58,526 nucleotides of DNA, from NCBI GenBank assembly GCA_022574255.1, contig JACZSK010000008.1:1-58526 (forward strand). Reading direction: 5' to 3'. Within the stretch, counting starts at the first letter, position 1. Every line of letters begins with the position of its first letter. The stretch is from Pseudomonadota bacterium. GTDB taxonomy: Bacteria > Pseudomonadota > Alphaproteobacteria > Sphingomonadales > SMXR01. The position numbers and the translations under genes are program-made. Below, in pieces: positions 1 through 58,526 of this stretch. The notes under the pieces were generated by a model that ran no database searches, had not been told where the DNA came from, and saw only the letters and a program-made list of their open reading frames with translations.

Positions 1-531
1 ATCCGCGAGCGCACCGGATCAATCCTGCCCAAAGTGGCGCCTTCGAACGTCTATCCCACATCCGACGGCGAGGCGCTGATCGGGGCCAATCAGGACACCG
101 TATTCGGGCGCCTTTGCGAGGCCATGGGGCAGCCCGAACTGGCTCAGGACGCCCGTTATTCCAACCATATGGCGCGCGGTGAACACCAGCAGGAACTGGA
201 CGAACTGATTGCCGAATGGACGAAAACGCTGACCACCAAGGAGTTGCTCGACACCATGGAGGAACACGGCGTGCCGGCGGGGAAAATATACAAAGCGCCG
301 GACATGCTGGAGGATCCCCATTTCAAGGCGCGGGAAGCCATCGTTCATGTCGACGACCCGAAATATAAAAAGCTCTTTATGCAGAACGTCTTTCCCAAAA
401 TGTCGGACACGCCCGGTGCGGTGCATTCCTCGGGACCGGCGCTTGGCGCGCACAACAAAGAGGTTTATGAAGGTCTTCTGGGGCTCAGCCCCGAGCAGCT
501 TGACGAAATGGAGAAGACCGGAGTAATTTAA
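1..531 (+). CDS. CoA transferase family III (CaiB/BaiF-like), 5' truncated by window edge
   Basis: Frame open from base 1 (IRERTGSILPKVAPSNVYPTSDGEALIGANQDTVFGRLCEAMG...), typical C-terminal half of a family III CoA transferase. Confidence 0.85.
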   Translation: MRERTGSILPKVAPSNVYPTSDGEALIGANQDTVFGRLCEAMGQPELAQDARYSNHMARGEHQQELDELIAEWTKTLTTKELLDTMEEHGVPAGKIYKAPDMLEDPHFKAREAIVHVDDPKYKKLFMQNVFPKMSDTPGAVHSSGPALGAHNKEVYEGLLGLSPEQLDEMEKTGVI

Positions 532-1184
532 TGGCCGACGGGCGCGTTGACGATCTGGAACTGGATTACAAGAAAGCCGGGTTCGGCAACCGGCTGGGGT
601 TTGGCCAAAGCCCGGCGCTGTTGCTGGTCGATTTCTTAATGGCTTATCTGGATCCGGACTCGCCCTTGTATGCGGGGGTTGAGGCGGAGCTCGGCGTGGC
701 GGAAAAGTTGCTGGACGCGGCCCGCGGGGCCGGAATTCCAATTATTTTCACCCGTGTGGAATACACCCCGGGCGGTGCCGACGGCGGCCATTTCTACCGC
801 AAGGTAACGGCGCTGAAGAATCTGGATCGCGGCAATCCCCTGGGCGCTCTGGCACCCTCGCTGCAGCCCGCCGACGGCGAGATCGTTGTCGTCAAGCAGT
901 ATGCCAGTGCGTTTTTCGGCACCAGCCTGGCTGCGACCATGAATTCTCTGGGTTGCGATTCGGCGATCATTACCGGGTTGACCACGTCAGGCTGTGTGCG
1001 GGCGACGGCGCTTGACACGCTGCAAAACGGCTTCATTCCCATTGTCGTATCGGACGCCTGTGGCGACCGCGACGAACGGGTGCAGCGCGCGAACCTGTTC
1101 GATCTGGCGGCCAAATATGCCGACGTGGTGGAATCCGCCGAAGTGCTGGACTATCTGGCCGGCCTCACGGAAAGAGAAATATAG
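531..1184 (+). CDS. Isochorismatase-family (N-carbamoylsarcosine amidase-like) cysteine hydrolase
   Basis: ORF overlapping the upstream stop; LLLVDF...VVKQYASAFFGTSLAATMNSLGCDSAIITGLTTSGCVRATALD motif. Confidence 0.9.
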   Translation: MADGRVDDLELDYKKAGFGNRLGFGQSPALLLVDFLMAYLDPDSPLYAGVEAELGVAEKLLDAARGAGIPIIFTRVEYTPGGADGGHFYRKVTALKNLDRGNPLGALAPSLQPADGEIVVVKQYASAFFGTSLAATMNSLGCDSAIITGLTTSGCVRATALDTLQNGFIPIVVSDACGDRDERVQRANLFDLAAKYADVVESAEVLDYLAGLTEREI

Positions 1185-1205
1185 CGGCCCTCCGCGTTAC
1201 TCTGC

Positions 1206-1883
1206 CTATTCCGCGGCCTTGCTGCTGTTGCCATTGCATGACCTCTTGTAGCGCAGTTTGTAGGCCTGATATGCCGCCAGGATATGGGATTTCATCACCG
1301 CCTGGGCCCAGGCGCCATCGCGTGCCCTGAAGGCCGCGATCAACTCGCCATGCTGATGATTGCTGCGCTGCAGGTCAACGCGCGTATACGATATTGCGGT
1401 GCGGGCGATCAGGGGCTGCTCGACCAGGCGGCCAATCATCTGGGTCAGGCGGCGGCTGCCCGCGGCCTCGGTGATGATCTCGTGAAAGCGTCTGTTTGAT
1501 TGAACAAACACGTCGCGGTCCGGTTCATCCTCTTTTTCCAAAACCGTGCTCATGGTGCGGTGCAGGTGGCTCAGCTCCTCAATGTGACCCGGCATGGCGC
1601 GCCCCGAAGCCAATAGCGCCGCGTGGCCTTCCAGTATGGCCCGCAGCGTGAAGATGTCCTTGATGTCATCGTCGGACCATTCAGACACATAGGTGCCGTG
1701 GTTTGGCACGACGCGCACGTATTCCTCCGCCGACAGCGCCCTGAGGGCATCCCTGATCGGCGTGCGGCTGACACCGCAAACTTCCGCCAGTTCCTCCTCC
1801 TTGAGGTGGGCGCCAGGGGCGAATTCGCCGGTAAGAATACGCGAGCGAATCGCTTCGTAGGCCTTGCTGGACGCTCTGGACAT
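1206..1883 (-). CDS. GntR family transcriptional regulator (FadR/FCD type)
   Basis: AYEAIRSRILTGEFAPGAHLKEEELAEVCGVSRTPIRDALRALSAEEYV wHTH plus FCD-like C-terminus. Confidence 0.93.
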   Translation of the reverse strand: MSRASSKAYEAIRSRILTGEFAPGAHLKEEELAEVCGVSRTPIRDALRALSAEEYVRVVPNHGTYVSEWSDDDIKDIFTLRAILEGHAALLASGRAMPGHIEELSHLHRTMSTVLEKEDEPDRDVFVQSNRRFHEIITEAAGSRRLTQMIGRLVEQPLIARTAISYTRVDLQRSNHQHGELIAAFRARDGAWAQAVMKSHILAAYQAYKLRYKRSCNGNSSKAAE

Positions 1884-2095
1884 TCACCAATTCCCTCCGG
1901 CGGATTAATCTTCCGCAGCGTTCCCAGGGTTTGAACTCAATTACCGGTGAGGGCTGTGCCGCAGCCGGATGTAACAGGGCATTACCGGGTGCAAACAGAC
2001 AAAAAAGTAATTCAGCAGTCTATTTGCCGCGGTTGGCGCTCACTCATTGGCCAGAATCGCAGGCATAGTTAATTGAGACCTTGACCACGCGTACT

Positions 2096-2105
2096 TTGTA
2101 TACAA
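2096..2105. promoter_or_regulatory. Candidate GntR/FCD operator, palindrome TTGTATACAA
   Basis: Perfect 10-bp palindrome between the divergent GntR and TonB-receptor genes. Confidence 0.5.
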
Positions 2106-2172
2106 TAAAAGTTCCTGGTTGGTATCTAAAAGAAAAAAAAATCCTGCTCTCGTATGGATCAAGGAGGCATTC

Positions 2173-4818
2173 ATGGTGAAGAACATTCTGAAATCGGCAT
2201 TGCTGACCAGTGTCAGCCTGGCCGCGCTGGGGGGAATCCAGGCGCCTGTCCTGGCCCAGGACCAGGACGGAGTAATCGAGGAAATTATTGTTGTTTCCCG
2301 CCGCCGCGAGGAATCACTCCGGGATGTTCCCGCCACCGTTGCCGTGCTGACCGAATCAACGCTGAAAGCGGCCGGTGTGCAACGGGCTGTGGATTTTCTG
2401 CGGATGACGCCCGGCGTGACCCTGGTGAACGCCGCCGAGGTTGGCGACACGCAGGTCAATATTCGTGGCATTAACGGTGCGCGCGACGCCGAAAACAGCT
2501 TTGCATTCATTGTCGATGGCATCCTGATGACCAATCCCGCGGCCTTTAACCGCGAATTCGCCGACCTGCGGCAGATCGAGATTCTGAAAGGCCCGCAGGG
2601 CGCCATTTATGGGCGCAATGCGGCGGCCGGTGCGATCATCGTATCAACCAAGAAGCCCGGCAACGATTTCACGCTTGATGTCAAAGCAAGCTATGGCACC
2701 CAGGAATCAATCTATGGATCAGTGACCATGGCCGGGCCGCTGGTGAGGGATGAGCTGTTTTTCAGCGCTCATTTCGACTACCGCGATACCGATGGCTTTT
2801 TCTCCAACAGCTTCACCAATGAAGAAGGCACCGTCGACCAGTTTCAGAATTACAATATATCCGGTCGCCTGCTTTGGCAGCCCAACGACCGGACCTCTCT
2901 GGACGTGAAAGCGCGCTATGGCGAGGTTGATGGATCGGCGATTGTATTCAATGCCGCTTTTTCACTGGAGAATTTTGCCGGTGCTTTCGCCGCACCGGCG
3001 GCGTTCGAGGATGTCAACGAGCATGAGTTCATCTTCCAGCAAAATATTGATTCCGATAATGACCAAACGGCTTTCGAGATTTCGGCCAAGCTGGAACATG
3101 ACATGGACTGGGCAACAGTTACCGCCTGGGCGCTGTTCAGCGATATCGACAACGATCTTATTTCCGATGGCACCTCCGGCGCCTTTGGCTTCTTCGCATC
3201 CGACGCGGGGGTCACCGACGCCGCTGGTCAGGCCGCGTTCGATGCCTGCCAGGCGAGCACCGCAGCGCTGTTTGACGGCGGTGCGGGCGCTTTCACGGTG
3301 CTGCCGCCGCCACAGTTCATCGGCGCTTCACCGGTTCCCATACTGGTGCATCCGACGCCTTTCGACGCCTTTGGTCTGCCGCAGGGGTCTTTCTTCGGTC
3401 CCTACACGCCGACCACCTGTGACGGCATCCAGGAGCAGCTTCGCTTGCAGAGCGATATCAGTTTTGAGGTCAGGCTGGCGTCGCCGTCCAACCAGGCGCT
3501 GCGTTGGGAAGTGGGCGTATATTTCCTTGATATTGACCGGGAAGTGGGTGTTTCGCTCAATACCGACACTGGTAACACTCCGGTGCGCGGGCTGTTCCAG
3601 CGCTCTTCGGATTCTGGCAACTTCACCGAAGCCCTGCTGTGGGACCAGTTTGACAGCACCGTCTTCGCGTTCTTCGGCAACATCAATTATGACGTGAACG
3701 AGGATGTCGAACTGACCGTGGCCCTGCGCTACGACAATGAGAAAAGGAAGGTCACTAACCTGGTGCCAACCGATGTGGTCACCCAGTTTGTCGATTTCGA
3801 CGGCGATTTTACGGCTGGTGGCTCGCCGCTGAACCCGGCGCTGCTGGCAACGCCTGGCGGCATTCCGTCGCAGAGCAAGACCTTCTCGGAACTGGAGCCC
3901 AAGATCAGCATCAGCTGGGATGTGAGCAGAGACCTGACCCTCTACGGCAGCTGGGGCGTTGGTTTCAAGGCGGGCGGCTTCAATAACGCCGGCAGCCAGG
4001 CGACCATCCAGAGCACCATCAATGACTTTATCGGGCTTATCGACCCCACCTATGTAGGCCCGCAAATCGAAGACGTTTTCGAGAAAGAGACCTCAAGCGC
4101 CTTCGAGGTGGGGTTCAAGGGCAGCGCGCTGGATGGGCGGCTCAGATTTGACGGTGCTGTTTATTATGTCGATGTGACCGATATGCAGTCCTTCGAGTTC
4201 TTCGTCGGCACCTTTGGCCTGCTGCGCGTCGTCAACAATATCGACAAGGTCAGGCTCAAGGGCTTTGAGTTTGCCGCCAGCGCCCAGCTACACGAGTATT
4301 TTTCCGTCTCCGGCGGCTTTAACGTCACCGACAGCGAAATCAGGGCCTTCACCTCGCGCCCCAATACCATTGGCAACAAGTCGCCCTATACCGCGGATTA
4401 CACGATCAACGCAGCGGCGGAATTCAACTATCCGATCTACCAGGACATTTCCCTGGTTGCCCGGGCCGACGCTCTCTGGGTCGGCGATACCTGGTTCCAT
4501 TCGGTGCAGGACAATGTCGTGCAGACCCTGAATGGTCCGCTGATCGAATTGTTCTTCTGTCCGGCGCTGGGCGGTTTTCCGGGCTGTGACGCAAGCCTGG
4601 GGCTGGCGAATTTTTCCAACACCAAGCGCGATGCCTATATGACCATTGACCTGCGGTTTGGGCTGGAGGGCGAGAGCTGGTCGATTATCGCCTTCGCCAA
4701 GAACCTCACCAAGGAAATCTACCTTGAAGAGGTGATCCCGGCGCCCGAGTTCGGCGGATCATTCATCCATCCGGCTGCCCGGCGCACCCTGGGCGTGGAG
4801 GTGGCGTTCCGTTATTAG
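2173..4818 (+). CDS. TonB-dependent receptor
   Basis: Signal peptide, plug domain (RDVPATVAVLTESTLKAAGVQRAVDFLRMTPGV), C-terminal LGVEVAFRY; AAGGAGG RBS just before ATG 2173. Confidence 0.95.
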   Translation: MVKNILKSALLTSVSLAALGGIQAPVLAQDQDGVIEEIIVVSRRREESLRDVPATVAVLTESTLKAAGVQRAVDFLRMTPGVTLVNAAEVGDTQVNIRGINGARDAENSFAFIVDGILMTNPAAFNREFADLRQIEILKGPQGAIYGRNAAAGAIIVSTKKPGNDFTLDVKASYGTQESIYGSVTMAGPLVRDELFFSAHFDYRDTDGFFSNSFTNEEGTVDQFQNYNISGRLLWQPNDRTSLDVKARYGEVDGSAIVFNAAFSLENFAGAFAAPAAFEDVNEHEFIFQQNIDSDNDQTAFEISAKLEHDMDWATVTAWALFSDIDNDLISDGTSGAFGFFASDAGVTDAAGQAAFDACQASTAALFDGGAGAFTVLPPPQFIGASPVPILVHPTPFDAFGLPQGSFFGPYTPTTCDGIQEQLRLQSDISFEVRLASPSNQALRWEVGVYFLDIDREVGVSLNTDTGNTPVRGLFQRSSDSGNFTEALLWDQFDSTVFAFFGNINYDVNEDVELTVALRYDNEKRKVTNLVPTDVVTQFVDFDGDFTAGGSPLNPALLATPGGIPSQSKTFSELEPKISISWDVSRDLTLYGSWGVGFKAGGFNNAGSQATIQSTINDFIGLIDPTYVGPQIEDVFEKETSSAFEVGFKGSALDGRLRFDGAVYYVDVTDMQSFEFFVGTFGLLRVVNNIDKVRLKGFEFAASAQLHEYFSVSGGFNVTDSEIRAFTSRPNTIGNKSPYTADYTINAAAEFNYPIYQDISLVARADALWVGDTWFHSVQDNVVQTLNGPLIELFFCPALGGFPGCDASLGLANFSNTKRDAYMTIDLRFGLEGESWSIIAFAKNLTKEIYLEEVIPAPEFGGSFIHPAARRTLGVEVAFRY

Positions 4819-4853
4819 GGGCAATGGGCTAGGGGCTATCGCGGGACCAGGGC

Positions 4854-5501
4854 TTAAGGTTCGGGGGAAATTCCCTGTCGGGATGAGCCGATGCGCCGTG
4901 CATGGCGCCGCGCCTTGGCGCGATTCCCGCAAGTCTGCATCTGGCACCAGCGCCGCCGGCCCGCCTTCGATCTGTCCAGAAACAGGCGCTCGCAGGCCGA
5001 TGCCGCACAGAGGCGGATACGCGCCGGGTCTTGCTCCACCAGTAATTCCGCCGCGTCGCGCGCCACCGGCCACAGCATTGCATCCAGATGGCCGCTGCTG
5101 TTACCGCGCCAGGTCCAGTTAAAGCCCGACCGGGCATCCGAAGCCCCGGAAGCCCCGGAAGCCTCCGAGGCAGCAGGGGCAAGCGCCAGATGGGCCATGG
5201 CGCGGGCCAGCGATCCATTAAGGAAATCAAGGTCGCCGGTGGCCGGCTGGCCGCCCCTCGCCACCGCCGCGAAAATGCGATGAATAACCCGGGCCAGGAT
5301 ACGCGCCTCCGCCAGCACCTCGTCGCCGCGGTAGGGGCTGACGCGCGCCTTCTCCAGCAAGTGGGCGCTCTTATGGGGATCGATCAAGCCGACCCGCAGC
5401 GCGTCTTCGACCAGATCGGGGTAGTTTTTCGGGTCTTCCGGAACAACCCTGTTGGCGAAGGTCAGGGCAGGGGAGCCGGCATCAAAAACCCGTTTCAGCA
5501 T
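4854..5501 (-). CDS. CGNR zinc finger (ABATE) domain protein
   Basis: C-terminal IRLCAASACERLFLDRSKAGRRRWCQMQTCGNRAKARRH. Confidence 0.85.
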   Translation of the reverse strand: MLKRVFDAGSPALTFANRVVPEDPKNYPDLVEDALRVGLIDPHKSAHLLEKARVSPYRGDEVLAEARILARVIHRIFAAVARGGQPATGDLDFLNGSLARAMAHLALAPAASEASGASGASDARSGFNWTWRGNSSGHLDAMLWPVARDAAELLVEQDPARIRLCAASACERLFLDRSKAGRRRWCQMQTCGNRAKARRHARRIGSSRQGISPEP

Positions 5502-5804
5502 GGCGGCGATACCTTGTGAAATAAACTAGCTAAAGTTATTATATAGGTTATATATAAAGTACAAGAGGCAATAAAAACCAGTAAACAAGTTTATAACAGT
5601 TTTATCGCCGCGTATAAATGCTGTTCCCGGCGCAACATTTCGTGATTGACCCCCGTCATTCGACGCTTGACCAAAACCTGTTTAGGTGAAATTCTCGCGG
5701 CTCGGTTTGGCTGACAGAGGGGCTGATCGCCCGGATTGCCTTCAGGCGACCCCGAGATTTTGAACCTTGGGGTCTGGATTCAATAACCACTTCGGGGAAA
5801 CAGA

Positions 5805-7049
5805 ATGAAAATTGCAAATTTTTCGCTATTGGCTGCGGCCCTGTTGCTGGTGGGTTGTGGCCAGTCAGATGGCGAGTCCACTACCGCTGGTCTTTCGGAG
5901 CGGGCCAACGAGCTGGCCCAGACATCGATCATCATCGACACCCATATTGACGTGCCATACCGGCTGGAATTGACTTGGGCCGATGTGTCCGAGACCACCG
6001 AGGATGGCGATTTCGACTATCCCCGCGCCGTCGCGGGCGGGTTGAACGCGCCATTCATGTCGATCTATACGCCTGCCAAACTGGAGGCGGAGGGGGGCTC
6101 GAAGGCGCTGGCTGAAGAACTGATCGACATGGTTGAGGGGATTGCCGACGCCGCGCCCGACAAATTTTCCATCGCTTATTCCACCGAAGATATTGTTCGC
6201 CATTTCGACGAAGGGCGCATCTCCCTGCCCCTGGGGCTGGAGAACGGCTCACCCATCGAGGGCGACCTGGCAAACGTCAGGTATTTTTACGAGCGCGGCA
6301 TCCGCTACATCACACTGACCCATTCGCTGAGCAATCATATTTCGGATTCTTCCTATGACGAGAACAAGCGCTGGGGCGGGCTCAGCCCGTTTGGCTTTGA
6401 AGTCGTCAGGGAAATGAACCGGCTGGGCATCATGGTCGATATCAGTCACGTTTCCGATGGCGCTTTTTGGGATGTCATGGAGATTGCCCAGGTGCCGCCC
6501 ATAGCCTCGCATTCTTCAGCGCGTCATTTTACGCCCGGATTTGAGCGCAATATGAGTGACGACATGATCAAACGCCTGGGCGAGAGCGGCGGCGTGGTCA
6601 TGATAAATTTTGGCTCTTCTTTCCTCACTGAAACCGCCAACATTTATGCCGATCTGCGCGGCGACGCGTGGGACGCCCATAAGGAAGAGAGCGGCATCGA
6701 AGGCAGCCATGATGAACGCGTCGCTTTCTATGCCGCGTGGGAGGTCGATAACGGCCCGTTCCCCTATGCCAGCCTCGACCAAGCGCTGGATCATTTCGAC
6801 CATGTAGTGGCGCTGACCGGCATTGACTATGTGGGAATCGGCTCCGATTATGACGGCGTCGGCGACAGCCTGCCGGTGGGCCTGAAAGATGTCGCCAGCT
6901 ATCCAAACCTGATCCGGGGCCTCCTGGAGCGCGGCTACGGGGACGAAGACATACGCAAGATACTTGGGGGCAATCTGCTGCGGGTGTGGCGCGAGGTGGA
7001 GGTTTACGCCCGTGCACAGGCCGCACAGGCGGAACCTGCGGATCAATAA
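5805..7049 (+). CDS. Membrane dipeptidase (peptidase M19), lipoprotein
   Basis: Lipobox LLLVGC; IIDTHIDVPYRL, YITLTHSLSNHISDS, VDISHVSDGAFWDV, IASHSSARHFTPGFERNMSDDMI. Confidence 0.95.
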   Translation: MKIANFSLLAAALLLVGCGQSDGESTTAGLSERANELAQTSIIIDTHIDVPYRLELTWADVSETTEDGDFDYPRAVAGGLNAPFMSIYTPAKLEAEGGSKALAEELIDMVEGIADAAPDKFSIAYSTEDIVRHFDEGRISLPLGLENGSPIEGDLANVRYFYERGIRYITLTHSLSNHISDSSYDENKRWGGLSPFGFEVVREMNRLGIMVDISHVSDGAFWDVMEIAQVPPIASHSSARHFTPGFERNMSDDMIKRLGESGGVVMINFGSSFLTETANIYADLRGDAWDAHKEESGIEGSHDERVAFYAAWEVDNGPFPYASLDQALDHFDHVVALTGIDYVGIGSDYDGVGDSLPVGLKDVASYPNLIRGLLERGYGDEDIRKILGGNLLRVWREVEVYARAQAAQAEPADQ

Positions 7050-7078
7050 ACAGCAAATAACCGACAGCGAGAGAAAAC

Positions 7079-8746
7079 ATGAAGATTTCGAATGTATTGG
7101 TTTGTGCGCTGGCGCTCGGTCTTGGTGCCTGCGGTGCCGGCGATAACGACGGCGCCACGGGGCCGGACGGGATCAGTGCCGAAGATATTGCAGCCCATGT
7201 TGCCGTGCTGGCATCGGATGAATTCGAGGGCCGGGGGCCGTCTTCGCCGGGCGAAGAGAAGACGGTCGCTTATCTGGCGGCGCAGTACAAGGCCATGGGA
7301 CTGCAGCCCGGCAATGGCGACAGTTATTTCCAGGACGTGCCGCTGGTTGATATAACCGCCGATCCCGATACGAAGCTCGTTTTCACCGACGCCGGCGGCA
7401 ACCAGATATCTTTCGACTACGCCAGCGAGATGGTGGTCTGGACCACGCGGGTGGTGGAACGTTCAGCGGTGGAGAACAGCGAGGTCGTTTTTGTCGGCTA
7501 TGGCATCGTGGCGCCCGAATACGACTGGAACGACTATGAGGGCCTTGATGTCGCCGGCAAGACGGTGATCATTCTGGTCAATGATCCCGGTTTCGCCACC
7601 GGCGACGAGGACCTGTTTACGGGCAGGGCCATGACCTATTACGGGCGCTGGACCTACAAGTTCGAAGAAGCCGCCAGGCAGGGCGCCGCCGCGGCTCTGG
7701 TGGTGCATCAAACCGCCCCGGCGGCCTATGGCTGGGACACGGTGCGCAATTCCTGGACCGGCCCACAGTTCAGTCTGGAGGCCGAAAACGGCAATATGGA
7801 CCGGATTGCCATAGAAGGATGGATCACCGAACAGAGCGCGCGCATCCTGTTCGAGCACACCGGCGTCGATTTCGATACGGCGGCCGCCGCGGCGATGTCG
7901 CGGGATTTCGAGCCCCGCCATCTTGGCCGCACCGCCAGCGTTGCGGTCGATAACGTGATCCGCCATTCATCGTCCAGGAATGTGGTGGCGGTGCTGCCCG
8001 GATCGGAAGTGCCGGACGAGTATTTCATCTATATGGCGCATTGGGATCACCTGGGGCTGGACCCGTCAATCGAAGGTGACGGCATCTACAACGGCGCGCT
8101 GGACAACGCCTCGGGCACCGCGGCGCTGCTCGAACTGGCCCAGGCTTTTGCCAGCCTGGAAAAAAGCCCGCGCCGCTCGATGATTTTCATGTCCGTCACG
8201 GCGGAAGAGCAGGGTCTGCTGGGCTCGGCGCATTATGCCGCCAACCCATTGTTTCCGCTACATAAAACCGTTGCAGGCCTGAATATGGATGGGCTGAATA
8301 TCATCGGCCCCACGGCTGAGATCACCGTCACCGGCTATGGCATGTCCGAACTCGACGCGGTACTGCAAAAAGCCGCCGAAGCGCGGGGCCGCCGCATCGA
8401 CCCGGATCCCAAGCCCGAGTATGGATCATATTATCGCTCCGATCATTTCGAGCTGGCCAAGATGGGGGTGCCGATGATCTATCCGAACAGCGGCATTGAT
8501 CATTTGGAAAAGGGCGTTGCCTATGGCCAGGCCATGTCGGATAAATATCGGGCGGAGCGCTACCACATGCCCACCGACGAGTTCGACGAAACCTGGGACC
8601 TGAGTGGTGCGGTTGCTGATGTGTTGCTTTATTACGATGTTGGGCTGGCGGTGGCCAATTCCGATCAATGGCCCAACTGGTATGTGACCAGCGCCTTCCG
8701 CAACATCCGTATCGCCAGCCTGCGGGCGGCGAAAAGGGGCCAATGA
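7079..8746 (+). CDS. M28 family metallopeptidase, lipoprotein
   Basis: Lipobox LGLGAC; IYMAHWDHLGLD, GALDNASGTAALLELA, SVTAEEQGLLGSAHYA. Confidence 0.93.
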   Translation: MKISNVLVCALALGLGACGAGDNDGATGPDGISAEDIAAHVAVLASDEFEGRGPSSPGEEKTVAYLAAQYKAMGLQPGNGDSYFQDVPLVDITADPDTKLVFTDAGGNQISFDYASEMVVWTTRVVERSAVENSEVVFVGYGIVAPEYDWNDYEGLDVAGKTVIILVNDPGFATGDEDLFTGRAMTYYGRWTYKFEEAARQGAAAALVVHQTAPAAYGWDTVRNSWTGPQFSLEAENGNMDRIAIEGWITEQSARILFEHTGVDFDTAAAAAMSRDFEPRHLGRTASVAVDNVIRHSSSRNVVAVLPGSEVPDEYFIYMAHWDHLGLDPSIEGDGIYNGALDNASGTAALLELAQAFASLEKSPRRSMIFMSVTAEEQGLLGSAHYAANPLFPLHKTVAGLNMDGLNIIGPTAEITVTGYGMSELDAVLQKAAEARGRRIDPDPKPEYGSYYRSDHFELAKMGVPMIYPNSGIDHLEKGVAYGQAMSDKYRAERYHMPTDEFDETWDLSGAVADVLLYYDVGLAVANSDQWPNWYVTSAFRNIRIASLRAAKRGQ

Positions 8747-8807
8747 ATCAAAGAAGCGAAATCAGTGACAAGTGACGCGGATGCCTGGCCGGACAACGGT
8801 GGCCATT

Positions 8808-9440
8808 TCAGGAACCCGGTTTGCGCCCGGGCAACATATGCTTGAGGCTTACCAAGCACTGAACCAGCATGCCGCCGATCCGCGGTAGCAGCCGCTGTCT
8901 GAGATCAAAGCATTCTTCATCCTGCAGGCAGAGGCTGGCGATCAGTTTTCTCTCGGCCTCAAGATCGGTGCTGCTGATGTCTTCGTCGTCCTGGGGTCTG
9001 CCGGTCACCGCCCCGATCGTGCCGATGGCGGAGATTGAATCCTCTGCCTCGGCAGGCAGCAGCACCAACTCGTATTCGCGCACCGGCAAACCGGGTGCTG
9101 TTTTGAACTCCGCCAGCACACCACGATTGGGACTGCTCTGTATCTCGTCGAACAGGGCGCCGATTTCGTCACACAGAGACTGCGGCAGAAATTCCCGAAG
9201 CCTGTTATGGTCGTTGCGCAGGGCGAACGCGGAGGCAAGTCTGGGGGATGCCCGCGACATAACGAGCTGCCCGCCGACCCTGGAGAGTTCGAAAATTGTG
9301 TCGAATCGCTCGGTCAGAAATGACCAGTCCAGATCACGGCGGGCCAGTGGACCCGCCTTGTCGGTGCGGATGACGTCGTATATTTCGATAAACTGACGGA
9401 CTGCTTCCGTTCTGGGCTCCACCTGATCCTCCGCTGGCAC
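8808..9440 (-). CDS. PAS-domain protein (PAS_5-like, alphaproteobacterial)
   Basis: ~200 aa PAS_5-like pattern DLDWSFLTERFDTIFELSRVGGQLVMSRASPRLASAF. Confidence 0.55.
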   Translation of the reverse strand: MPAEDQVEPRTEAVRQFIEIYDVIRTDKAGPLARRDLDWSFLTERFDTIFELSRVGGQLVMSRASPRLASAFALRNDHNRLREFLPQSLCDEIGALFDEIQSSPNRGVLAEFKTAPGLPVREYELVLLPAEAEDSISAIGTIGAVTGRPQDDEDISSTDLEAERKLIASLCLQDEECFDLRQRLLPRIGGMLVQCLVSLKHMLPGRKPGS

Positions 9441-9544
9441 TCAACCTACTGGCACTGGACAACTTCTCACACCGCCGGTTTCTAGCACGACCTTAGATTG
9501 TTGCTGAACAAATTGATTTCACTTTTGCTTGAGCCTTGATTCGC

Positions 9545-10765
9545 TCAATCCCCGCCCTCCGGCGCGATCAATCGATCGACAAGTCCCTGTCCGGTTTCGG
9601 CGATGGCCTGCATTCTGTCTTCGAGAATAGCCATCTCGCCCATGAAGCGGCTGAAGGCGCGGACATCGCCCGACAACTCAAGCAGCGCACTCTCCGCCGC
9701 ATCCTTTCTCTCGAAAAGCCGCCCAGCCATGTCCACGGCTTGCTCCAGCTGATCAAAGAAGCCCTCGAGGTCCTGACCCAGCCCCGCCTCGGCAGGGCCT
9801 CCCTTAAGGGCATGCAATGCCAGGCCGCGCGTGCTCTTGATTGCGTCCAGCCATTCCGGTGACAATACCGGTTCGCGATCCTTTCGCCTGAATGCCTCCT
9901 GTATCGCCGTTGCCAACCCGTCGCTTATCGCTTTAAAACCGGCTGCCATCTGGATATGAACCTCCTCCAGCCTGTGATTGAGCGCTGCCACCCGGCCCAA
10001 GACCGACCTCAGATCCTCCAATATAAGAGCCAGGCGATCGAGAAACCGGTTCAGGTCGGACGCCAGCTCGCCGAACTCGTCGGCACTTTTGATCGGCGCA
10101 CGGTGAGAAATATCAGAACCGCCCTTTGCCAGGCGGGAGACTACCGAGCGCAACGACAGCACCGGCTCCAGACGCACCCGCAGGAGGAAAAACAGCAGCG
10201 TCGTATCAAGGATAATCTTGAACAGGCTCATTATCCCCGAGAGCCGCAGTTCCTGCCACCAGCCGTCAAGGCTGCTCGACAGGTAACTTCGTATGGTCAC
10301 GCTTCCCAAAGCGTCCCCCACTCTGGCTTGCGTGTGACAGGACAGACAGAATTCATCGGCCTCGATTGTCACCGTAAAGGCGTGGTGCTCTCCCTCGGGC
10401 CAGTCGGGTGGAATGCCCTTTGGCGTGAAGTCATAGATATCTTCGATGGAGGTGACGGTGACCTCGGAAGGCTCAATGGCGATCACCAGACCCCGTGCCT
10501 GGTAATTTTTTCGCAGGATGGGATACAGCGTGCGCGCGGCCACCGGGCCACCGGAATTGACCATCATTTTGCGCACATCCGAGGCCAGGCGCTCGGCGGC
10601 AATGCGCGTCGTTTCGCGTTCTGCCCCATAGAAGTCGTATAGGGTCAGGGCAAAACGGACGCCCATCTCAATGGTTCCCACCAGCACCAGCAGCAGGAAA
10701 AAATCCTTTATCAATTTGACGACAAAGGACTGGTCAAACCGGCCGAGTTTTTCCGAGAAGTCCAA
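9545..10765 (-). CDS. Periplasmic c-type heme (DUF3365/Tll0287-like) sensor with HAMP and coiled-coil
   Basis: N-terminal TM, single CxxCH (FCLSCHTQARVGDALGSVTI), second TM, HAMP-like VVSRLAKGGSDISHRAPIKSADEFGELASDLNRF. Confidence 0.7.
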   Translation of the reverse strand: MDFSEKLGRFDQSFVVKLIKDFFLLLVLVGTIEMGVRFALTLYDFYGAERETTRIAAERLASDVRKMMVNSGGPVAARTLYPILRKNYQARGLVIAIEPSEVTVTSIEDIYDFTPKGIPPDWPEGEHHAFTVTIEADEFCLSCHTQARVGDALGSVTIRSYLSSSLDGWWQELRLSGIMSLFKIILDTTLLFFLLRVRLEPVLSLRSVVSRLAKGGSDISHRAPIKSADEFGELASDLNRFLDRLALILEDLRSVLGRVAALNHRLEEVHIQMAAGFKAISDGLATAIQEAFRRKDREPVLSPEWLDAIKSTRGLALHALKGGPAEAGLGQDLEGFFDQLEQAVDMAGRLFERKDAAESALLELSGDVRAFSRFMGEMAILEDRMQAIAETGQGLVDRLIAPEGGD

Positions 10766-10932
10766 GGGCCACTCCTGCCTGAAACAGCGCGTCGTTGATC
10801 TGTCTGGAATAATAGGACGCCAAGGGGCGCGATCCTATTCAACTGAAGGTCAATTGACCGTGACGGGACAGGACCATGGGCCGGTAATGACAGCTGCGAT
10901 CAAAAGCGCCTTGACTCCGGGGCCCGCGGGCG

Positions 10933-12723
10933 TTGCAATCGCGGTCTCTTGTAACAGGCCATCCGGGGGCACTTATTGTGTTGGGAAAATTCTTGCTGAA
11001 ACTTTCGACCGTTATGCTGCTGACCTTTGCGGCGGCCTGCTCGCCGGCCCCGGATAAGGGAGAAGACGGCGGCGATGCGGTCTCGCCCGTTTATGACGTC
11101 ATTATCCGCGGCGGCACCATTTACGACGGGCTCGGCGGCGCGCCCTATGTGGGGGATGTGGCCATCACCGGCGACCGCATCGCGGCGCTGGGCGATCTGG
11201 GCGGCGCGCGGGCGACCGCAGAGATCGACGCCACCGGCAAGGCGGTGTCGCCGGGTTTCATAAATATGCTCAGTTGGGCCACCGAATCCCTGATCGAGGA
11301 CGGTCGCGGCATGAGCGACATCAAGCAGGGCGTTACCCTGGAGGTGATGGGTGAAGGCTGGTCCATGGGCCCCCTGAACGAGAAGATGAAAACCGACCAG
11401 CTGGCGCGTCAGGGCGATATCAAATTCGCGATCAAATGGACGACGCTGGGCGAATATCTCGACCATATTGTCGCCCGGGGCATTTCTCCCAATGTCGCCT
11501 CTTACGTGGGGGCGACAACAATCCGCATTCACGAGCTGGGCCGGGACGATATTGACCCGACGCCGGAGCAGCTTGCGCGTATGCAGGAACTGGTGCGTGA
11601 GGCCATGCGCGAAGGCGCGCTGGGGGTTGGCTCCTCGCTGATCTACGCGCCCGCCTTTTATGCCGAGACGCCGGAGATCGTCGCTCTGGTCAGCGCCGCC
11701 GCGGAATTTGACGGTGCCTATATTTCCCATGTCCGCTCCGAGGCCATCAAGCTGGAAGAGGCGATCGCGGAACTTATTGCCATTGCCCGCGAGACCGGCG
11801 CGCCGGCGGAGATTTATCACTTGAAGGCCTCGGGCAAATCCAACTGGCATAAGCTGGAAAATGTCTTCGCCATGGTTGAGGCGGCGCGCGCCGAAGGCCT
11901 GCGGATTACCGCCAATATGTATACCTATCCGGCCAGCGCCACCGGGCTGAGTGCCGCCATGCCTCTGTGGGTGCAGGAGGGGGGCCACGAAAAATGGATG
12001 GCGCGTCTGGCCGAGCCGCAGGTGCGCGCCCGTCTGGTGCGCGAGATGCATGAACCCAGCGAGGACTGGAACAACCGTTTTCTGGAGGTCGGCCCCGACG
12101 GCATCCTGTTGCTCAGTTTCAAGAACCCGGCCCTCAAGCCCCTGACCGGCAAGACCCTGCAGCAGGTTGCCGACGAGCGCGGCATGGACGCTGCTGAAGT
12201 CGCCATCGACCTGATCCTGGAGGACGACAGCCGGGTGGGCGTCAGTTATTTCTCCATGTCCGAGGACAATGTGAAAAAGAAAGTGGCGCAGCCCTGGGTC
12301 TCATTCGGGTCGGACGAGGAGGCAGCGGCGACCGAGGGCGTATTTCTCCTGTCGAACAATCATCCGCGCGCCTTTGGCACATTTGTTCGCGTGCTGGGCA
12401 AATATTCCCGCGACGAGGGCGTCATCCCCCTCGAGGAAGCCATCCGCAAGCTCACGTCATTGCCGGCGCATAACATTGGCATCCGCGACCGTGGCCGGCT
12501 GGCGGCAGGGTATTACGCCGATATCGTGGTCTTCGACCCGGCGACGGTCAGCGACCACGCAACCTTCCCGAAACCTCACCAATATGCCACGGGGGTCGAG
12601 CATGTGTTCGTCAACGGCGGCCATGTGCTGAAGGACGGTGTGCATACCGGCGCCCTGCCGGGCAGGGTAGTGCGCGGGCCGGGCTGGACCGGCTGGGCGG
12701 GACAAGAGACCGCCACCGATTGA
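10933..12723 (+). CDS. N-acyl-D-amino-acid deacylase / D-aminoacylase-type amidohydrolase, probable lipoprotein (start uncertain, real start likely near 10978-11014)
   Basis: YDVIIRGGTIYDGLGGAPYVGDVAITGDRIAALGDL, C-terminal YYADIVVFDPATVSDHATF. Confidence 0.9.
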   Translation: MQSRSLVTGHPGALIVLGKFLLKLSTVMLLTFAAACSPAPDKGEDGGDAVSPVYDVIIRGGTIYDGLGGAPYVGDVAITGDRIAALGDLGGARATAEIDATGKAVSPGFINMLSWATESLIEDGRGMSDIKQGVTLEVMGEGWSMGPLNEKMKTDQLARQGDIKFAIKWTTLGEYLDHIVARGISPNVASYVGATTIRIHELGRDDIDPTPEQLARMQELVREAMREGALGVGSSLIYAPAFYAETPEIVALVSAAAEFDGAYISHVRSEAIKLEEAIAELIAIARETGAPAEIYHLKASGKSNWHKLENVFAMVEAARAEGLRITANMYTYPASATGLSAAMPLWVQEGGHEKWMARLAEPQVRARLVREMHEPSEDWNNRFLEVGPDGILLLSFKNPALKPLTGKTLQQVADERGMDAAEVAIDLILEDDSRVGVSYFSMSEDNVKKKVAQPWVSFGSDEEAAATEGVFLLSNNHPRAFGTFVRVLGKYSRDEGVIPLEEAIRKLTSLPAHNIGIRDRGRLAAGYYADIVVFDPATVSDHATFPKPHQYATGVEHVFVNGGHVLKDGVHTGALPGRVVRGPGWTGWAGQETATD

Positions 12724-12728
12724 CCGGC

Positions 12729-12757
12729 AAAAAAACGGCCCCCCGAGGGGCCGTTTC
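12729..12757. terminator. Intrinsic terminator between convergent genes
   Basis: AAAAACGGCCCC-CCGA-GGGGCCGTTT: 8-bp GC stem flanked by A-run and T's. Confidence 0.75.
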
Positions 12758-12778
12758 CATATTTGTTGCAGATCCGCG

Positions 12779-13813
12779 TCAGCGCCTCTGGCGTTCCCGG
12801 TCTTTGTCCCTGCGCCTGTTCTTGCGCTGGTCATCGTTTTCTTCGCCTTCTGCCTCTTCCCGGCTTTTCTTGGTCTTTGGTTTTCCGGTCGGCTTGGCGG
12901 TCGGTTTGGTCAAGACCTGGTTTGGTTGATTGGGAACAACCGCGGGGCTGCGCTGCGTTCTGCCGGACTCGTCAGCCCTGCTGTCTTCCCGGCCGCGCCT
13001 TTTCGCTTTTCGCGCGCCCGGCATATCCCCCGAGGGCTCGCCCACGACATTGCGGCGATTTCGCCGGCGCTGGTTTGCGTCTGCGGGCGTAACAGGTGCC
13101 GCCCGTGATGCGCCCGGCGCGGGCACCAGGTTGACGCCCTGATTGCGCTGCCGGTTGCTGTCGTGGTCGCGATCGCCTCTGCGGCCCTGCCGCCGGTCTT
13201 CCTCGTGCCCCCGATCCCTGCCGCGACGGCGCGAGTCTTCACTGCCAACATTATGCGTGGCATGCTGCTGCCGTTGGCGGATTTCCTCGTCATGCCGCCT
13301 GTTGCGCCAGCGGTCACGCTCTGCATCATACCGGTGCCTGGCCTCGCGGTGCTCGACGCGGTCATCATGACGCCCGGCATGGGCATGGCCATGGCTGCCG
13401 GACCGGCCCCAGCCGTGCATGGCGCTGTGGCGGTGGCCGCGCGTATCGGCGATCCAGTGATTGCCGCGATTGTCGGATTGAATGAATCCCAGGTGATGGC
13501 CACGGTTGTTCTCGATGCGCCAGTTGTTGTTGGACCAGCGCAGGTAATAGACGACATTCCCGTACGCATCCGCGATGCGGTAGAAATGGTCATAGTCGTA
13601 ATAGGCGTAGCCAACGAACCGGCCATGATGGTCGAACAGGTGATAGGTATAGCCATCGTAATAGCGCCAGGTCACCGCGCCACCTGAATAGTAAAGCGGT
13701 GCGCCAACGGCGAACTGGGCCTGATAGTTCACATAAGGCCCGTCCTCCACATAGGTACAGGCGCTCAGGCCGAAAAGTATGGCCGAGAAGGGGGCAATCA
13801 GTTTCAGTCTCAT
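12779..13813 (-). CDS. Hypothetical lipoprotein with very Arg/His-rich low-complexity C-terminal half
   Basis: Lipobox LFGLSAC; Y/H/R-rich middle and R/K/E/D-rich tail. Confidence 0.7.
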   Translation of the reverse strand: MRLKLIAPFSAILFGLSACTYVEDGPYVNYQAQFAVGAPLYYSGGAVTWRYYDGYTYHLFDHHGRFVGYAYYDYDHFYRIADAYGNVVYYLRWSNNNWRIENNRGHHLGFIQSDNRGNHWIADTRGHRHSAMHGWGRSGSHGHAHAGRHDDRVEHREARHRYDAERDRWRNRRHDEEIRQRQQHATHNVGSEDSRRRGRDRGHEEDRRQGRRGDRDHDSNRQRNQGVNLVPAPGASRAAPVTPADANQRRRNRRNVVGEPSGDMPGARKAKRRGREDSRADESGRTQRSPAVVPNQPNQVLTKPTAKPTGKPKTKKSREEAEGEENDDQRKNRRRDKDRERQRR

Positions 13814-13970
13814 CTGGTCTCTCCCTGCGTAAGAGCGACGGAAGTACGCAAATTCCGCGGCGACAATGCGCCATTCACTGTTTATGGCCGATTAACGGGC
13901 CACAGGTTTTCGCTTCACAAAGGGTACAAAGGGCGGCTGGAATGCACGGTCAGCCCAGTGTCCTTTCCGC

Positions 13971-13992
13971 CCGCACCGACCTGATCGCCTGA
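13971..13992 (+). repeat. 22-bp direct repeat CCGCACCGACCTGATCGCCTGA, copy 1
   Basis: Identical to 14717..14738, where it encodes the C-terminus RTDLIA* of the next gene. Confidence 0.9.
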
Positions 13993-14018
13993 AGCGAGAA
14001 TATACCCTGCTTGTCGAG

Positions 14019-14046
14019 CCCGCGACTGCAATCGCGGGTATTTTTC
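14019..14046 (+). terminator. Intrinsic terminator
   Basis: CCCGCGA-ctgcaa-TCGCGGG followed by TATTTTTCT. Confidence 0.8.
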
Positions 14047-14070
14047 TGCCGGCCCCTGAAAACGTGTATT

Positions 14071-14086
14071 TGGCACGATGTTTGCA
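14071..14086 (+). promoter_or_regulatory. Sigma-54 (RpoN) -24/-12 promoter TGGCACGATGTTTGCA
   Basis: Perfect match to TGGCACG-N4-TTGCA, 38 bp upstream of the 14124 start. Confidence 0.8.
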
Positions 14087-14123
14087 ACCCTCCTTGGTAG
14101 CAACCCTGTAAAGGAGACGAAAG

Positions 14124-14738
14124 ATGTTTGATATGAGCGGAATTCCAGCCGCCTTCGCCCGCCCCGGGATCAGCGCAACCGAAGGCGTACAAAGGGCCAG
14201 CGCCATTTGGAGGGCCTCGGAGGCCATGAAAGCCAGAGGCCTGCCCGTCACCGCAGCGCCAAGCCAGGCGGTAAAAACTGACGCCGCCTACTGGGTAGAT
14301 TATGCCGAGAGCAGAATTGCAAGTATTGGCGGATTCATGGAAATTTATAATCATGCCAAAAATCGTCCCGAAAGCGATTTCCAGCGCATTGAGCAGGAAT
14401 ATGGCCCCGAAATCGCCGCCCAAGCGAGAGAAGGACGGCTTATTACGATGAAGGCCGCTGAAACTGTCATGGTGGCGGACGACATGTCGATCCGGGCCAA
14501 TTTCGACGTTACCGGCACTATCTTTGAGAAAAACGCCGCCGGCGATTACCAGTTTGGGAAATTTACCATCGACCGGGCCGGCGACGGCTTCGCCATCCAT
14601 ATCGACAGCGAGGACGGCACCAAGCTGGCCTTCAATCGCGGGCGCTTCACCGACCGCTTCAGCCGCGCCAATATGCTGGGTTTCGACCGCCTGCCTTTCG
14701 ACAGGAATGGAGCGCTCCGCACCGACCTGATCGCCTGA
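14124..14738 (+). CDS. Hypothetical protein, sigma-54-promoted
   Basis: 204-aa ORF with AAAGGAGA RBS; no family recognised. Confidence 0.8.
   Translation: MFDMSGIPAAFARPGISATEGVQRASAIWRASEAMKARGLPVTAAPSQAVKTDAAYWVDYAESRIASIGGFMEIYNHAKNRPESDFQRIEQEYGPEIAAQAREGRLITMKAAETVMVADDMSIRANFDVTGTIFEKNAAGDYQFGKFTIDRAGDGFAIHIDSEDGTKLAFNRGRFTDRFSRANMLGFDRLPFDRNGALRTDLIA
14717..14738 (+). repeat. 22-bp direct repeat, copy 2 (3' end of the CDS)
   Basis: Identical to 13971..13992. Confidence 0.9.
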
Positions 14739-14809
14739 GCAGCTATGCCACATCAGTTTATGGTTCAATCCAGGCGAAAGAGACTTTGGTCAGCGGGGCT
14801 CATCGGCAC

Positions 14810-16041
14810 TTACTGGAATATTGCGTAATCGATGGGCTTTGAGATATCGATGCGCTGGCCGGCCGGTGGCATGGGATATTTGAGGCCGCTGCCGCAGTTA
14901 AAAAGCACCACCCGGTCGGATTTGCTCACCCGCCCATCTTCCAGGCTCTGCAGATAGGCGGCATAGGTGGCGGCGCCTTCGGGACCGAGATGGATGCCCT
15001 CTTCGCGGCCCATCCGCGCCCGCGCCTCCTCGATTGATTCATCAGTAACCGCGATGGCGAAACCGTTGCTTTCGCGCACACCGCGCAGGATGAGAAAATC
15101 GCCGACCGCGACGGGCACCCGTATGCCATGGGCGAGTGTCGTTGCGTCAGGCCACGGCTCGGCGAATTCGGCGCCTTCCTCCCAGGCCTTGACGATGGGT
15201 GCGCAGCCGCTGGCCTGCACCGCCACCATGCGCGGTCTCTTCGCATCGATCCAGCCCATTTCCTCCAGTTCGGCGAAGGCCTTCCACATGGCGATCAGGC
15301 CGGTGCCGCCGCCGGTGGGATAGAAAATAACATCCGGCAGTTGCCAGTCCATCTGCTCGGCCAACTCGATCCCCATAGTCTTCTTGCCCTCGATACGATA
15401 GGGCTCTTTCAGGGTCGAGAAGTCGAACCAGTCCATTTTCTCGACGCCGTCGCCGACAATCTTGCCGCAATCGTTGATCAGGCCGTTGACCGAATAGACG
15501 CGCCCGCCCTGCAGGGCGGTCTCGCGGATGGTCACTTCAGTGGCGTCCTCCGGGCAGAAGATGAAACTCTCTATTCCGGCGCGGGTGCAATAGGCCGACA
15601 GCGCTGCCCCGGCGTTGCCGGCGGTGGGCATGGCGATGCGGGTGATGCCCAGTTCCCTGGCCATGCTGACCGCCATGACCAGCCCGCGGGCCTTGAACGA
15701 TGCCGTTGGCAGACGCCCTTCGTCCTTGACCAGCAGCGCGCCGCCTGCCGTGAGCCCCAGCGCCGCATCAACACGCGGGCAATTCAGCAGCGGCGTCATC
15801 ATCTCGCCCAGCGTGACGATATTTTCAGCGCGCCGCACCGGCAGAAGCTCGCGGTAACGCCACATATCGGGCGCGCGGTCAGCATATCCTTGGTCAGCGC
15901 TTTCGCGGCGGCGGCCAGGTCATAGCGCACCAGCAGCGGCTTCCCCGCTTTCGACAGGCCGTGCAGGCGGTCAGCCTCGTAGCGCTCGCCGGTTAACCCG
16001 CATTCCAGATGGGTCACGAATGTTGGAATTTCCGCTGTCAT
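14810..16041 (-). pseudogene. Threonine-synthase-like PLP enzyme, split by an apparent -1 frameshift near 15866-15872
   Basis: ORF 15799..16041 (MTAEIPTFVTHLECGLTGERYEADRLHGLSKAGKPLLVRYDL...LTARP) continues in another frame as MWRYRELLPVRRAENIVTLGEMMTPLL... Confidence 0.85.
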
Positions 16042-16126
16042 TTTGCCGTGGCTCCTCTTTTCTCTTGCCTCCCGTTATGCCGGGGTTTTGTATGTGGCGC
16101 TACTGCATAAAAGGAGCCGCGCGCAA

Positions 16127-16669
16127 ATGCTGTATGAACTTGATGGCGTGATGCCGCAACTGGACGAAAATGCCTGGGTGGCCCCCGACGCGGCGGTCAT
16201 TGGCGATGTGCATCTGCTGGCCGGCGCCAGCCTGTGGTTCAATTGCGTGGCCAGGGGCGACATGGAGCGGCTGGTAATCGGCGCGCGCTCGAATATCCAG
16301 GATGGCTCGGTCCTCCATACGGACCATGGCATTTCAATGGTCGTTGGCGCCGGCGTCACCGTGGGTCACAAGGTCATATTGCACGGCTGCCGGATTGCCG
16401 ACAATGTTCTGGTTGGCATGGGCAGTGTGATTATGAACAACGCCAGCGTCGGGCCGGACACCATCATCGGTGCGGGCAGTCTGGTGCCCGAGGGCAAGGA
16501 AATTCCAGGTGGTGTTCTGGCGCTGGGCATGCCGGCACGGGTGAAACGGTCGCTGACCGACGAGGAAAAGCAGATGATCCGCTGGTCGGCGAATCATTAT
16601 GTGGAAAATGCCGCCAGATTCCGTGCTGGTCTGGTTGCGGTCCATTTAGACGGCGCCGACTCCGCCTGA
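16127..16669 (+). CDS. Gamma carbonic anhydrase family protein
   Basis: Left-handed beta-helix hexapeptides: AWVAPDAAVIGDVHLLAGASLWFNCVARGDMERLVIGARSNIQDGSVLHTDHG. Confidence 0.93.
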   Translation: MLYELDGVMPQLDENAWVAPDAAVIGDVHLLAGASLWFNCVARGDMERLVIGARSNIQDGSVLHTDHGISMVVGAGVTVGHKVILHGCRIADNVLVGMGSVIMNNASVGPDTIIGAGSLVPEGKEIPGGVLALGMPARVKRSLTDEEKQMIRWSANHYVENAARFRAGLVAVHLDGADSA

Positions 16670-16742
16670 GAAGAACGTTACAAGTTTATGAAATCTATAC
16701 CTTTCCCGGCTAGGTTCGCGAAAACGGAACAGCGTACGAGTT

Positions 16743-17735
16743 GTGGAAATGATTTCAGGCATCTCCGAGATTTCCAACCAGAGTGAAACAGAGCGGTCGC
16801 ATCTGGCCGACACGGTTGGCAGATTTTTGACTTTCGAGCCCGATGACCACAGGCGGGAGCCTGTTGAGCATCTGGCGCGCATACTTTCCCGGGATCTGTG
16901 CGCTGATGTGCGCGAGATCCTGGCCCGGGAAATCCGGTCATGCCGCTTTCTGCCCGAGGATCTGGCGGAGACCATCGCCACGGATGTGGAGGATATATCA
17001 ATTCCCTTCCTCGCCGAATGTCCCGGCGTATCGGATCGTCTGCTCGAGCAAATTGCCCGCGATGCCGGCGAAGAAGCGCGCGTCGCCATTGCCGGGCGCG
17101 AAACACTTGCCGAACCGGTTGGCTTCGTCATCTCGGAAGTTGGCGCCGAAGCCTCGGTTGCGCGGCTTGTCGGCAACGAGGGGGCGACAATCTCGGGCCG
17201 CATATGCCTGCGCGTGGCCGAGCGTTTCGATGACGATGCCGCGCTGATGGCCGGGATCGCCAACCGGCCCGACCTGACGCTCAGCATCGTCGATATTCTT
17301 ATCCGGCGGATAACCGAGGCGGCCGGCTCGAACCTGGTCCAGCGCCATGGTCTGGCCGAGGATTACGCGTCTTATGTGGCGGGGCAATCGCGCCGCCGGG
17401 CGCTGCACAAGATTTTTAGTGGCGCTTCCGATGGAGAAGTGGAGGCTTACCTGCGCCGCCTGCACCGCGTTGGCGAACTGTCATCCAATATCATTCTGCA
17501 ATTCCTGGCTGACGGGCAGCAGAGCTTTTTCGAGATTTCCATGGCGGTCAAAGCCAATGTGCCGCGCACCAATATTTCCGCGCTGTTGAACGATGGCGGG
17601 AAATTGGGCTTTGAGAGAATGCTGGAAAAAACAGGTATAGCAGCCGACCTGCATCCACTGATGCGCACCACTTATCAGGAATATCTGCGGCAGCAGGAAC
17701 GTAACGCGCTCCCAGCCGACGCCGTTCTTCACTGA
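16743..17735 (+). CDS. DUF2336 domain-containing protein
   Basis: Helical-repeat pattern LADTVGRFLTFEPDDHRREPVEHLARILSRDLCADVREILAREIR. Confidence 0.75.
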   Translation: MEMISGISEISNQSETERSHLADTVGRFLTFEPDDHRREPVEHLARILSRDLCADVREILAREIRSCRFLPEDLAETIATDVEDISIPFLAECPGVSDRLLEQIARDAGEEARVAIAGRETLAEPVGFVISEVGAEASVARLVGNEGATISGRICLRVAERFDDDAALMAGIANRPDLTLSIVDILIRRITEAAGSNLVQRHGLAEDYASYVAGQSRRRALHKIFSGASDGEVEAYLRRLHRVGELSSNIILQFLADGQQSFFEISMAVKANVPRTNISALLNDGGKLGFERMLEKTGIAADLHPLMRTTYQEYLRQQERNALPADAVLH

Positions 17736-17861
17736 TCTCCGCATCCCCTCTTGCTTGCGCGGGCCAGGCGCCACCGGCAATCCGGTGACTATCTGGTGAC
17801 CCTGACCTAAATCTGGGCTAATGCTGCTTCTCTGTTGAGAAAGGGAAGCGGGCAAGGCTCC

Positions 17862-19547
17862 ATGAAACGCCCTTCGGCAATAACCTTGGTAACTTTTCTG
17901 CTGGCCGGGCTGTTCGCCATTCCCGTGGTCACGGTGGTCGCGCATCTCTTCTATCCGGCCACCGATACCTGGGCGCATCTGGTTGATACGGTCCTGGCAT
18001 CATACATTCAGAACAGCCTGTGGCTGATAATTGCGGTTGGTGCGGGCACGCTGGTCATTGGCGCCGGGACGGCCTGGCTGGTCACCATGTGCCGCTTTCC
18101 CCTGCGCGCCGGCTTTGAATGGGCGCTGATCCTGCCGCTGGCCGTGCCGTCCTATGTGATCGCCTACGCATATACCGACTTTTTCCAGTTTGCCGGACCC
18201 TTTCAGCAGGCTATTCGCGAACTGATGGGTTGGGGCATGCAGGAATTCCGGCTGCCCAACATCCGCTCGCTTGGCGGCGCCATGATCGTCTTCACGCTGG
18301 TGCTTTTCCCCTATGTTTATCTGATCGCCCGCACCGCCTTTTTGCAGCAGTCGGTCTCTGTGCTGGAGGTCAGCCGCTCGCTGGGGGCCAGCCCGCGCCA
18401 GGCATTTTTTCGCGTCGCGCTGCCACTGGCACGTCCGGCCCTGGCGGCGGGCGTGGCGCTGGCTCTGATGGAAACGCTGGCGGATTTTGGCGCCGTCTCC
18501 TATTTCGGCGTGCCCACCTTCACCACCGGCATCTACCGCGCCTGGTTCTCAATGGGCGACAAGATTGCCGCCGCACAGCTTTCAACGCTGTTGCTGGTCT
18601 TCGTGGCGCTGCTGCTGTCACTCGAGGCCTGGAGCAGGCGCAAGCGCCGCTATCATCACACCACGGGGCAGTACAGACGCCTGAAGCGGTTTGAGCTCAG
18701 GGGTTGGCGCGCCGGGGCGGCGACGCTGGCCTGCGGGCTGCCGGTATTCCTCGGCTTTGTCCTGCCCGCGCTCATCCTGGCCAACCTGGCGATCGGCGCC
18801 GGCGACGGGCAGATCACGGCGCGCTATCTGGGGCTGGTGCGCAACACGCTGACCCTGGGGCTGCTGACAGCGGCGCTGGCGGTGCCGGTCGCTTTGCTGG
18901 TTGCCTATGCCATGCGGCGGCGCGGGGGATTGGCGATTACGGCGGCCGGGCGCATTGCCGGGCTGGGCTATGCCATTCCCGGCTCGATCATCGCCGTTGG
19001 CGTGCTCATCCCCTTTGCCGCCTTCGACAATATGCTCGACGGCCTGGCCCGCCAATGGTTTGGCATCTCCACCGGCCTGCTGCTGACCGGCAGCATCCTG
19101 GCCCTGGTATTCGCCTATCTGGTGCGCTTCCTCTCGGTGGCCCTGCAGACCACGGAAGCGGGCCTGCAGAAAATTACCCCCAGCATGGATGCCGCCGCTG
19201 CGACATTGGGCGCCGGTCCGGGGCGCACGCTGCTGCGGGTGCATGCGCCGCTCCTCAAAGGCAGCCTGCTGACCGCCTATCTGCTGGTGCTGGTGGATGT
19301 GATGAAGGAACTTCCGGCAACGCTGATCATGCGCCCATTCAATTTCGACACGCTGGCTGTGCAGGCGCATAATCTGGCCTCGGACGAACGCCTGGCGGAA
19401 GCGGCGCTGCCGGCGCTGACCATCGTTCTGGTCGGGCTTGTTCCGGTCATCCTGTTATCGCGGATCGTGGCCCGCTCGCGGCCCGGCGAGGATGCCGCCG
19501 CGCCCGCCGGGGGTGGCACAGAGCGTGTAACAATTGTCACCGGTTGA
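17862..19547 (+). CDS. Fe(III) ABC transporter permease (FbpB/SfuB-like, fused two-domain)
   Basis: Two permease domains with EAA loops (EVSRSLGASPRQAFFRVALPLARPALAAG; AAATLGAGPGRTLLRVHAPLLKGSLLTA). Confidence 0.93.
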   Translation: MKRPSAITLVTFLLAGLFAIPVVTVVAHLFYPATDTWAHLVDTVLASYIQNSLWLIIAVGAGTLVIGAGTAWLVTMCRFPLRAGFEWALILPLAVPSYVIAYAYTDFFQFAGPFQQAIRELMGWGMQEFRLPNIRSLGGAMIVFTLVLFPYVYLIARTAFLQQSVSVLEVSRSLGASPRQAFFRVALPLARPALAAGVALALMETLADFGAVSYFGVPTFTTGIYRAWFSMGDKIAAAQLSTLLLVFVALLLSLEAWSRRKRRYHHTTGQYRRLKRFELRGWRAGAATLACGLPVFLGFVLPALILANLAIGAGDGQITARYLGLVRNTLTLGLLTAALAVPVALLVAYAMRRRGGLAITAAGRIAGLGYAIPGSIIAVGVLIPFAAFDNMLDGLARQWFGISTGLLLTGSILALVFAYLVRFLSVALQTTEAGLQKITPSMDAAAATLGAGPGRTLLRVHAPLLKGSLLTAYLLVLVDVMKELPATLIMRPFNFDTLAVQAHNLASDERLAEAALPALTIVLVGLVPVILLSRIVARSRPGEDAAAPAGGGTERVTIVTG

Positions 19548-19717
19548 TCTATCGGCTTGAACGGCAGCCCCCTGCGGTGTATGGGCATGGGCGGGCCTTG
19601 CCCCCGGGGCGGAAAACCGGGTGCGAAAAGAGATATTTGGGTGGTGCCTTGAAGTCGCCCAATTGGCTGGGCAGTCAAGACCCATCCGCAACAAAAACAA
19701 AGTCGCAGGATTGTGAA

Positions 19718-20770
19718 GTGGCAAATTCGTATGTTCGATTGACCTCAATTTTTACCGCCTGTCTGGTGGTAGCCTTGCTTGTGGTGGCGGCTGACAGCGG
19801 CACCGCGCGGGCGCAGGAACAGGTTCTGAACCTCTATTCCTCGCGCCATTACCAGACCGACGACGCGCTTTACGCCGATTTCACACGCCAGACCGGCATT
19901 GTCATCAACCGGCTGGAAGCCGACGGCAGCGCCCTGCTGGAGCGGCTGAAGAACGAAGGTGAGAACAGCCCGGCGGATATTCTGATCACTGTCGATGTGG
20001 GCCGTCTTTGGGCTGCGGAGAGCGCCGGGCTTTTTGGTGCGGTGGATTCTGAAATCCTGAACCAGCGTATCCCCGCGCATCTGCGCCACCCCGACGGATT
20101 GTGGTTCGGCTTTTCCACCCGGGCAAGGGTGATTGTCTATAACCGCGATCTGGTGGACCCGGCCGAGCTGACCCGGTACGAGGACCTGGCCAACCCCAAA
20201 TGGCGGGGCCAGATTTGCATCCGCTCTTCGGGAAATATTTATAACCTGTCTCTGCTGGCCGGCATGATCGCCCATATGGGTGCTGAAGCGGCGGAAGAAT
20301 GGGCGCGCGGTGTGGTCGCGAATTTTGCCCGCGATCCGCAGGGTGGCGATACCGACCAGATCAGGTCGGTGGCCTCGGGCGAATGCAGCATCGGCCTTGC
20401 CAATACCTATTATTACGCCCGCCTGCTGCTTTCAGAAGAGGAACGCGACAAACAGGTGATCGCCAGGACCGGCGTGATTTTTCCCAACCAGGACGACCGG
20501 GGAACCCATGTCAACATCTCGGGCGCCGGGATGATTGCCAGCGCGCCGAACCGCGAGAATGCCGTGCGCTTTCTCGAGTATCTGGCCAGCGACACGGCGC
20601 AGCGCTATTTCGCCGATGGCAACAATGAATATCCCGTCGTCGAGAGCCTCCTTGATTCCCCGGCGCTGGAGCAGATGGGCGCCTTCAAGGCCGACGAGAT
20701 CAACGTCTCGGTTTCCGGTGTCAACCAGGCCGAAGCCCAGCGCGTATTCGACCGCGCCGGCTGGAAGTAG
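19718..20770 (+). CDS. Fe(III) ABC transporter substrate-binding protein (FbpA/FutA-like); GTG start proposed
   Basis: Signal peptide then QVLNLYSSRHYQTDDALYADFTRQTGIVINRLEADGSALLERLKNEG. Confidence 0.93.
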   Translation: MANSYVRLTSIFTACLVVALLVVAADSGTARAQEQVLNLYSSRHYQTDDALYADFTRQTGIVINRLEADGSALLERLKNEGENSPADILITVDVGRLWAAESAGLFGAVDSEILNQRIPAHLRHPDGLWFGFSTRARVIVYNRDLVDPAELTRYEDLANPKWRGQICIRSSGNIYNLSLLAGMIAHMGAEAAEEWARGVVANFARDPQGGDTDQIRSVASGECSIGLANTYYYARLLLSEEERDKQVIARTGVIFPNQDDRGTHVNISGAGMIASAPNRENAVRFLEYLASDTAQRYFADGNNEYPVVESLLDSPALEQMGAFKADEINVSVSGVNQAEAQRVFDRAGWK

Positions 20771-20815
20771 GGAACTCGCGCAGCATATAAGGCACCGTTA
20801 CTCCGGGCCAAAGTG

Positions 20816-20913
20816 CGTCACGCAAGAGGGGCCCGGAGTCTATTGCCCTCTCCGGTGTTTTGGCCTGCAGCGCCAGCGCTTTCAATGGACCCCGGATCAA
20901 GTCCGGGGTGACG
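20816..20913. repeat. REP/BIME-like palindromic repeat, copy A
   Basis: CCCGGAGTCTATTG...TTCAATGGACCCCGGATCAAGTCCGGGGTGACGA; palindrome CCCCGGA-tcaag-TCCGGGG at 20890..20908. Confidence 0.8.
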
Positions 20914-20923
20914 AAGGAAGAAA

Positions 20924-20975
20924 GCCCTCTCCCTTGATGGGAGGGTGCCAGGGCAAAGAAGAGTGAGGGTGACGA
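20924..20975. repeat. CCCTCTCCCTTGATGGGAGGG-type REP, inverted relative of the 25.0-kb copy
   Basis: Reverse complement (CGTCACCCTCACTCTTCTTTGCCCTGGCACCCTCCC) resembles 24996..25042. Confidence 0.7.
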
Positions 20976-21008
20976 ATGGACAGATATTGCGACCCGCGAA
21001 AACAATAT

Positions 21009-21980
21009 CTAGACCACCGCATCGCCCGGCTCGCCCGTATCCCGGTAGGCGTCCAGGTTTTCTTTAACCCGCAGGCCCATGGCGGCGCGGGTCTCGGTGG
21101 TGGCCGAGCCGATGTGGGGCAGCAGCGTTACGTTCGCCATGTCCGCTAACCCCGGCGCCAGTTGCGGCTCCCGCTCATAAACGTCGAGCCCGGCGCCGCC
21201 CAGATGTCCCGCCTTCAATGCCTCGACCAGCGCCGCCTCGTCGACCAGGGCCCCGCGCCCGGTGTTGATCAGATAGGCGCCCTGTTTCATCAGGCCCAGC
21301 CGGCGGGCGTTCATCAGATGGCGGGTCTCTTCGGTCAGTGCCGGGTGCAGGCTGACAAAATCGGCCTCTGCCAGCAGCGCGTCGATCCCCTCGCACCAGA
21401 TAATGCCCAGTGACGCCTCCAGTTCCGGCTTGCGGCTGCGTGAGGAATAAAGAACGTCCATGTCGAAGGCCCGGGCGCGGCGCGCCACCGCTCTGCCGAT
21501 GCGGCCCATGCCGATGATCCCTAGCGTCTTTCCCGAGACCCGGTGATGCAGGCTCTCGCCGACCGCTGAGCCAGCCCAATCGCCGTTGCGCAGCGCTGTC
21601 TCGCGCTCATGAAAGCCCCTGGCGGCGGCGATCATCAGGCCAATGGTCAGGTCGGCGGTATCGGCGGTCAGCACGTCAGGGGTGTTCGAAACCCGCAGGT
21701 TTTTGGTCCGCGCTGCGCCCAGGTCGATATGATCGACCCCGACGCCGAAGGAGGCAATGATCTTGAGGCTGGCGGGCAGGCGGGCGATAAATTCGGCATC
21801 GATCTTGTCGTAATAGACCGGCGCCAGCGCCCAGGCGCCCTGCAACGCGTCAAACAGGGCTTCGCCGGTCAGGCGATTATCCCCCTCGGGCGCGGTCAGG
21901 TCATAGTCGGCGTCCAGCGCCGCCATCACCGGCCCCGGCCAGTGTGCCGTCAGCACCAGTTTTTTCTTCTCTCCGGGCAT
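21009..21980 (-). CDS. D-isomer-specific 2-hydroxyacid dehydrogenase
   Basis: GKTLGIIGMGRIGRAVARRARAFDMDVLYSSR and INTGRGALVDEAALVEALKAGHLGGAGLDVYEREP. Confidence 0.95.
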   Translation of the reverse strand: MPGEKKKLVLTAHWPGPVMAALDADYDLTAPEGDNRLTGEALFDALQGAWALAPVYYDKIDAEFIARLPASLKIIASFGVGVDHIDLGAARTKNLRVSNTPDVLTADTADLTIGLMIAAARGFHERETALRNGDWAGSAVGESLHHRVSGKTLGIIGMGRIGRAVARRARAFDMDVLYSSRSRKPELEASLGIIWCEGIDALLAEADFVSLHPALTEETRHLMNARRLGLMKQGAYLINTGRGALVDEAALVEALKAGHLGGAGLDVYEREPQLAPGLADMANVTLLPHIGSATTETRAAMGLRVKENLDAYRDTGEPGDAVV

Positions 21981-22084
21981 CTGTTCGCCGGCGCTCCCTG
22001 TATTCCCGTCAGCGGGTATGGATCATTCCCCCCAATTGGCCTAAATCGAAGCAGTCCGTCAAACTGGAATTAGGGTGCAACCCC

Positions 22085-23233
22085 ATGATCCTGCCTTCGC
22101 AACGCCATCTTTTTTCGCTGCCCCGGGAGCTTTGCTACCTGAATGCCGCCTATATGACACCGCAGCCCAAGGCCGTTGAAGAGGCGGGATTGGCGGCCAC
22201 GTCGCGCCGCGCCCGGCCCTGGCAGCTCAGCGAAAAGGATTTTTTCACCGACGTCGAGCGCGCGCGGGAGCTGTTTGCCCGGCTGATCGGCGCCGCGCCG
22301 GATGATATTGCCATTATTCCCGCCGCCAGCTATGGCATAGCGGTGGCGGCGCGGAACCTGGATATAGCGCCGGGGCAAAAAATTATCGTCCTGCATGAGC
22401 AGTTCCCCTCGCATGTCTATAGCTGGTTGCGGTTGGCGGAAGAGCGCGGCGCGGTCGTCGAGACCGTCATGCCGCCAGCTTCGCCGGGGGAGGGCGGCTG
22501 GACCGAGGCTGTTTTGGCGAAAATAGAGGAATTTGGCGATGCGGTCGCCGCGGTGGCGATACCCAATTATCACTGGGCCAACGGCGCGCCGGTAGACCTG
22601 GTGCGGGTGGGCGCTGCCGCGCGGGCGGTGGGGGCTGCGCTTGTTCTGGATACCAGCCAGTCGATGGGCGCGGCGCCGCTGGATCTCGCCGCCGTTGATC
22701 CCGACTACATGGTGGCGGCGGGGTACAAGTGGCTTTTCTGCCCCTACGGAATATCCTTCCTCTATGTGGCGCCGCGCCACCAGGGCGGTGTGCCGCTGGA
22801 GGAAAACTGGATCAACCGGCTGGGCAGCGGGGATTTCGCCGGTCTTGTCGATTACCAGCCGGAATATCTGCCCGGCGCCCGGCGCTTCGACATGGGCGCG
22901 CGCGCCCTCTTTTCCGGCATGCCGGCGGCGGTGGCGGCGCTGCAACAATTGCTCGACTGGGGCGTTGAAAATATCGCCGAGACCCTGGCCAGCCATAACC
23001 GTGCGCTGGCTGAAATTTTTGCCGAAGCGGGCTATGCCGTGCCTGAAGAGGACGCCCGGGGCCCACATCTGATGGGGGTCACAGCGCCGGGCCCGCTGGA
23101 CGCCGGCTTTACCGCGAGGCTGAAAGAGAAGGGCGTCTCGGTGAGCATTCGTGGCGCTTCCATCCGCGTTGCACCGCACCTCTATAACGACCAAGAAGAC
23201 TTCGCGCGCCTGAAAGCCGCGCTTTCCGGCTGA
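22085..23233 (+). CDS. Class V aminotransferase-fold PLP enzyme (kynureninase/cysteine-desulfurase-like)
   Basis: LCYLNAAYMTPQPKAVEEAG..., LVLDTSQSMGAAPLDLAAVDPDYMVAAGYKWLFCPYGISFLYV. Confidence 0.9.
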   Translation: MILPSQRHLFSLPRELCYLNAAYMTPQPKAVEEAGLAATSRRARPWQLSEKDFFTDVERARELFARLIGAAPDDIAIIPAASYGIAVAARNLDIAPGQKIIVLHEQFPSHVYSWLRLAEERGAVVETVMPPASPGEGGWTEAVLAKIEEFGDAVAAVAIPNYHWANGAPVDLVRVGAAARAVGAALVLDTSQSMGAAPLDLAAVDPDYMVAAGYKWLFCPYGISFLYVAPRHQGGVPLEENWINRLGSGDFAGLVDYQPEYLPGARRFDMGARALFSGMPAAVAALQQLLDWGVENIAETLASHNRALAEIFAEAGYAVPEEDARGPHLMGVTAPGPLDAGFTARLKEKGVSVSIRGASIRVAPHLYNDQEDFARLKAALSG

Positions 23234-23294
23234 CCCTCTGTCATGCGCCGATCCTCCTTGCGTAACGCGCCTTGGCGGCGATTCCAGCCTTGCT

Positions 23295-23382
23295 GTCACT
23301 CCGGACTTGATCCGGAGTCTATTGCCTCATCTGGCTGTGCCGGCGTTTTCAATGGACCCCGGCTCGGGGGCCGGGGTGACGA
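23295..23382. repeat. REP/BIME-like palindromic repeat, copy B
   Basis: GTCACTCCGGACTTGATCCGGAGTCTATTG...GTTTTCAATGGACCCCGG...CCGGGGTGACGA, same family as 20816..20913. Confidence 0.8.
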
Positions 23383-23405
23383 AAGTCAGGTTTGATCTTC
23401 ACCGC

Positions 23406-23454
23406 TGTCTCAATTCGGGACGCTGTTTCACTTTGGGACAGGAACCTGTTCCTG
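23406..23454 (+). promoter_or_regulatory. Cluster of dyads, candidate enhancer-binding-protein sites upstream of the sigma-54 promoter
   Basis: TGTCTCAattCGGGAC (23406), TGTTTCActtTGGGACA (23424), perfect palindrome CAGGAAC-ct-GTTCCTG (23439..23454). Confidence 0.5.
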
Positions 23455-23524
23455 AATAGAGCGCTGACCGGCGGTGATCGGCCAAAAGTTCGCTAAGCCA
23501 TTGAAATATAAGGGGCGCCAAAAC

Positions 23525-23540
23525 TGGCATACGTCTTGCA
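23525..23540 (+). promoter_or_regulatory. Sigma-54 (RpoN) -24/-12 promoter TGGCATACGTCTTGCA
   Basis: GG and GC dinucleotides at consensus spacing; matches TGGCAYR-N4-TTGCA. Confidence 0.75.
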
Positions 23541-23550
23541 GTTCTCAAGG

Positions 23551-23677
23551 TGTCATTCTTCAAGACTTTGCCTGAGGTTAGAGGGATGACAGGTTGTTCC
23601 GAAAACCAGCCTAAGCCGTTGCCTGAACGGCTAGGCACTAAACTTTCGGCGGTCGCATCTGCGGCCGCCGTTTTTTT
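23551..23677 (+). ncRNA. Candidate sigma-54-dependent structured small RNA (or short mRNA of a small peptide)
   Basis: Predicted TSS ~23551; TGTCAT/ATGACA stem, 11-bp bulged hairpin GCCTaAGCCGTT-gcctg-AACGGCTAGGC (23609..23636), terminator at 23647..23677. Confidence 0.5.
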
Positions 23678-23708
23678 GTGCGTGGCGCTTCGAGGCTATT
23701 TATTTTAA
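23586..23708 (+). CDS. Candidate 40-aa small protein with a possible transmembrane segment, overlapping the sRNA candidate
   Basis: [45 protein letters not shown] 8 nt before ATG; runs through the terminator stem. Confidence 0.25.
23647..23677 (+). terminator. Strong intrinsic terminator
   Basis: CGGCGGTCGCA...TGCGGCCGCCG + TTTTTTT. Confidence 0.85.
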
Positions 23709-23719
23709 GATTAAAATAA
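23700..23719. promoter_or_regulatory. Perfect inverted repeat TTATTTTAA-GA-TTAAAATAA, candidate operator of the glutaryl-CoA dehydrogenase gene
   Basis: 9-bp arms, 2-bp spacer, ~87 bp upstream of the 23806 start. Confidence 0.45.
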
Positions 23720-23805
23720 TTCAGGATTGCATGCCGTTGGTCGAAGGTCTACAGAACGTCCAGCATCTGAAAAGCAAGACAAGAGCGTTCAGGAGGAGAC
23801 ACGGC

Positions 23806-24993
23806 GTGAGCAAATTGACCATCTGGCCCAAGTTTAACTGGGAAGATCCGCTGCTGCTGGAAGACAGCCTGAGCGAAGATGAACGCCTGATCCGTGACAG
23901 CGCCCGCGCTTACGCCCAGGACAAGTTGATGCCGCGCATCCTGGAGGCCAACCGCCACGAGATTTTCGACCGCGAGATCATGACCGAAATGGGCGCGCAG
24001 GGCCTCCTCGGCTCGACCCTGGAGGGCTATGGCTGTGCCGGAGTCTCGTCGGTGGCTTACGGCCTGATCGCGCGCGAGATTGAGCGCGTGGATTCCGCCT
24101 ACCGCTCGGTTATGTCGGTCCAGTCGAGCCTGGTGATGTATCCCATCTATGCCTACGGCACCGAGGAACAGCGGGAGAAATATCTGCCCAAACTGGCGAC
24201 CGGCGAACTGATCGGCTGTTTTGGCCTGACCGAGCCCGATGCCGGGTCTGACCCCGGCTCGATGAAAAGCCGCGCCAAGGCAGTGCAGGGCGGCTTCGTG
24301 CTGAAGGGCGCCAAGATGTGGATCAGCAATTCGCCGATCGCCGACGTATTCGTGGTCTGGGCCAAGGACGATGCCGGCGATATCCGCGGCTATCTGCTGG
24401 AAAAGGGCATGGAGGGGCTGTCGACCCCCAAGATCGAGGGCAAGTTCTCCTTGCGCGCCTCGGTCACCGGCGAAATTGTCATGGATGACGTATTCATCCC
24501 GGAGGAAAATATCCTGCCCGACGCGAAAGGGCTGAAGGGCCCGTTTGGCTGCCTGAACAATGCCCGCTACGGCATTGCCTGGGGGGCGCTGGGCGCGGCG
24601 GAATTCTGCTGGCACGCGGCCCGGCAATATGCCCTCGACCGCATCCAGTTCGGCCGGCCCCTGGCGGCGACGCAACTGGTGCAGAAGAAGCTGGCCGACA
24701 TGCAGACTGAAATCACCATCGGCCTGGCCGCCTGTCTGCAGGCCGGGCGGCTGAAGGACCAGGGCAAGCTGGCCCCGGCGGCGATCTCATTGCTTAAGCG
24801 CAATTCCTGCGGCAAGGCGCTGGATATTGCGCGGCAGGCGCGCGACATCCACGGTGGCAACGGCATTGTCGACGAGTTCCACGTCATCCGCCATATGATG
24901 AACCTGGAAACGGTGAATACCTACGAGGGCACCCACGACGTGCATGCGCTGATCCTGGGCCGCGAGATCACCGGCATCCAGGCTTTTTATTGA
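23806..24993 (+). CDS. gcdH: Glutaryl-CoA dehydrogenase (acyl-CoA dehydrogenase family); GTG start proposed
   Basis: [36 protein letters not shown]..., [17 protein letters not shown], ...[34 protein letters not shown]. Confidence 0.9.
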
Positions 24994-24994
24994 G

Positions 24995-25146
24995 GACACC
25001 CTCACCCTTTTCTTGCCTTGGCACTCTCCCTTGAGGGAGAGGGAGTAACTTCCGAGGCCTGAAGGGCTGTGTCCTCGGATATTTGACCCCCAATCGCCGC
25101 ACCGCTATTCCCTCTCCCTCAAGGGAGAGGGCAGGGTGAGGGTTGG
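24995..25146. repeat. Composite REP element with two CTCTCCCTYRAGGGAGAG palindromes and inverted outer ends
   Basis: ACCCTCACCC...CTCTCCCTTGAGGGAGAG...CCCTCTCCCTCAAGGGAGAGGG...GGGTGAGGGT. Confidence 0.8.
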
Positions 25147-25168
25147 AAAAGACTTCGCTCAGCTCAGA

Positions 25169-25948
25169 TCAACTCAGCCGGCCACAGATCGACAGGCAAA
25201 AGGCGTTGTGGAATGGCGCCACATAGCTGATCGAATGGCGGCTGTCGCCGGCGTAGAGACTCAGGCTGTTAAAGACCGGCGACCAGACCTCTTCAATCTC
25301 GTCGTCTTTATTTATGAAATTCAAATTCCCGCCCCAGGGGGCGCGCCAGTTGCGCGTCACATCCAGCGAAAACCACAGCTTGCAGTCGGGCAGGTTGGTG
25401 GCCAGCGCGCTGTCGGTCATGAACTGCTCGCGTTGCAGCCAGCGGGCATGGACATTTTCGAGTTCGCCGTCCTTGGCGCCGGCGATTCTGCGCAGGACGT
25501 CGCGGAAGCCATCTGATTTGAAGAAGCTGTCGGCGTCGGCCAGGGCCTTTGGATCCTTGGCGTCGGGGATGACGTCGGTCGGACATTCGTAGCGCAAATA
25601 TTGAAATCCGTCGCGCGCCTGAATATAGATTTTTTCCAGCATCTCCCGCTGGCGGCGGTTGGTCATGGACCGGGTGTCCTGGCCACTGATCCGGCGCTCG
25701 GTATCGCCCTGCATGAATGTCGAGATCCAGATCGCCATCTTCTCGATGGTTTGGGAAAGATTGTCGGCGGATTTCCCGTCCAGCGCCTCTTTCACCCGCA
25801 CGCGGCCCACTTTCTTGAAAGTAGCCGCCAGTGCTTTCAGGTCCAGCCCGTCATTCAGCTTGTATTCCATCATTCCGCCCATTGTTGTTTTTGCACCGGC
25901 AGCCATAGCCGCCATTGGCCAGCTATACAAGGCCGGATTCAGCCTCAT
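25169..25948 (-). CDS. Divergent 2OG-Fe(II) oxygenase-like protein (real start probably near 25873 or 25870)
   Basis: LPDCKLWFSLDVTRNWRAPWGGNLNFINKDDEIEEVWSPVFNSLSLYAGDSRHSISYVAPF matches the conserved core of the family. Confidence 0.65.
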   Translation of the reverse strand: MRLNPALYSWPMAAMAAGAKTTMGGMMEYKLNDGLDLKALAATFKKVGRVRVKEALDGKSADNLSQTIEKMAIWISTFMQGDTERRISGQDTRSMTNRRQREMLEKIYIQARDGFQYLRYECPTDVIPDAKDPKALADADSFFKSDGFRDVLRRIAGAKDGELENVHARWLQREQFMTDSALATNLPDCKLWFSLDVTRNWRAPWGGNLNFINKDDEIEEVWSPVFNSLSLYAGDSRHSISYVAPFHNAFCLSICGRLS

Positions 25949-26029
25949 GTACCGCTTGCCAGCGCCGGGCAGCGCAATTAGGCTTTCCCACCAACGACAA
26001 CGTGGACAATAAACTTCGGGGAATTTGAC

Positions 26030-27569
26030 ATGAACAGATTGGCTTTGGCTATTTTGGCGGCGGTGGCAGCCGTGGGCATGGTGCTGGCAGTAACCACCGG
26101 CCCGGCGATATCCGCGGAATCAGAGAAAAGCGACAAAGAAACAACCCCCATTCCCGACGCCCGGGTCTTTGTCAGCCGTCACACCGGCACTTTCGGCGGC
26201 CAGCGCGTGCGCTATACGGCCACGGCCGGCGAGACCTACCTGCTGGACGACGAGGGCGAACCCAAGGCCGCTATTTTCTCCACCGCCTATGTGAGAGAAG
26301 GCGTCGATAATCCGGCCAGCCGCCCGGTCACCTTCCTGTGGAACGGTGGGCCGGGCTCGGCTTCCATGTGGTTGCATATGGGCGGGCTGGGGCCCCGGCG
26401 CGTGGATGTGCCCAGCGATGCCAAGGATGACGGTGCGCCGCCCTATCCCATTGTCGATAATCCGCTGGCATTCCTGGATATCTCGGACGTGGTTTTTATT
26501 GACCCCGTGGGCACCGGCTTCAGCCGCCCTCTCGGCGAGCATGAAGGCAAGGAGTTCTGGGGTGTCACCGAAGACGCGGAATCCGTCGCTGAATTTATCC
26601 GCCAGTGGATATCGGTGAACGGGCGCTGGAACTCGCCAAAATATATTGGCGGCGAGAGCTACGGCACGACGCGCGCAGCCGCCGTCATCAACCAGCTGGA
26701 AGGCGGCATCAACGATATCAGCGTCAACGGCATCATACTGATTTCCACGGTCCTGGATTTTACCTATTCGCGCTTTCAGTCGGGCAACGAGATGTCTTAT
26801 GTCGCCTTTTTGCCCAGTTATGCGGCCGCCGCCTGGTATCACGAAAAGGTGCCTGGGGGGCCGGCCCGAGAGCCTGGAAGACTATCTGGATGCGGCGCGC
26901 CAGTTCGCGCGCACTGACTATACCATGGCCCTGGTTTCAGGCACGGAGCTCGGCGACGCCGACCGCACCCGGGTGCGCGAGCGGCTGGCCTATTTTACGG
27001 GGCTTTCGGAGGCATACCTGAAGCGGGCGAACTTGCGCGTCATACCGAGGCGTTATTACAAGGAATTGCGGCGCAGCGACGGCGTCGTGATCGGAAGACT
27101 GGATTCCCGTTACACCGGCGAAGATATTGACGATGCCGGTGAAAGCCCCGAGGCCGATCCGTCTTTTTACGGCATCGACGGGGCCTATACGGCGGCCATC
27201 AACGATTATTTGCGCCGCGAGCTGGGGGTCGATTTCAACCGGACCTACGCGACCTGCTGTGATCCGATCAGCGAATGGAACTGGAAACTGGACCCCAAGC
27301 AGTTCGGCACGTCTTACATAAATGTGGCGCCCTATATTGGCACCGCCATGCGGCAAAACAGCGACTTGAGGGTCTTCGTCGCGCAGGGCTACTACGATTT
27401 CGCGACGCCGTTTTTTGGCGCCGAACTGGCGCTGACGCGCAATGGCGTGGTGCCCGAGCGGATCACCTATGAATATTACGAGGCCGGCCACATGATGTAT
27501 CTGCACCATCCCTCGCTGGAGAAGCTGATGGCCGATATCCGCGCCTTTATCGTCGCTGGAAGGAAATAG
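26030..27569 (+). pseudogene. Peptidase S10 (serine carboxypeptidase)-like protein, split by a +1 frameshift in a G6 run at 26855..26860
   Basis: ORF 26030..26917 (FLWNGGPGSASMWLHMGGLGPRRV; GESYGTTRAAAV) continues in frame +1 as GRPESLEDYLDAARQFARTDYTMAL...EAGHMMYLH. Confidence 0.85.
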
Positions 27570-27575
27570 GGGACC

Positions 27576-28979
27576 CTAAAGAATTACCCCGGGGTTCATC
27601 AGGTTTTCGGGGTCCAGGCTGGCCTTGATGCCGCGCATCATGGAGAGCGACAGATCGTCCTTGTAATGGGCCAGCTCCGCTCTGCGCTGGCGGCCAATGC
27701 CATGCTCGGCGGAAATGCTGCCGCCCAGCCCAACCACAATGTCATGGACAGCGCGGCTCAGCTTGTCGGCAATCGCCATAAGTTCTTGCCGCGCCATACC
27801 CGGCGGCGGCCCGAGATTGTAATGCACATTGCCATCGCCGGCATGGCCGAAGCCCACGGCCAGGGCGCCGGGCAGCAAGGCCTCAACCGCTTCGTCAGCG
27901 CGAGCGATAAATTCGGGGATGCGCGCCACCGGTACCGATATGTCAAAGGCAAGGCCCGCGCCCTCCGCCCGAAGCGCCTCGGCGAAACTCTCCCGCAGTT
28001 TCCACATGGCCTTGCGCTGCTCAATGCTGGCGGGGATGGCGGCATCGCTGCCCAGCCCGGCCTCCAACATTTTGGCAAGCATCTGTTCCATGGCATCCTT
28101 CAGCGGCTCATCGGCGTTGGCCGCCCAGAACTCGACAAGGGCGTACCAGGGATGGGCATCCGCCAGCGGGTCGCGGGTGTCTGGTATATGCTTCAGCACC
28201 AGTTCCAGTCCCTGGCGCGGGAAAATCTCGAAAGCGGTCAAATGGTCGCCCTTCACCTCGCGGAAACGGGCCAGCATGGACAGGGCGTCTTCGGCGCTGT
28301 TGCAGCCGATAAAGGCAGTTTCAATGGCCTTGGGTGCGGGGAAGAGCTTCAGGACCGCGCCGGTGATGATGCCAAGGCTGCCCTCCGCGCCGATGAAAAG
28401 CTGCTTCAGGTCATAGCCCGTGTTGTCTTTTCGCAGGGCAGATTGCCCGTCCCAGATCTGGCCGTCGGGCAGCACAACTTCCAGCCCCAGAACCAGGTCG
28501 CGGCTGTTGCCGTAGCGCAGCACATGAATGCCACCGGCGTTGGTGGCGATATTGCCGCCGATCTGGCAGGAGCCTTCCGCCGCCAGGCTCAGGGGGAACA
28601 GCCGGTCGGCCTCCCTGGCCGCCTGCTGGACAGCCTCGGTGGTCGCGCCCGCTTCGGTGGTCAGGGTGAAGCTCGCGGCATCGACCTCAAGGATTTTATT
28701 CATGCGCGACAGGTTGATGACAACCTGATCGCCGGTGTCGGTGGGAATGCCGCCGCGCACCAGCCCGGTATTGCCGCCCTGGGGCACCATGGCGACGCCA
28801 TTGCGGGCGCAGATTTTCACCACCGCTGAAACTTCCGCCGTTGATTTGGGCATCACGATAATCGATGCGCTGCCGCTGAAATTACCGCGCCAGTCGGCAA
28901 GATACGGCGCCATTGTGCGGATATCCTGATGATAGCCCTTGGGGCCAACCGCCTCCTTGATTTCATCGATTGCCGTCAT
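27576..28979 (-). CDS. FAD-binding oxidase (GlcD / D-2-hydroxyglutarate dehydrogenase-like)
   Basis: AMVPQGGNTGLVRGG, EGSCQIGGNIATNAGGIHVLRYGNSRDLVLGLEVVLPDG, GSISAEHGIGRQRR. Confidence 0.93.
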   Translation of the reverse strand: MTAIDEIKEAVGPKGYHQDIRTMAPYLADWRGNFSGSASIIVMPKSTAEVSAVVKICARNGVAMVPQGGNTGLVRGGIPTDTGDQVVINLSRMNKILEVDAASFTLTTEAGATTEAVQQAAREADRLFPLSLAAEGSCQIGGNIATNAGGIHVLRYGNSRDLVLGLEVVLPDGQIWDGQSALRKDNTGYDLKQLFIGAEGSLGIITGAVLKLFPAPKAIETAFIGCNSAEDALSMLARFREVKGDHLTAFEIFPRQGLELVLKHIPDTRDPLADAHPWYALVEFWAANADEPLKDAMEQMLAKMLEAGLGSDAAIPASIEQRKAMWKLRESFAEALRAEGAGLAFDISVPVARIPEFIARADEAVEALLPGALAVGFGHAGDGNVHYNLGPPPGMARQELMAIADKLSRAVHDIVVGLGGSISAEHGIGRQRRAELAHYKDDLSLSMMRGIKASLDPENLMNPGVIL

Positions 28980-29635
28980 GCGGACTCACCACTGTCCGGG
29001 CCAGCCACCGGGTCAGCGTCCGGCCCGGTGATTGGCACATCGACCGTTTCAGCCAGCGCTCTCGCCGAAACGGCGCCCAGCCGCAATATTTGCAAGTGAT
29101 CCTCTTCCGCGGCCACAACAGTGGACTCCACACCGCCCGGTGCCGGGTCGCCGTCAAGAATCAGCGCCACTTTATCACCCAGGTCTTTGGCAACAGCCTC
29201 TGAGGAAATGGCGCTGGCCGCGCCCGACGGGTTGGCGCTGGTCACCGCCAGCGGCGTATCGCAAGCCTCCAGCAATTCCAGCACCAGGGGATGCGCGGGA
29301 ACGCGCAGGCCGATGGTCGCCAAACCCGAGGTCACAAGTGCCGATATGGCGGCGCTGGGGCGGCGGCGCAAAACGAGCGTCAGCGCGCCGGGCCAAAATT
29401 TCCGCGCAAGCGCCCGCGCCGGGCGGTTGAAAACGGCCAGCTTCTCGGCTTCTCCGGCGTTGGCCAGCAGAACCGCCAGCGGCTTCAATATGGGGCGTCC
29501 CTTGGCGGCGAATATTTCAGCAACGGCGTTGTCATTCGTGGCGTCGGCAGCCAGGCCCCAGACCGTATCGGTGGGAAAGGCCACCAGCTTGCCTTGGCCA
29601 AGTGTCGCTGCCGCTTCGCTGACATTCGCTGTCAT
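28976..29635 (-). CDS. L-threonylcarbamoyladenylate synthase (Sua5/YciO/YrdC family)
   Basis: GKLVAFPTDTVWGLAADATNDNAVAEIFAAKGRP, PLAVTSANPSGAAS. Confidence 0.9.
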   Translation of the reverse strand: MTANVSEAAATLGQGKLVAFPTDTVWGLAADATNDNAVAEIFAAKGRPILKPLAVLLANAGEAEKLAVFNRPARALARKFWPGALTLVLRRRPSAAISALVTSGLATIGLRVPAHPLVLELLEACDTPLAVTSANPSGAASAISSEAVAKDLGDKVALILDGDPAPGGVESTVVAAEEDHLQILRLGAVSARALAETVDVPITGPDADPVAGPDSGESA

Positions 29636-29746
29636 TTTTCCGCGCATTTTTTTACTCGCTGTTCCGCCGCTTGTGAAATTCATCGACTTGCCCGAACAAC
29701 GCACCCTGTTTATCTTAGGTCATGGGTATGAGCAACGGAGCATCTT

Positions 29747-31543
<1,797 letters not shown>

Positions 31544-31923
31544 GTCCGCCGAATTTACCGCCATATCTGGTAGAATCTGTGCCATATCCACGATATGTAG
31601 TATTCTTTGCTCTGCGGATGTGCTAGGGTCTCCGTGGGGTCGGTGCAGAGTGTAGATGGTGCCCTCGCAATGACATCAGGCAAGCAATATCCGCGATTCC
31701 GGGAAATCTTACGGTCCGAGGCTATGCCTTGACGGATTTCGCTGCGCGCGCCATCGTAACCGGCCGGTCAGTTGATTTGGTATTCCGTCAGTTTCAGCGG
31801 AAGTAGTGCCAAAAATCACGAGAGCGGCGTAATCGCGCGCTCTTGAAGAAACGCTTGGATCAGTATCCCGTTCGCGGACGTCAGCTTATTTCATTGAGGA
31901 TGATGAAAATAAGGAGCCGTGCC

Positions 31924-33993
31924 ATGAACAAAATTAGTACAGACCTAAAAATCGGCGGGGAAGTGACGTTCCCGACAACATCAGGGGAAGTACCATTCCC
32001 GCTGGCCGAGGCGCTACCGCTGCCGGAGGCAGGCATTGAGGCCGAGTTGCTGGAAGAGTACAAGACGGCTGGCGAGGCAATTGCGAAAATTGACCAACCG
32101 ACAATCACCGCTTTTTCCAGCAAGTTAAAAAGTGGCTGCTACCGGATCGCCTTTACACCGGCGTTTGGTCGTTATCACTATTATGGCACCCTGCGTGCTG
32201 AAGTTGGTGGTGGAAACATTACCGCCAGCGGTGACCTGTATCGTTACGGATGCCGGGCCGTTCCTCCGCATTGTATTGATCTGACCAAAGGCCCGGAGCA
32301 ACGTATTGGCCGGATGCCAAAACTCGAGTTGGTCAAGAGCAAAATCCCGGTTTTCCCCAGGAATCAATATTATTCCTATCTCAAGATAGTCGGCGTCAAG
32401 CCCATATTGAGGACGGGTGAAATCCGCATGACCATCGAGGAGCATATCTACAACGCAGCAGCCGAGAGCTTTTCCCTGAGCCGTATCATTGACGCCAGGC
32501 TGAAGAAGGAAATGGCGCCGGCCGGCTTTCCGACAGCACACTATTTTGCCGGCAAGCTGTACCATCAGGGTATTGAGTTGGGCATTTTCACCATGGGGTG
32601 GATATCAAAATATTTCCGCGGCGCGACCCTGGAAATTGATACCATCACCGGGGCGGTAGCGCCTCAACCGGCGGAAGTGGACGGAAAAGTCCATTCCTTC
32701 CGCAGCATCTTCAAGACCGCCGGTTGGGATCTCAAGGTCCTTTATAGTCAGACCGACATTCCCAATACATTTACCGGCGGATCAGTGGACTGGACCTATG
32801 CCCAATTGCACGAAGCCATGCAGGCCGTGCGCAAGCCAACAACCGACCTGGACAAGGAGTGGCGTCTGCATCTGTTGGCAGTTCCGGAAAATATGGGCAG
32901 TGGCCGCGGCGTCATGTTTGACCAGATTGGCGCCCCGCGCGAGGGTGTTGCCAGCTTCTCCGACGACGGCTATCCGCGGACGGGATCGGTGAACTGGGGT
33001 AGCGCGGAGGACAAGCTTCAGAGGGAAGTTCCCGCGGCCTTTCTGCGCAGCGCCGCACACGAGGTGGGGCATGGCTTCAACATGCAGCACCAGAGCCTGA
33101 CCCATGAAGGCGAAACCGGGAACGATGCGACCGTGATGACCACAAGTCCATCGGTGGCGAACTTCCTGGATACCAACGGCAAGGCGTTTCCCGATGATAT
33201 CGTGTTTGGCTTCAATGGCCATGTGCGCCACCACCTGGTGCATTTCCCGGATATTGTTGTACGTCCGGGCGGCGCAAGCTGGCGGGTTGGTCACGCCACC
33301 GAAGTGCCAGAGAGCGATCAGGATCGCAACTGGTATTCGGCTGACGAGCTGGCTCTTGAAATCCAGTTGGAAAACGATCACCTGGCGCTTGGCGAGCCGC
33401 TGGAAATTGAGCTGACCCTGAAAAACGGTGCCGACTACGACATCATAGTGCCGGAACGGATCAGTCCGGAGTTCGGCTACACGCGCATCATTGTTATCGA
33501 TCCGCAGGGTAATCGCAAACCCATGCCGACCTTCGCGCTGCATACGGATGCGGGCACCCTGATCGAGCTGGCGCCGCTTGCGGATACCAAGGGCACGGCG
33601 ACCGTATTCTGGAGTTCACGGGGGTTTGCCTTTGAGCAGTCCGGTCGTCACACCATAGAGATTCAGACGGTGTGGAATTTCAATGGCGTGGCCTATGGCA
33701 TCGTTTCGCGCCAGCAAGTGTGGATCGATGCTGCCGTCTCTGAGGCCGATAACGAGATAGCGTCACTTCTGCTGCGTGACGAAGTGGGCATATGGGTGAT
33801 GCTCGGCGGCGCGGATCATATTGAAAATGCCCCGGGATTTATTCTCGCGGCAAGCAAATGTGATTCCGAACATGCGGCCTGCAAGCGGTTAATCAAGTAC
33901 GATAACAGGCGGGACATGCACCAGTTGACCGGCAAGCCCACCAGGCGTGGTAAAGCTGTCACTGCGGTCAAGGAAAAGGTGGAAGCCGCCTGA
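31924..33993 (+). CDS. Large metzincin-like zinc metalloprotease with no recognisable signal peptide
   Basis: HEVGHGFNMQH zinc motif (33058..33090) and downstream Met-turn ATVMTTSPS; AAGGAG RBS before ATG 31924. Confidence 0.75.
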   Translation: MNKISTDLKIGGEVTFPTTSGEVPFPLAEALPLPEAGIEAELLEEYKTAGEAIAKIDQPTITAFSSKLKSGCYRIAFTPAFGRYHYYGTLRAEVGGGNITASGDLYRYGCRAVPPHCIDLTKGPEQRIGRMPKLELVKSKIPVFPRNQYYSYLKIVGVKPILRTGEIRMTIEEHIYNAAAESFSLSRIIDARLKKEMAPAGFPTAHYFAGKLYHQGIELGIFTMGWISKYFRGATLEIDTITGAVAPQPAEVDGKVHSFRSIFKTAGWDLKVLYSQTDIPNTFTGGSVDWTYAQLHEAMQAVRKPTTDLDKEWRLHLLAVPENMGSGRGVMFDQIGAPREGVASFSDDGYPRTGSVNWGSAEDKLQREVPAAFLRSAAHEVGHGFNMQHQSLTHEGETGNDATVMTTSPSVANFLDTNGKAFPDDIVFGFNGHVRHHLVHFPDIVVRPGGASWRVGHATEVPESDQDRNWYSADELALEIQLENDHLALGEPLEIELTLKNGADYDIIVPERISPEFGYTRIIVIDPQGNRKPMPTFALHTDAGTLIELAPLADTKGTATVFWSSRGFAFEQSGRHTIEIQTVWNFNGVAYGIVSRQQVWIDAAVSEADNEIASLLLRDEVGIWVMLGGADHIENAPGFILAASKCDSEHAACKRLIKYDNRRDMHQLTGKPTRRGKAVTAVKEKVEAA

Positions 33994-34014
33994 CTTCGCG
34001 TTTCCTCCAATACC

Positions 34015-34044
34015 CTGGGGCCGCCTCGGGCGGCCCCAGTTTTT
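34015..34044 (+). terminator. Strong intrinsic terminator of the metzincin gene
   Basis: CTGGGGCCGCC-tcg-GGCGGCCCCAG-TTTTT. Confidence 0.9.
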
Positions 34045-34094
34045 CCTGTCGCCCGGAATCGGCGGCCTTGGATCCACCAATATCTCTCCCTTGC

Positions 34095-34117
34095 TTTACG
34101 TTAACGTAAACGTTAAC
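34095..34117. promoter_or_regulatory. Nested palindromes TTTACGTTAACGTAAA / GTTAACG-taaa-CGTTAAC, LiuR/MerR-like operator candidate
   Basis: 16-bp perfect palindrome 34095..34110 overlapping an inverted repeat 34100..34117, upstream of MBL-SDR-acyl-CoA ligase genes. Confidence 0.6.
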
Positions 34118-34220
34118 TTCGCACAACGAACAGCCCGATTGCGGGTTCTGGTGCTGGTAAAGGGCTGCGTCCGCACTATCTTCTCTACGAAGCCGACTGA
34201 TTTCCGGGAAGGACAGGAAA

Positions 34221-35354
34221 TTGCCAAACGACGTCAATCCGCCACAAGAAGCCGAAATCGCTTCCTATCACCGCCCGGCCCGTGGCGAGGGAGAGCGGCT
34301 GGATTATCCTTTCGAGGACATCCCTGAATTTGGCGAAACACAGGAAATCGCCGAGGGCATTCACTGGCTGACCATGCCGCTGCCCTTTTCGCTGAAGGCC
34401 ATCAATCTTTACCTGTTTGACGACGGTGACGGCTGGACCATTCTGGACAGCGGCCTGAACACCAGCATGGTGCGCGACCATTGGGACAAGGTGTTCGACA
34501 AGTTGCTGGATGGCAAGCCGGTAAACCGCATTGTTATCACCCATATGCATCCCGACCATTCCGGGCTGGCCGGATGGCTGGTGGAGCGCACCGGGGCGCC
34601 TTTGCATATGACCCGCGCGGAATTCCTGACGGCGCGCACCCTGCTGTTGGAGAAAAGCGAGACGGTGCCGCAGAAGGCACTGGCCTTCTACAAGCGCGCA
34701 GGGTTTCCTGCCATGGCGCTGGAAGCCTTCGCCGCCCACGGCTACGGCAACTTCGCCAAGGCGGTATGGGAGTTGCCCCAGGGATACCGGCGCATGAGGC
34801 ATGGCGACCGGCTGGATTTCGGCGGCCGAAAATGGCGGGTGATCACCGGCAGCGGCCATTCGCCGGAGCATGCCAGCCTGTTCTGCGAAGACGATAAAAT
34901 ATTGATCTCGGGCGATCAGCTTTTGCCCCGCATCACCTCGAACGTTTCGGTTTATCCCACCGAGCCTTACGGCGACCCGCTGGGCGAATGGTTCGCCAGC
35001 TTGTATGCGCTGGAGCATCTGCCCGCAGATACGCTGGTGCTGCCGTCGCACAACGAGCCCTTCCGCAACGTTCAGCAACGCACCGGGGACATCCGCGCCG
35101 CCCATATCCGCCGGCTGGTGGCGCTGAGCGAATTATGCGTGGAGCCGAAAACCGCCGTTGAGGGCTTTCCGGTGCTGTTCAGGCGGAAGCTCAGCGGCAT
35201 GGATTATATTATGGGCACCGGCGAGGCCATCGCCCATATGCATTACCTGGAAAAGCGCGGGAATGTAGAGCGGCTGTCGGACGGTGGCGTCGACCGCTTC
35301 CGCACCATTGCGGATTTTGACCCAGAAAGCGTGGCCGAGGAATTTGATAAATGA
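34221..35354 (+). CDS. MBL-fold metallohydrolase (TTG start)
   Basis: NRIVITHMHPDHSGLAGWL, VITGSGHSPEHASLFCEDDKILISGDQLLP. Confidence 0.93.
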   Translation: MPNDVNPPQEAEIASYHRPARGEGERLDYPFEDIPEFGETQEIAEGIHWLTMPLPFSLKAINLYLFDDGDGWTILDSGLNTSMVRDHWDKVFDKLLDGKPVNRIVITHMHPDHSGLAGWLVERTGAPLHMTRAEFLTARTLLLEKSETVPQKALAFYKRAGFPAMALEAFAAHGYGNFAKAVWELPQGYRRMRHGDRLDFGGRKWRVITGSGHSPEHASLFCEDDKILISGDQLLPRITSNVSVYPTEPYGDPLGEWFASLYALEHLPADTLVLPSHNEPFRNVQQRTGDIRAAHIRRLVALSELCVEPKTAVEGFPVLFRRKLSGMDYIMGTGEAIAHMHYLEKRGNVERLSDGGVDRFRTIADFDPESVAEEFDK

Positions 35355-36172
35355 GCGATCTGAAAGGCAAGACCCTTTTCATCACCGGCGCCAGCCGCGG
35401 CATCGGCCTGGCGATTGCCCTGAGGGCGGCGCGCGACGGAGCCAATGTGGCGATTGCCGCCAAGACCGCCGACCCCCACCCGAAATTGGAAGGCACGATC
35501 CATACCGCGGCCGAGGAGATCGAGGCGGCGGGTGGCAAGGCGCTGGCCTGCGTCGTGGATGTGCGCAGCGAAGAGGCTGTGCAGGCGGCGGTGGAAGAGA
35601 CGGTTGCGAAATTCGGCGGTATCGACATCCTCGTCAACAATGCCAGCGCCATCCAGTTGACCGGCACGTTGGCCACCAACATGAAGCGCTTCGATCTGAT
35701 GCATCAGGTCAATACGCGCGGCACTTTCCTGTGCTCCAGGCTCTGCATTCCGCATCTGAAGAAGGCCGAAAATCCCCACGTTCTGAACCTGTCGCCGCCG
35801 CTCAATATGGAGGAGCGCTGGTTTTCCGGTCATGTGGCCTATACCATGGCAAAGTTCGGCATGAGCCAGTGCGTGTTGGGCATGGCCGGCGAGTTTCGCC
35901 GCGACGGCATTGCCTTCAACGCCCTGTGGCCGCGCACGGCAATCGCTACCGCGGCAGTGCAAAATCTGCTCGGCGGTGACGAAATGGTCAGGAAATCCCG
36001 CAAACCCGAGATCATGGCCGACGCGGCCCATGCCATTTTCCTGCGCGACGCGCGTGACTGCACGGGCAATTTCTTTATCGACGACGAGGTGCTTGCCGCC
36101 GAGGGCGTAAGCGACCTGTCCGGTTATGCCGTCGACCCGTCCGAGGAGCTTATTCCCGATTTCTTTATTTGA
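35351..36172 (+). CDS. SDR family oxidoreductase (HSDL2-like)
   Basis: KTLFITGASRGIGLAIALRAARDGANVAIAAKTADPHPKLEGTIHTAAEEIEAAGG. Confidence 0.93.
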   Translation: MSDLKGKTLFITGASRGIGLAIALRAARDGANVAIAAKTADPHPKLEGTIHTAAEEIEAAGGKALACVVDVRSEEAVQAAVEETVAKFGGIDILVNNASAIQLTGTLATNMKRFDLMHQVNTRGTFLCSRLCIPHLKKAENPHVLNLSPPLNMEERWFSGHVAYTMAKFGMSQCVLGMAGEFRRDGIAFNALWPRTAIATAAVQNLLGGDEMVRKSRKPEIMADAAHAIFLRDARDCTGNFFIDDEVLAAEGVSDLSGYAVDPSEELIPDFFI

Positions 36173-36230
36173 CCCGCAGCTACCAGCGCGCGATGGATAG
36201 GTGGGGCACTAGCAGTAAGTGTAGGGCATT

Positions 36231-37928
36231 ATGGCCGACCGATTGTGGCTGAAAAATTATCCTGAGGGCGTGGTCTGGGATCAGACTTTCGAGCCCTTTC
36301 CCGTGGCCGAGATTCTCGATCGCGCGGTGGAGGAATTTCCCGATCACGTGCATCTTGATTTCATGGATTATGCGCTGACCTATGCCCAGGTCGGCGAATT
36401 GGTGGCGCGCGCGGCACGGGGTTTCCAGAAGCTGGGCGTAAAAAAAGGCACCAAGGTGGGTATTTTCCTGCCCAATTGCCCGCAATTTGTCATCGCCTAT
36501 TTCGGTATTTTGAAAGCCGGCGGCGTGGTGGTGAATTTCAGCCCGCTTTACTCCGAAAGCGAACTGCTGCAACAGGTGTCGGACAGCGAGACCGATTTCA
36601 TGGTGACGCTGAATGCAGCGGCGCTGCTGCGCCGGATCGAACCTGTTTTGCACCAGACCCGGCTGAAAAAACTGATCGTTGCTGATATCTGCGACATGGT
36701 GGGGTTGTACCACAAGCTGCGGCTTAGCCTGTTTGCCCGTAAGCATTTCCTGCCTGTGCGCGAGGACGAAAGCCATCTTGCTTTCCGCAGCCTGCTGCGG
36801 AATGACGGGGATTATGAGCCAGTCGCGGTGGACCCGGAGGAAGATATCGCGGTGCTGCAATATACCGGCGGCACCACCGGCCTGCCCAAGGGCGCCATGC
36901 TGACCCACGCCAACCTCTCGATCAACGTGCAGCAGAGCCAGGTCTGGGATCCTGACACCAAGAGAGGCGAGGGGCGGGTTCTGGTGGTGCTGCCGCTGTT
37001 CCATGCCTTCGCCATGACCGGGATATTGCTGCTCGCCACTTCAATCGGCTTTCGGCTGGTGCTGACGCCAAAGTTCGAGCCCGAGGAAGCGCTGAACCTG
37101 ATCCTGAAACACCGGATCACGCATTTCCCCGGCGTGCCGACCATGTACACGGCGATCCTCAATCATCCCGATATCGACAAAGCCGACCTGAGCTTCCTGG
37201 AGCGCTGTAATTCGGGCGGTGCGCCGCTGCCGCTGGAGTTGAAAGCACATATGGAAGAAAAGCTCGACGGCGTGCAGGTGCGCGAGGGCTACGGCCTGAC
37301 CGAGACCTCGCCGGTGGCCATCGTGAACCCGGTTTCCGGCCTGTCGAAGCCGGGATCGGTTGGCCTGCCCGCACCGGGCACCGACGTGTGTTTTACCGAC
37401 CCCGACGATCCCGCAAAAGTGCTGGAGTATGGCGAGAGGGGCGAAATTCGCATTCGTGGGCCGCAGGTGATGAAAGGCTACTGGAAACGCCCCGAGGCGA
37501 CCGCCGAAGCCATTATCGACGGTTGGCTGCGCACCGGCGACGTTGGCTATATGGACGAAGACGGCTATACCTTTATTGTCGACCGGCTGAAGGACATGAT
37601 TATCGTTGGCGGATTTAATGTCTATCCGCGTACCATCGAGGAGGCGATCTATGAGCATCCCTCGGTGCGCGAGGTCACCGTTATTGGCGTCGCCGACGAC
37701 TATCTGGGAGAGCGGCCAAAAGCCTTTGTGGTTTTGCGCGAGGATGCCCGGGGACTGAGCGCGGACAAGCTGAAGAGCTTTCTGCTGGACCGGCTTGGCA
37801 AGCACGAGATGCCGCGCGAGATTGAATTCCGCGACGAGCTGCCCAAGACCATGGTCGGCAAGCTTTCGAAAAAAGAACTTGCGGCGGAAGAAGAGGCAAA
37901 ATACCAAGGAGCCGAGCAAGACAGTTAG
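36231..37928 (+). CDS. Long-chain fatty acid-CoA ligase (AMP-binding, FadD-like)
   Basis: VLQYTGGTTGLPKGAMLTHANL, EGYGLTETSPVAIVNP, GWLRTGDVGYMDEDGYTFIVDRLKDMIIVGGFNVYPR. Confidence 0.95.
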   Translation: MADRLWLKNYPEGVVWDQTFEPFPVAEILDRAVEEFPDHVHLDFMDYALTYAQVGELVARAARGFQKLGVKKGTKVGIFLPNCPQFVIAYFGILKAGGVVVNFSPLYSESELLQQVSDSETDFMVTLNAAALLRRIEPVLHQTRLKKLIVADICDMVGLYHKLRLSLFARKHFLPVREDESHLAFRSLLRNDGDYEPVAVDPEEDIAVLQYTGGTTGLPKGAMLTHANLSINVQQSQVWDPDTKRGEGRVLVVLPLFHAFAMTGILLLATSIGFRLVLTPKFEPEEALNLILKHRITHFPGVPTMYTAILNHPDIDKADLSFLERCNSGGAPLPLELKAHMEEKLDGVQVREGYGLTETSPVAIVNPVSGLSKPGSVGLPAPGTDVCFTDPDDPAKVLEYGERGEIRIRGPQVMKGYWKRPEATAEAIIDGWLRTGDVGYMDEDGYTFIVDRLKDMIIVGGFNVYPRTIEEAIYEHPSVREVTVIGVADDYLGERPKAFVVLREDARGLSADKLKSFLLDRLGKHEMPREIEFRDELPKTMVGKLSKKELAAEEEAKYQGAEQDS

Positions 37929-37966
37929 CAAACCCGAGAGCGGTTTCAATCCGCGAGGACAATCCG

Positions 37967-38227
37967 ATGGCGGCCAAGCCCGAAACAATTCCCGACGATA
38001 TCCGGAAAATGGCATTCGAAGAGGCGCTGGCGGCGCTTGAGCAGATTGTCGGCAAACTCGAATCCGGCGAAGTATCGCTGGAGGAATCCATCGATATCTA
38101 TACCCGCGGCACGTATCTGAAGCGCCATTGCCAGGAAAAGCTGAAAGACGCCCAGGCGCGGATCGAAAAAATTACCATTTCGGATAGCGGCGAGCCAACC
38201 GGCACAGAACCCTTCGGCGAAGAATAA
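37967..38227 (+). CDS. xseB: Exodeoxyribonuclease VII small subunit
   Basis: MAFEEALAALEQIVGKLESGEVSLEESIDIYTRGTYLKRHCQEKLKDAQARIEKI. Confidence 0.95.
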   Translation: MAAKPETIPDDIRKMAFEEALAALEQIVGKLESGEVSLEESIDIYTRGTYLKRHCQEKLKDAQARIEKITISDSGEPTGTEPFGEE

Positions 38228-38232
38228 ATTCA

Positions 38233-39129
38233 GTGGAATATGAGGAATATCTGACGCAAGCCATGACCACCATGGCCGAGGCTGTGGAGCGTCAGCTCAG
38301 AGACCTTTTGCCCGTTCCCAAGGGCCCCGAGGGACGGCTGGTTGAAGCCATGCGTTATTCCATGTTTGCGGGCGGAAAGCGGCTCAGGCCCTTTCTGGTG
38401 GTCACCAGCGCCGACCTGTTTGGTGTTGATAAAAAGTACTCGTTGCGGGTGGCGGCGGCCATAGAATGTGTCCATTGCTACTCGCTGATCCACGATGACC
38501 TGCCGGCGATGGACGACGACGACAAGCGGCGCGGCCAATCCACCTGCCACAAGAAATATGACGAGGCGACCGCCATTCTGGCGGGCGACGCCCTGATGAC
38601 GCTGGCCTTTGAAATTCTTGCCGACCCCGCCACGCACCCGGACGCTTTGGTGCGCAGCAGCCTGATCCGCGCGCTGGCCGGCGCGTCGGGGGTGCATGGC
38701 ATGGTCGGCGGCCAGATGATTGACCTGGCCTCCGAGAACGAAGAGCTGGACATGGGCGAGATCACCCGCCTGCAGCAATTGAAAACGGGCGCGCTCATTT
38801 GCTTCTCGGTGGAAGCCGGGGGGATTCTCGGCAAGGCCAGTGAGCATATGAGGCATTTATTGCATGGCTACGCCCGGGATCTGGGACTGGCATTCCAGAT
38901 TGCGGATGACCTGCTGGATTACGGCGGCGACCCCGAGGAAGTGGGCAAGGCCACTGGCAAGGACGCGGGGCGGGGCAAGGCGACCTTTGTCTCCTTGATG
39001 GGCCCCGAGCGCGCGCGCCGGCAGGCCGATATCCTGGCCGACCAGGCGATCGAGCATCTTCGTGAATTTGGCGACAAGGCGATCCTGCTGAAAGGCCTGG
39101 CCCGCTTCGTTGTTGACCGCCGCAAGTAG
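38233..39129 (+). CDS. ispA: Polyprenyl (farnesyl) diphosphate synthase
   Basis: GGKRLRPFL, ALIHDDLPAMDDDDKRRGQ-type FARM, LAFQIADDLLD SARM. Confidence 0.95.
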   Translation: MEYEEYLTQAMTTMAEAVERQLRDLLPVPKGPEGRLVEAMRYSMFAGGKRLRPFLVVTSADLFGVDKKYSLRVAAAIECVHCYSLIHDDLPAMDDDDKRRGQSTCHKKYDEATAILAGDALMTLAFEILADPATHPDALVRSSLIRALAGASGVHGMVGGQMIDLASENEELDMGEITRLQQLKTGALICFSVEAGGILGKASEHMRHLLHGYARDLGLAFQIADDLLDYGGDPEEVGKATGKDAGRGKATFVSLMGPERARRQADILADQAIEHLREFGDKAILLKGLARFVVDRRK

Positions 39130-39150
39130 AAGCAGAGCACGAGCCGAGAC

Positions 39151-39915
39151 ATGGCACAATCAGGCAAAGTCCGCGCCGATGTGGCGCTGGTCGAGCGCGG
39201 GCTGGCGGAAAGCCGGACCCGGGCGCAGGCGCTTATCATGGCTGGCGCGGTCTATAGTGGCGAACAGCGGGTTGCCAAGGCCGGCGACAAGGTGGCCAGC
39301 GATATGCCGCTGGAAGTGCGCGGCAAGGACCATCCCTGGGCCAGCCGTGGCGGCATCAAGCTGGCGCATGGATTGCAGGAATTCGCCATTTCAGCCAAAG
39401 ACCGTGTGGTGCTGGATATCGGCGCTTCAACGGGGGGGTTTACCGATGTGGCGCTGCATGGGGGGGCAGCAAGGGTCTATGCGGTGGACGTTGGCCACGG
39501 CCAGCTTGCCTGGAAATTGCGCAACGACGAGCGCGTTGTGGTGCTGGAGCGCCTGAACGCCCGGCATCTGACGGCGGCGGAGATTCCCGAAGCCCCGGAC
39601 CTGATCGTCTGTGACGCCAGTTTCATTTCGCTGACCACCATCCTGCCCGCCGCGCTGGCCCTGGCGGCCCCCGGCGCTGACCTGGTGGCGTTGATCAAAC
39701 CGCAATTCGAGGTCGGCAAGGGAAAGGTGGGGAAGGGCGGTATTGTTCGCGACCCGGCCCTGCACAAGGAAGTCTGCGACAAGATTGAAGCCTGGCTGGA
39801 GGCGTCGCCGGGATGGCAAGTGCTGGGCATTACCCAAAGCCCCATCAAAGGCCCCGGCGGCAATATCGAATTCCTCATTGGAGCCCACTTCAATGGGGGG
39901 CATTCCAATGGATGA
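39151..39915 (+). CDS. tlyA: TlyA family rRNA 2'-O-methyltransferase / hemolysin-like
   Basis: S4-like N-term RADVALVERGLAESRTRAQALIMAGAVY; HPWASRGGIKLAHGL; VLDIGASTGGFTDVAL. Confidence 0.95.
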   Translation: MAQSGKVRADVALVERGLAESRTRAQALIMAGAVYSGEQRVAKAGDKVASDMPLEVRGKDHPWASRGGIKLAHGLQEFAISAKDRVVLDIGASTGGFTDVALHGGAARVYAVDVGHGQLAWKLRNDERVVVLERLNARHLTAAEIPEAPDLIVCDASFISLTTILPAALALAAPGADLVALIKPQFEVGKGKVGKGGIVRDPALHKEVCDKIEAWLEASPGWQVLGITQSPIKGPGGNIEFLIGAHFNGGHSNG

Positions 39916-41221
39916 GGGGGGGCCGGTCCCGCAGTACCTGACCATTGCCTCCATCGGCGCGCGCGGCGACGGCATTGCCGAGACCCCCGAGGGCCTTGTT
40001 TATGTGCCTTTCAGCGCCCCCGGCGATGTGGTTCAGGCGCTGGTCGAGCGCTCGGGCAAGGACTCCTTCAAGGACAGGAACAAGGGGGCGCTGAGGGCTG
40101 AAGTGCTGGAAATTATCGAGTTGAGTCCCCAGCGCCAGCAGCCCGCTTGTGTGCATTTCGGCAAATGCGGCGGCTGCGCCCTGCAGCATCTGGCGCCCGC
40201 GCCCTATGCCGACTGGATAAAGGCGCGGATCACCATGGCGCTGGCGCATCACGGGCTGGAGGGGGCGCCTGTCGGTGAGCCCTTTATAACGCCGCCCGCC
40301 AGCCGCCGCCGCATGGCGCTGAAGGCGCGATGGGGCCAGAAGACAGGCGGTGGCAGGTTGCTGCTGGGCTTCAACGCCCGCGCCAGCCATACCCTGATTG
40401 ATCTGGCGGAATGCCCGGTCAGCAGGCCTGAGCTGGTGGCGTTGTTCGAGCCCCTGCGGGCGCTGCTCGGCGAGATTCTGCCCGTGGAGAACCAGTGCTC
40501 TGTGCATCTGACGGCAACCAGGCCGGGCGTCGCCATGCTGCTGGGCTGGGCGGAGGAGCCCGACCTGGTCTTGCGCGAGAGGCTGGCGGTATTCGCGCGA
40601 GAAGAAAAGCTCGCGGCGTTGTGGCTCGACATCGAAGGCGACCTGGAGCCCATCGTCGAAATGGCCAAGCCGGTGATTGAAGTCAGCGGTGTGGAAATCC
40701 CGCTGCCGCCCGGCGCTTTTGCTCAGGCCACCGCAGAAGGCGAGGCGGCGCTGGTTACCGCCGCCCTTGAGGCCATGGCGGGCGCGGAGCATGTGGCCGA
40801 TCTTTTCGCCGGGATCGGGACATTCACGCTGCCCCTTGCTGGCGCCGCGCGCGTGCATGCGGTGGAGGGCGAGAAACGCCTCCTGGACGCTCTGGTCGCG
40901 GGCGCGAACAATGCCGCGCCGGGCGTGAAGACGGTGACCAGCGAGCACCGCGATCTTTTCCGCCGGCCGCTGACCGCCGAGGAACTGAATCGTTTCGCCG
41001 CCGTATTGTTCGACCCGCCGCGCGCCGGGGCCAAGGCGCAGGTGGCCGAGCTGGCCAACAGCGGAGTGCCGCTGGTAGTGGCGGTCTCCTGCAATCCCAA
41101 CACCTTCGCCCGTGACGCCAGAACGCTCGTTGATGGCGGCTATGAGATTGAGTCTATTCTGCCGGTCGACCAGTTTCTCTGGTCATCCCATGTGGAACTG
41201 CTGGCGGTGTTCAGGCGCTAG
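39908..41221 (+). CDS. TrmA/RumA-family class I SAM-dependent RNA m5U methyltransferase
   Basis: ACVHFGKCGGCALQHL, VADLFAGIGTFTLPLA, LFDPPRAGAKAQV, VVAVSCNPNTFARD. Confidence 0.93.
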   Translation: MDEGGPVPQYLTIASIGARGDGIAETPEGLVYVPFSAPGDVVQALVERSGKDSFKDRNKGALRAEVLEIIELSPQRQQPACVHFGKCGGCALQHLAPAPYADWIKARITMALAHHGLEGAPVGEPFITPPASRRRMALKARWGQKTGGGRLLLGFNARASHTLIDLAECPVSRPELVALFEPLRALLGEILPVENQCSVHLTATRPGVAMLLGWAEEPDLVLRERLAVFAREEKLAALWLDIEGDLEPIVEMAKPVIEVSGVEIPLPPGAFAQATAEGEAALVTAALEAMAGAEHVADLFAGIGTFTLPLAGAARVHAVEGEKRLLDALVAGANNAAPGVKTVTSEHRDLFRRPLTAEELNRFAAVLFDPPRAGAKAQVAELANSGVPLVVAVSCNPNTFARDARTLVDGGYEIESILPVDQFLWSSHVELLAVFRR

Positions 41222-41646
41222 AGCATTTCTGAAAGTTCGCGAACGTCGATCAACAATCGCGCAAAATGATGCCCGCTGTGGGCAGCGAAAAGCGTCCCCG
41301 TCACGCGTATATTTTTATTTGCGAAGCTGAGACAATCAATCCGCTCATTGGCGCAGTTCAGCTGAACATGAGTGATATTCTCCAGTCTTTCTGCATTCAG
41401 CGGATTGTCGCTGTCGCCTCGTACGGATATGGGTGCGGAAAGCGTGATAATGAGCGCCGTTTCAACCTGGTCGGCTTTCGGGTTTTCACCGTATCCCGGA
41501 GGCCCGTAAAATTGCTTCAATTCCAGGTATCCATCCAAGGCAACAATCTCGGGCTCAAATGAAAGCCATGTCGCGTGATTCTCCTGCGCCCTCACCGGCG
41601 CAAAAATCGCGCCCATAAATACCGCCAGAAGAATGTAGAGTCTCAT
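41218..41646 (-). CDS. Hypothetical exported protein
   Basis: 142-aa ORF with signal peptide MRLYILLAVFMGAIFAPVRAQ. Confidence 0.55.
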   Translation of the reverse strand: MRLYILLAVFMGAIFAPVRAQENHATWLSFEPEIVALDGYLELKQFYGPPGYGENPKADQVETALIITLSAPISVRGDSDNPLNAERLENITHVQLNCANERIDCLSFANKNIRVTGTLFAAHSGHHFARLLIDVRELSEML

Positions 41647-41652
41647 AGGCTC

Positions 41653-41763
41653 TTACCTGCGATAGCGAACCATTCCCACCATCCAACCTTCAAACTTCTT
41701 TATGGCGCTTGCAAGGCTTTGAATCTCTGCTCGCGTGAAAGTATCCCCTGGAGCCTGGCCCAT
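41653..41763 (-). CDS. Possible 36-aa small protein upstream of 41646
   Basis: MGQAPGDTFTRAEIQSLASAIKKFEGWMVGMVRYRR*, ending 6 bp before the next ATG on the same strand. Confidence 0.3.
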   Translation of the reverse strand: MGQAPGDTFTRAEIQSLASAIKKFEGWMVGMVRYRR

Positions 41764-41842
41764 GGCGGTTCGTTGACAGGGCCTGTTGCACAGTCATAGT
41801 GCAGGATGTGAAAGAGCCGTGGTTTCAGAGGATTGGCGAGAC

Positions 41843-41986
41843 ATGAATATCGTGATTTATCTCTACGATGGCATGACGGCGCTGGGCGCCGTCGCCCTGG
41901 CTGCTGCCCGCCGCATGGCGTAAAACCGCCGCACAAAAAGCCGAGGCCTTCATGGCGCGAAGGATGGAGCAGCGGAAGGGAAGATA
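41843..41986 (+). pseudogene. Remnant of a DJ-1/PfpI-family gene with probable internal deletion
   Basis: MNIVIYLYDGMTALGAV... resembles the N-terminus of DJ-1/PfpI proteins, then degenerates; downstream frame reads WRKTAAQKAEAFMARRMEQRKGR*. Confidence 0.45.
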
Positions 41987-42029
41987 GCGGTCAGTATTCA
42001 ATCTTCCCGATTAGCAGATTTGTGAGGCT

Positions 42030-42590
42030 TTAACAAAGCCCCATCATCGCTTTGAAGGTCCGCGCATCTGTCGTTGGTGCGCCTTTTCCTTTTGTTCTTA
42101 GAACTCCCCGGATGGACCAAGTTGGCGTTTTGGCGTGTTTTTTGTTCAGTAGCGCTGTTGGGTTCTTCGCGAAAGCAAGCTCAATCAGAAACCTCTCCGC
42201 ATTTGCAATAACGTTCTGATTGTCCGGTCCCTTTTTTACCGGGAGAGGCAGAAAGAACATAACGGGCGTTCCCTTCCACTTGCCAAGACACTCATTGTAC
42301 TGGACAAGCTTTCCTGCAGTAAAAGGTTCGGTCGCTAGGGTTTGCTTCCCAGTTTTGCCTACATAATAGGGGGTGAATCCTCTGCCTACTTTTAGTCCAA
42401 AAACATATATGCCTTTTGCTTTGGCTAAATTCGATATTCCGAATTTGGCGGCGCTATTGGAAGCGTCTTTCCAGAACTCTGTCTTGAGAAGTCCATTCGT
42501 CGCCTGAACTGATTCCGACAATCTCTTGCCGCCACGCGGCATGTGGGATACGGGCAATTTAAAGGGCCCAATTGGTTTGAACTCAATCAT
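42030..42590 (-). CDS. Hypothetical protein with GIY-YIG-like nuclease motif
   Basis: AKGIYVFGLKVGRGFTPYYVGKTGKQTLATEPFTAGKLVQYNECL; visibly lower GC than neighbours. Confidence 0.6.
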   Translation of the reverse strand: MIEFKPIGPFKLPVSHMPRGGKRLSESVQATNGLLKTEFWKDASNSAAKFGISNLAKAKGIYVFGLKVGRGFTPYYVGKTGKQTLATEPFTAGKLVQYNECLGKWKGTPVMFFLPLPVKKGPDNQNVIANAERFLIELAFAKNPTALLNKKHAKTPTWSIRGVLRTKGKGAPTTDARTFKAMMGLC

Positions 42591-42688
42591 ACGCTGTTCT
42601 CCTCTTCGAATATTCTAGGGAAATTAGCATATAGTGAGTTGGAGGCAAAGAGGGCTACCTCATGGGTTGCGCCGCACTCGCCTGCCCC

Positions 42689-43762
42689 CTACCCGCATTG
42701 CGCCTTGTCGAGCAGCAGGTGGTCGGCGAGGACGCAGGCCAGCATGGCCTCGGCCACGGGCGCGGCGCGGATGCCGATGCAGGGGTCGTGGCGGCCCTTG
42801 GTGATGATGTCGGTCTCCTGTCCCTCGCGGTCAATGGTCTGGCGCGGGGTGAGGATCGACGAGGCGGGCTTTACCGCGATGCGTACGACAACCGGTTGCC
42901 CGGTTGAAATGCCGCCCAATATGCCACCGGCATTGTTGGAGAGGAACTTGGGCGCGCCTTTTTTGCCACGGCGAATTTCGTCGGCATTCTCGCTGCCCAG
43001 CAGTTCGGCGACGCCAAATCCGGCGCCGATCTCCACGCCCTTGACCGCATGGATCGACATCATCGCCGAGGCAATATCCTGGTCCAGCTTGGCGTAATGG
43101 GGCGCGCCGAGGCCCACCGGCACGCCTGTCGCTTCTATTTCGACTATCGCCCCAAGGGAGTTGCCGTCGCGCCTGACCTTGTCCAGCGCCGCCGCCCAGC
43201 CCTCGGCGGCCACCGCGTCGGGGCAGGCCAGGGGGTTGCGCGCCACTTCAGCCCAGTTAAAACGCTGGCGGTCAATCTTGTGGTGGCCCATCTGCACCAT
43301 GGCGGCGCGGATGGTCACACCCTTGCCGAGGATTTTGCGCGCTATGGCCCCGGCGGCAACACGCGCGGCGGTCTCACGGGCCGAGGCCCGGCCGCCGCCC
43401 CGATAGTCGCGGATGCCGTATTTGGCGTCATAGGTGATATCGGCGTGGCCGGGGCGGTATTTATCCTTGATCTCGTCGTAGTCCTTCGAGCGCTGGTCCT
43501 CGTTCTTGATGAGGATCGAAATGGGATGGCCGGTGGTCAGCCCCTCGAAGACGCCGGACATGATCTGCGCCCGGTCGGGCTCTTGCCGCTGGCTGGTATG
43601 CTTCGATTGCCCCGGGCGTCTCCTGTCCAGGTATTTCTGGATGTCCTGTTCCTCAAGGGGAATTTTAGGCGGCACGCCGTCGACCACGCAGCCGATGGCC
43701 GGCCCGTGCGACTCGCCCCAGGTGGTGAAGCGAAAGAGTTTTCCAAAATTGTTGTAGGACAT
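42689..43762 (-). CDS. aroC: Chorismate synthase
   Basis: [46 protein letters not shown]. Confidence 0.98.
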
Positions 43763-43776
43763 GGCTGGGTGGCCTT

Positions 43777-44589
43777 CTAAACCAGCGAGATATCGGGGGC
43801 GTCTTCCAGCTTCATGCCGATGACGTTATACCCGGAATCCACATGGTGGATTTCGCCGGTCACACCCGACGACAGGTCGCTGAGCAGGTAAAGCCCGGCT
43901 TTGCCCACTTCGTCGATGGTGATGTTACGCCTGAGCGGCGAATTCAGCTCGTTCCATTTCAGGATATAGCGGAAGTCGCCGATGCCCGACGACGCCAGGG
44001 TCTTGATCGGCCCGGCGGAAATGGCGTTCACCCGTATGCCCTGTTTGCCCAGATCCTTGGCCAGATATTTGACGCTGGCCTCCAGCGCCGCCTTGGCCAG
44101 CCCCATGACATTGTAATGAGGGATCACGCGCTGGGCGCCCATGTAGGACAGCGTCAGCATGCTGCCACCTTCGCCCATCAGCTTTTCCGCGCGCCGCGCC
44201 GCCGCCGTGAACGAGTAGCAGGAGATATTCATGGTCATGGCAAAATTTTCCAGCGTGGTGTCGATATAGCGGCCACGCAACTCGTTCTTGTCGGAAAATC
44301 CGATGGCATGAACGAGAAAGTCAAGGCTGCCCCATTCTTTCTCAATGGTTGCAAAGGCGGCGTCCATGGAATCTTCATCGGTGACGTCACAGGGCAGCAC
44401 CAGCGAAGAGCCAACCTCCTCGGCCAGCGGCTTGACGCGTTTTTCCAGCATTTCCCCCTGATAGGTGAAGGCCAGTTCGGCGCCCTGTGCCGATACGGCT
44501 TTGGCAATGCCCCATGCCAGAGACCTGCTGTTTGCAACCCCCATGATGAGGCCGCGTTTTCCCTGCAAAAATGACCCTACGGACGACAT
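43777..44589 (-). CDS. fabI: Enoyl-[acyl-carrier-protein] reductase (NADH)
   Basis: [60 protein letters not shown]. Confidence 0.98.
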
Positions 44590-44653
44590 TAACGCATCCT
44601 GTGCTGCTGTTTCTGATTGTTAACCAGACCCTATAGCAAAATTCCCTTCCGGG

Positions 44654-45570
44654 TCAAAGAGTTGCGGGGGTTTGATCGGCGGACTCGCTGTCCGCGCCAA
44701 TTTCGTGGCTGTAGGCGGCGTTCAGCTCGGCGCCGAGGATGAAACCCATCGACACGACGAAAAAGAAGATCTGCGCCACCAGCACGCCCGCCAGACCGCC
44801 ATAGGTAATATCCAGATTGTCGGCGTATTTCAGGTAAGTGGAAAAGCCGGTTGCCGTGGCAATCCACACCACCAGCGCCAAGAGGGCGCCCGGCGAGTTG
44901 TATCGGCGGGCCATGGCCTTGCGCGGCGGGGAAAGCGCGAAATACATCCCCCAGAGCGCCACGAAAAGGGCGGCGGGGCTGATCAGATAGCGCAGCAGCC
45001 GCCATATTTCGTAAATTCTTGGCGGCACCTCGCCGAGCTCGTTGGCGCCCATGAAATCGCTGACCAGATCCAGCGTCACCGGGCCCAGGATCAGCAGAAG
45101 CATGCCGCTGATGGCCAATGTCGCGGCCAGCATGACAATCACCAGGCTTTCCAGCCGCCGCCGCCACAGCGGAGGCTGCAAATGCTTGCCGAAGGCCAGG
45201 TTGACTGCCGTGCGCGCCGCTTCAACGCCCGATGCCGCGGTCCACAGGGCGAACAGGATCGAGATGGTCAGCACTTTGCCGCTGGTGTTCCTGATGATCC
45301 CGTCTATGGGTTTGCGGACCGTTTCGGTCACTTCGGGCGGCAGCGTCTCGAGAATCAGGACAATCGCATCCTGCCCTGCCTGGGTCTGGCCAAAAAGTCC
45401 CGACAGCGCGACGATAAATATCATGAACGGGAAAAAGGACAGCATGCCGAGAAAGGCCATGTTGCCCGCATGGGCCGGGCCGTCATTATCGAGAAAGCCG
45501 TTGAAGGCCTCAAGCAGCCGTCCCAGGTGATGTTTCAGCGTCGACAGTGGTTTTCCCCCGGTGGCCTCAC
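44654..45570 (-). CDS. YihY/BrkB family membrane protein; 5' part probably frameshifted at a C5/G5 run (45555..45559)
   Basis: MAFLGMLSFFPFMIFIVALSG...; in-frame coding-like sequence upstream (KPLSTLKHHLGRLLEAFNGFLDNDGPAHAGN) but no in-frame start; GTG at 45570 overlaps the dnaJ-like stop as GTGA. Confidence 0.8.
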
Positions 45571-46580
45571 TTTACGCCGAATTTGGCGCGGACCGAATAT
45601 TCATGGTTTTTGCGCCATTTGCTGATCGCTTTTTCCAGGTCCGGGTCGGATTTTTCCGGCAGCGCTATCTTGAGAATGACGATCTGATCGCCATGTTTCC
45701 TGCCGCTTTTCAGGCCCTTGCCCTTCAGCCGCAATCTCTTGCCCGATGATGAGCCTTTAGGCACCTTCATGGCTACCGCGCCGGAGACCGTCGGCACCTG
45801 AATTTTTGCTCCCAGCACCGCCTCGTCCACCGTAATCGGCAACTCCAGCAGGATATCGTTGCCCTCAAGCCTGAAAAAGCTGTGCGGTTTTACGGTGATC
45901 TTGATCAGCGCGTCACCGGGCCGCCCCCCGGCCATGCCCCGCGGCCCCTGGCCGGCGAGGCGGATTTGCTGACCGTCCTTGACCCCTTCCGGGATTTTCA
46001 CGTTCAGCGTTTTGCCGGTCTGCAATGTCACCTGGCGGGTGACGCCGCGGGCGGCATCGAGAAAGGGCACGGTGAGCTTGTAAACGGCGTCCTGGCCCTT
46101 GAGTGGCGAACTGCCCGAACGACGTTGACCCGCGCCGGGGCGGCCGCCACGGGCCCCGCGCGCCCTGCCGAAACCAAACAGGTCGGCGAAAATATCCTCG
46201 GCGCTGCCAGAGAAATCGAAGCCTGCGGGGCCACCTCCGCCGGCGCGCCCGCGTCCACCGCCGAAGCCGCGCACACCGCCGCCGAAATTGCGCAGGATTT
46301 CCTCGAAAACCTCGGATTGCTTGGCATCGGCCCCGGCACCGGCGAAGGGATTGCGGATTGCGCCCGAGGCGTCGATATCACCCCGGTCATAGCGTGCGCG
46401 CTGTTCCTTGTCGCCGATAATGGCGTAGGCCGCGGATACTTCCTTGAAGCGCTCGGCGATTGTCTCGTTGCCCATATTGGCGTCCGGGTGCAGCTTCTTG
46501 GCCAGCTTGCGGTAGGCTTTTTTAACCTCCGTCACGCCGGCCGACCTGGACACACCAAGAATCTGGTAAAGGTCTTTCAT
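45567..46580 (-). CDS. DnaJ-family chaperone (CbpA-like, J domain + C-terminal domain)
   Basis: KDLYQILGVSRSAGVTEVKKAYRKLAKKLHPDANMGN, HPD motif present, DnaJ_C. Confidence 0.93.
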   Translation of the reverse strand: MKDLYQILGVSRSAGVTEVKKAYRKLAKKLHPDANMGNETIAERFKEVSAAYAIIGDKEQRARYDRGDIDASGAIRNPFAGAGADAKQSEVFEEILRNFGGGVRGFGGGRGRAGGGGPAGFDFSGSAEDIFADLFGFGRARGARGGRPGAGQRRSGSSPLKGQDAVYKLTVPFLDAARGVTRQVTLQTGKTLNVKIPEGVKDGQQIRLAGQGPRGMAGGRPGDALIKITVKPHSFFRLEGNDILLELPITVDEAVLGAKIQVPTVSGAVAMKVPKGSSSGKRLRLKGKGLKSGRKHGDQIVILKIALPEKSDPDLEKAISKWRKNHEYSVRAKFGVK

Positions 46581-46599
46581 ACTGATGTGCCGAACGCGG

Positions 46600-47070
46600 T
46601 CAGCGGCTTTGCACCACTTTCCAGCTGCCGTCGGGCTGGCGGCAGGCTGTTCCATAGGCTTCAACGGTCTCGCCGCCGATGGTGACGGTCTGCTGGTATT
46701 CCCGGCAATGTTGTCCGCTGTCCTCCCGGTAGGCGGCCTGGGGCGTCACCGTGCCGGAGTAGCCGCTGTCTGGATTAACCCAGCTCGAGGTCACGCCGCT
46801 TTCGGAATATTCCAGAGAATTCTGGGTGCTCGCCCGCATTGCGTCGCGGTCGCGCTGGTCCATGGATTTGCCGATTTCGCTGCCCGCCCAGGCGCCAGCA
46901 AGAGCACCCAGCGCGATGGCAATGCCTTTATGGTCGCCACCAGAAAAGGCGGCGCCGAGAAGACCGCCGCCGACTGCGCCCAGCAACGTGCCTGCCTGCT
47001 GGTTTTCGCCCTGACACGCGGTCAGCGAGACCGCGAGAAGCGGTGCGATAAGGACTTTCCTGTGCCACAT
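46600..47070 (-). CDS. Glycine-zipper / RT0821-Lpp0805 type surface protein
   Basis: Signal/lipobox SLTACQG; AGTLLGAVGGGLLGAAFSGGDHKGIAIALGALAGAWAGSEIG. Confidence 0.75.
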   Translation of the reverse strand: MWHRKVLIAPLLAVSLTACQGENQQAGTLLGAVGGGLLGAAFSGGDHKGIAIALGALAGAWAGSEIGKSMDQRDRDAMRASTQNSLEYSESGVTSSWVNPDSGYSGTVTPQAAYREDSGQHCREYQQTVTIGGETVEAYGTACRQPDGSWKVVQSR

Positions 47071-47214
47071 GACGCATGTTCTCCTGGATACCTGGTGAAT
47101 ACCTGCCAGCGAAGCCGGTTCGCTGTCCAGACCCTATCCTGCCGGATCAATTCGAGTTATACCGTTTTTCCCGACCCTGGGGGAAAGAATAGTGTCAGCT
47201 GCGTTGGAGCTCAT

Positions 47215-47808
47215 ATGAAGTCTGTTGACCCGGAAGTTCCGTTCGACCGCTTTGGCCGCTGGTATGCCCAGGCCAAAACGCAGGAAGACAAGAACCCGAA
47301 TGCCATGGCGCTGGCTTCCGTCGGCCCCGATGGCGCGCCGTCTGTGCGCATGGTGCTGTTGAAGGGGTGGGACGCCAGCGGATTTGTTTTCTACACCAAC
47401 CTGAACAGCCGCAAGGGCCGGGAACTGGCCGAAAACCCCGAGGCGGCGCTGGTTTTTTACTGGCGCAACATGGACCGGCAGGTTCGCATCGACGGTCGGG
47501 TGGCGCAGGTTTCCGACCAGGAGGCCGATGAATATTTCGCCACGCGCGGCCGCGACAGCCAGATCGGCGCCTGGGCGTCCGATCAATCAGCGGTGATGGA
47601 GGGTCGTTTCCGGCTGGAGAAAAATGTTATCAAGTTCGCCGCCAGGTTTGGCATTGGCACCGTGCCGCGGCCACCACACTGGTCGGGCTTTCGCCTGACG
47701 CCACGATCCATCGAGTTTTGGCGGCAGGGAAGCTTTCGCCTGCACAGGCGGGATCTGTATAGCCGGCAGGACGAAGGCGGCTGGAATTTGGAAACGTTGT
47801 TCCCCTGA
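47215..47808 (+). CDS. pdxH: Pyridoxamine 5'-phosphate oxidase
   Basis: PNAMALASVGPDGAPSVRMVLLKGWDASGFVFYTNLNSRKGREL, RLHRRDLY. Confidence 0.97.
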   Translation: MKSVDPEVPFDRFGRWYAQAKTQEDKNPNAMALASVGPDGAPSVRMVLLKGWDASGFVFYTNLNSRKGRELAENPEAALVFYWRNMDRQVRIDGRVAQVSDQEADEYFATRGRDSQIGAWASDQSAVMEGRFRLEKNVIKFAARFGIGTVPRPPHWSGFRLTPRSIEFWRQGSFRLHRRDLYSRQDEGGWNLETLFP

Positions 47809-47832
47809 CCAATGCCGGGGTAAGATAAGCAA

Positions 47833-48247
47833 GGGTCCAGACTCACTAATCCGGTTCAATTCTGTTTGGCAAGGAAGACACGAATGCAAGGAAACAGACC
47901 ACAGACAGGGCGGGGGCCCTTTCAAGGGCTGTGTCTGCAGCAGTCGATCTTCCTTGCCCAACCCTCCCCGGCCGGTTTTTCCGGCCAAACGACGCCCGGC
48001 CGGTTCTTTTCCGGCCAAACGACGCCCGGCCGGTTCTTTTCCGGCCAAACGACGCCCGGCCGGTTCTTTTCCGGCCAAACGACGCCCGGCCGGTTCTTTT
48101 CCGGCCAAACAACGAAAGGGCGCGGCGCCTTTACGGCTGGGCATGCGTCGAAACGCCTTGAAAACCTACCAGGTTTCCTGCGACGCTCCTCCTGTTCCAG
48201 CCAAAAAGGCGTGGCGCAGAATGGATCGCATTAATGAGTCTGGACCC
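47833..48247. mobile_element. MITE-like element bounded by inverted repeats GGGTCCAGACTCACTAAT / ATTAATGAGTCTGGACCC
   Basis: 17/18-bp terminal inverted repeats (imperfectly extendable inward to ~31 bp), no transposase inside. Confidence 0.55.
47971..48120. repeat. 30-bp tandem repeat, ~5 units (CGGTTCTTTTCCGGCCAAACGACGCCCGGC), each with a GGCCGG-loop-CCGGCC hairpin
   Basis: Read directly: exact 30-bp periodicity from 48001; first unit (47971) and last unit degenerate. Confidence 0.95.
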
Positions 48248-48250
48248 TAG

Positions 48251-49171
48251 ATGATAATGGACTCACCAGACGACAAGGCCCCCGCACTGATGCGGCTGGC
48301 GGCGTGGGCCTCGCTGGCGGTGGCTGGGCTGCTGGTGCTGGTCAAGGCGGTTGCCTGGTTCCTCACCGGCTCGGTGGCGATCCTGGGCTCGCTGGTCGAC
48401 TCGGCGCTGGACGTGGCCGCCTCTCTGGTCAATTTTCTCGCCATCCGGACGGCGCTGGAGCCACCCGATGCCGAGCACCGCTTCGGCCACGGCAAGGCCG
48501 AGGCTATTGCCGGCCTGATCCAGTCGGCGGTGATCCTCGGCTCGGCGGTCTTCCTGCTGTTTCAATCCATTGCCCGCATTGCGCGCCCGGCAACCATCGA
48601 ACATCTCGACCTGGGGATCGGCGTGTCGCTTTTCGCTATCGTCCTGACGCTGGCCCTGGTGATTTTCCAGAAAAAAGTTGTGATGAAAACCGGCTCCGTC
48701 GCCATATCCGCCGATCGCCTGCATTACACCGGCGATCTGCTGCTGAATGTGGCGGTGATTGCGGCGCTGCTGATTACCAGCCTGGGCGGCGTCGGCTGGG
48801 CCGATGGCGCCTTTGGCGTGGCCATCGCCGCATACATCTCGCACACCGCATGGGGCATCGGGCGTTCGTCGGTCGATATGCTGATGGACAAGGAGTTCAC
48901 GCCAGAAGAGCGGGAAGATATTTTCAATCTTGTTCTGGGCAATCACGAGGTCAAGGGCATCCACGAACTGAGAACCCGGCGCAGCGGCCGCCATTCCTTC
49001 ATTCAGATGCATATCGAACTGGACCACGACATGTCGCTTTTCGATGCCCATTCCGTGGCCGACGAAGTAGAGGCGACGGTGGGCGAGGTCTTTCCCAACG
49101 CCGAGATTTTGATCCACACCGATCCGCTGGGCCTGGAAGAGCCACACCATATGACCGATCAACTGGACTAA
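48251..49171 (+). CDS. Cation diffusion facilitator (FieF-like) transporter
   Basis: GSVAILGSLVDSALDVAASLVNFLAIRTALEPPDAEHRFGHGKAEAIAGLIQS, C-term RHSFIQMHIELD. Confidence 0.95.
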   Translation: MIMDSPDDKAPALMRLAAWASLAVAGLLVLVKAVAWFLTGSVAILGSLVDSALDVAASLVNFLAIRTALEPPDAEHRFGHGKAEAIAGLIQSAVILGSAVFLLFQSIARIARPATIEHLDLGIGVSLFAIVLTLALVIFQKKVVMKTGSVAISADRLHYTGDLLLNVAVIAALLITSLGGVGWADGAFGVAIAAYISHTAWGIGRSSVDMLMDKEFTPEEREDIFNLVLGNHEVKGIHELRTRRSGRHSFIQMHIELDHDMSLFDAHSVADEVEATVGEVFPNAEILIHTDPLGLEEPHHMTDQLD

Positions 49172-49203
49172 GCCGTCACCTGGAAGAAGGAGATGTCTCG
49201 CCC

Positions 49204-50007
49204 ATGAAACTTGATATCTATCAGCTGGATTCATTTACCCATAAGCCCTTCGCCGGTAATCCCGCCGCCGTATGCCCGCTGGACGACTGGCTGGAGGACG
49301 CGGTGCTGCAGGCCATCGCGCTGGAGAATAATCTCTCCGAGACCGCATTCATTGTGCCGGGCGGCGCGGGTGATGATTTCGATTATCACTTGAGGTGGTT
49401 CACCCCGGCGGTGGAGGTCGAGTTTTGCGGCCATGCCACGCTGGCGGCGGGGAAGGTGGTGCTGGACCACCTGAGACCCGAGTTGGACAAGGTGCGCTTC
49501 ACGGCACGCGTCGGGCCGCTGGCGGTGTCGCGGGACGGGGACCGGTATCTCATGGATTTCCCGCGCCAGGATTCGCAGGTGGTCGATGCGCCTGCCGGAC
49601 TGGCCGAGGCACTGGGTGCGACGCCGGACGAAGTGCTGGAGGGCGGCGAAGGCAATTACCTGTGCATATTCGCCGACGCCGATGCGGTGCGTGCGCTGGC
49701 CCCTGATTTCGGCGCTCTCAAGGCGCTCGGATATTACGGCTTTATCGCCACCGCCCCGGGGGATGAGGGTGATTGCGATGTGGTCTCGCGCTATTTCGTG
49801 CCCGCCTATGGCATTGACGAAGACCCGGTAACCGGCTCGATCCATTGCATGCTGGCGCCCTATTGGGGAACGCGACTGGGTAAATCCGATCTCCACGCCC
49901 GCCAGATATCAGCGCGTGGCGGCGATCTGTGGCTGACGCTTCAGGACCAGCGCGTGCTCATCACCGGCGATTGCGTTGAAGTGATGCGGGGTACGCTGCG
50001 CTTTTGA
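49204..50007 (+). CDS. PhzF family isomerase/epimerase
   Basis: YQLDSFTHKPFAGNPAAVCPLDDWL, NNLSETAFIV, EVEFCGHATLAA, DEDPVTGSIHC. Confidence 0.96.
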   Translation: MKLDIYQLDSFTHKPFAGNPAAVCPLDDWLEDAVLQAIALENNLSETAFIVPGGAGDDFDYHLRWFTPAVEVEFCGHATLAAGKVVLDHLRPELDKVRFTARVGPLAVSRDGDRYLMDFPRQDSQVVDAPAGLAEALGATPDEVLEGGEGNYLCIFADADAVRALAPDFGALKALGYYGFIATAPGDEGDCDVVSRYFVPAYGIDEDPVTGSIHCMLAPYWGTRLGKSDLHARQISARGGDLWLTLQDQRVLITGDCVEVMRGTLRF

Positions 50008-50013
50008 CGGCAC

Positions 50014-50050
50014 GGCAAAACAAAGGGCGGACCCGGTCAAGGCCCGCCCT
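50014..50050 (-). terminator. Intrinsic terminator for the pepF-like gene
   Basis: Minus strand AGGGCGGgCC...GGtCCGCCCTTTGTTTTG. Confidence 0.65.
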
Positions 50051-50066
50051 CCTGAATCTGCTGCGG

Positions 50067-51962
50067 TTACTTCCGGGCGGCGCGGCTGCGCTTCTCCAGG
50101 ATCACCTCAATCTCGTCCATAATGCCGTTCATGCGACCGATCAGGGCTTCGTATGGTGCCTTGGTCGCCAGGTCGATGCCGGCTTCCTTCAGCAACTCAT
50201 AGGGATATTCCGACCCGCCCGCTTTCAGCACATTCAGATAGCTTTCCGCGGCGCCCTCTTCGCCGCCCAGGATGCGCTCGGCGAACTGAACGCCGCCTGA
50301 GATAGACGTCGCGTACTGGTAGACGTAAAAATTACGATAGAAATGCGGAATATAGGCCCATTCGATGGCATACAGCGGGTCAATCTCCATCACCCCCTCG
50401 TCGGCGCCGTGATAGCGGCGCAGCAGGTCGAGATACATCTCGCTCATCCGCTCGCCCGAAAGCGCCTGGCCATTCTCCACCGCCTCGTGAATCTTCAGCT
50501 CAAACTCGGCGAACATGGTCTGGCGATAGAATGTGCCGCGAATGCTCTCCAGTTCCATCCCCAGCAGATAAAGCCGCTCGTCGTCGTTGGTCGCCTTGGC
50601 CATCAGGTCTTCGTTGAGGAACACTTCGGTGGTGGTTGAGGCCAGCTCGGCGGTAAAAGTGGAATACCCCGAATTTTCGCGCGTCTGTGCCCTGCCGGCC
50701 AGCATGGAATGGACGCCGTGGCCCCATTCATGGGCGAAGGTCGAGACGCTCTCATAGTCACTGTTGAAATTCAGCAGCAGATAGGGATGCACCTCGTAGA
50801 CGCCCCACTGGTAGGCCCCCGGCCGCTTGCCGGTCTGGGGAAAGACATGCATCCAGTTTTCCGCGAAGCCGATTTCCAGCATGTCGATATATTCCTGGCC
50901 CAGGGGTTTCGCCGCCGCCAGGGTCAGCGTCTTGGCGTCGTCCAGCGTATAGGTCTTGTCCAGTTGCACCAGCGCCGGGTAGATGTCGTAATAATGCAGG
51001 TCGTCGAGGCCCAGCACCCGCTGGCGGATTTTCAGATAACGGTGAAAGGTGGGCAGGCCCTGGTTGACCGCCTCGATCAGCGTGTAATAGACCGCCTTCG
51101 GGATATTGCTGCCGGACATTGAGGATTCCAGCGCGTTGGAATATTTCCGCGCCTTGGCGTCGAAAATATGGGTCTTCACCTGGGTGTCCAGCGTCTGCCC
51201 CATGGTGTTTTCGTATTCCGCCCACTTGCCCCAGAAGGCATCAAACACGGCCTTGCGGTCGGCGCGGTTGGGTTCCGCCCGATAACGGGTATAGGCGGCC
51301 TGGTTCAGGGTTACTTCCTCGCCGGTCGAGAGCGTGATGGTTGGCCATTTGATGTCCGAGCTGGCAAGGATTCCGTAAATCCGGCCCGGCCCGCCGCGTA
51401 TTTCGCTGGCCAGCGCCATCACCTCTTCGGCCTCGTTGCCCAGTGTATGAGGCCCCTGGCGCAGGATATCGCGCAGGCCGAAGGCATGCTTGGCCAACCC
51501 CGGCTCCTCGGCGATAAAGGCCTCGATCTTTTCAGCGCCGACGCTCAGGATTTCGGGCGGGAAATAGCTGGTCGCCTGGCTGTACCGGGCAAACAGCGAG
51601 CCACCAAGGCTGCGCCGTTCCTGGTTTCCCGAAACGCGCAAATCCTCGTCCGATTTCAGCCCGGCATAAACGAACAAGCGCCCGACTTTAGCCCCGACGT
51701 CGCCACTGGCGTCCAGCGCCTCAAGTAACGTGGCTGCGCTTTCTCCCAGTCGCCCCTTGTAGCCCTCCAGCACGGGCAGCATGGCCAGCAGCGCCTCGCG
51801 GTCCGCCGCCCAGGCCTCCGGCGTTTCGTACATGTCGGTCAGGTCCCATGCGACGACCTCTTTCTCGGCGCTCTGTTCGGCATATGCGGGGGCAATTGCC
51901 AAGCTCAGCGCGACCGCCGCCGTCATGGTGGCAAGGCGGATTCTTCCGGTGGTAATTTTCAT
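50067..51962 (-). CDS. pepF: Oligoendopeptidase F (M3B) with N-terminal signal peptide
   Basis: STFAHEWGHGVHSMLAGRAQ (HExxH), SGYSTFTAELASTTTEVFLNEDL. Confidence 0.95.
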   Translation of the reverse strand: MKITTGRIRLATMTAAVALSLAIAPAYAEQSAEKEVVAWDLTDMYETPEAWAADREALLAMLPVLEGYKGRLGESAATLLEALDASGDVGAKVGRLFVYAGLKSDEDLRVSGNQERRSLGGSLFARYSQATSYFPPEILSVGAEKIEAFIAEEPGLAKHAFGLRDILRQGPHTLGNEAEEVMALASEIRGGPGRIYGILASSDIKWPTITLSTGEEVTLNQAAYTRYRAEPNRADRKAVFDAFWGKWAEYENTMGQTLDTQVKTHIFDAKARKYSNALESSMSGSNIPKAVYYTLIEAVNQGLPTFHRYLKIRQRVLGLDDLHYYDIYPALVQLDKTYTLDDAKTLTLAAAKPLGQEYIDMLEIGFAENWMHVFPQTGKRPGAYQWGVYEVHPYLLLNFNSDYESVSTFAHEWGHGVHSMLAGRAQTRENSGYSTFTAELASTTTEVFLNEDLMAKATNDDERLYLLGMELESIRGTFYRQTMFAEFELKIHEAVENGQALSGERMSEMYLDLLRRYHGADEGVMEIDPLYAIEWAYIPHFYRNFYVYQYATSISGGVQFAERILGGEEGAAESYLNVLKAGGSEYPYELLKEAGIDLATKAPYEALIGRMNGIMDEIEVILEKRSRAARK

Positions 51963-52102
51963 AACGTGATTTTCTCCTGTCGAACCAATGTTTGCGCCGG
52001 TTGGCCCGGTGTCGGCAAAAGCTGTTCCGCATTTAGCAAAAAAGCCGCTCTCGCGCCAGCCCCCAGCGATGGACGGGGGGTGAGGTGCGGTGAGGCGATC
52101 AG

Positions 52103-52957
52103 TTATTCGCTTAAATAATCGAGGCCGATGTCGACCGCCGGGGCCGACTGGGTGATGCGCCCGACCGAGATGTAATTCACGCCGGTCTCGGCGATGGCGC
52201 GGATGGTCTCAAGGGTCACGCCGCCCGAGGCCTCAAGTTTCACTTTTCCGCCGACCAGTTGCACAGCGTTCCGCAGGTCTTCCAGGCTCATATTGTCCAG
52301 CAACAGCCGGTCAGCGCCCGCCTGCAGCGCGTCTTGAACTTGATCAAGCGTATCGCACTCGATCTCAACGGCCAGGTCGCTGGCCGCTTTTGCCGCCGCG
52401 ATTGCCTCCACTACGCCACTCCCTGCCAAGCCTTTGGCCACGGCGATATGGTTGTCCTTGATCAGGATGGCGTCATACAGCCCCATGCGGTGGTTCTGGG
52501 CGCCGCCCATGCGCGTGGCGTATTTCTCCAACTGGCGCAAGAGCGGCGTGGTCTTGCGGGTGTCCAGCAGCGTCGCATCAGTTCCCGCAATGGCCTCCAC
52601 ATATTGCCGGGTCAGCGTCGCGATGCCCGACAAATGCTGGACAATATTCAGCGCCGCCCGCTCGCCCGACAATAAAGCCCGGGCGTTTCCCGCCACGCGC
52701 ATCATCACATCGCCTGCGGCAATTTCCGCGCCGTCCTCCACCGGCATTTCGGTCTGCGCATCACGGTCGAGGCGTTTGAATATGCTGGCCGCTATGGGCA
52801 GTCCTGCGACCGTCAGGTCTTGCCGCGCGGTCATCGCGGCTTTCAGGCTGGCGCCCTCGGGGATCACCGCCGCGCTGGTTATGTCTCCCAAACCAATATC
52901 CTCGGCCAGGATCGCATCAAGGAAGGTCTCAAGGGCTTCGGGAGGGAGGGGAGACAT
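52103..52957 (-). CDS. nadC: Nicotinate-nucleotide pyrophosphorylase (carboxylating)
   Basis: LDTRKTTPLLRQLEKYATRMGGAQNHRMGLYDAILIKDNHI. Confidence 0.97.
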   Translation of the reverse strand: MSPLPPEALETFLDAILAEDIGLGDITSAAVIPEGASLKAAMTARQDLTVAGLPIAASIFKRLDRDAQTEMPVEDGAEIAAGDVMMRVAGNARALLSGERAALNIVQHLSGIATLTRQYVEAIAGTDATLLDTRKTTPLLRQLEKYATRMGGAQNHRMGLYDAILIKDNHIAVAKGLAGSGVVEAIAAAKAASDLAVEIECDTLDQVQDALQAGADRLLLDNMSLEDLRNAVQLVGGKVKLEASGGVTLETIRAIAETGVNYISVGRITQSAPAVDIGLDYLSE

Positions 52958-52971
52958 CAGGTCCGGCAGGC

Positions 52972-54021
52972 TCAGGCGGGAATGCGCGACAGGTCGCCCG
53001 CACCCGCACCCGGAACCGGGGCAGGGGCCGCCTTCGGTGACATTTCCAGCATGCGTTCCAGGGGCCTCAAGGCGGCCACCCGCAACGCGTCGCTCACCTC
53101 AACACGGGGTTCCATGTCGCGCAGCGCCAGATAAATCTTTTCCATGTTGTTCAGCGCCATGAAGGGGCACATGTTGCAATTGCAGTTGCCGTCGGCCCCG
53201 GGTGCGCCGATGAAGGTTTTCTCCGGCGCGTCAATCTGCATCTGGTGGATGATATTGGGCTCCGTGGCGACAATAATGGTGCTGGCCGGGGCCTCGCGGC
53301 TGAACTTCAGGATCGACGAGGTCGAGCCGATATGGTCGGCGTGGTCGAGAATATGCTCCGGACATTCGGGGTGGGCGGCCACCGGGGCGTCCGGGTGTTC
53401 CGCCTTCAACTTGATCAGCTCGCGCTCTGAAAACTGCTCGTGGACGATGCAGGTGCCCTCCCACAACAGCATGTCGCGCCCCGTTTTGCGCACCAGATAG
53501 GCGCCCAGATATTTGTCCGGGGCAAAGAGGATCGGCTGGTCGGCGGGGATCTGGTTGATGATTGCCTCGGCGTTCGACGAGGTGACAATGATATCGGATT
53601 CCGCTTTCACCGCCGCCGAGCAATTAATATAAGTCAGCGCGATATGGTCGGCGTGGGCGCGGCGAAAGGCGCGAAACTCGTCGGGCGGGCAGGAGGTCTC
53701 GAGGCTGCAGCCGGCTTTCATGTCGGGCACCAGCACCGTCTTGCCGGGGCTGAGAATTTTTGCCACTTCGGCCATGAAATGAACGCCGCAGAATACAATC
53801 ACATCGGCGTCGGTGGCCGCCGCCTTTCGCGAGAGATCAAGCGAGTCACCAACAAAATCGGCGATATCCTGGATTGCGCCCTCCTGGTAGTAGTGGGCCA
53901 GGATCACGGCGTTGCGCGTTCTCCGCAGGCGTTCGATCTCCGCCTCCAGGTCCAGCGTCGGGTCGATAGCCGCGACGCGGGTCGCAAGCTCGGGGTCGTG
54001 TAAATCTAGCTGCATGGACAT
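52972..54021 (-). CDS. nadA: Quinolinate synthase
   Basis: [60 protein letters not shown]. Confidence 0.97.
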
Positions 54022-54093
54022 GGCTTATCCTTTACCTGATCGATTATCGACCGGGTAGGTCTAATATAGGGCTCTCGCGGGCCATTTCCAGAG

Positions 54094-54996
54094 TCAGGCG
54101 GGCTGGTAAAGAGCATCCAGCCCGGCGTCGCCATTGGCCACCACCAGTCCCTGATCGACCAGATGGATCAAATGCGCCAGCGTTGAGCGCGCCGCCGCCG
54201 GGTGCAACTCCGTGGCCACATCGGTGTAGACGCGGGCGACGATGGGCTCAACCGCCTCCATGCCCGCCCGCACGGCGGCGAGAATCTTTGCCTCGCGGGC
54301 CTGGCGGTGGGCGATCAACGCCGCGATGAAGGCCTCGGGATCGTCGATGACCGGTCCATGGCAGGGGATGAGGCGCTTCTCATCGCGCGCCTTAACCTTG
54401 TCCAGGCTGGCCATATACTGCGCCATGTCGCCATCGGGTGGCGAAATAATGGTCGTCGACCAGCCCATGATATGGTCGCCGGTGAAAAGCGCCTGCTCCT
54501 CGCGGAGCGCAAAACAAAGATGGTTTGAAGTATGGCCGGGCGTATGCACCGCCTCGAGTGTCCAGCCGTCGCCCTCCACCAGTTCACCGTCGGCCAGGCG
54601 GATATCGGGGGCGAAGTCCATGTCGGCGCCGGCTTCCACCTGTTCGCCCGCCAACCCCGCCTCGCGGCCCGCACCATGGGGCCCAAAGGCCAGCACCGGC
54701 GCGCCGGTCTGTGCTGCCAATATGCTGGCCAGCGGCGAATGATCCAGATGGGTGTGGGTGACCAGAATATGGCTGACTGTCCTGCCCTCCAGCGCTGCGG
54801 TCAGGGCGGCCAGATGGTCGTCCCGCGCCGGGCCGGGGTCAATCACCGCCACGCTATCGGCCCCGACGATATAGCTGCCGGTGCCCCAGGCGGTAAAAGG
54901 CCCGGCGTTGGGCGCAACGACCCGCTGTATCAGCGGCGACACAGCCTGTGCGCTGCCTGTATTTGGCTCGAAATCAATCAGGTAGGGAATATCCAT
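54094..54996 (-). CDS. MBL-fold metallohydrolase (LACTB2-like)
   Basis: SHILVTHTHLDHSPLASILAAQTGAPVLAFGPH, VHTPGHTSNHLCF, LFTGDHIMGW. Confidence 0.93.
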   Translation of the reverse strand: MDIPYLIDFEPNTGSAQAVSPLIQRVVAPNAGPFTAWGTGSYIVGADSVAVIDPGPARDDHLAALTAALEGRTVSHILVTHTHLDHSPLASILAAQTGAPVLAFGPHGAGREAGLAGEQVEAGADMDFAPDIRLADGELVEGDGWTLEAVHTPGHTSNHLCFALREEQALFTGDHIMGWSTTIISPPDGDMAQYMASLDKVKARDEKRLIPCHGPVIDDPEAFIAALIAHRQAREAKILAAVRAGMEAVEPIVARVYTDVATELHPAAARSTLAHLIHLVDQGLVVANGDAGLDALYQPA

Positions 54997-55032
54997 CGGC
55001 CCATTCAGGCATGCCGTGGCGGTCGTGGCAAG

Positions 55033-55117
55033 GGGCCAAAAAAAGGGCAAAAAAGGGACAGGCCCCCCAAAAAAAAGAGACAGGCCCCCAATAAAAAAAG
55101 GGACAGGCCAGAGACCC
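55033..55117 (-). repeat. A-tract plus GGGACAGGCC short repeats (3 imperfect copies) upstream of the MBL gene
   Basis: AAAAAAGGGACAGGCCCCCC AAAAAAAAGAGACAGGCCCCC AATAAAAAAAGGGACAGGCC. Confidence 0.7.
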
Positions 55118-55167
55118 GTCCCTTTCTCGCATCGCGTCGCCGATAAAGGCGACACAGAGGAATTCCG

Positions 55168-55458
55168 TTAAACGTCTTCGGCGCCACCCTTGCCGCGGGG
55201 GTGGTTCAAACCGAAGTCCGCATAGATTACGTTGTTGCCCTCGCCCTCGCCCACGGCCGGGCCCTCCAGCAGGCCCTCGTCGATCAGGCGCCGGATGGAA
55301 CGATCCTTGACCGCGCGCCAATAACGGGTCTGGTCGAAATCGCCGCCACGGAAGGCCCTGCGTAATTCTTCGTTGGCCAGGTCCGGGGCTCCCGGACCAA
55401 CCGCGGAGAGAAGAAATTCGGTGGCAATTTCGATCTGATTTTCAGTACCGGCAGACAT
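55168..55458 (-). CDS. Small hypothetical protein
   Basis: MSAGTENQIEIATEFLLSAVGPGAPDLANEELRRAFRGGDFDQTRYWRAVKDRSIRRLIDEGLLEG... Confidence 0.6.
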   Translation of the reverse strand: MSAGTENQIEIATEFLLSAVGPGAPDLANEELRRAFRGGDFDQTRYWRAVKDRSIRRLIDEGLLEGPAVGEGEGNNVIYADFGLNHPRGKGGAEDV

Positions 55459-55692
55459 TATTTTTTCCCATATTTCCCAACATGCATTTTCGACCCGCTG
55501 TAAAGAGAGCAAGACCCGGGCCAAACAGGTGATTTTGGAAAAAACTGAGAAATATCAGCAGGTTATACCAAAACGAGGTTTGCCGCGGGCAAGCGAAAAC
55601 GTCCCAGACTGGGTGAATTGTATCAATTTGAAACGGCTGATCCGGGCTGGAGCGTCCCGGAACGGGATGGTGAAAATTGTATGCTTTTTGTT

Positions 55693-56514
55693 CTATTCTG
55701 GCGCCGAAAAGCCCCGCCTCAGGAAAACCTCCTGCGCTTCGGGACTGGCCAGATAGAGAAAAAACTTCGCGGCGGTCTTGCTGGCCGGTGGCTGGCCAAC
55801 CAGGACCGCCAGATACTGGATCCGGCCATCGGATCCGGCGGGTCCGGCGGGAATTTCAGCAATGATTGTCACGCGGTCCGAGCCTGCCGCGTCGCTGGCG
55901 AAAAGGATGCCCAGGCCGACCAGGCCTCGTTCCACCTGCAGCAGCGCCGCCCGGGCATTGGCCGCCGGCGCGAGGCGTGGGCCGACAGTCTCCCATAACC
56001 CCAGCGCCTTCAGGCTGCTACGCGCATACATGCCCAGCGGCACGCTGCCCGGATCGCCGGTGGCAATTCTGCCGGTATCTTGCGCCAGCAGCAGGGTGCG
56101 GATATTGGCGGTGCTATGCGCCGATGCGGCGGGCCGGGCGAGCACCAGGCTGTTCCCGGCGATCGCCTGTACGTCCGCCATGTCGATGCGCTGGCGCTCT
56201 GCCAGCCGCTCCAGCCACAGGGGATGGGCGGTGATAAACAGGTCCGCCGGGGCGCCATATTCTATCTGGCGGGCCAGCGCCGCCGACGAAGCGAAGGCGA
56301 AACGCAGTTTTATGCCGTTGCGCTCCTCGTAAAGCCTGGCGATCTGCTGCAGCGGCGGGGCCAGGCTGGAGGCGGCAAAAACCAGGATTTCATCGTTACC
56401 GGTTTTGCCGGGCGCCGCCGCCGCAGAATTGGCAGGCACCATAACCGTCAAGGCGACCATGAGGATCGCCGCCAGCATATGTCTGTACGCTTGCATCAGG
56501 GAACTATGCTTCAT
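55693..56514 (-). CDS. modA: Molybdate ABC transporter substrate-binding protein
   Basis: ILVFAASSLAPPLQQIARLYEERNGIKLRFAFASSAALARQIEYGAPADLFITAHPLWLERL. Confidence 0.93.
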   Translation of the reverse strand: MKHSSLMQAYRHMLAAILMVALTVMVPANSAAAAPGKTGNDEILVFAASSLAPPLQQIARLYEERNGIKLRFAFASSAALARQIEYGAPADLFITAHPLWLERLAERQRIDMADVQAIAGNSLVLARPAASAHSTANIRTLLLAQDTGRIATGDPGSVPLGMYARSSLKALGLWETVGPRLAPAANARAALLQVERGLVGLGILFASDAAGSDRVTIIAEIPAGPAGSDGRIQYLAVLVGQPPASKTAAKFFLYLASPEAQEVFLRRGFSAPE

Positions 56515-56767
56515 CCCTGGTTTCATAGTGCATTTTGCGACGGATTGCCGGGAATTTGAGACAAGCCGCCAGACTGCGCCAGGGCGCTGATGTAGAATGG
56601 CGGAAGCAGAACGCAATCCGCCGGGCGCGCCAGCATCCTGTAATGCTATATTCGTGGCGACCGGCAAACGTATCCGCGCGCTGCCCATGGGAGACCAACT
56701 GACCCGTGCTTGACGTTATTCGCCCGTAGGGTGGTGCGGAACGAGAGCCGGGAGACAAGAAAAGGAT

Positions 56768-57967
56768 ATGACCGAACAGACTTCAGCACTTCCGCCGGCT
56801 GAACCGGCGGCAGAGACCTCTTTGGCTGCGCCGCAGATGGTTGACATGCTGCTCGGCCTGGCGTTGGCGCTGTTGGCGCTGGACCATATGCGCGAGTTCT
56901 TTTCCGGCGCCAATTACTGGCCCGGCGATCTGGATAAAACCACCCCGCCGCTTTTTTTCACCCATTGGGTGACCCATATGGCGGCGCCGGTCTTTGTTTT
57001 CCTCATCGGCACCGCGGCCTGCCTGTGGTTGTCGCGCGGCATGTCGCGCAACAAGCTGTCCGGATATCTGCTGACCCGGGGCTTTGCGTTGATCCTGCTG
57101 GAGATCACGGTCATAAGCTTCGGCTGGAGCTGGGAGATTCCCGGACCGGTATTCCTGCTGATTTTCTGGGCCGTCGGCATTTCAATGGTGACCATGGCGG
57201 GGCTGATTTATCTGCCGATCTGGGCGGTCGCGGGTATCGGCCTGATATTGCTCACCGGGCATAATACGCTGGACTATATCAAGGCCGAAAATCTTGGCGA
57301 CATCTCGACGCTCTGGCGGCTCTTGCACGCCGGCGGCAAGGCTCATCTGGGGCCGCTCAATCTATACATCGTATACCCGGTCATTCCCTGGGTGGGCATC
57401 ATGGCGGCGGGCTACGCCCTGGGGCCGCTGTTACAGCGGGAAAAGACAGAGCGCCGCAGGCTGCTTGCCTGGCTGGGGCTGGGGCTGGTCCTGGCCTTCC
57501 TGGCGCTGCGGCTCCTGAATGGCTATGGCGACAAACACCCCTGGGGCGCCGAGGATGACGCAATGCTCACCGTCATGTCCTTCCTCAACACCACCGGCTA
57601 TCCGCCGTCGCTGCAGTATCTGCTGATGACCCTGGGGCTGGCAATATTGCTGATGCCCTGGCTGGAGCGGCTGGGCGGGCCCGTGGCGCGGTTTCTCGCC
57701 ACTTTCGGGCGGGCGCCGTTCTTCTTTTTCGTGCTGCAGCTATACCTGGCGCATATCTCCGTGGTGGCGGTGGCGCTGGCCTTCGGCGGCGCGTGGGTCG
57801 ACATGCTCGGTCCTTTTTGGGACTACAAGAAAGCCACCGGTTTCGGTTTTGCGCTGCCCTGGGTCTATCTGGCCTGGCTGGCCGAGCTGGGCCTGCTCTA
57901 CGCCGCCTGCCGCTGGTACGCCGGCGCCAAGGCACGCGGCCACCCCAGATGGCTGGTCTGGCTGTAG
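56768..57967 (+). CDS. DUF1624 / heparan-alpha-glucosaminide N-acetyltransferase-domain membrane protein
   Basis: MVDMLLGLALALLALDHMREFFSGANYWPGDLDKTTPPLFFTHWVTHMAAPVFVFLIGTAACLW. Confidence 0.85.
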   Translation: MTEQTSALPPAEPAAETSLAAPQMVDMLLGLALALLALDHMREFFSGANYWPGDLDKTTPPLFFTHWVTHMAAPVFVFLIGTAACLWLSRGMSRNKLSGYLLTRGFALILLEITVISFGWSWEIPGPVFLLIFWAVGISMVTMAGLIYLPIWAVAGIGLILLTGHNTLDYIKAENLGDISTLWRLLHAGGKAHLGPLNLYIVYPVIPWVGIMAAGYALGPLLQREKTERRRLLAWLGLGLVLAFLALRLLNGYGDKHPWGAEDDAMLTVMSFLNTTGYPPSLQYLLMTLGLAILLMPWLERLGGPVARFLATFGRAPFFFFVLQLYLAHISVVAVALAFGGAWVDMLGPFWDYKKATGFGFALPWVYLAWLAELGLLYAACRWYAGAKARGHPRWLVWL

Positions 57968-57994
57968 GATCAGTTGGCAAACCAAGGCGGGATT

Positions 57995-58423
57995 TTAGCG
58001 GTCGGTATCACCCTTCTGGACAACCATCCTTCTGGCGGCTTCCGCCAGGAAAGCAGAGCGGGTGAGCCCCCGTATCCCGGCCTCGCGATCAATGAGAGCG
58101 AGAGTGTTTTCGTCGATCGACGCGGTGAAACGCTTGGGCTTGCCAACCTTCATCAGCAGGGGCACATAGGCGACAACTCCGTCTTCGGCGGCTTTCCTGA
58201 ATTCGGGGTCTTCCCGCCATTCCTCAAGCGTCTTGCCTTCGGGAATGTCTTCCCCCTCGGACAGCATGTCCTCGACGTAAAGGGCAAGACCCTGGGCGGC
58301 GTTTTCGATGGCGCCTCGGGCGGATTCATCATCGGCGCCATAGCAGCCGGGGAAATCGGGCAAGGTCACGCCATAGGCGCTATCCGGATCCTTGTGAACA
58401 ATGGCAATATAGATTCCTTTCAC
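57995..58423 (-). CDS. hicB: HicB family antitoxin
   Basis: YIAIVHKDPDSAYGVTLPDFPGCYGADDESARGAIENAAQGLALYVEDM with C-terminal RHH-like region. Confidence 0.9.
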   Translation of the reverse strand: MKGIYIAIVHKDPDSAYGVTLPDFPGCYGADDESARGAIENAAQGLALYVEDMLSEGEDIPEGKTLEEWREDPEFRKAAEDGVVAYVPLLMKVGKPKRFTASIDENTLALIDREAGIRGLTRSAFLAEAARRMVVQKGDTDR

Positions 58424-58450
58424 GATGCGTACCCCTTTGCTGGATGTTCT

Positions 58451-58526
58451 TCATTGGCTGCGGGCCTTCTTTTGAATGTCTTTCACGAGACCCGTCGGCA
58501 GGTCTTTTTTCGGGTGCGGAATAACA
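58451..58526 (-). CDS. hicA: HicA family toxin, truncated by window edge
   Basis: Minus strand ...VIPHPKKDLPTGLVKDIQKKARSQ*, typical HicA C-terminus directly upstream of hicB. Confidence 0.85.
   Translation of the reverse strand, partial: VIPHPKKDLPTGLVKDIQKKARSQ

Follow-up and report, generated by a model that had tools for sequence, protein, structure and literature searches.

A candidate sigma-54-dependent small RNA of Kordiimonadales with twin loops and predicted target sites in Tad/Flp pilus genes

Introduction

In the window (the whole stretch of 58,526 nucleotides analyzed here), an aminotransferase gene (21944-23233) is separated from a gcdH-like acyl-CoA dehydrogenase gene (23731-24993; start codon ATG at 23731 or GTG at 23807), both on the forward strand, by a gap that contains a sigma-54 promoter element followed by several stem-loops. 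Does this gap hold an RNA gene of its own, and, if so, what would switch it on and which mRNAs would it control? The original prediction read the locus as a novel RpoN-regulated sRNA; an activator and a target, both absent from that prediction, are proposed here. We consider it probable, judging from comparative sequence analysis, that this is an autonomous, trans-acting sigma-54 sRNA gene, activated by a response regulator, whose loops pair with mRNAs of the Tad pilus, a surface-attachment structure, and block their translation.

Results

Organization of the sRNA Locus

All features described here lie on the forward strand. A pattern match identified the -24/-12 element TGGCATACGTCTTGCA at 23525-23540, where it had been located before; with C(-12) at 23539, the predicted transcription start falls at ~23551, which is also the first base of the TGTCAT...ATGACA stem, in agreement with the original prediction. 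Folding and a covariance model (R2, 69.9 bits) delimit a predicted sRNA of ~127 nt (23551-23677), made up of hairpin 1 (23551-23591), a linker (23592-23608; UGUUYCGAGUA-like in some members of the family), hairpin 2 (23609-23636), and an intrinsic terminator (23647-23677, with a stem at 23647-23670 followed by T7); hairpin 2 and the terminator are both present as previously claimed. The two hairpins are supported by folding, arm-swap, and covariation, and the terminator by folding and covariation. The 127-nt RNA folds at -60.3 kcal/mol, with z = -6.6 against dinucleotide shuffles. The original prediction thus had the anatomy and the type of element right, and it missed the following: two enhancer-type palindromes upstream (TGTCTCAATTCGGGACG at 23406-23422, a probable bEBP site, and TGTTTCACTTTGGGACA at 23424-23440), the recurrence of the arrangement in about 30 genomes, and the identity of the two loops. 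Both hairpins expose the same loop, UUGCCUGA(G), found as UUUGCCUGAG at 23567-23576 in hairpin 1 and as UUGCCUGA at 23619-23626 in hairpin 2, and near-invariant across all members.

Two further observations concern the surroundings of these features. An inverted repeat, GTCACTCCGGACTTGATCCGGAGTC...GGGGCCGGGGTGACG, at ~23294-23381 of the window has similar text near 20870-20960 and in L189, and looks like a dispersed intergenic repeat. In one member, L038 (genome G076), a linker motif, (T)GTTTTGAGTA, is expanded to three copies between the hairpins.

Distribution and Conservation of the sRNA Family

A DNA search of relatives yielded one syntenic copy (G013, L002), in which the promoter, palindromes, loops, and stems recur, and hairpin 2 differs from that of the window by compensating changes. 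A covariance model built from these two sequences (R1) found five further members and missed most of the others. When 84,980 named genomes were scanned with a pattern combining the promoter and the two loops, 43 stretches matched, 19 of which contain the hairpins; all 19 are from Kordiimonadales or probable Kordiimonadales MAGs, including Kordiimonas sediminis, K. marina, K. gwangyangensis, K. laminariae, Pseudokordiimonas caeni, and Eilatimonas milleporae. The remaining pattern matches (beta- and gammaproteobacterial, Bacteroidota, and other) had no matching hairpins and were judged to be chance. Model R2, built from 18 sequences, scored above 42 bits in 31 of 399 genomes of the order (families f1, f4, f6, and f7), and nothing above 36 bits was found in a class-wide sample of 385 genomes except in the window's own genome (the bit scores are clearly separated, although the E-values are approximate). 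In total, about 30 members were found, all in Kordiimonadales, a group of marine bacteria, and no Rfam family matched at its gathering score; on these searches, the predicted family is absent from Rfam and confined to Kordiimonadales.

The members have diverged considerably (the median pairwise identity among 21 of them is 0.67), with the loops constant, the stems drifting in sequence, and both hairpin stems kept. When hairpin arms were swapped between these 21 members, none of 5000 permutations reached the native stability for either hairpin (native means -13.4 and -17.8 kcal/mol; best permutations -10.7 and -12.7). In the 18-sequence alignment, 37 of the 45 pairs change on both sides (26.6 +/- 2.1 in shuffles), and the covariation score is 0.384 (0.206 +/- 0.014 in shuffles), above all 500 shuffled alignments. 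Sliding the partner by one column lowers the score to 0.21 or less; this control is somewhat generous, since the structure was derived from the same sequences, and the shuffles and the arm-swap are the stronger structural evidence. Of the refuting checks named in the original prediction, the one on conservation of promoter and hairpins in relatives is passed strongly; with no Rfam match at gathering score, the stems kept, covariation, and a fixed distance to the -24/-12 element (see below), a novel RpoN-regulated sRNA is the best-supported reading.

Gene order around the sRNA is also shared across the group: a DUF2336-like gene, the aminotransferase gene, and sometimes a Crp/Fnr gene precede it, and a PlsC-like acyltransferase gene and then a D-2-hydroxyglutarate-dehydrogenase-like gene usually follow (these domain names are our reading of the sequences). 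The transcript could in principle act in cis, as leader or attenuator of the gene that follows it, which is gcdH here, since in G000 and G013 it lies on the same strand as gcdH with its terminator upstream of that gene; we consider this extremely improbable, because the downstream gene varies by lineage (gcdH, the PlsC-like acyltransferase, and others) and in L060 and L065 is encoded on the other strand. In the window, gcdH lies outside the predicted transcript.

Promoter, Palindromes, and a Candidate Activator

For the stringent pattern TGGCAYN5TTGCW, 0.17 matches are expected in the window, which has two. Among the sRNA loci, nearly all members carry TGGCA-N7-TGC at a fixed distance: the relaxed form TGGYA-N7-TGC was matched in 28 of 30 loci, L232 has an element that the regular expression missed, and L255 is degenerate, so that the -24/-12 element is kept at a fixed distance from the 5′ end of the RNA in 29 of the 30 loci examined. 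There is a second perfect -24/-12 site in the window, TGGCACGATGTTTGCA at 14071-14086 (forward strand), whose core is the same as that of a PEP-CTERM gene promoter in G013; it is followed by a Shine-Dalgarno sequence and a 200-amino-acid ORF from 14124 (MFDMSGIPAAFARPG...), a further candidate sigma-54 gene.

Palindromes of the form TGTnYCAnnnTGRnACA are found upstream in most members, 54-120 bp away, at about -55, -66, -78, -90, -102, -108, and -119 from the -24 element, i.e., roughly one helical turn apart. The first palindrome of the window occupies the same place relative to -24 in G013 and G016, and the second has a counterpart at about -102 in G013, G016, G067, and G043. Allowing at most one mismatch and counting both strands, there are five rows in the window (0.71 expected). 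Genome-wide, the palindrome outnumbers its reversed pattern by 20 to 0 in G016 and by 8 to 0 in G013, and shows no over-representation in G000 (3 versus 2). A one-mismatch copy, TGTATCAATTTGAAACG, is also seen at 55619-55635 of the window, in a gap between minus-strand genes. Elsewhere, the palindromes precede PEP-CTERM protein genes (one of which has a perfect -24/-12 element 100 bp downstream of the palindrome) and, in G000, G013, and G016, one response-regulator gene that lies close to murI and the pnt genes.

This regulator (G000:C98:5508-7070; the gene with its leader palindrome, L189:5452-7070; orthologs in L190, L191, and L198-L222) has REC, AAA+, and Fis domains, and its loop reads GAFTGA in two orthologs and GSFTGA in the window's genome. 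It reaches none of the NCBIfam equivalog cut-offs, its nearest models being NtrC, AtoC, and LuxO; for PrsR (TIGR02915), it scores 348-371 bits against a cut-off of 502.6. Clear orthologs were found in 25 of the 30 genomes searched. In a set of 23 genomes selected independently of the sRNA, the regulator and the sRNA occur together in 17 and are both missing from 5, 1 has the regulator only, and none has the sRNA only; G001 has the regulator without a detected sRNA. Because of this co-occurrence and the palindrome in the leader of its gene, we name this NtrC/LuxO-like response regulator as the likely activator of the sRNA. Given this leader palindrome, the regulator is probably also autoregulated; nearly all extracted ortholog leaders contain TGTCC(T/C)GAAATGATACA-like sites, which lie ~45-65 nt ahead of the start codon. 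We also considered the regulator mRNA as a target of the sRNA, as luxO is of Qrr, and rejected it: the TCAGGCAAG of the G016 leader is not conserved in the other orthologs.

Predicted Target Sites in Tad/Flp Pilus Genes

We searched the member genomes for the loop complement, CUCAGGCAAA. Exact 10-mer sites (CTCAGGCAAA) lie mostly inside coding sequences genome-wide and are uninformative alone; in four genomes, sites close to start codons directed attention to Tad/Flp pilus genes, with several of these sites in tandem: tadG in G049 (CCUCAGGCAAAAUUCAGGCAACCAGACC-AUG) and in G058 (GACAGGCAAGCAGA-AUGCGGCUCAGGCAAAAC), cpaA and cpaB in G039, and cpaC in G013. Since this lead first came through the sites themselves, the test set was drawn from genomes chosen without them: 14 sRNA-bearing genomes, in which the tad cluster was located by its nearness to suhB and the region from -45 to +25 around the start codon was compared between 138 tad genes and 486 other genes of the same stretches. 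(In many Kordiimonadales, for example G049:C1, G058:C1, and G039:C22, about 10-40 kb separate the tad/flp locus and the suhB/MmgR sRNA gene.) Of all 6-mers, CAGGCA shows the strongest enrichment (30 of 138 tad genes versus 9 of 486 others, p = 5e-14, for genomes that are related, hence non-independent, and with heuristic start codons), and TCAGGCA and CAGGCAA are the two most enriched 7-mers in the tad initiation regions, in which the antisense 7-mers are absent. The 6-mer enrichment is robust to using the 5′ side alone (p = 6e-8), to removing similar windows (4e-8), and to using a reduced, seven-genome set (3e-5).

Over all genomes, sites are most evident in cpaA (12 of 15), tadG (10 of 15), and cpaF (8 of 17; sites in cpaF and tadC are partly fixed by the peptide), and tadB and tadE2 have no seed-complement sites. 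Codon conservation is not the whole cause of the sites, since in cpaF of G046 the site in the codons is lost (CAAGCA) and one appears just upstream of the AUG. The seed core is found in none of the 27 tad genes from genomes in which model R2 detected no sRNA (G094, G004, G005, G001, and G014), versus 36 of 138 (p = 7e-4). For G035, G076, and most other-family controls, the stretches examined yielded no tad locus. In the window's own genome, whose tad locus is on C112, the sites are weaker: CUCAGGCA in cpaC, 25 nt from its start, and UCAGGC 30 nt upstream of cpaD, with nothing beyond CUCAGGUAA at cpaA (the annotation of the locus is incomplete). G027 and G070 have 6-mer sites only.

These data bear on three other explanations. 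First, the RNA may be a real sigma-54-dependent trans-acting sRNA whose loops mainly serve other mRNAs, with the Tad sites secondary: complements of UUGCCUGA also occur near other starts (in tandem just before gene starts at L267:1322-1353 in G000:C51 and at L270:2250-2289 in G013:C30), and only part of the tad genes have sites. We regard this as unlikely, as the enrichment in tad genes is strong and goes together with the presence of the sRNA, and no other function recurred across genomes among the matches listed. Second, two identical loops would suit a protein sponge, i.e., an RNA that sequesters a protein on its two identical hairpins, and the window has an open 40-amino-acid frame (23586-23709) with a hydrophobic end and GAGG upstream, so that the transcript might instead be the leader for a small membrane peptide. 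Either is quite improbable: a sponge alone leaves unexplained why loop complements in tad mRNAs are restricted to genomes that have the sRNA, and the small protein was rejected on account of a stop codon inside hairpin 2 in the G013 frame.

Third, the loop is complementary to CUCUCAGGCAAAAGG, a conserved element of the glycine riboswitch aptamer, and the RNA might bind these riboswitches and modulate the glycine-cleavage genes. The exact 10-nt complement is present in riboswitches of G000, G039, G058, and G076, but those of G013, G016, and G019 read CAGGCCAAAG, CAGGCATCG, and CAGGCTTCAG, with no corresponding loss of the U residues from the sRNA loops; moreover, glycine riboswitches conserve this element in any case. 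We find this account very improbable, and rejected the glycine riboswitch as the main target because the loops do not follow the riboswitch changes. The 10-nt match to the aptamer core CTCAGGCAAA in L107, L119, L134, and L157 is probably a coincidence.

Discussion

Sequence comparison provides the promoter, the palindromes, the structure and its conservation, the co-occurrence with the regulator, and the enrichment of target sites; we infer that the gene is transcribed, which protein activates it, that the RNA depends on Hfq, that pairing takes place in vivo, and that the outcome is repression. In the proposed mechanism, the regulator would bind the palindromes ~55-120 bp upstream and activate sigma-54 polymerase at 23525-23540, giving an RNA of ~127 nt that would end at its own terminator. 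The twin UUGCCUGA(G) loops would then pair with sites of the CUCAGGCAA type where translation of Tad/Flp mRNAs begins, the main targets being the operon-heading cpaA and tadG, often with two adjacent sites, so that twin loops on twin sites might pair cooperatively, or one sRNA might hold two mRNAs. Translation would be blocked, as suggested by sites that cover the ribosome-binding region and the first codons; the pilus would probably be turned off, since the loops match the start sites of pilus genes; and the U-rich terminator makes assistance by Hfq likely. With its promoter, enhancer-type sites, terminator and structure, and seed-target matches, the locus has the features of sigma-54-dependent trans-acting sRNAs, and we would place it in that class.

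Through the sRNA, the regulator would repress Tad pili, and the same palindromes precede genes of PEP-CTERM surface proteins. There may thus be an alphaproteobacterial lifestyle switch, for which we see about even chances, in which one regulator and one palindrome control the regulator itself, PEP-CTERM proteins, and an sRNA that silences Tad at several operon heads, making it an independent counterpart of LuxO-Qrr. In the open-access literature, we found no sRNA described for Kordiimonadales and no report of an sRNA acting on Tad/Flp pilus genes through sigma-54. Since a promoter, a candidate activator, a seed, and a target operon can all be named for this locus, post-transcriptional control of attachment is directly testable here.

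Several known systems resemble parts of this locus. CrcZ, GlmY/GlmZ, and NrsZ are other intergenic sRNAs under bEBP/sigma-54 control, from which the present sRNA differs in structure, motifs, and clade. The alphaproteobacterial sRNA suhB/MmgR (RF00519) gives a full-length, sub-threshold match at 23614-23684, comprising CUAAACUUU and the terminator; membership was rejected at 31.6 bits against a cut-off of 41, a separate canonical suhB is present in the same genome (C81, 55.6 bits), and model R2 gives no match at suhB loci. In the RpoN-dependent PEP-CTERM regulons of PrsK/PrsR, -24/-12 promoters are combined with upstream enhancer-type sites (PMC9850573), as they are in PEP-CTERM genes here, but the regulator described here is below the PrsR model cut-off, and the regulon includes an sRNA.

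A further likeness is in control logic. In the Vibrio Qrr system, the response-regulator bEBP LuxO and sigma-54 drive an intergenic sRNA that base-pairs with the 5′ regions of mRNAs (PMC2680268), and the site of SypG in V. fischeri, TTCTCANNNTGMDWN (PMC10162802), resembles the core of the Kordiimonadales palindrome TGTnYCAnnnTGRnACA. The control logic predicted here resembles that of LuxO/SypG-Qrr. Qrr is, however, neither a match at the Rfam gathering score nor among the weak matches; the present sRNA differs in its two identical loops, its structure, its clade, and its predicted Tad targets, and a link to autoinducers belongs, so far, to the Qrr system only. Our best reading is therefore a Qrr-like but unrelated sRNA that would repress Tad pili; if true, it would be a second, apparently unrelated invention of the Vibrio-type bEBP/sigma-54/sRNA switch.
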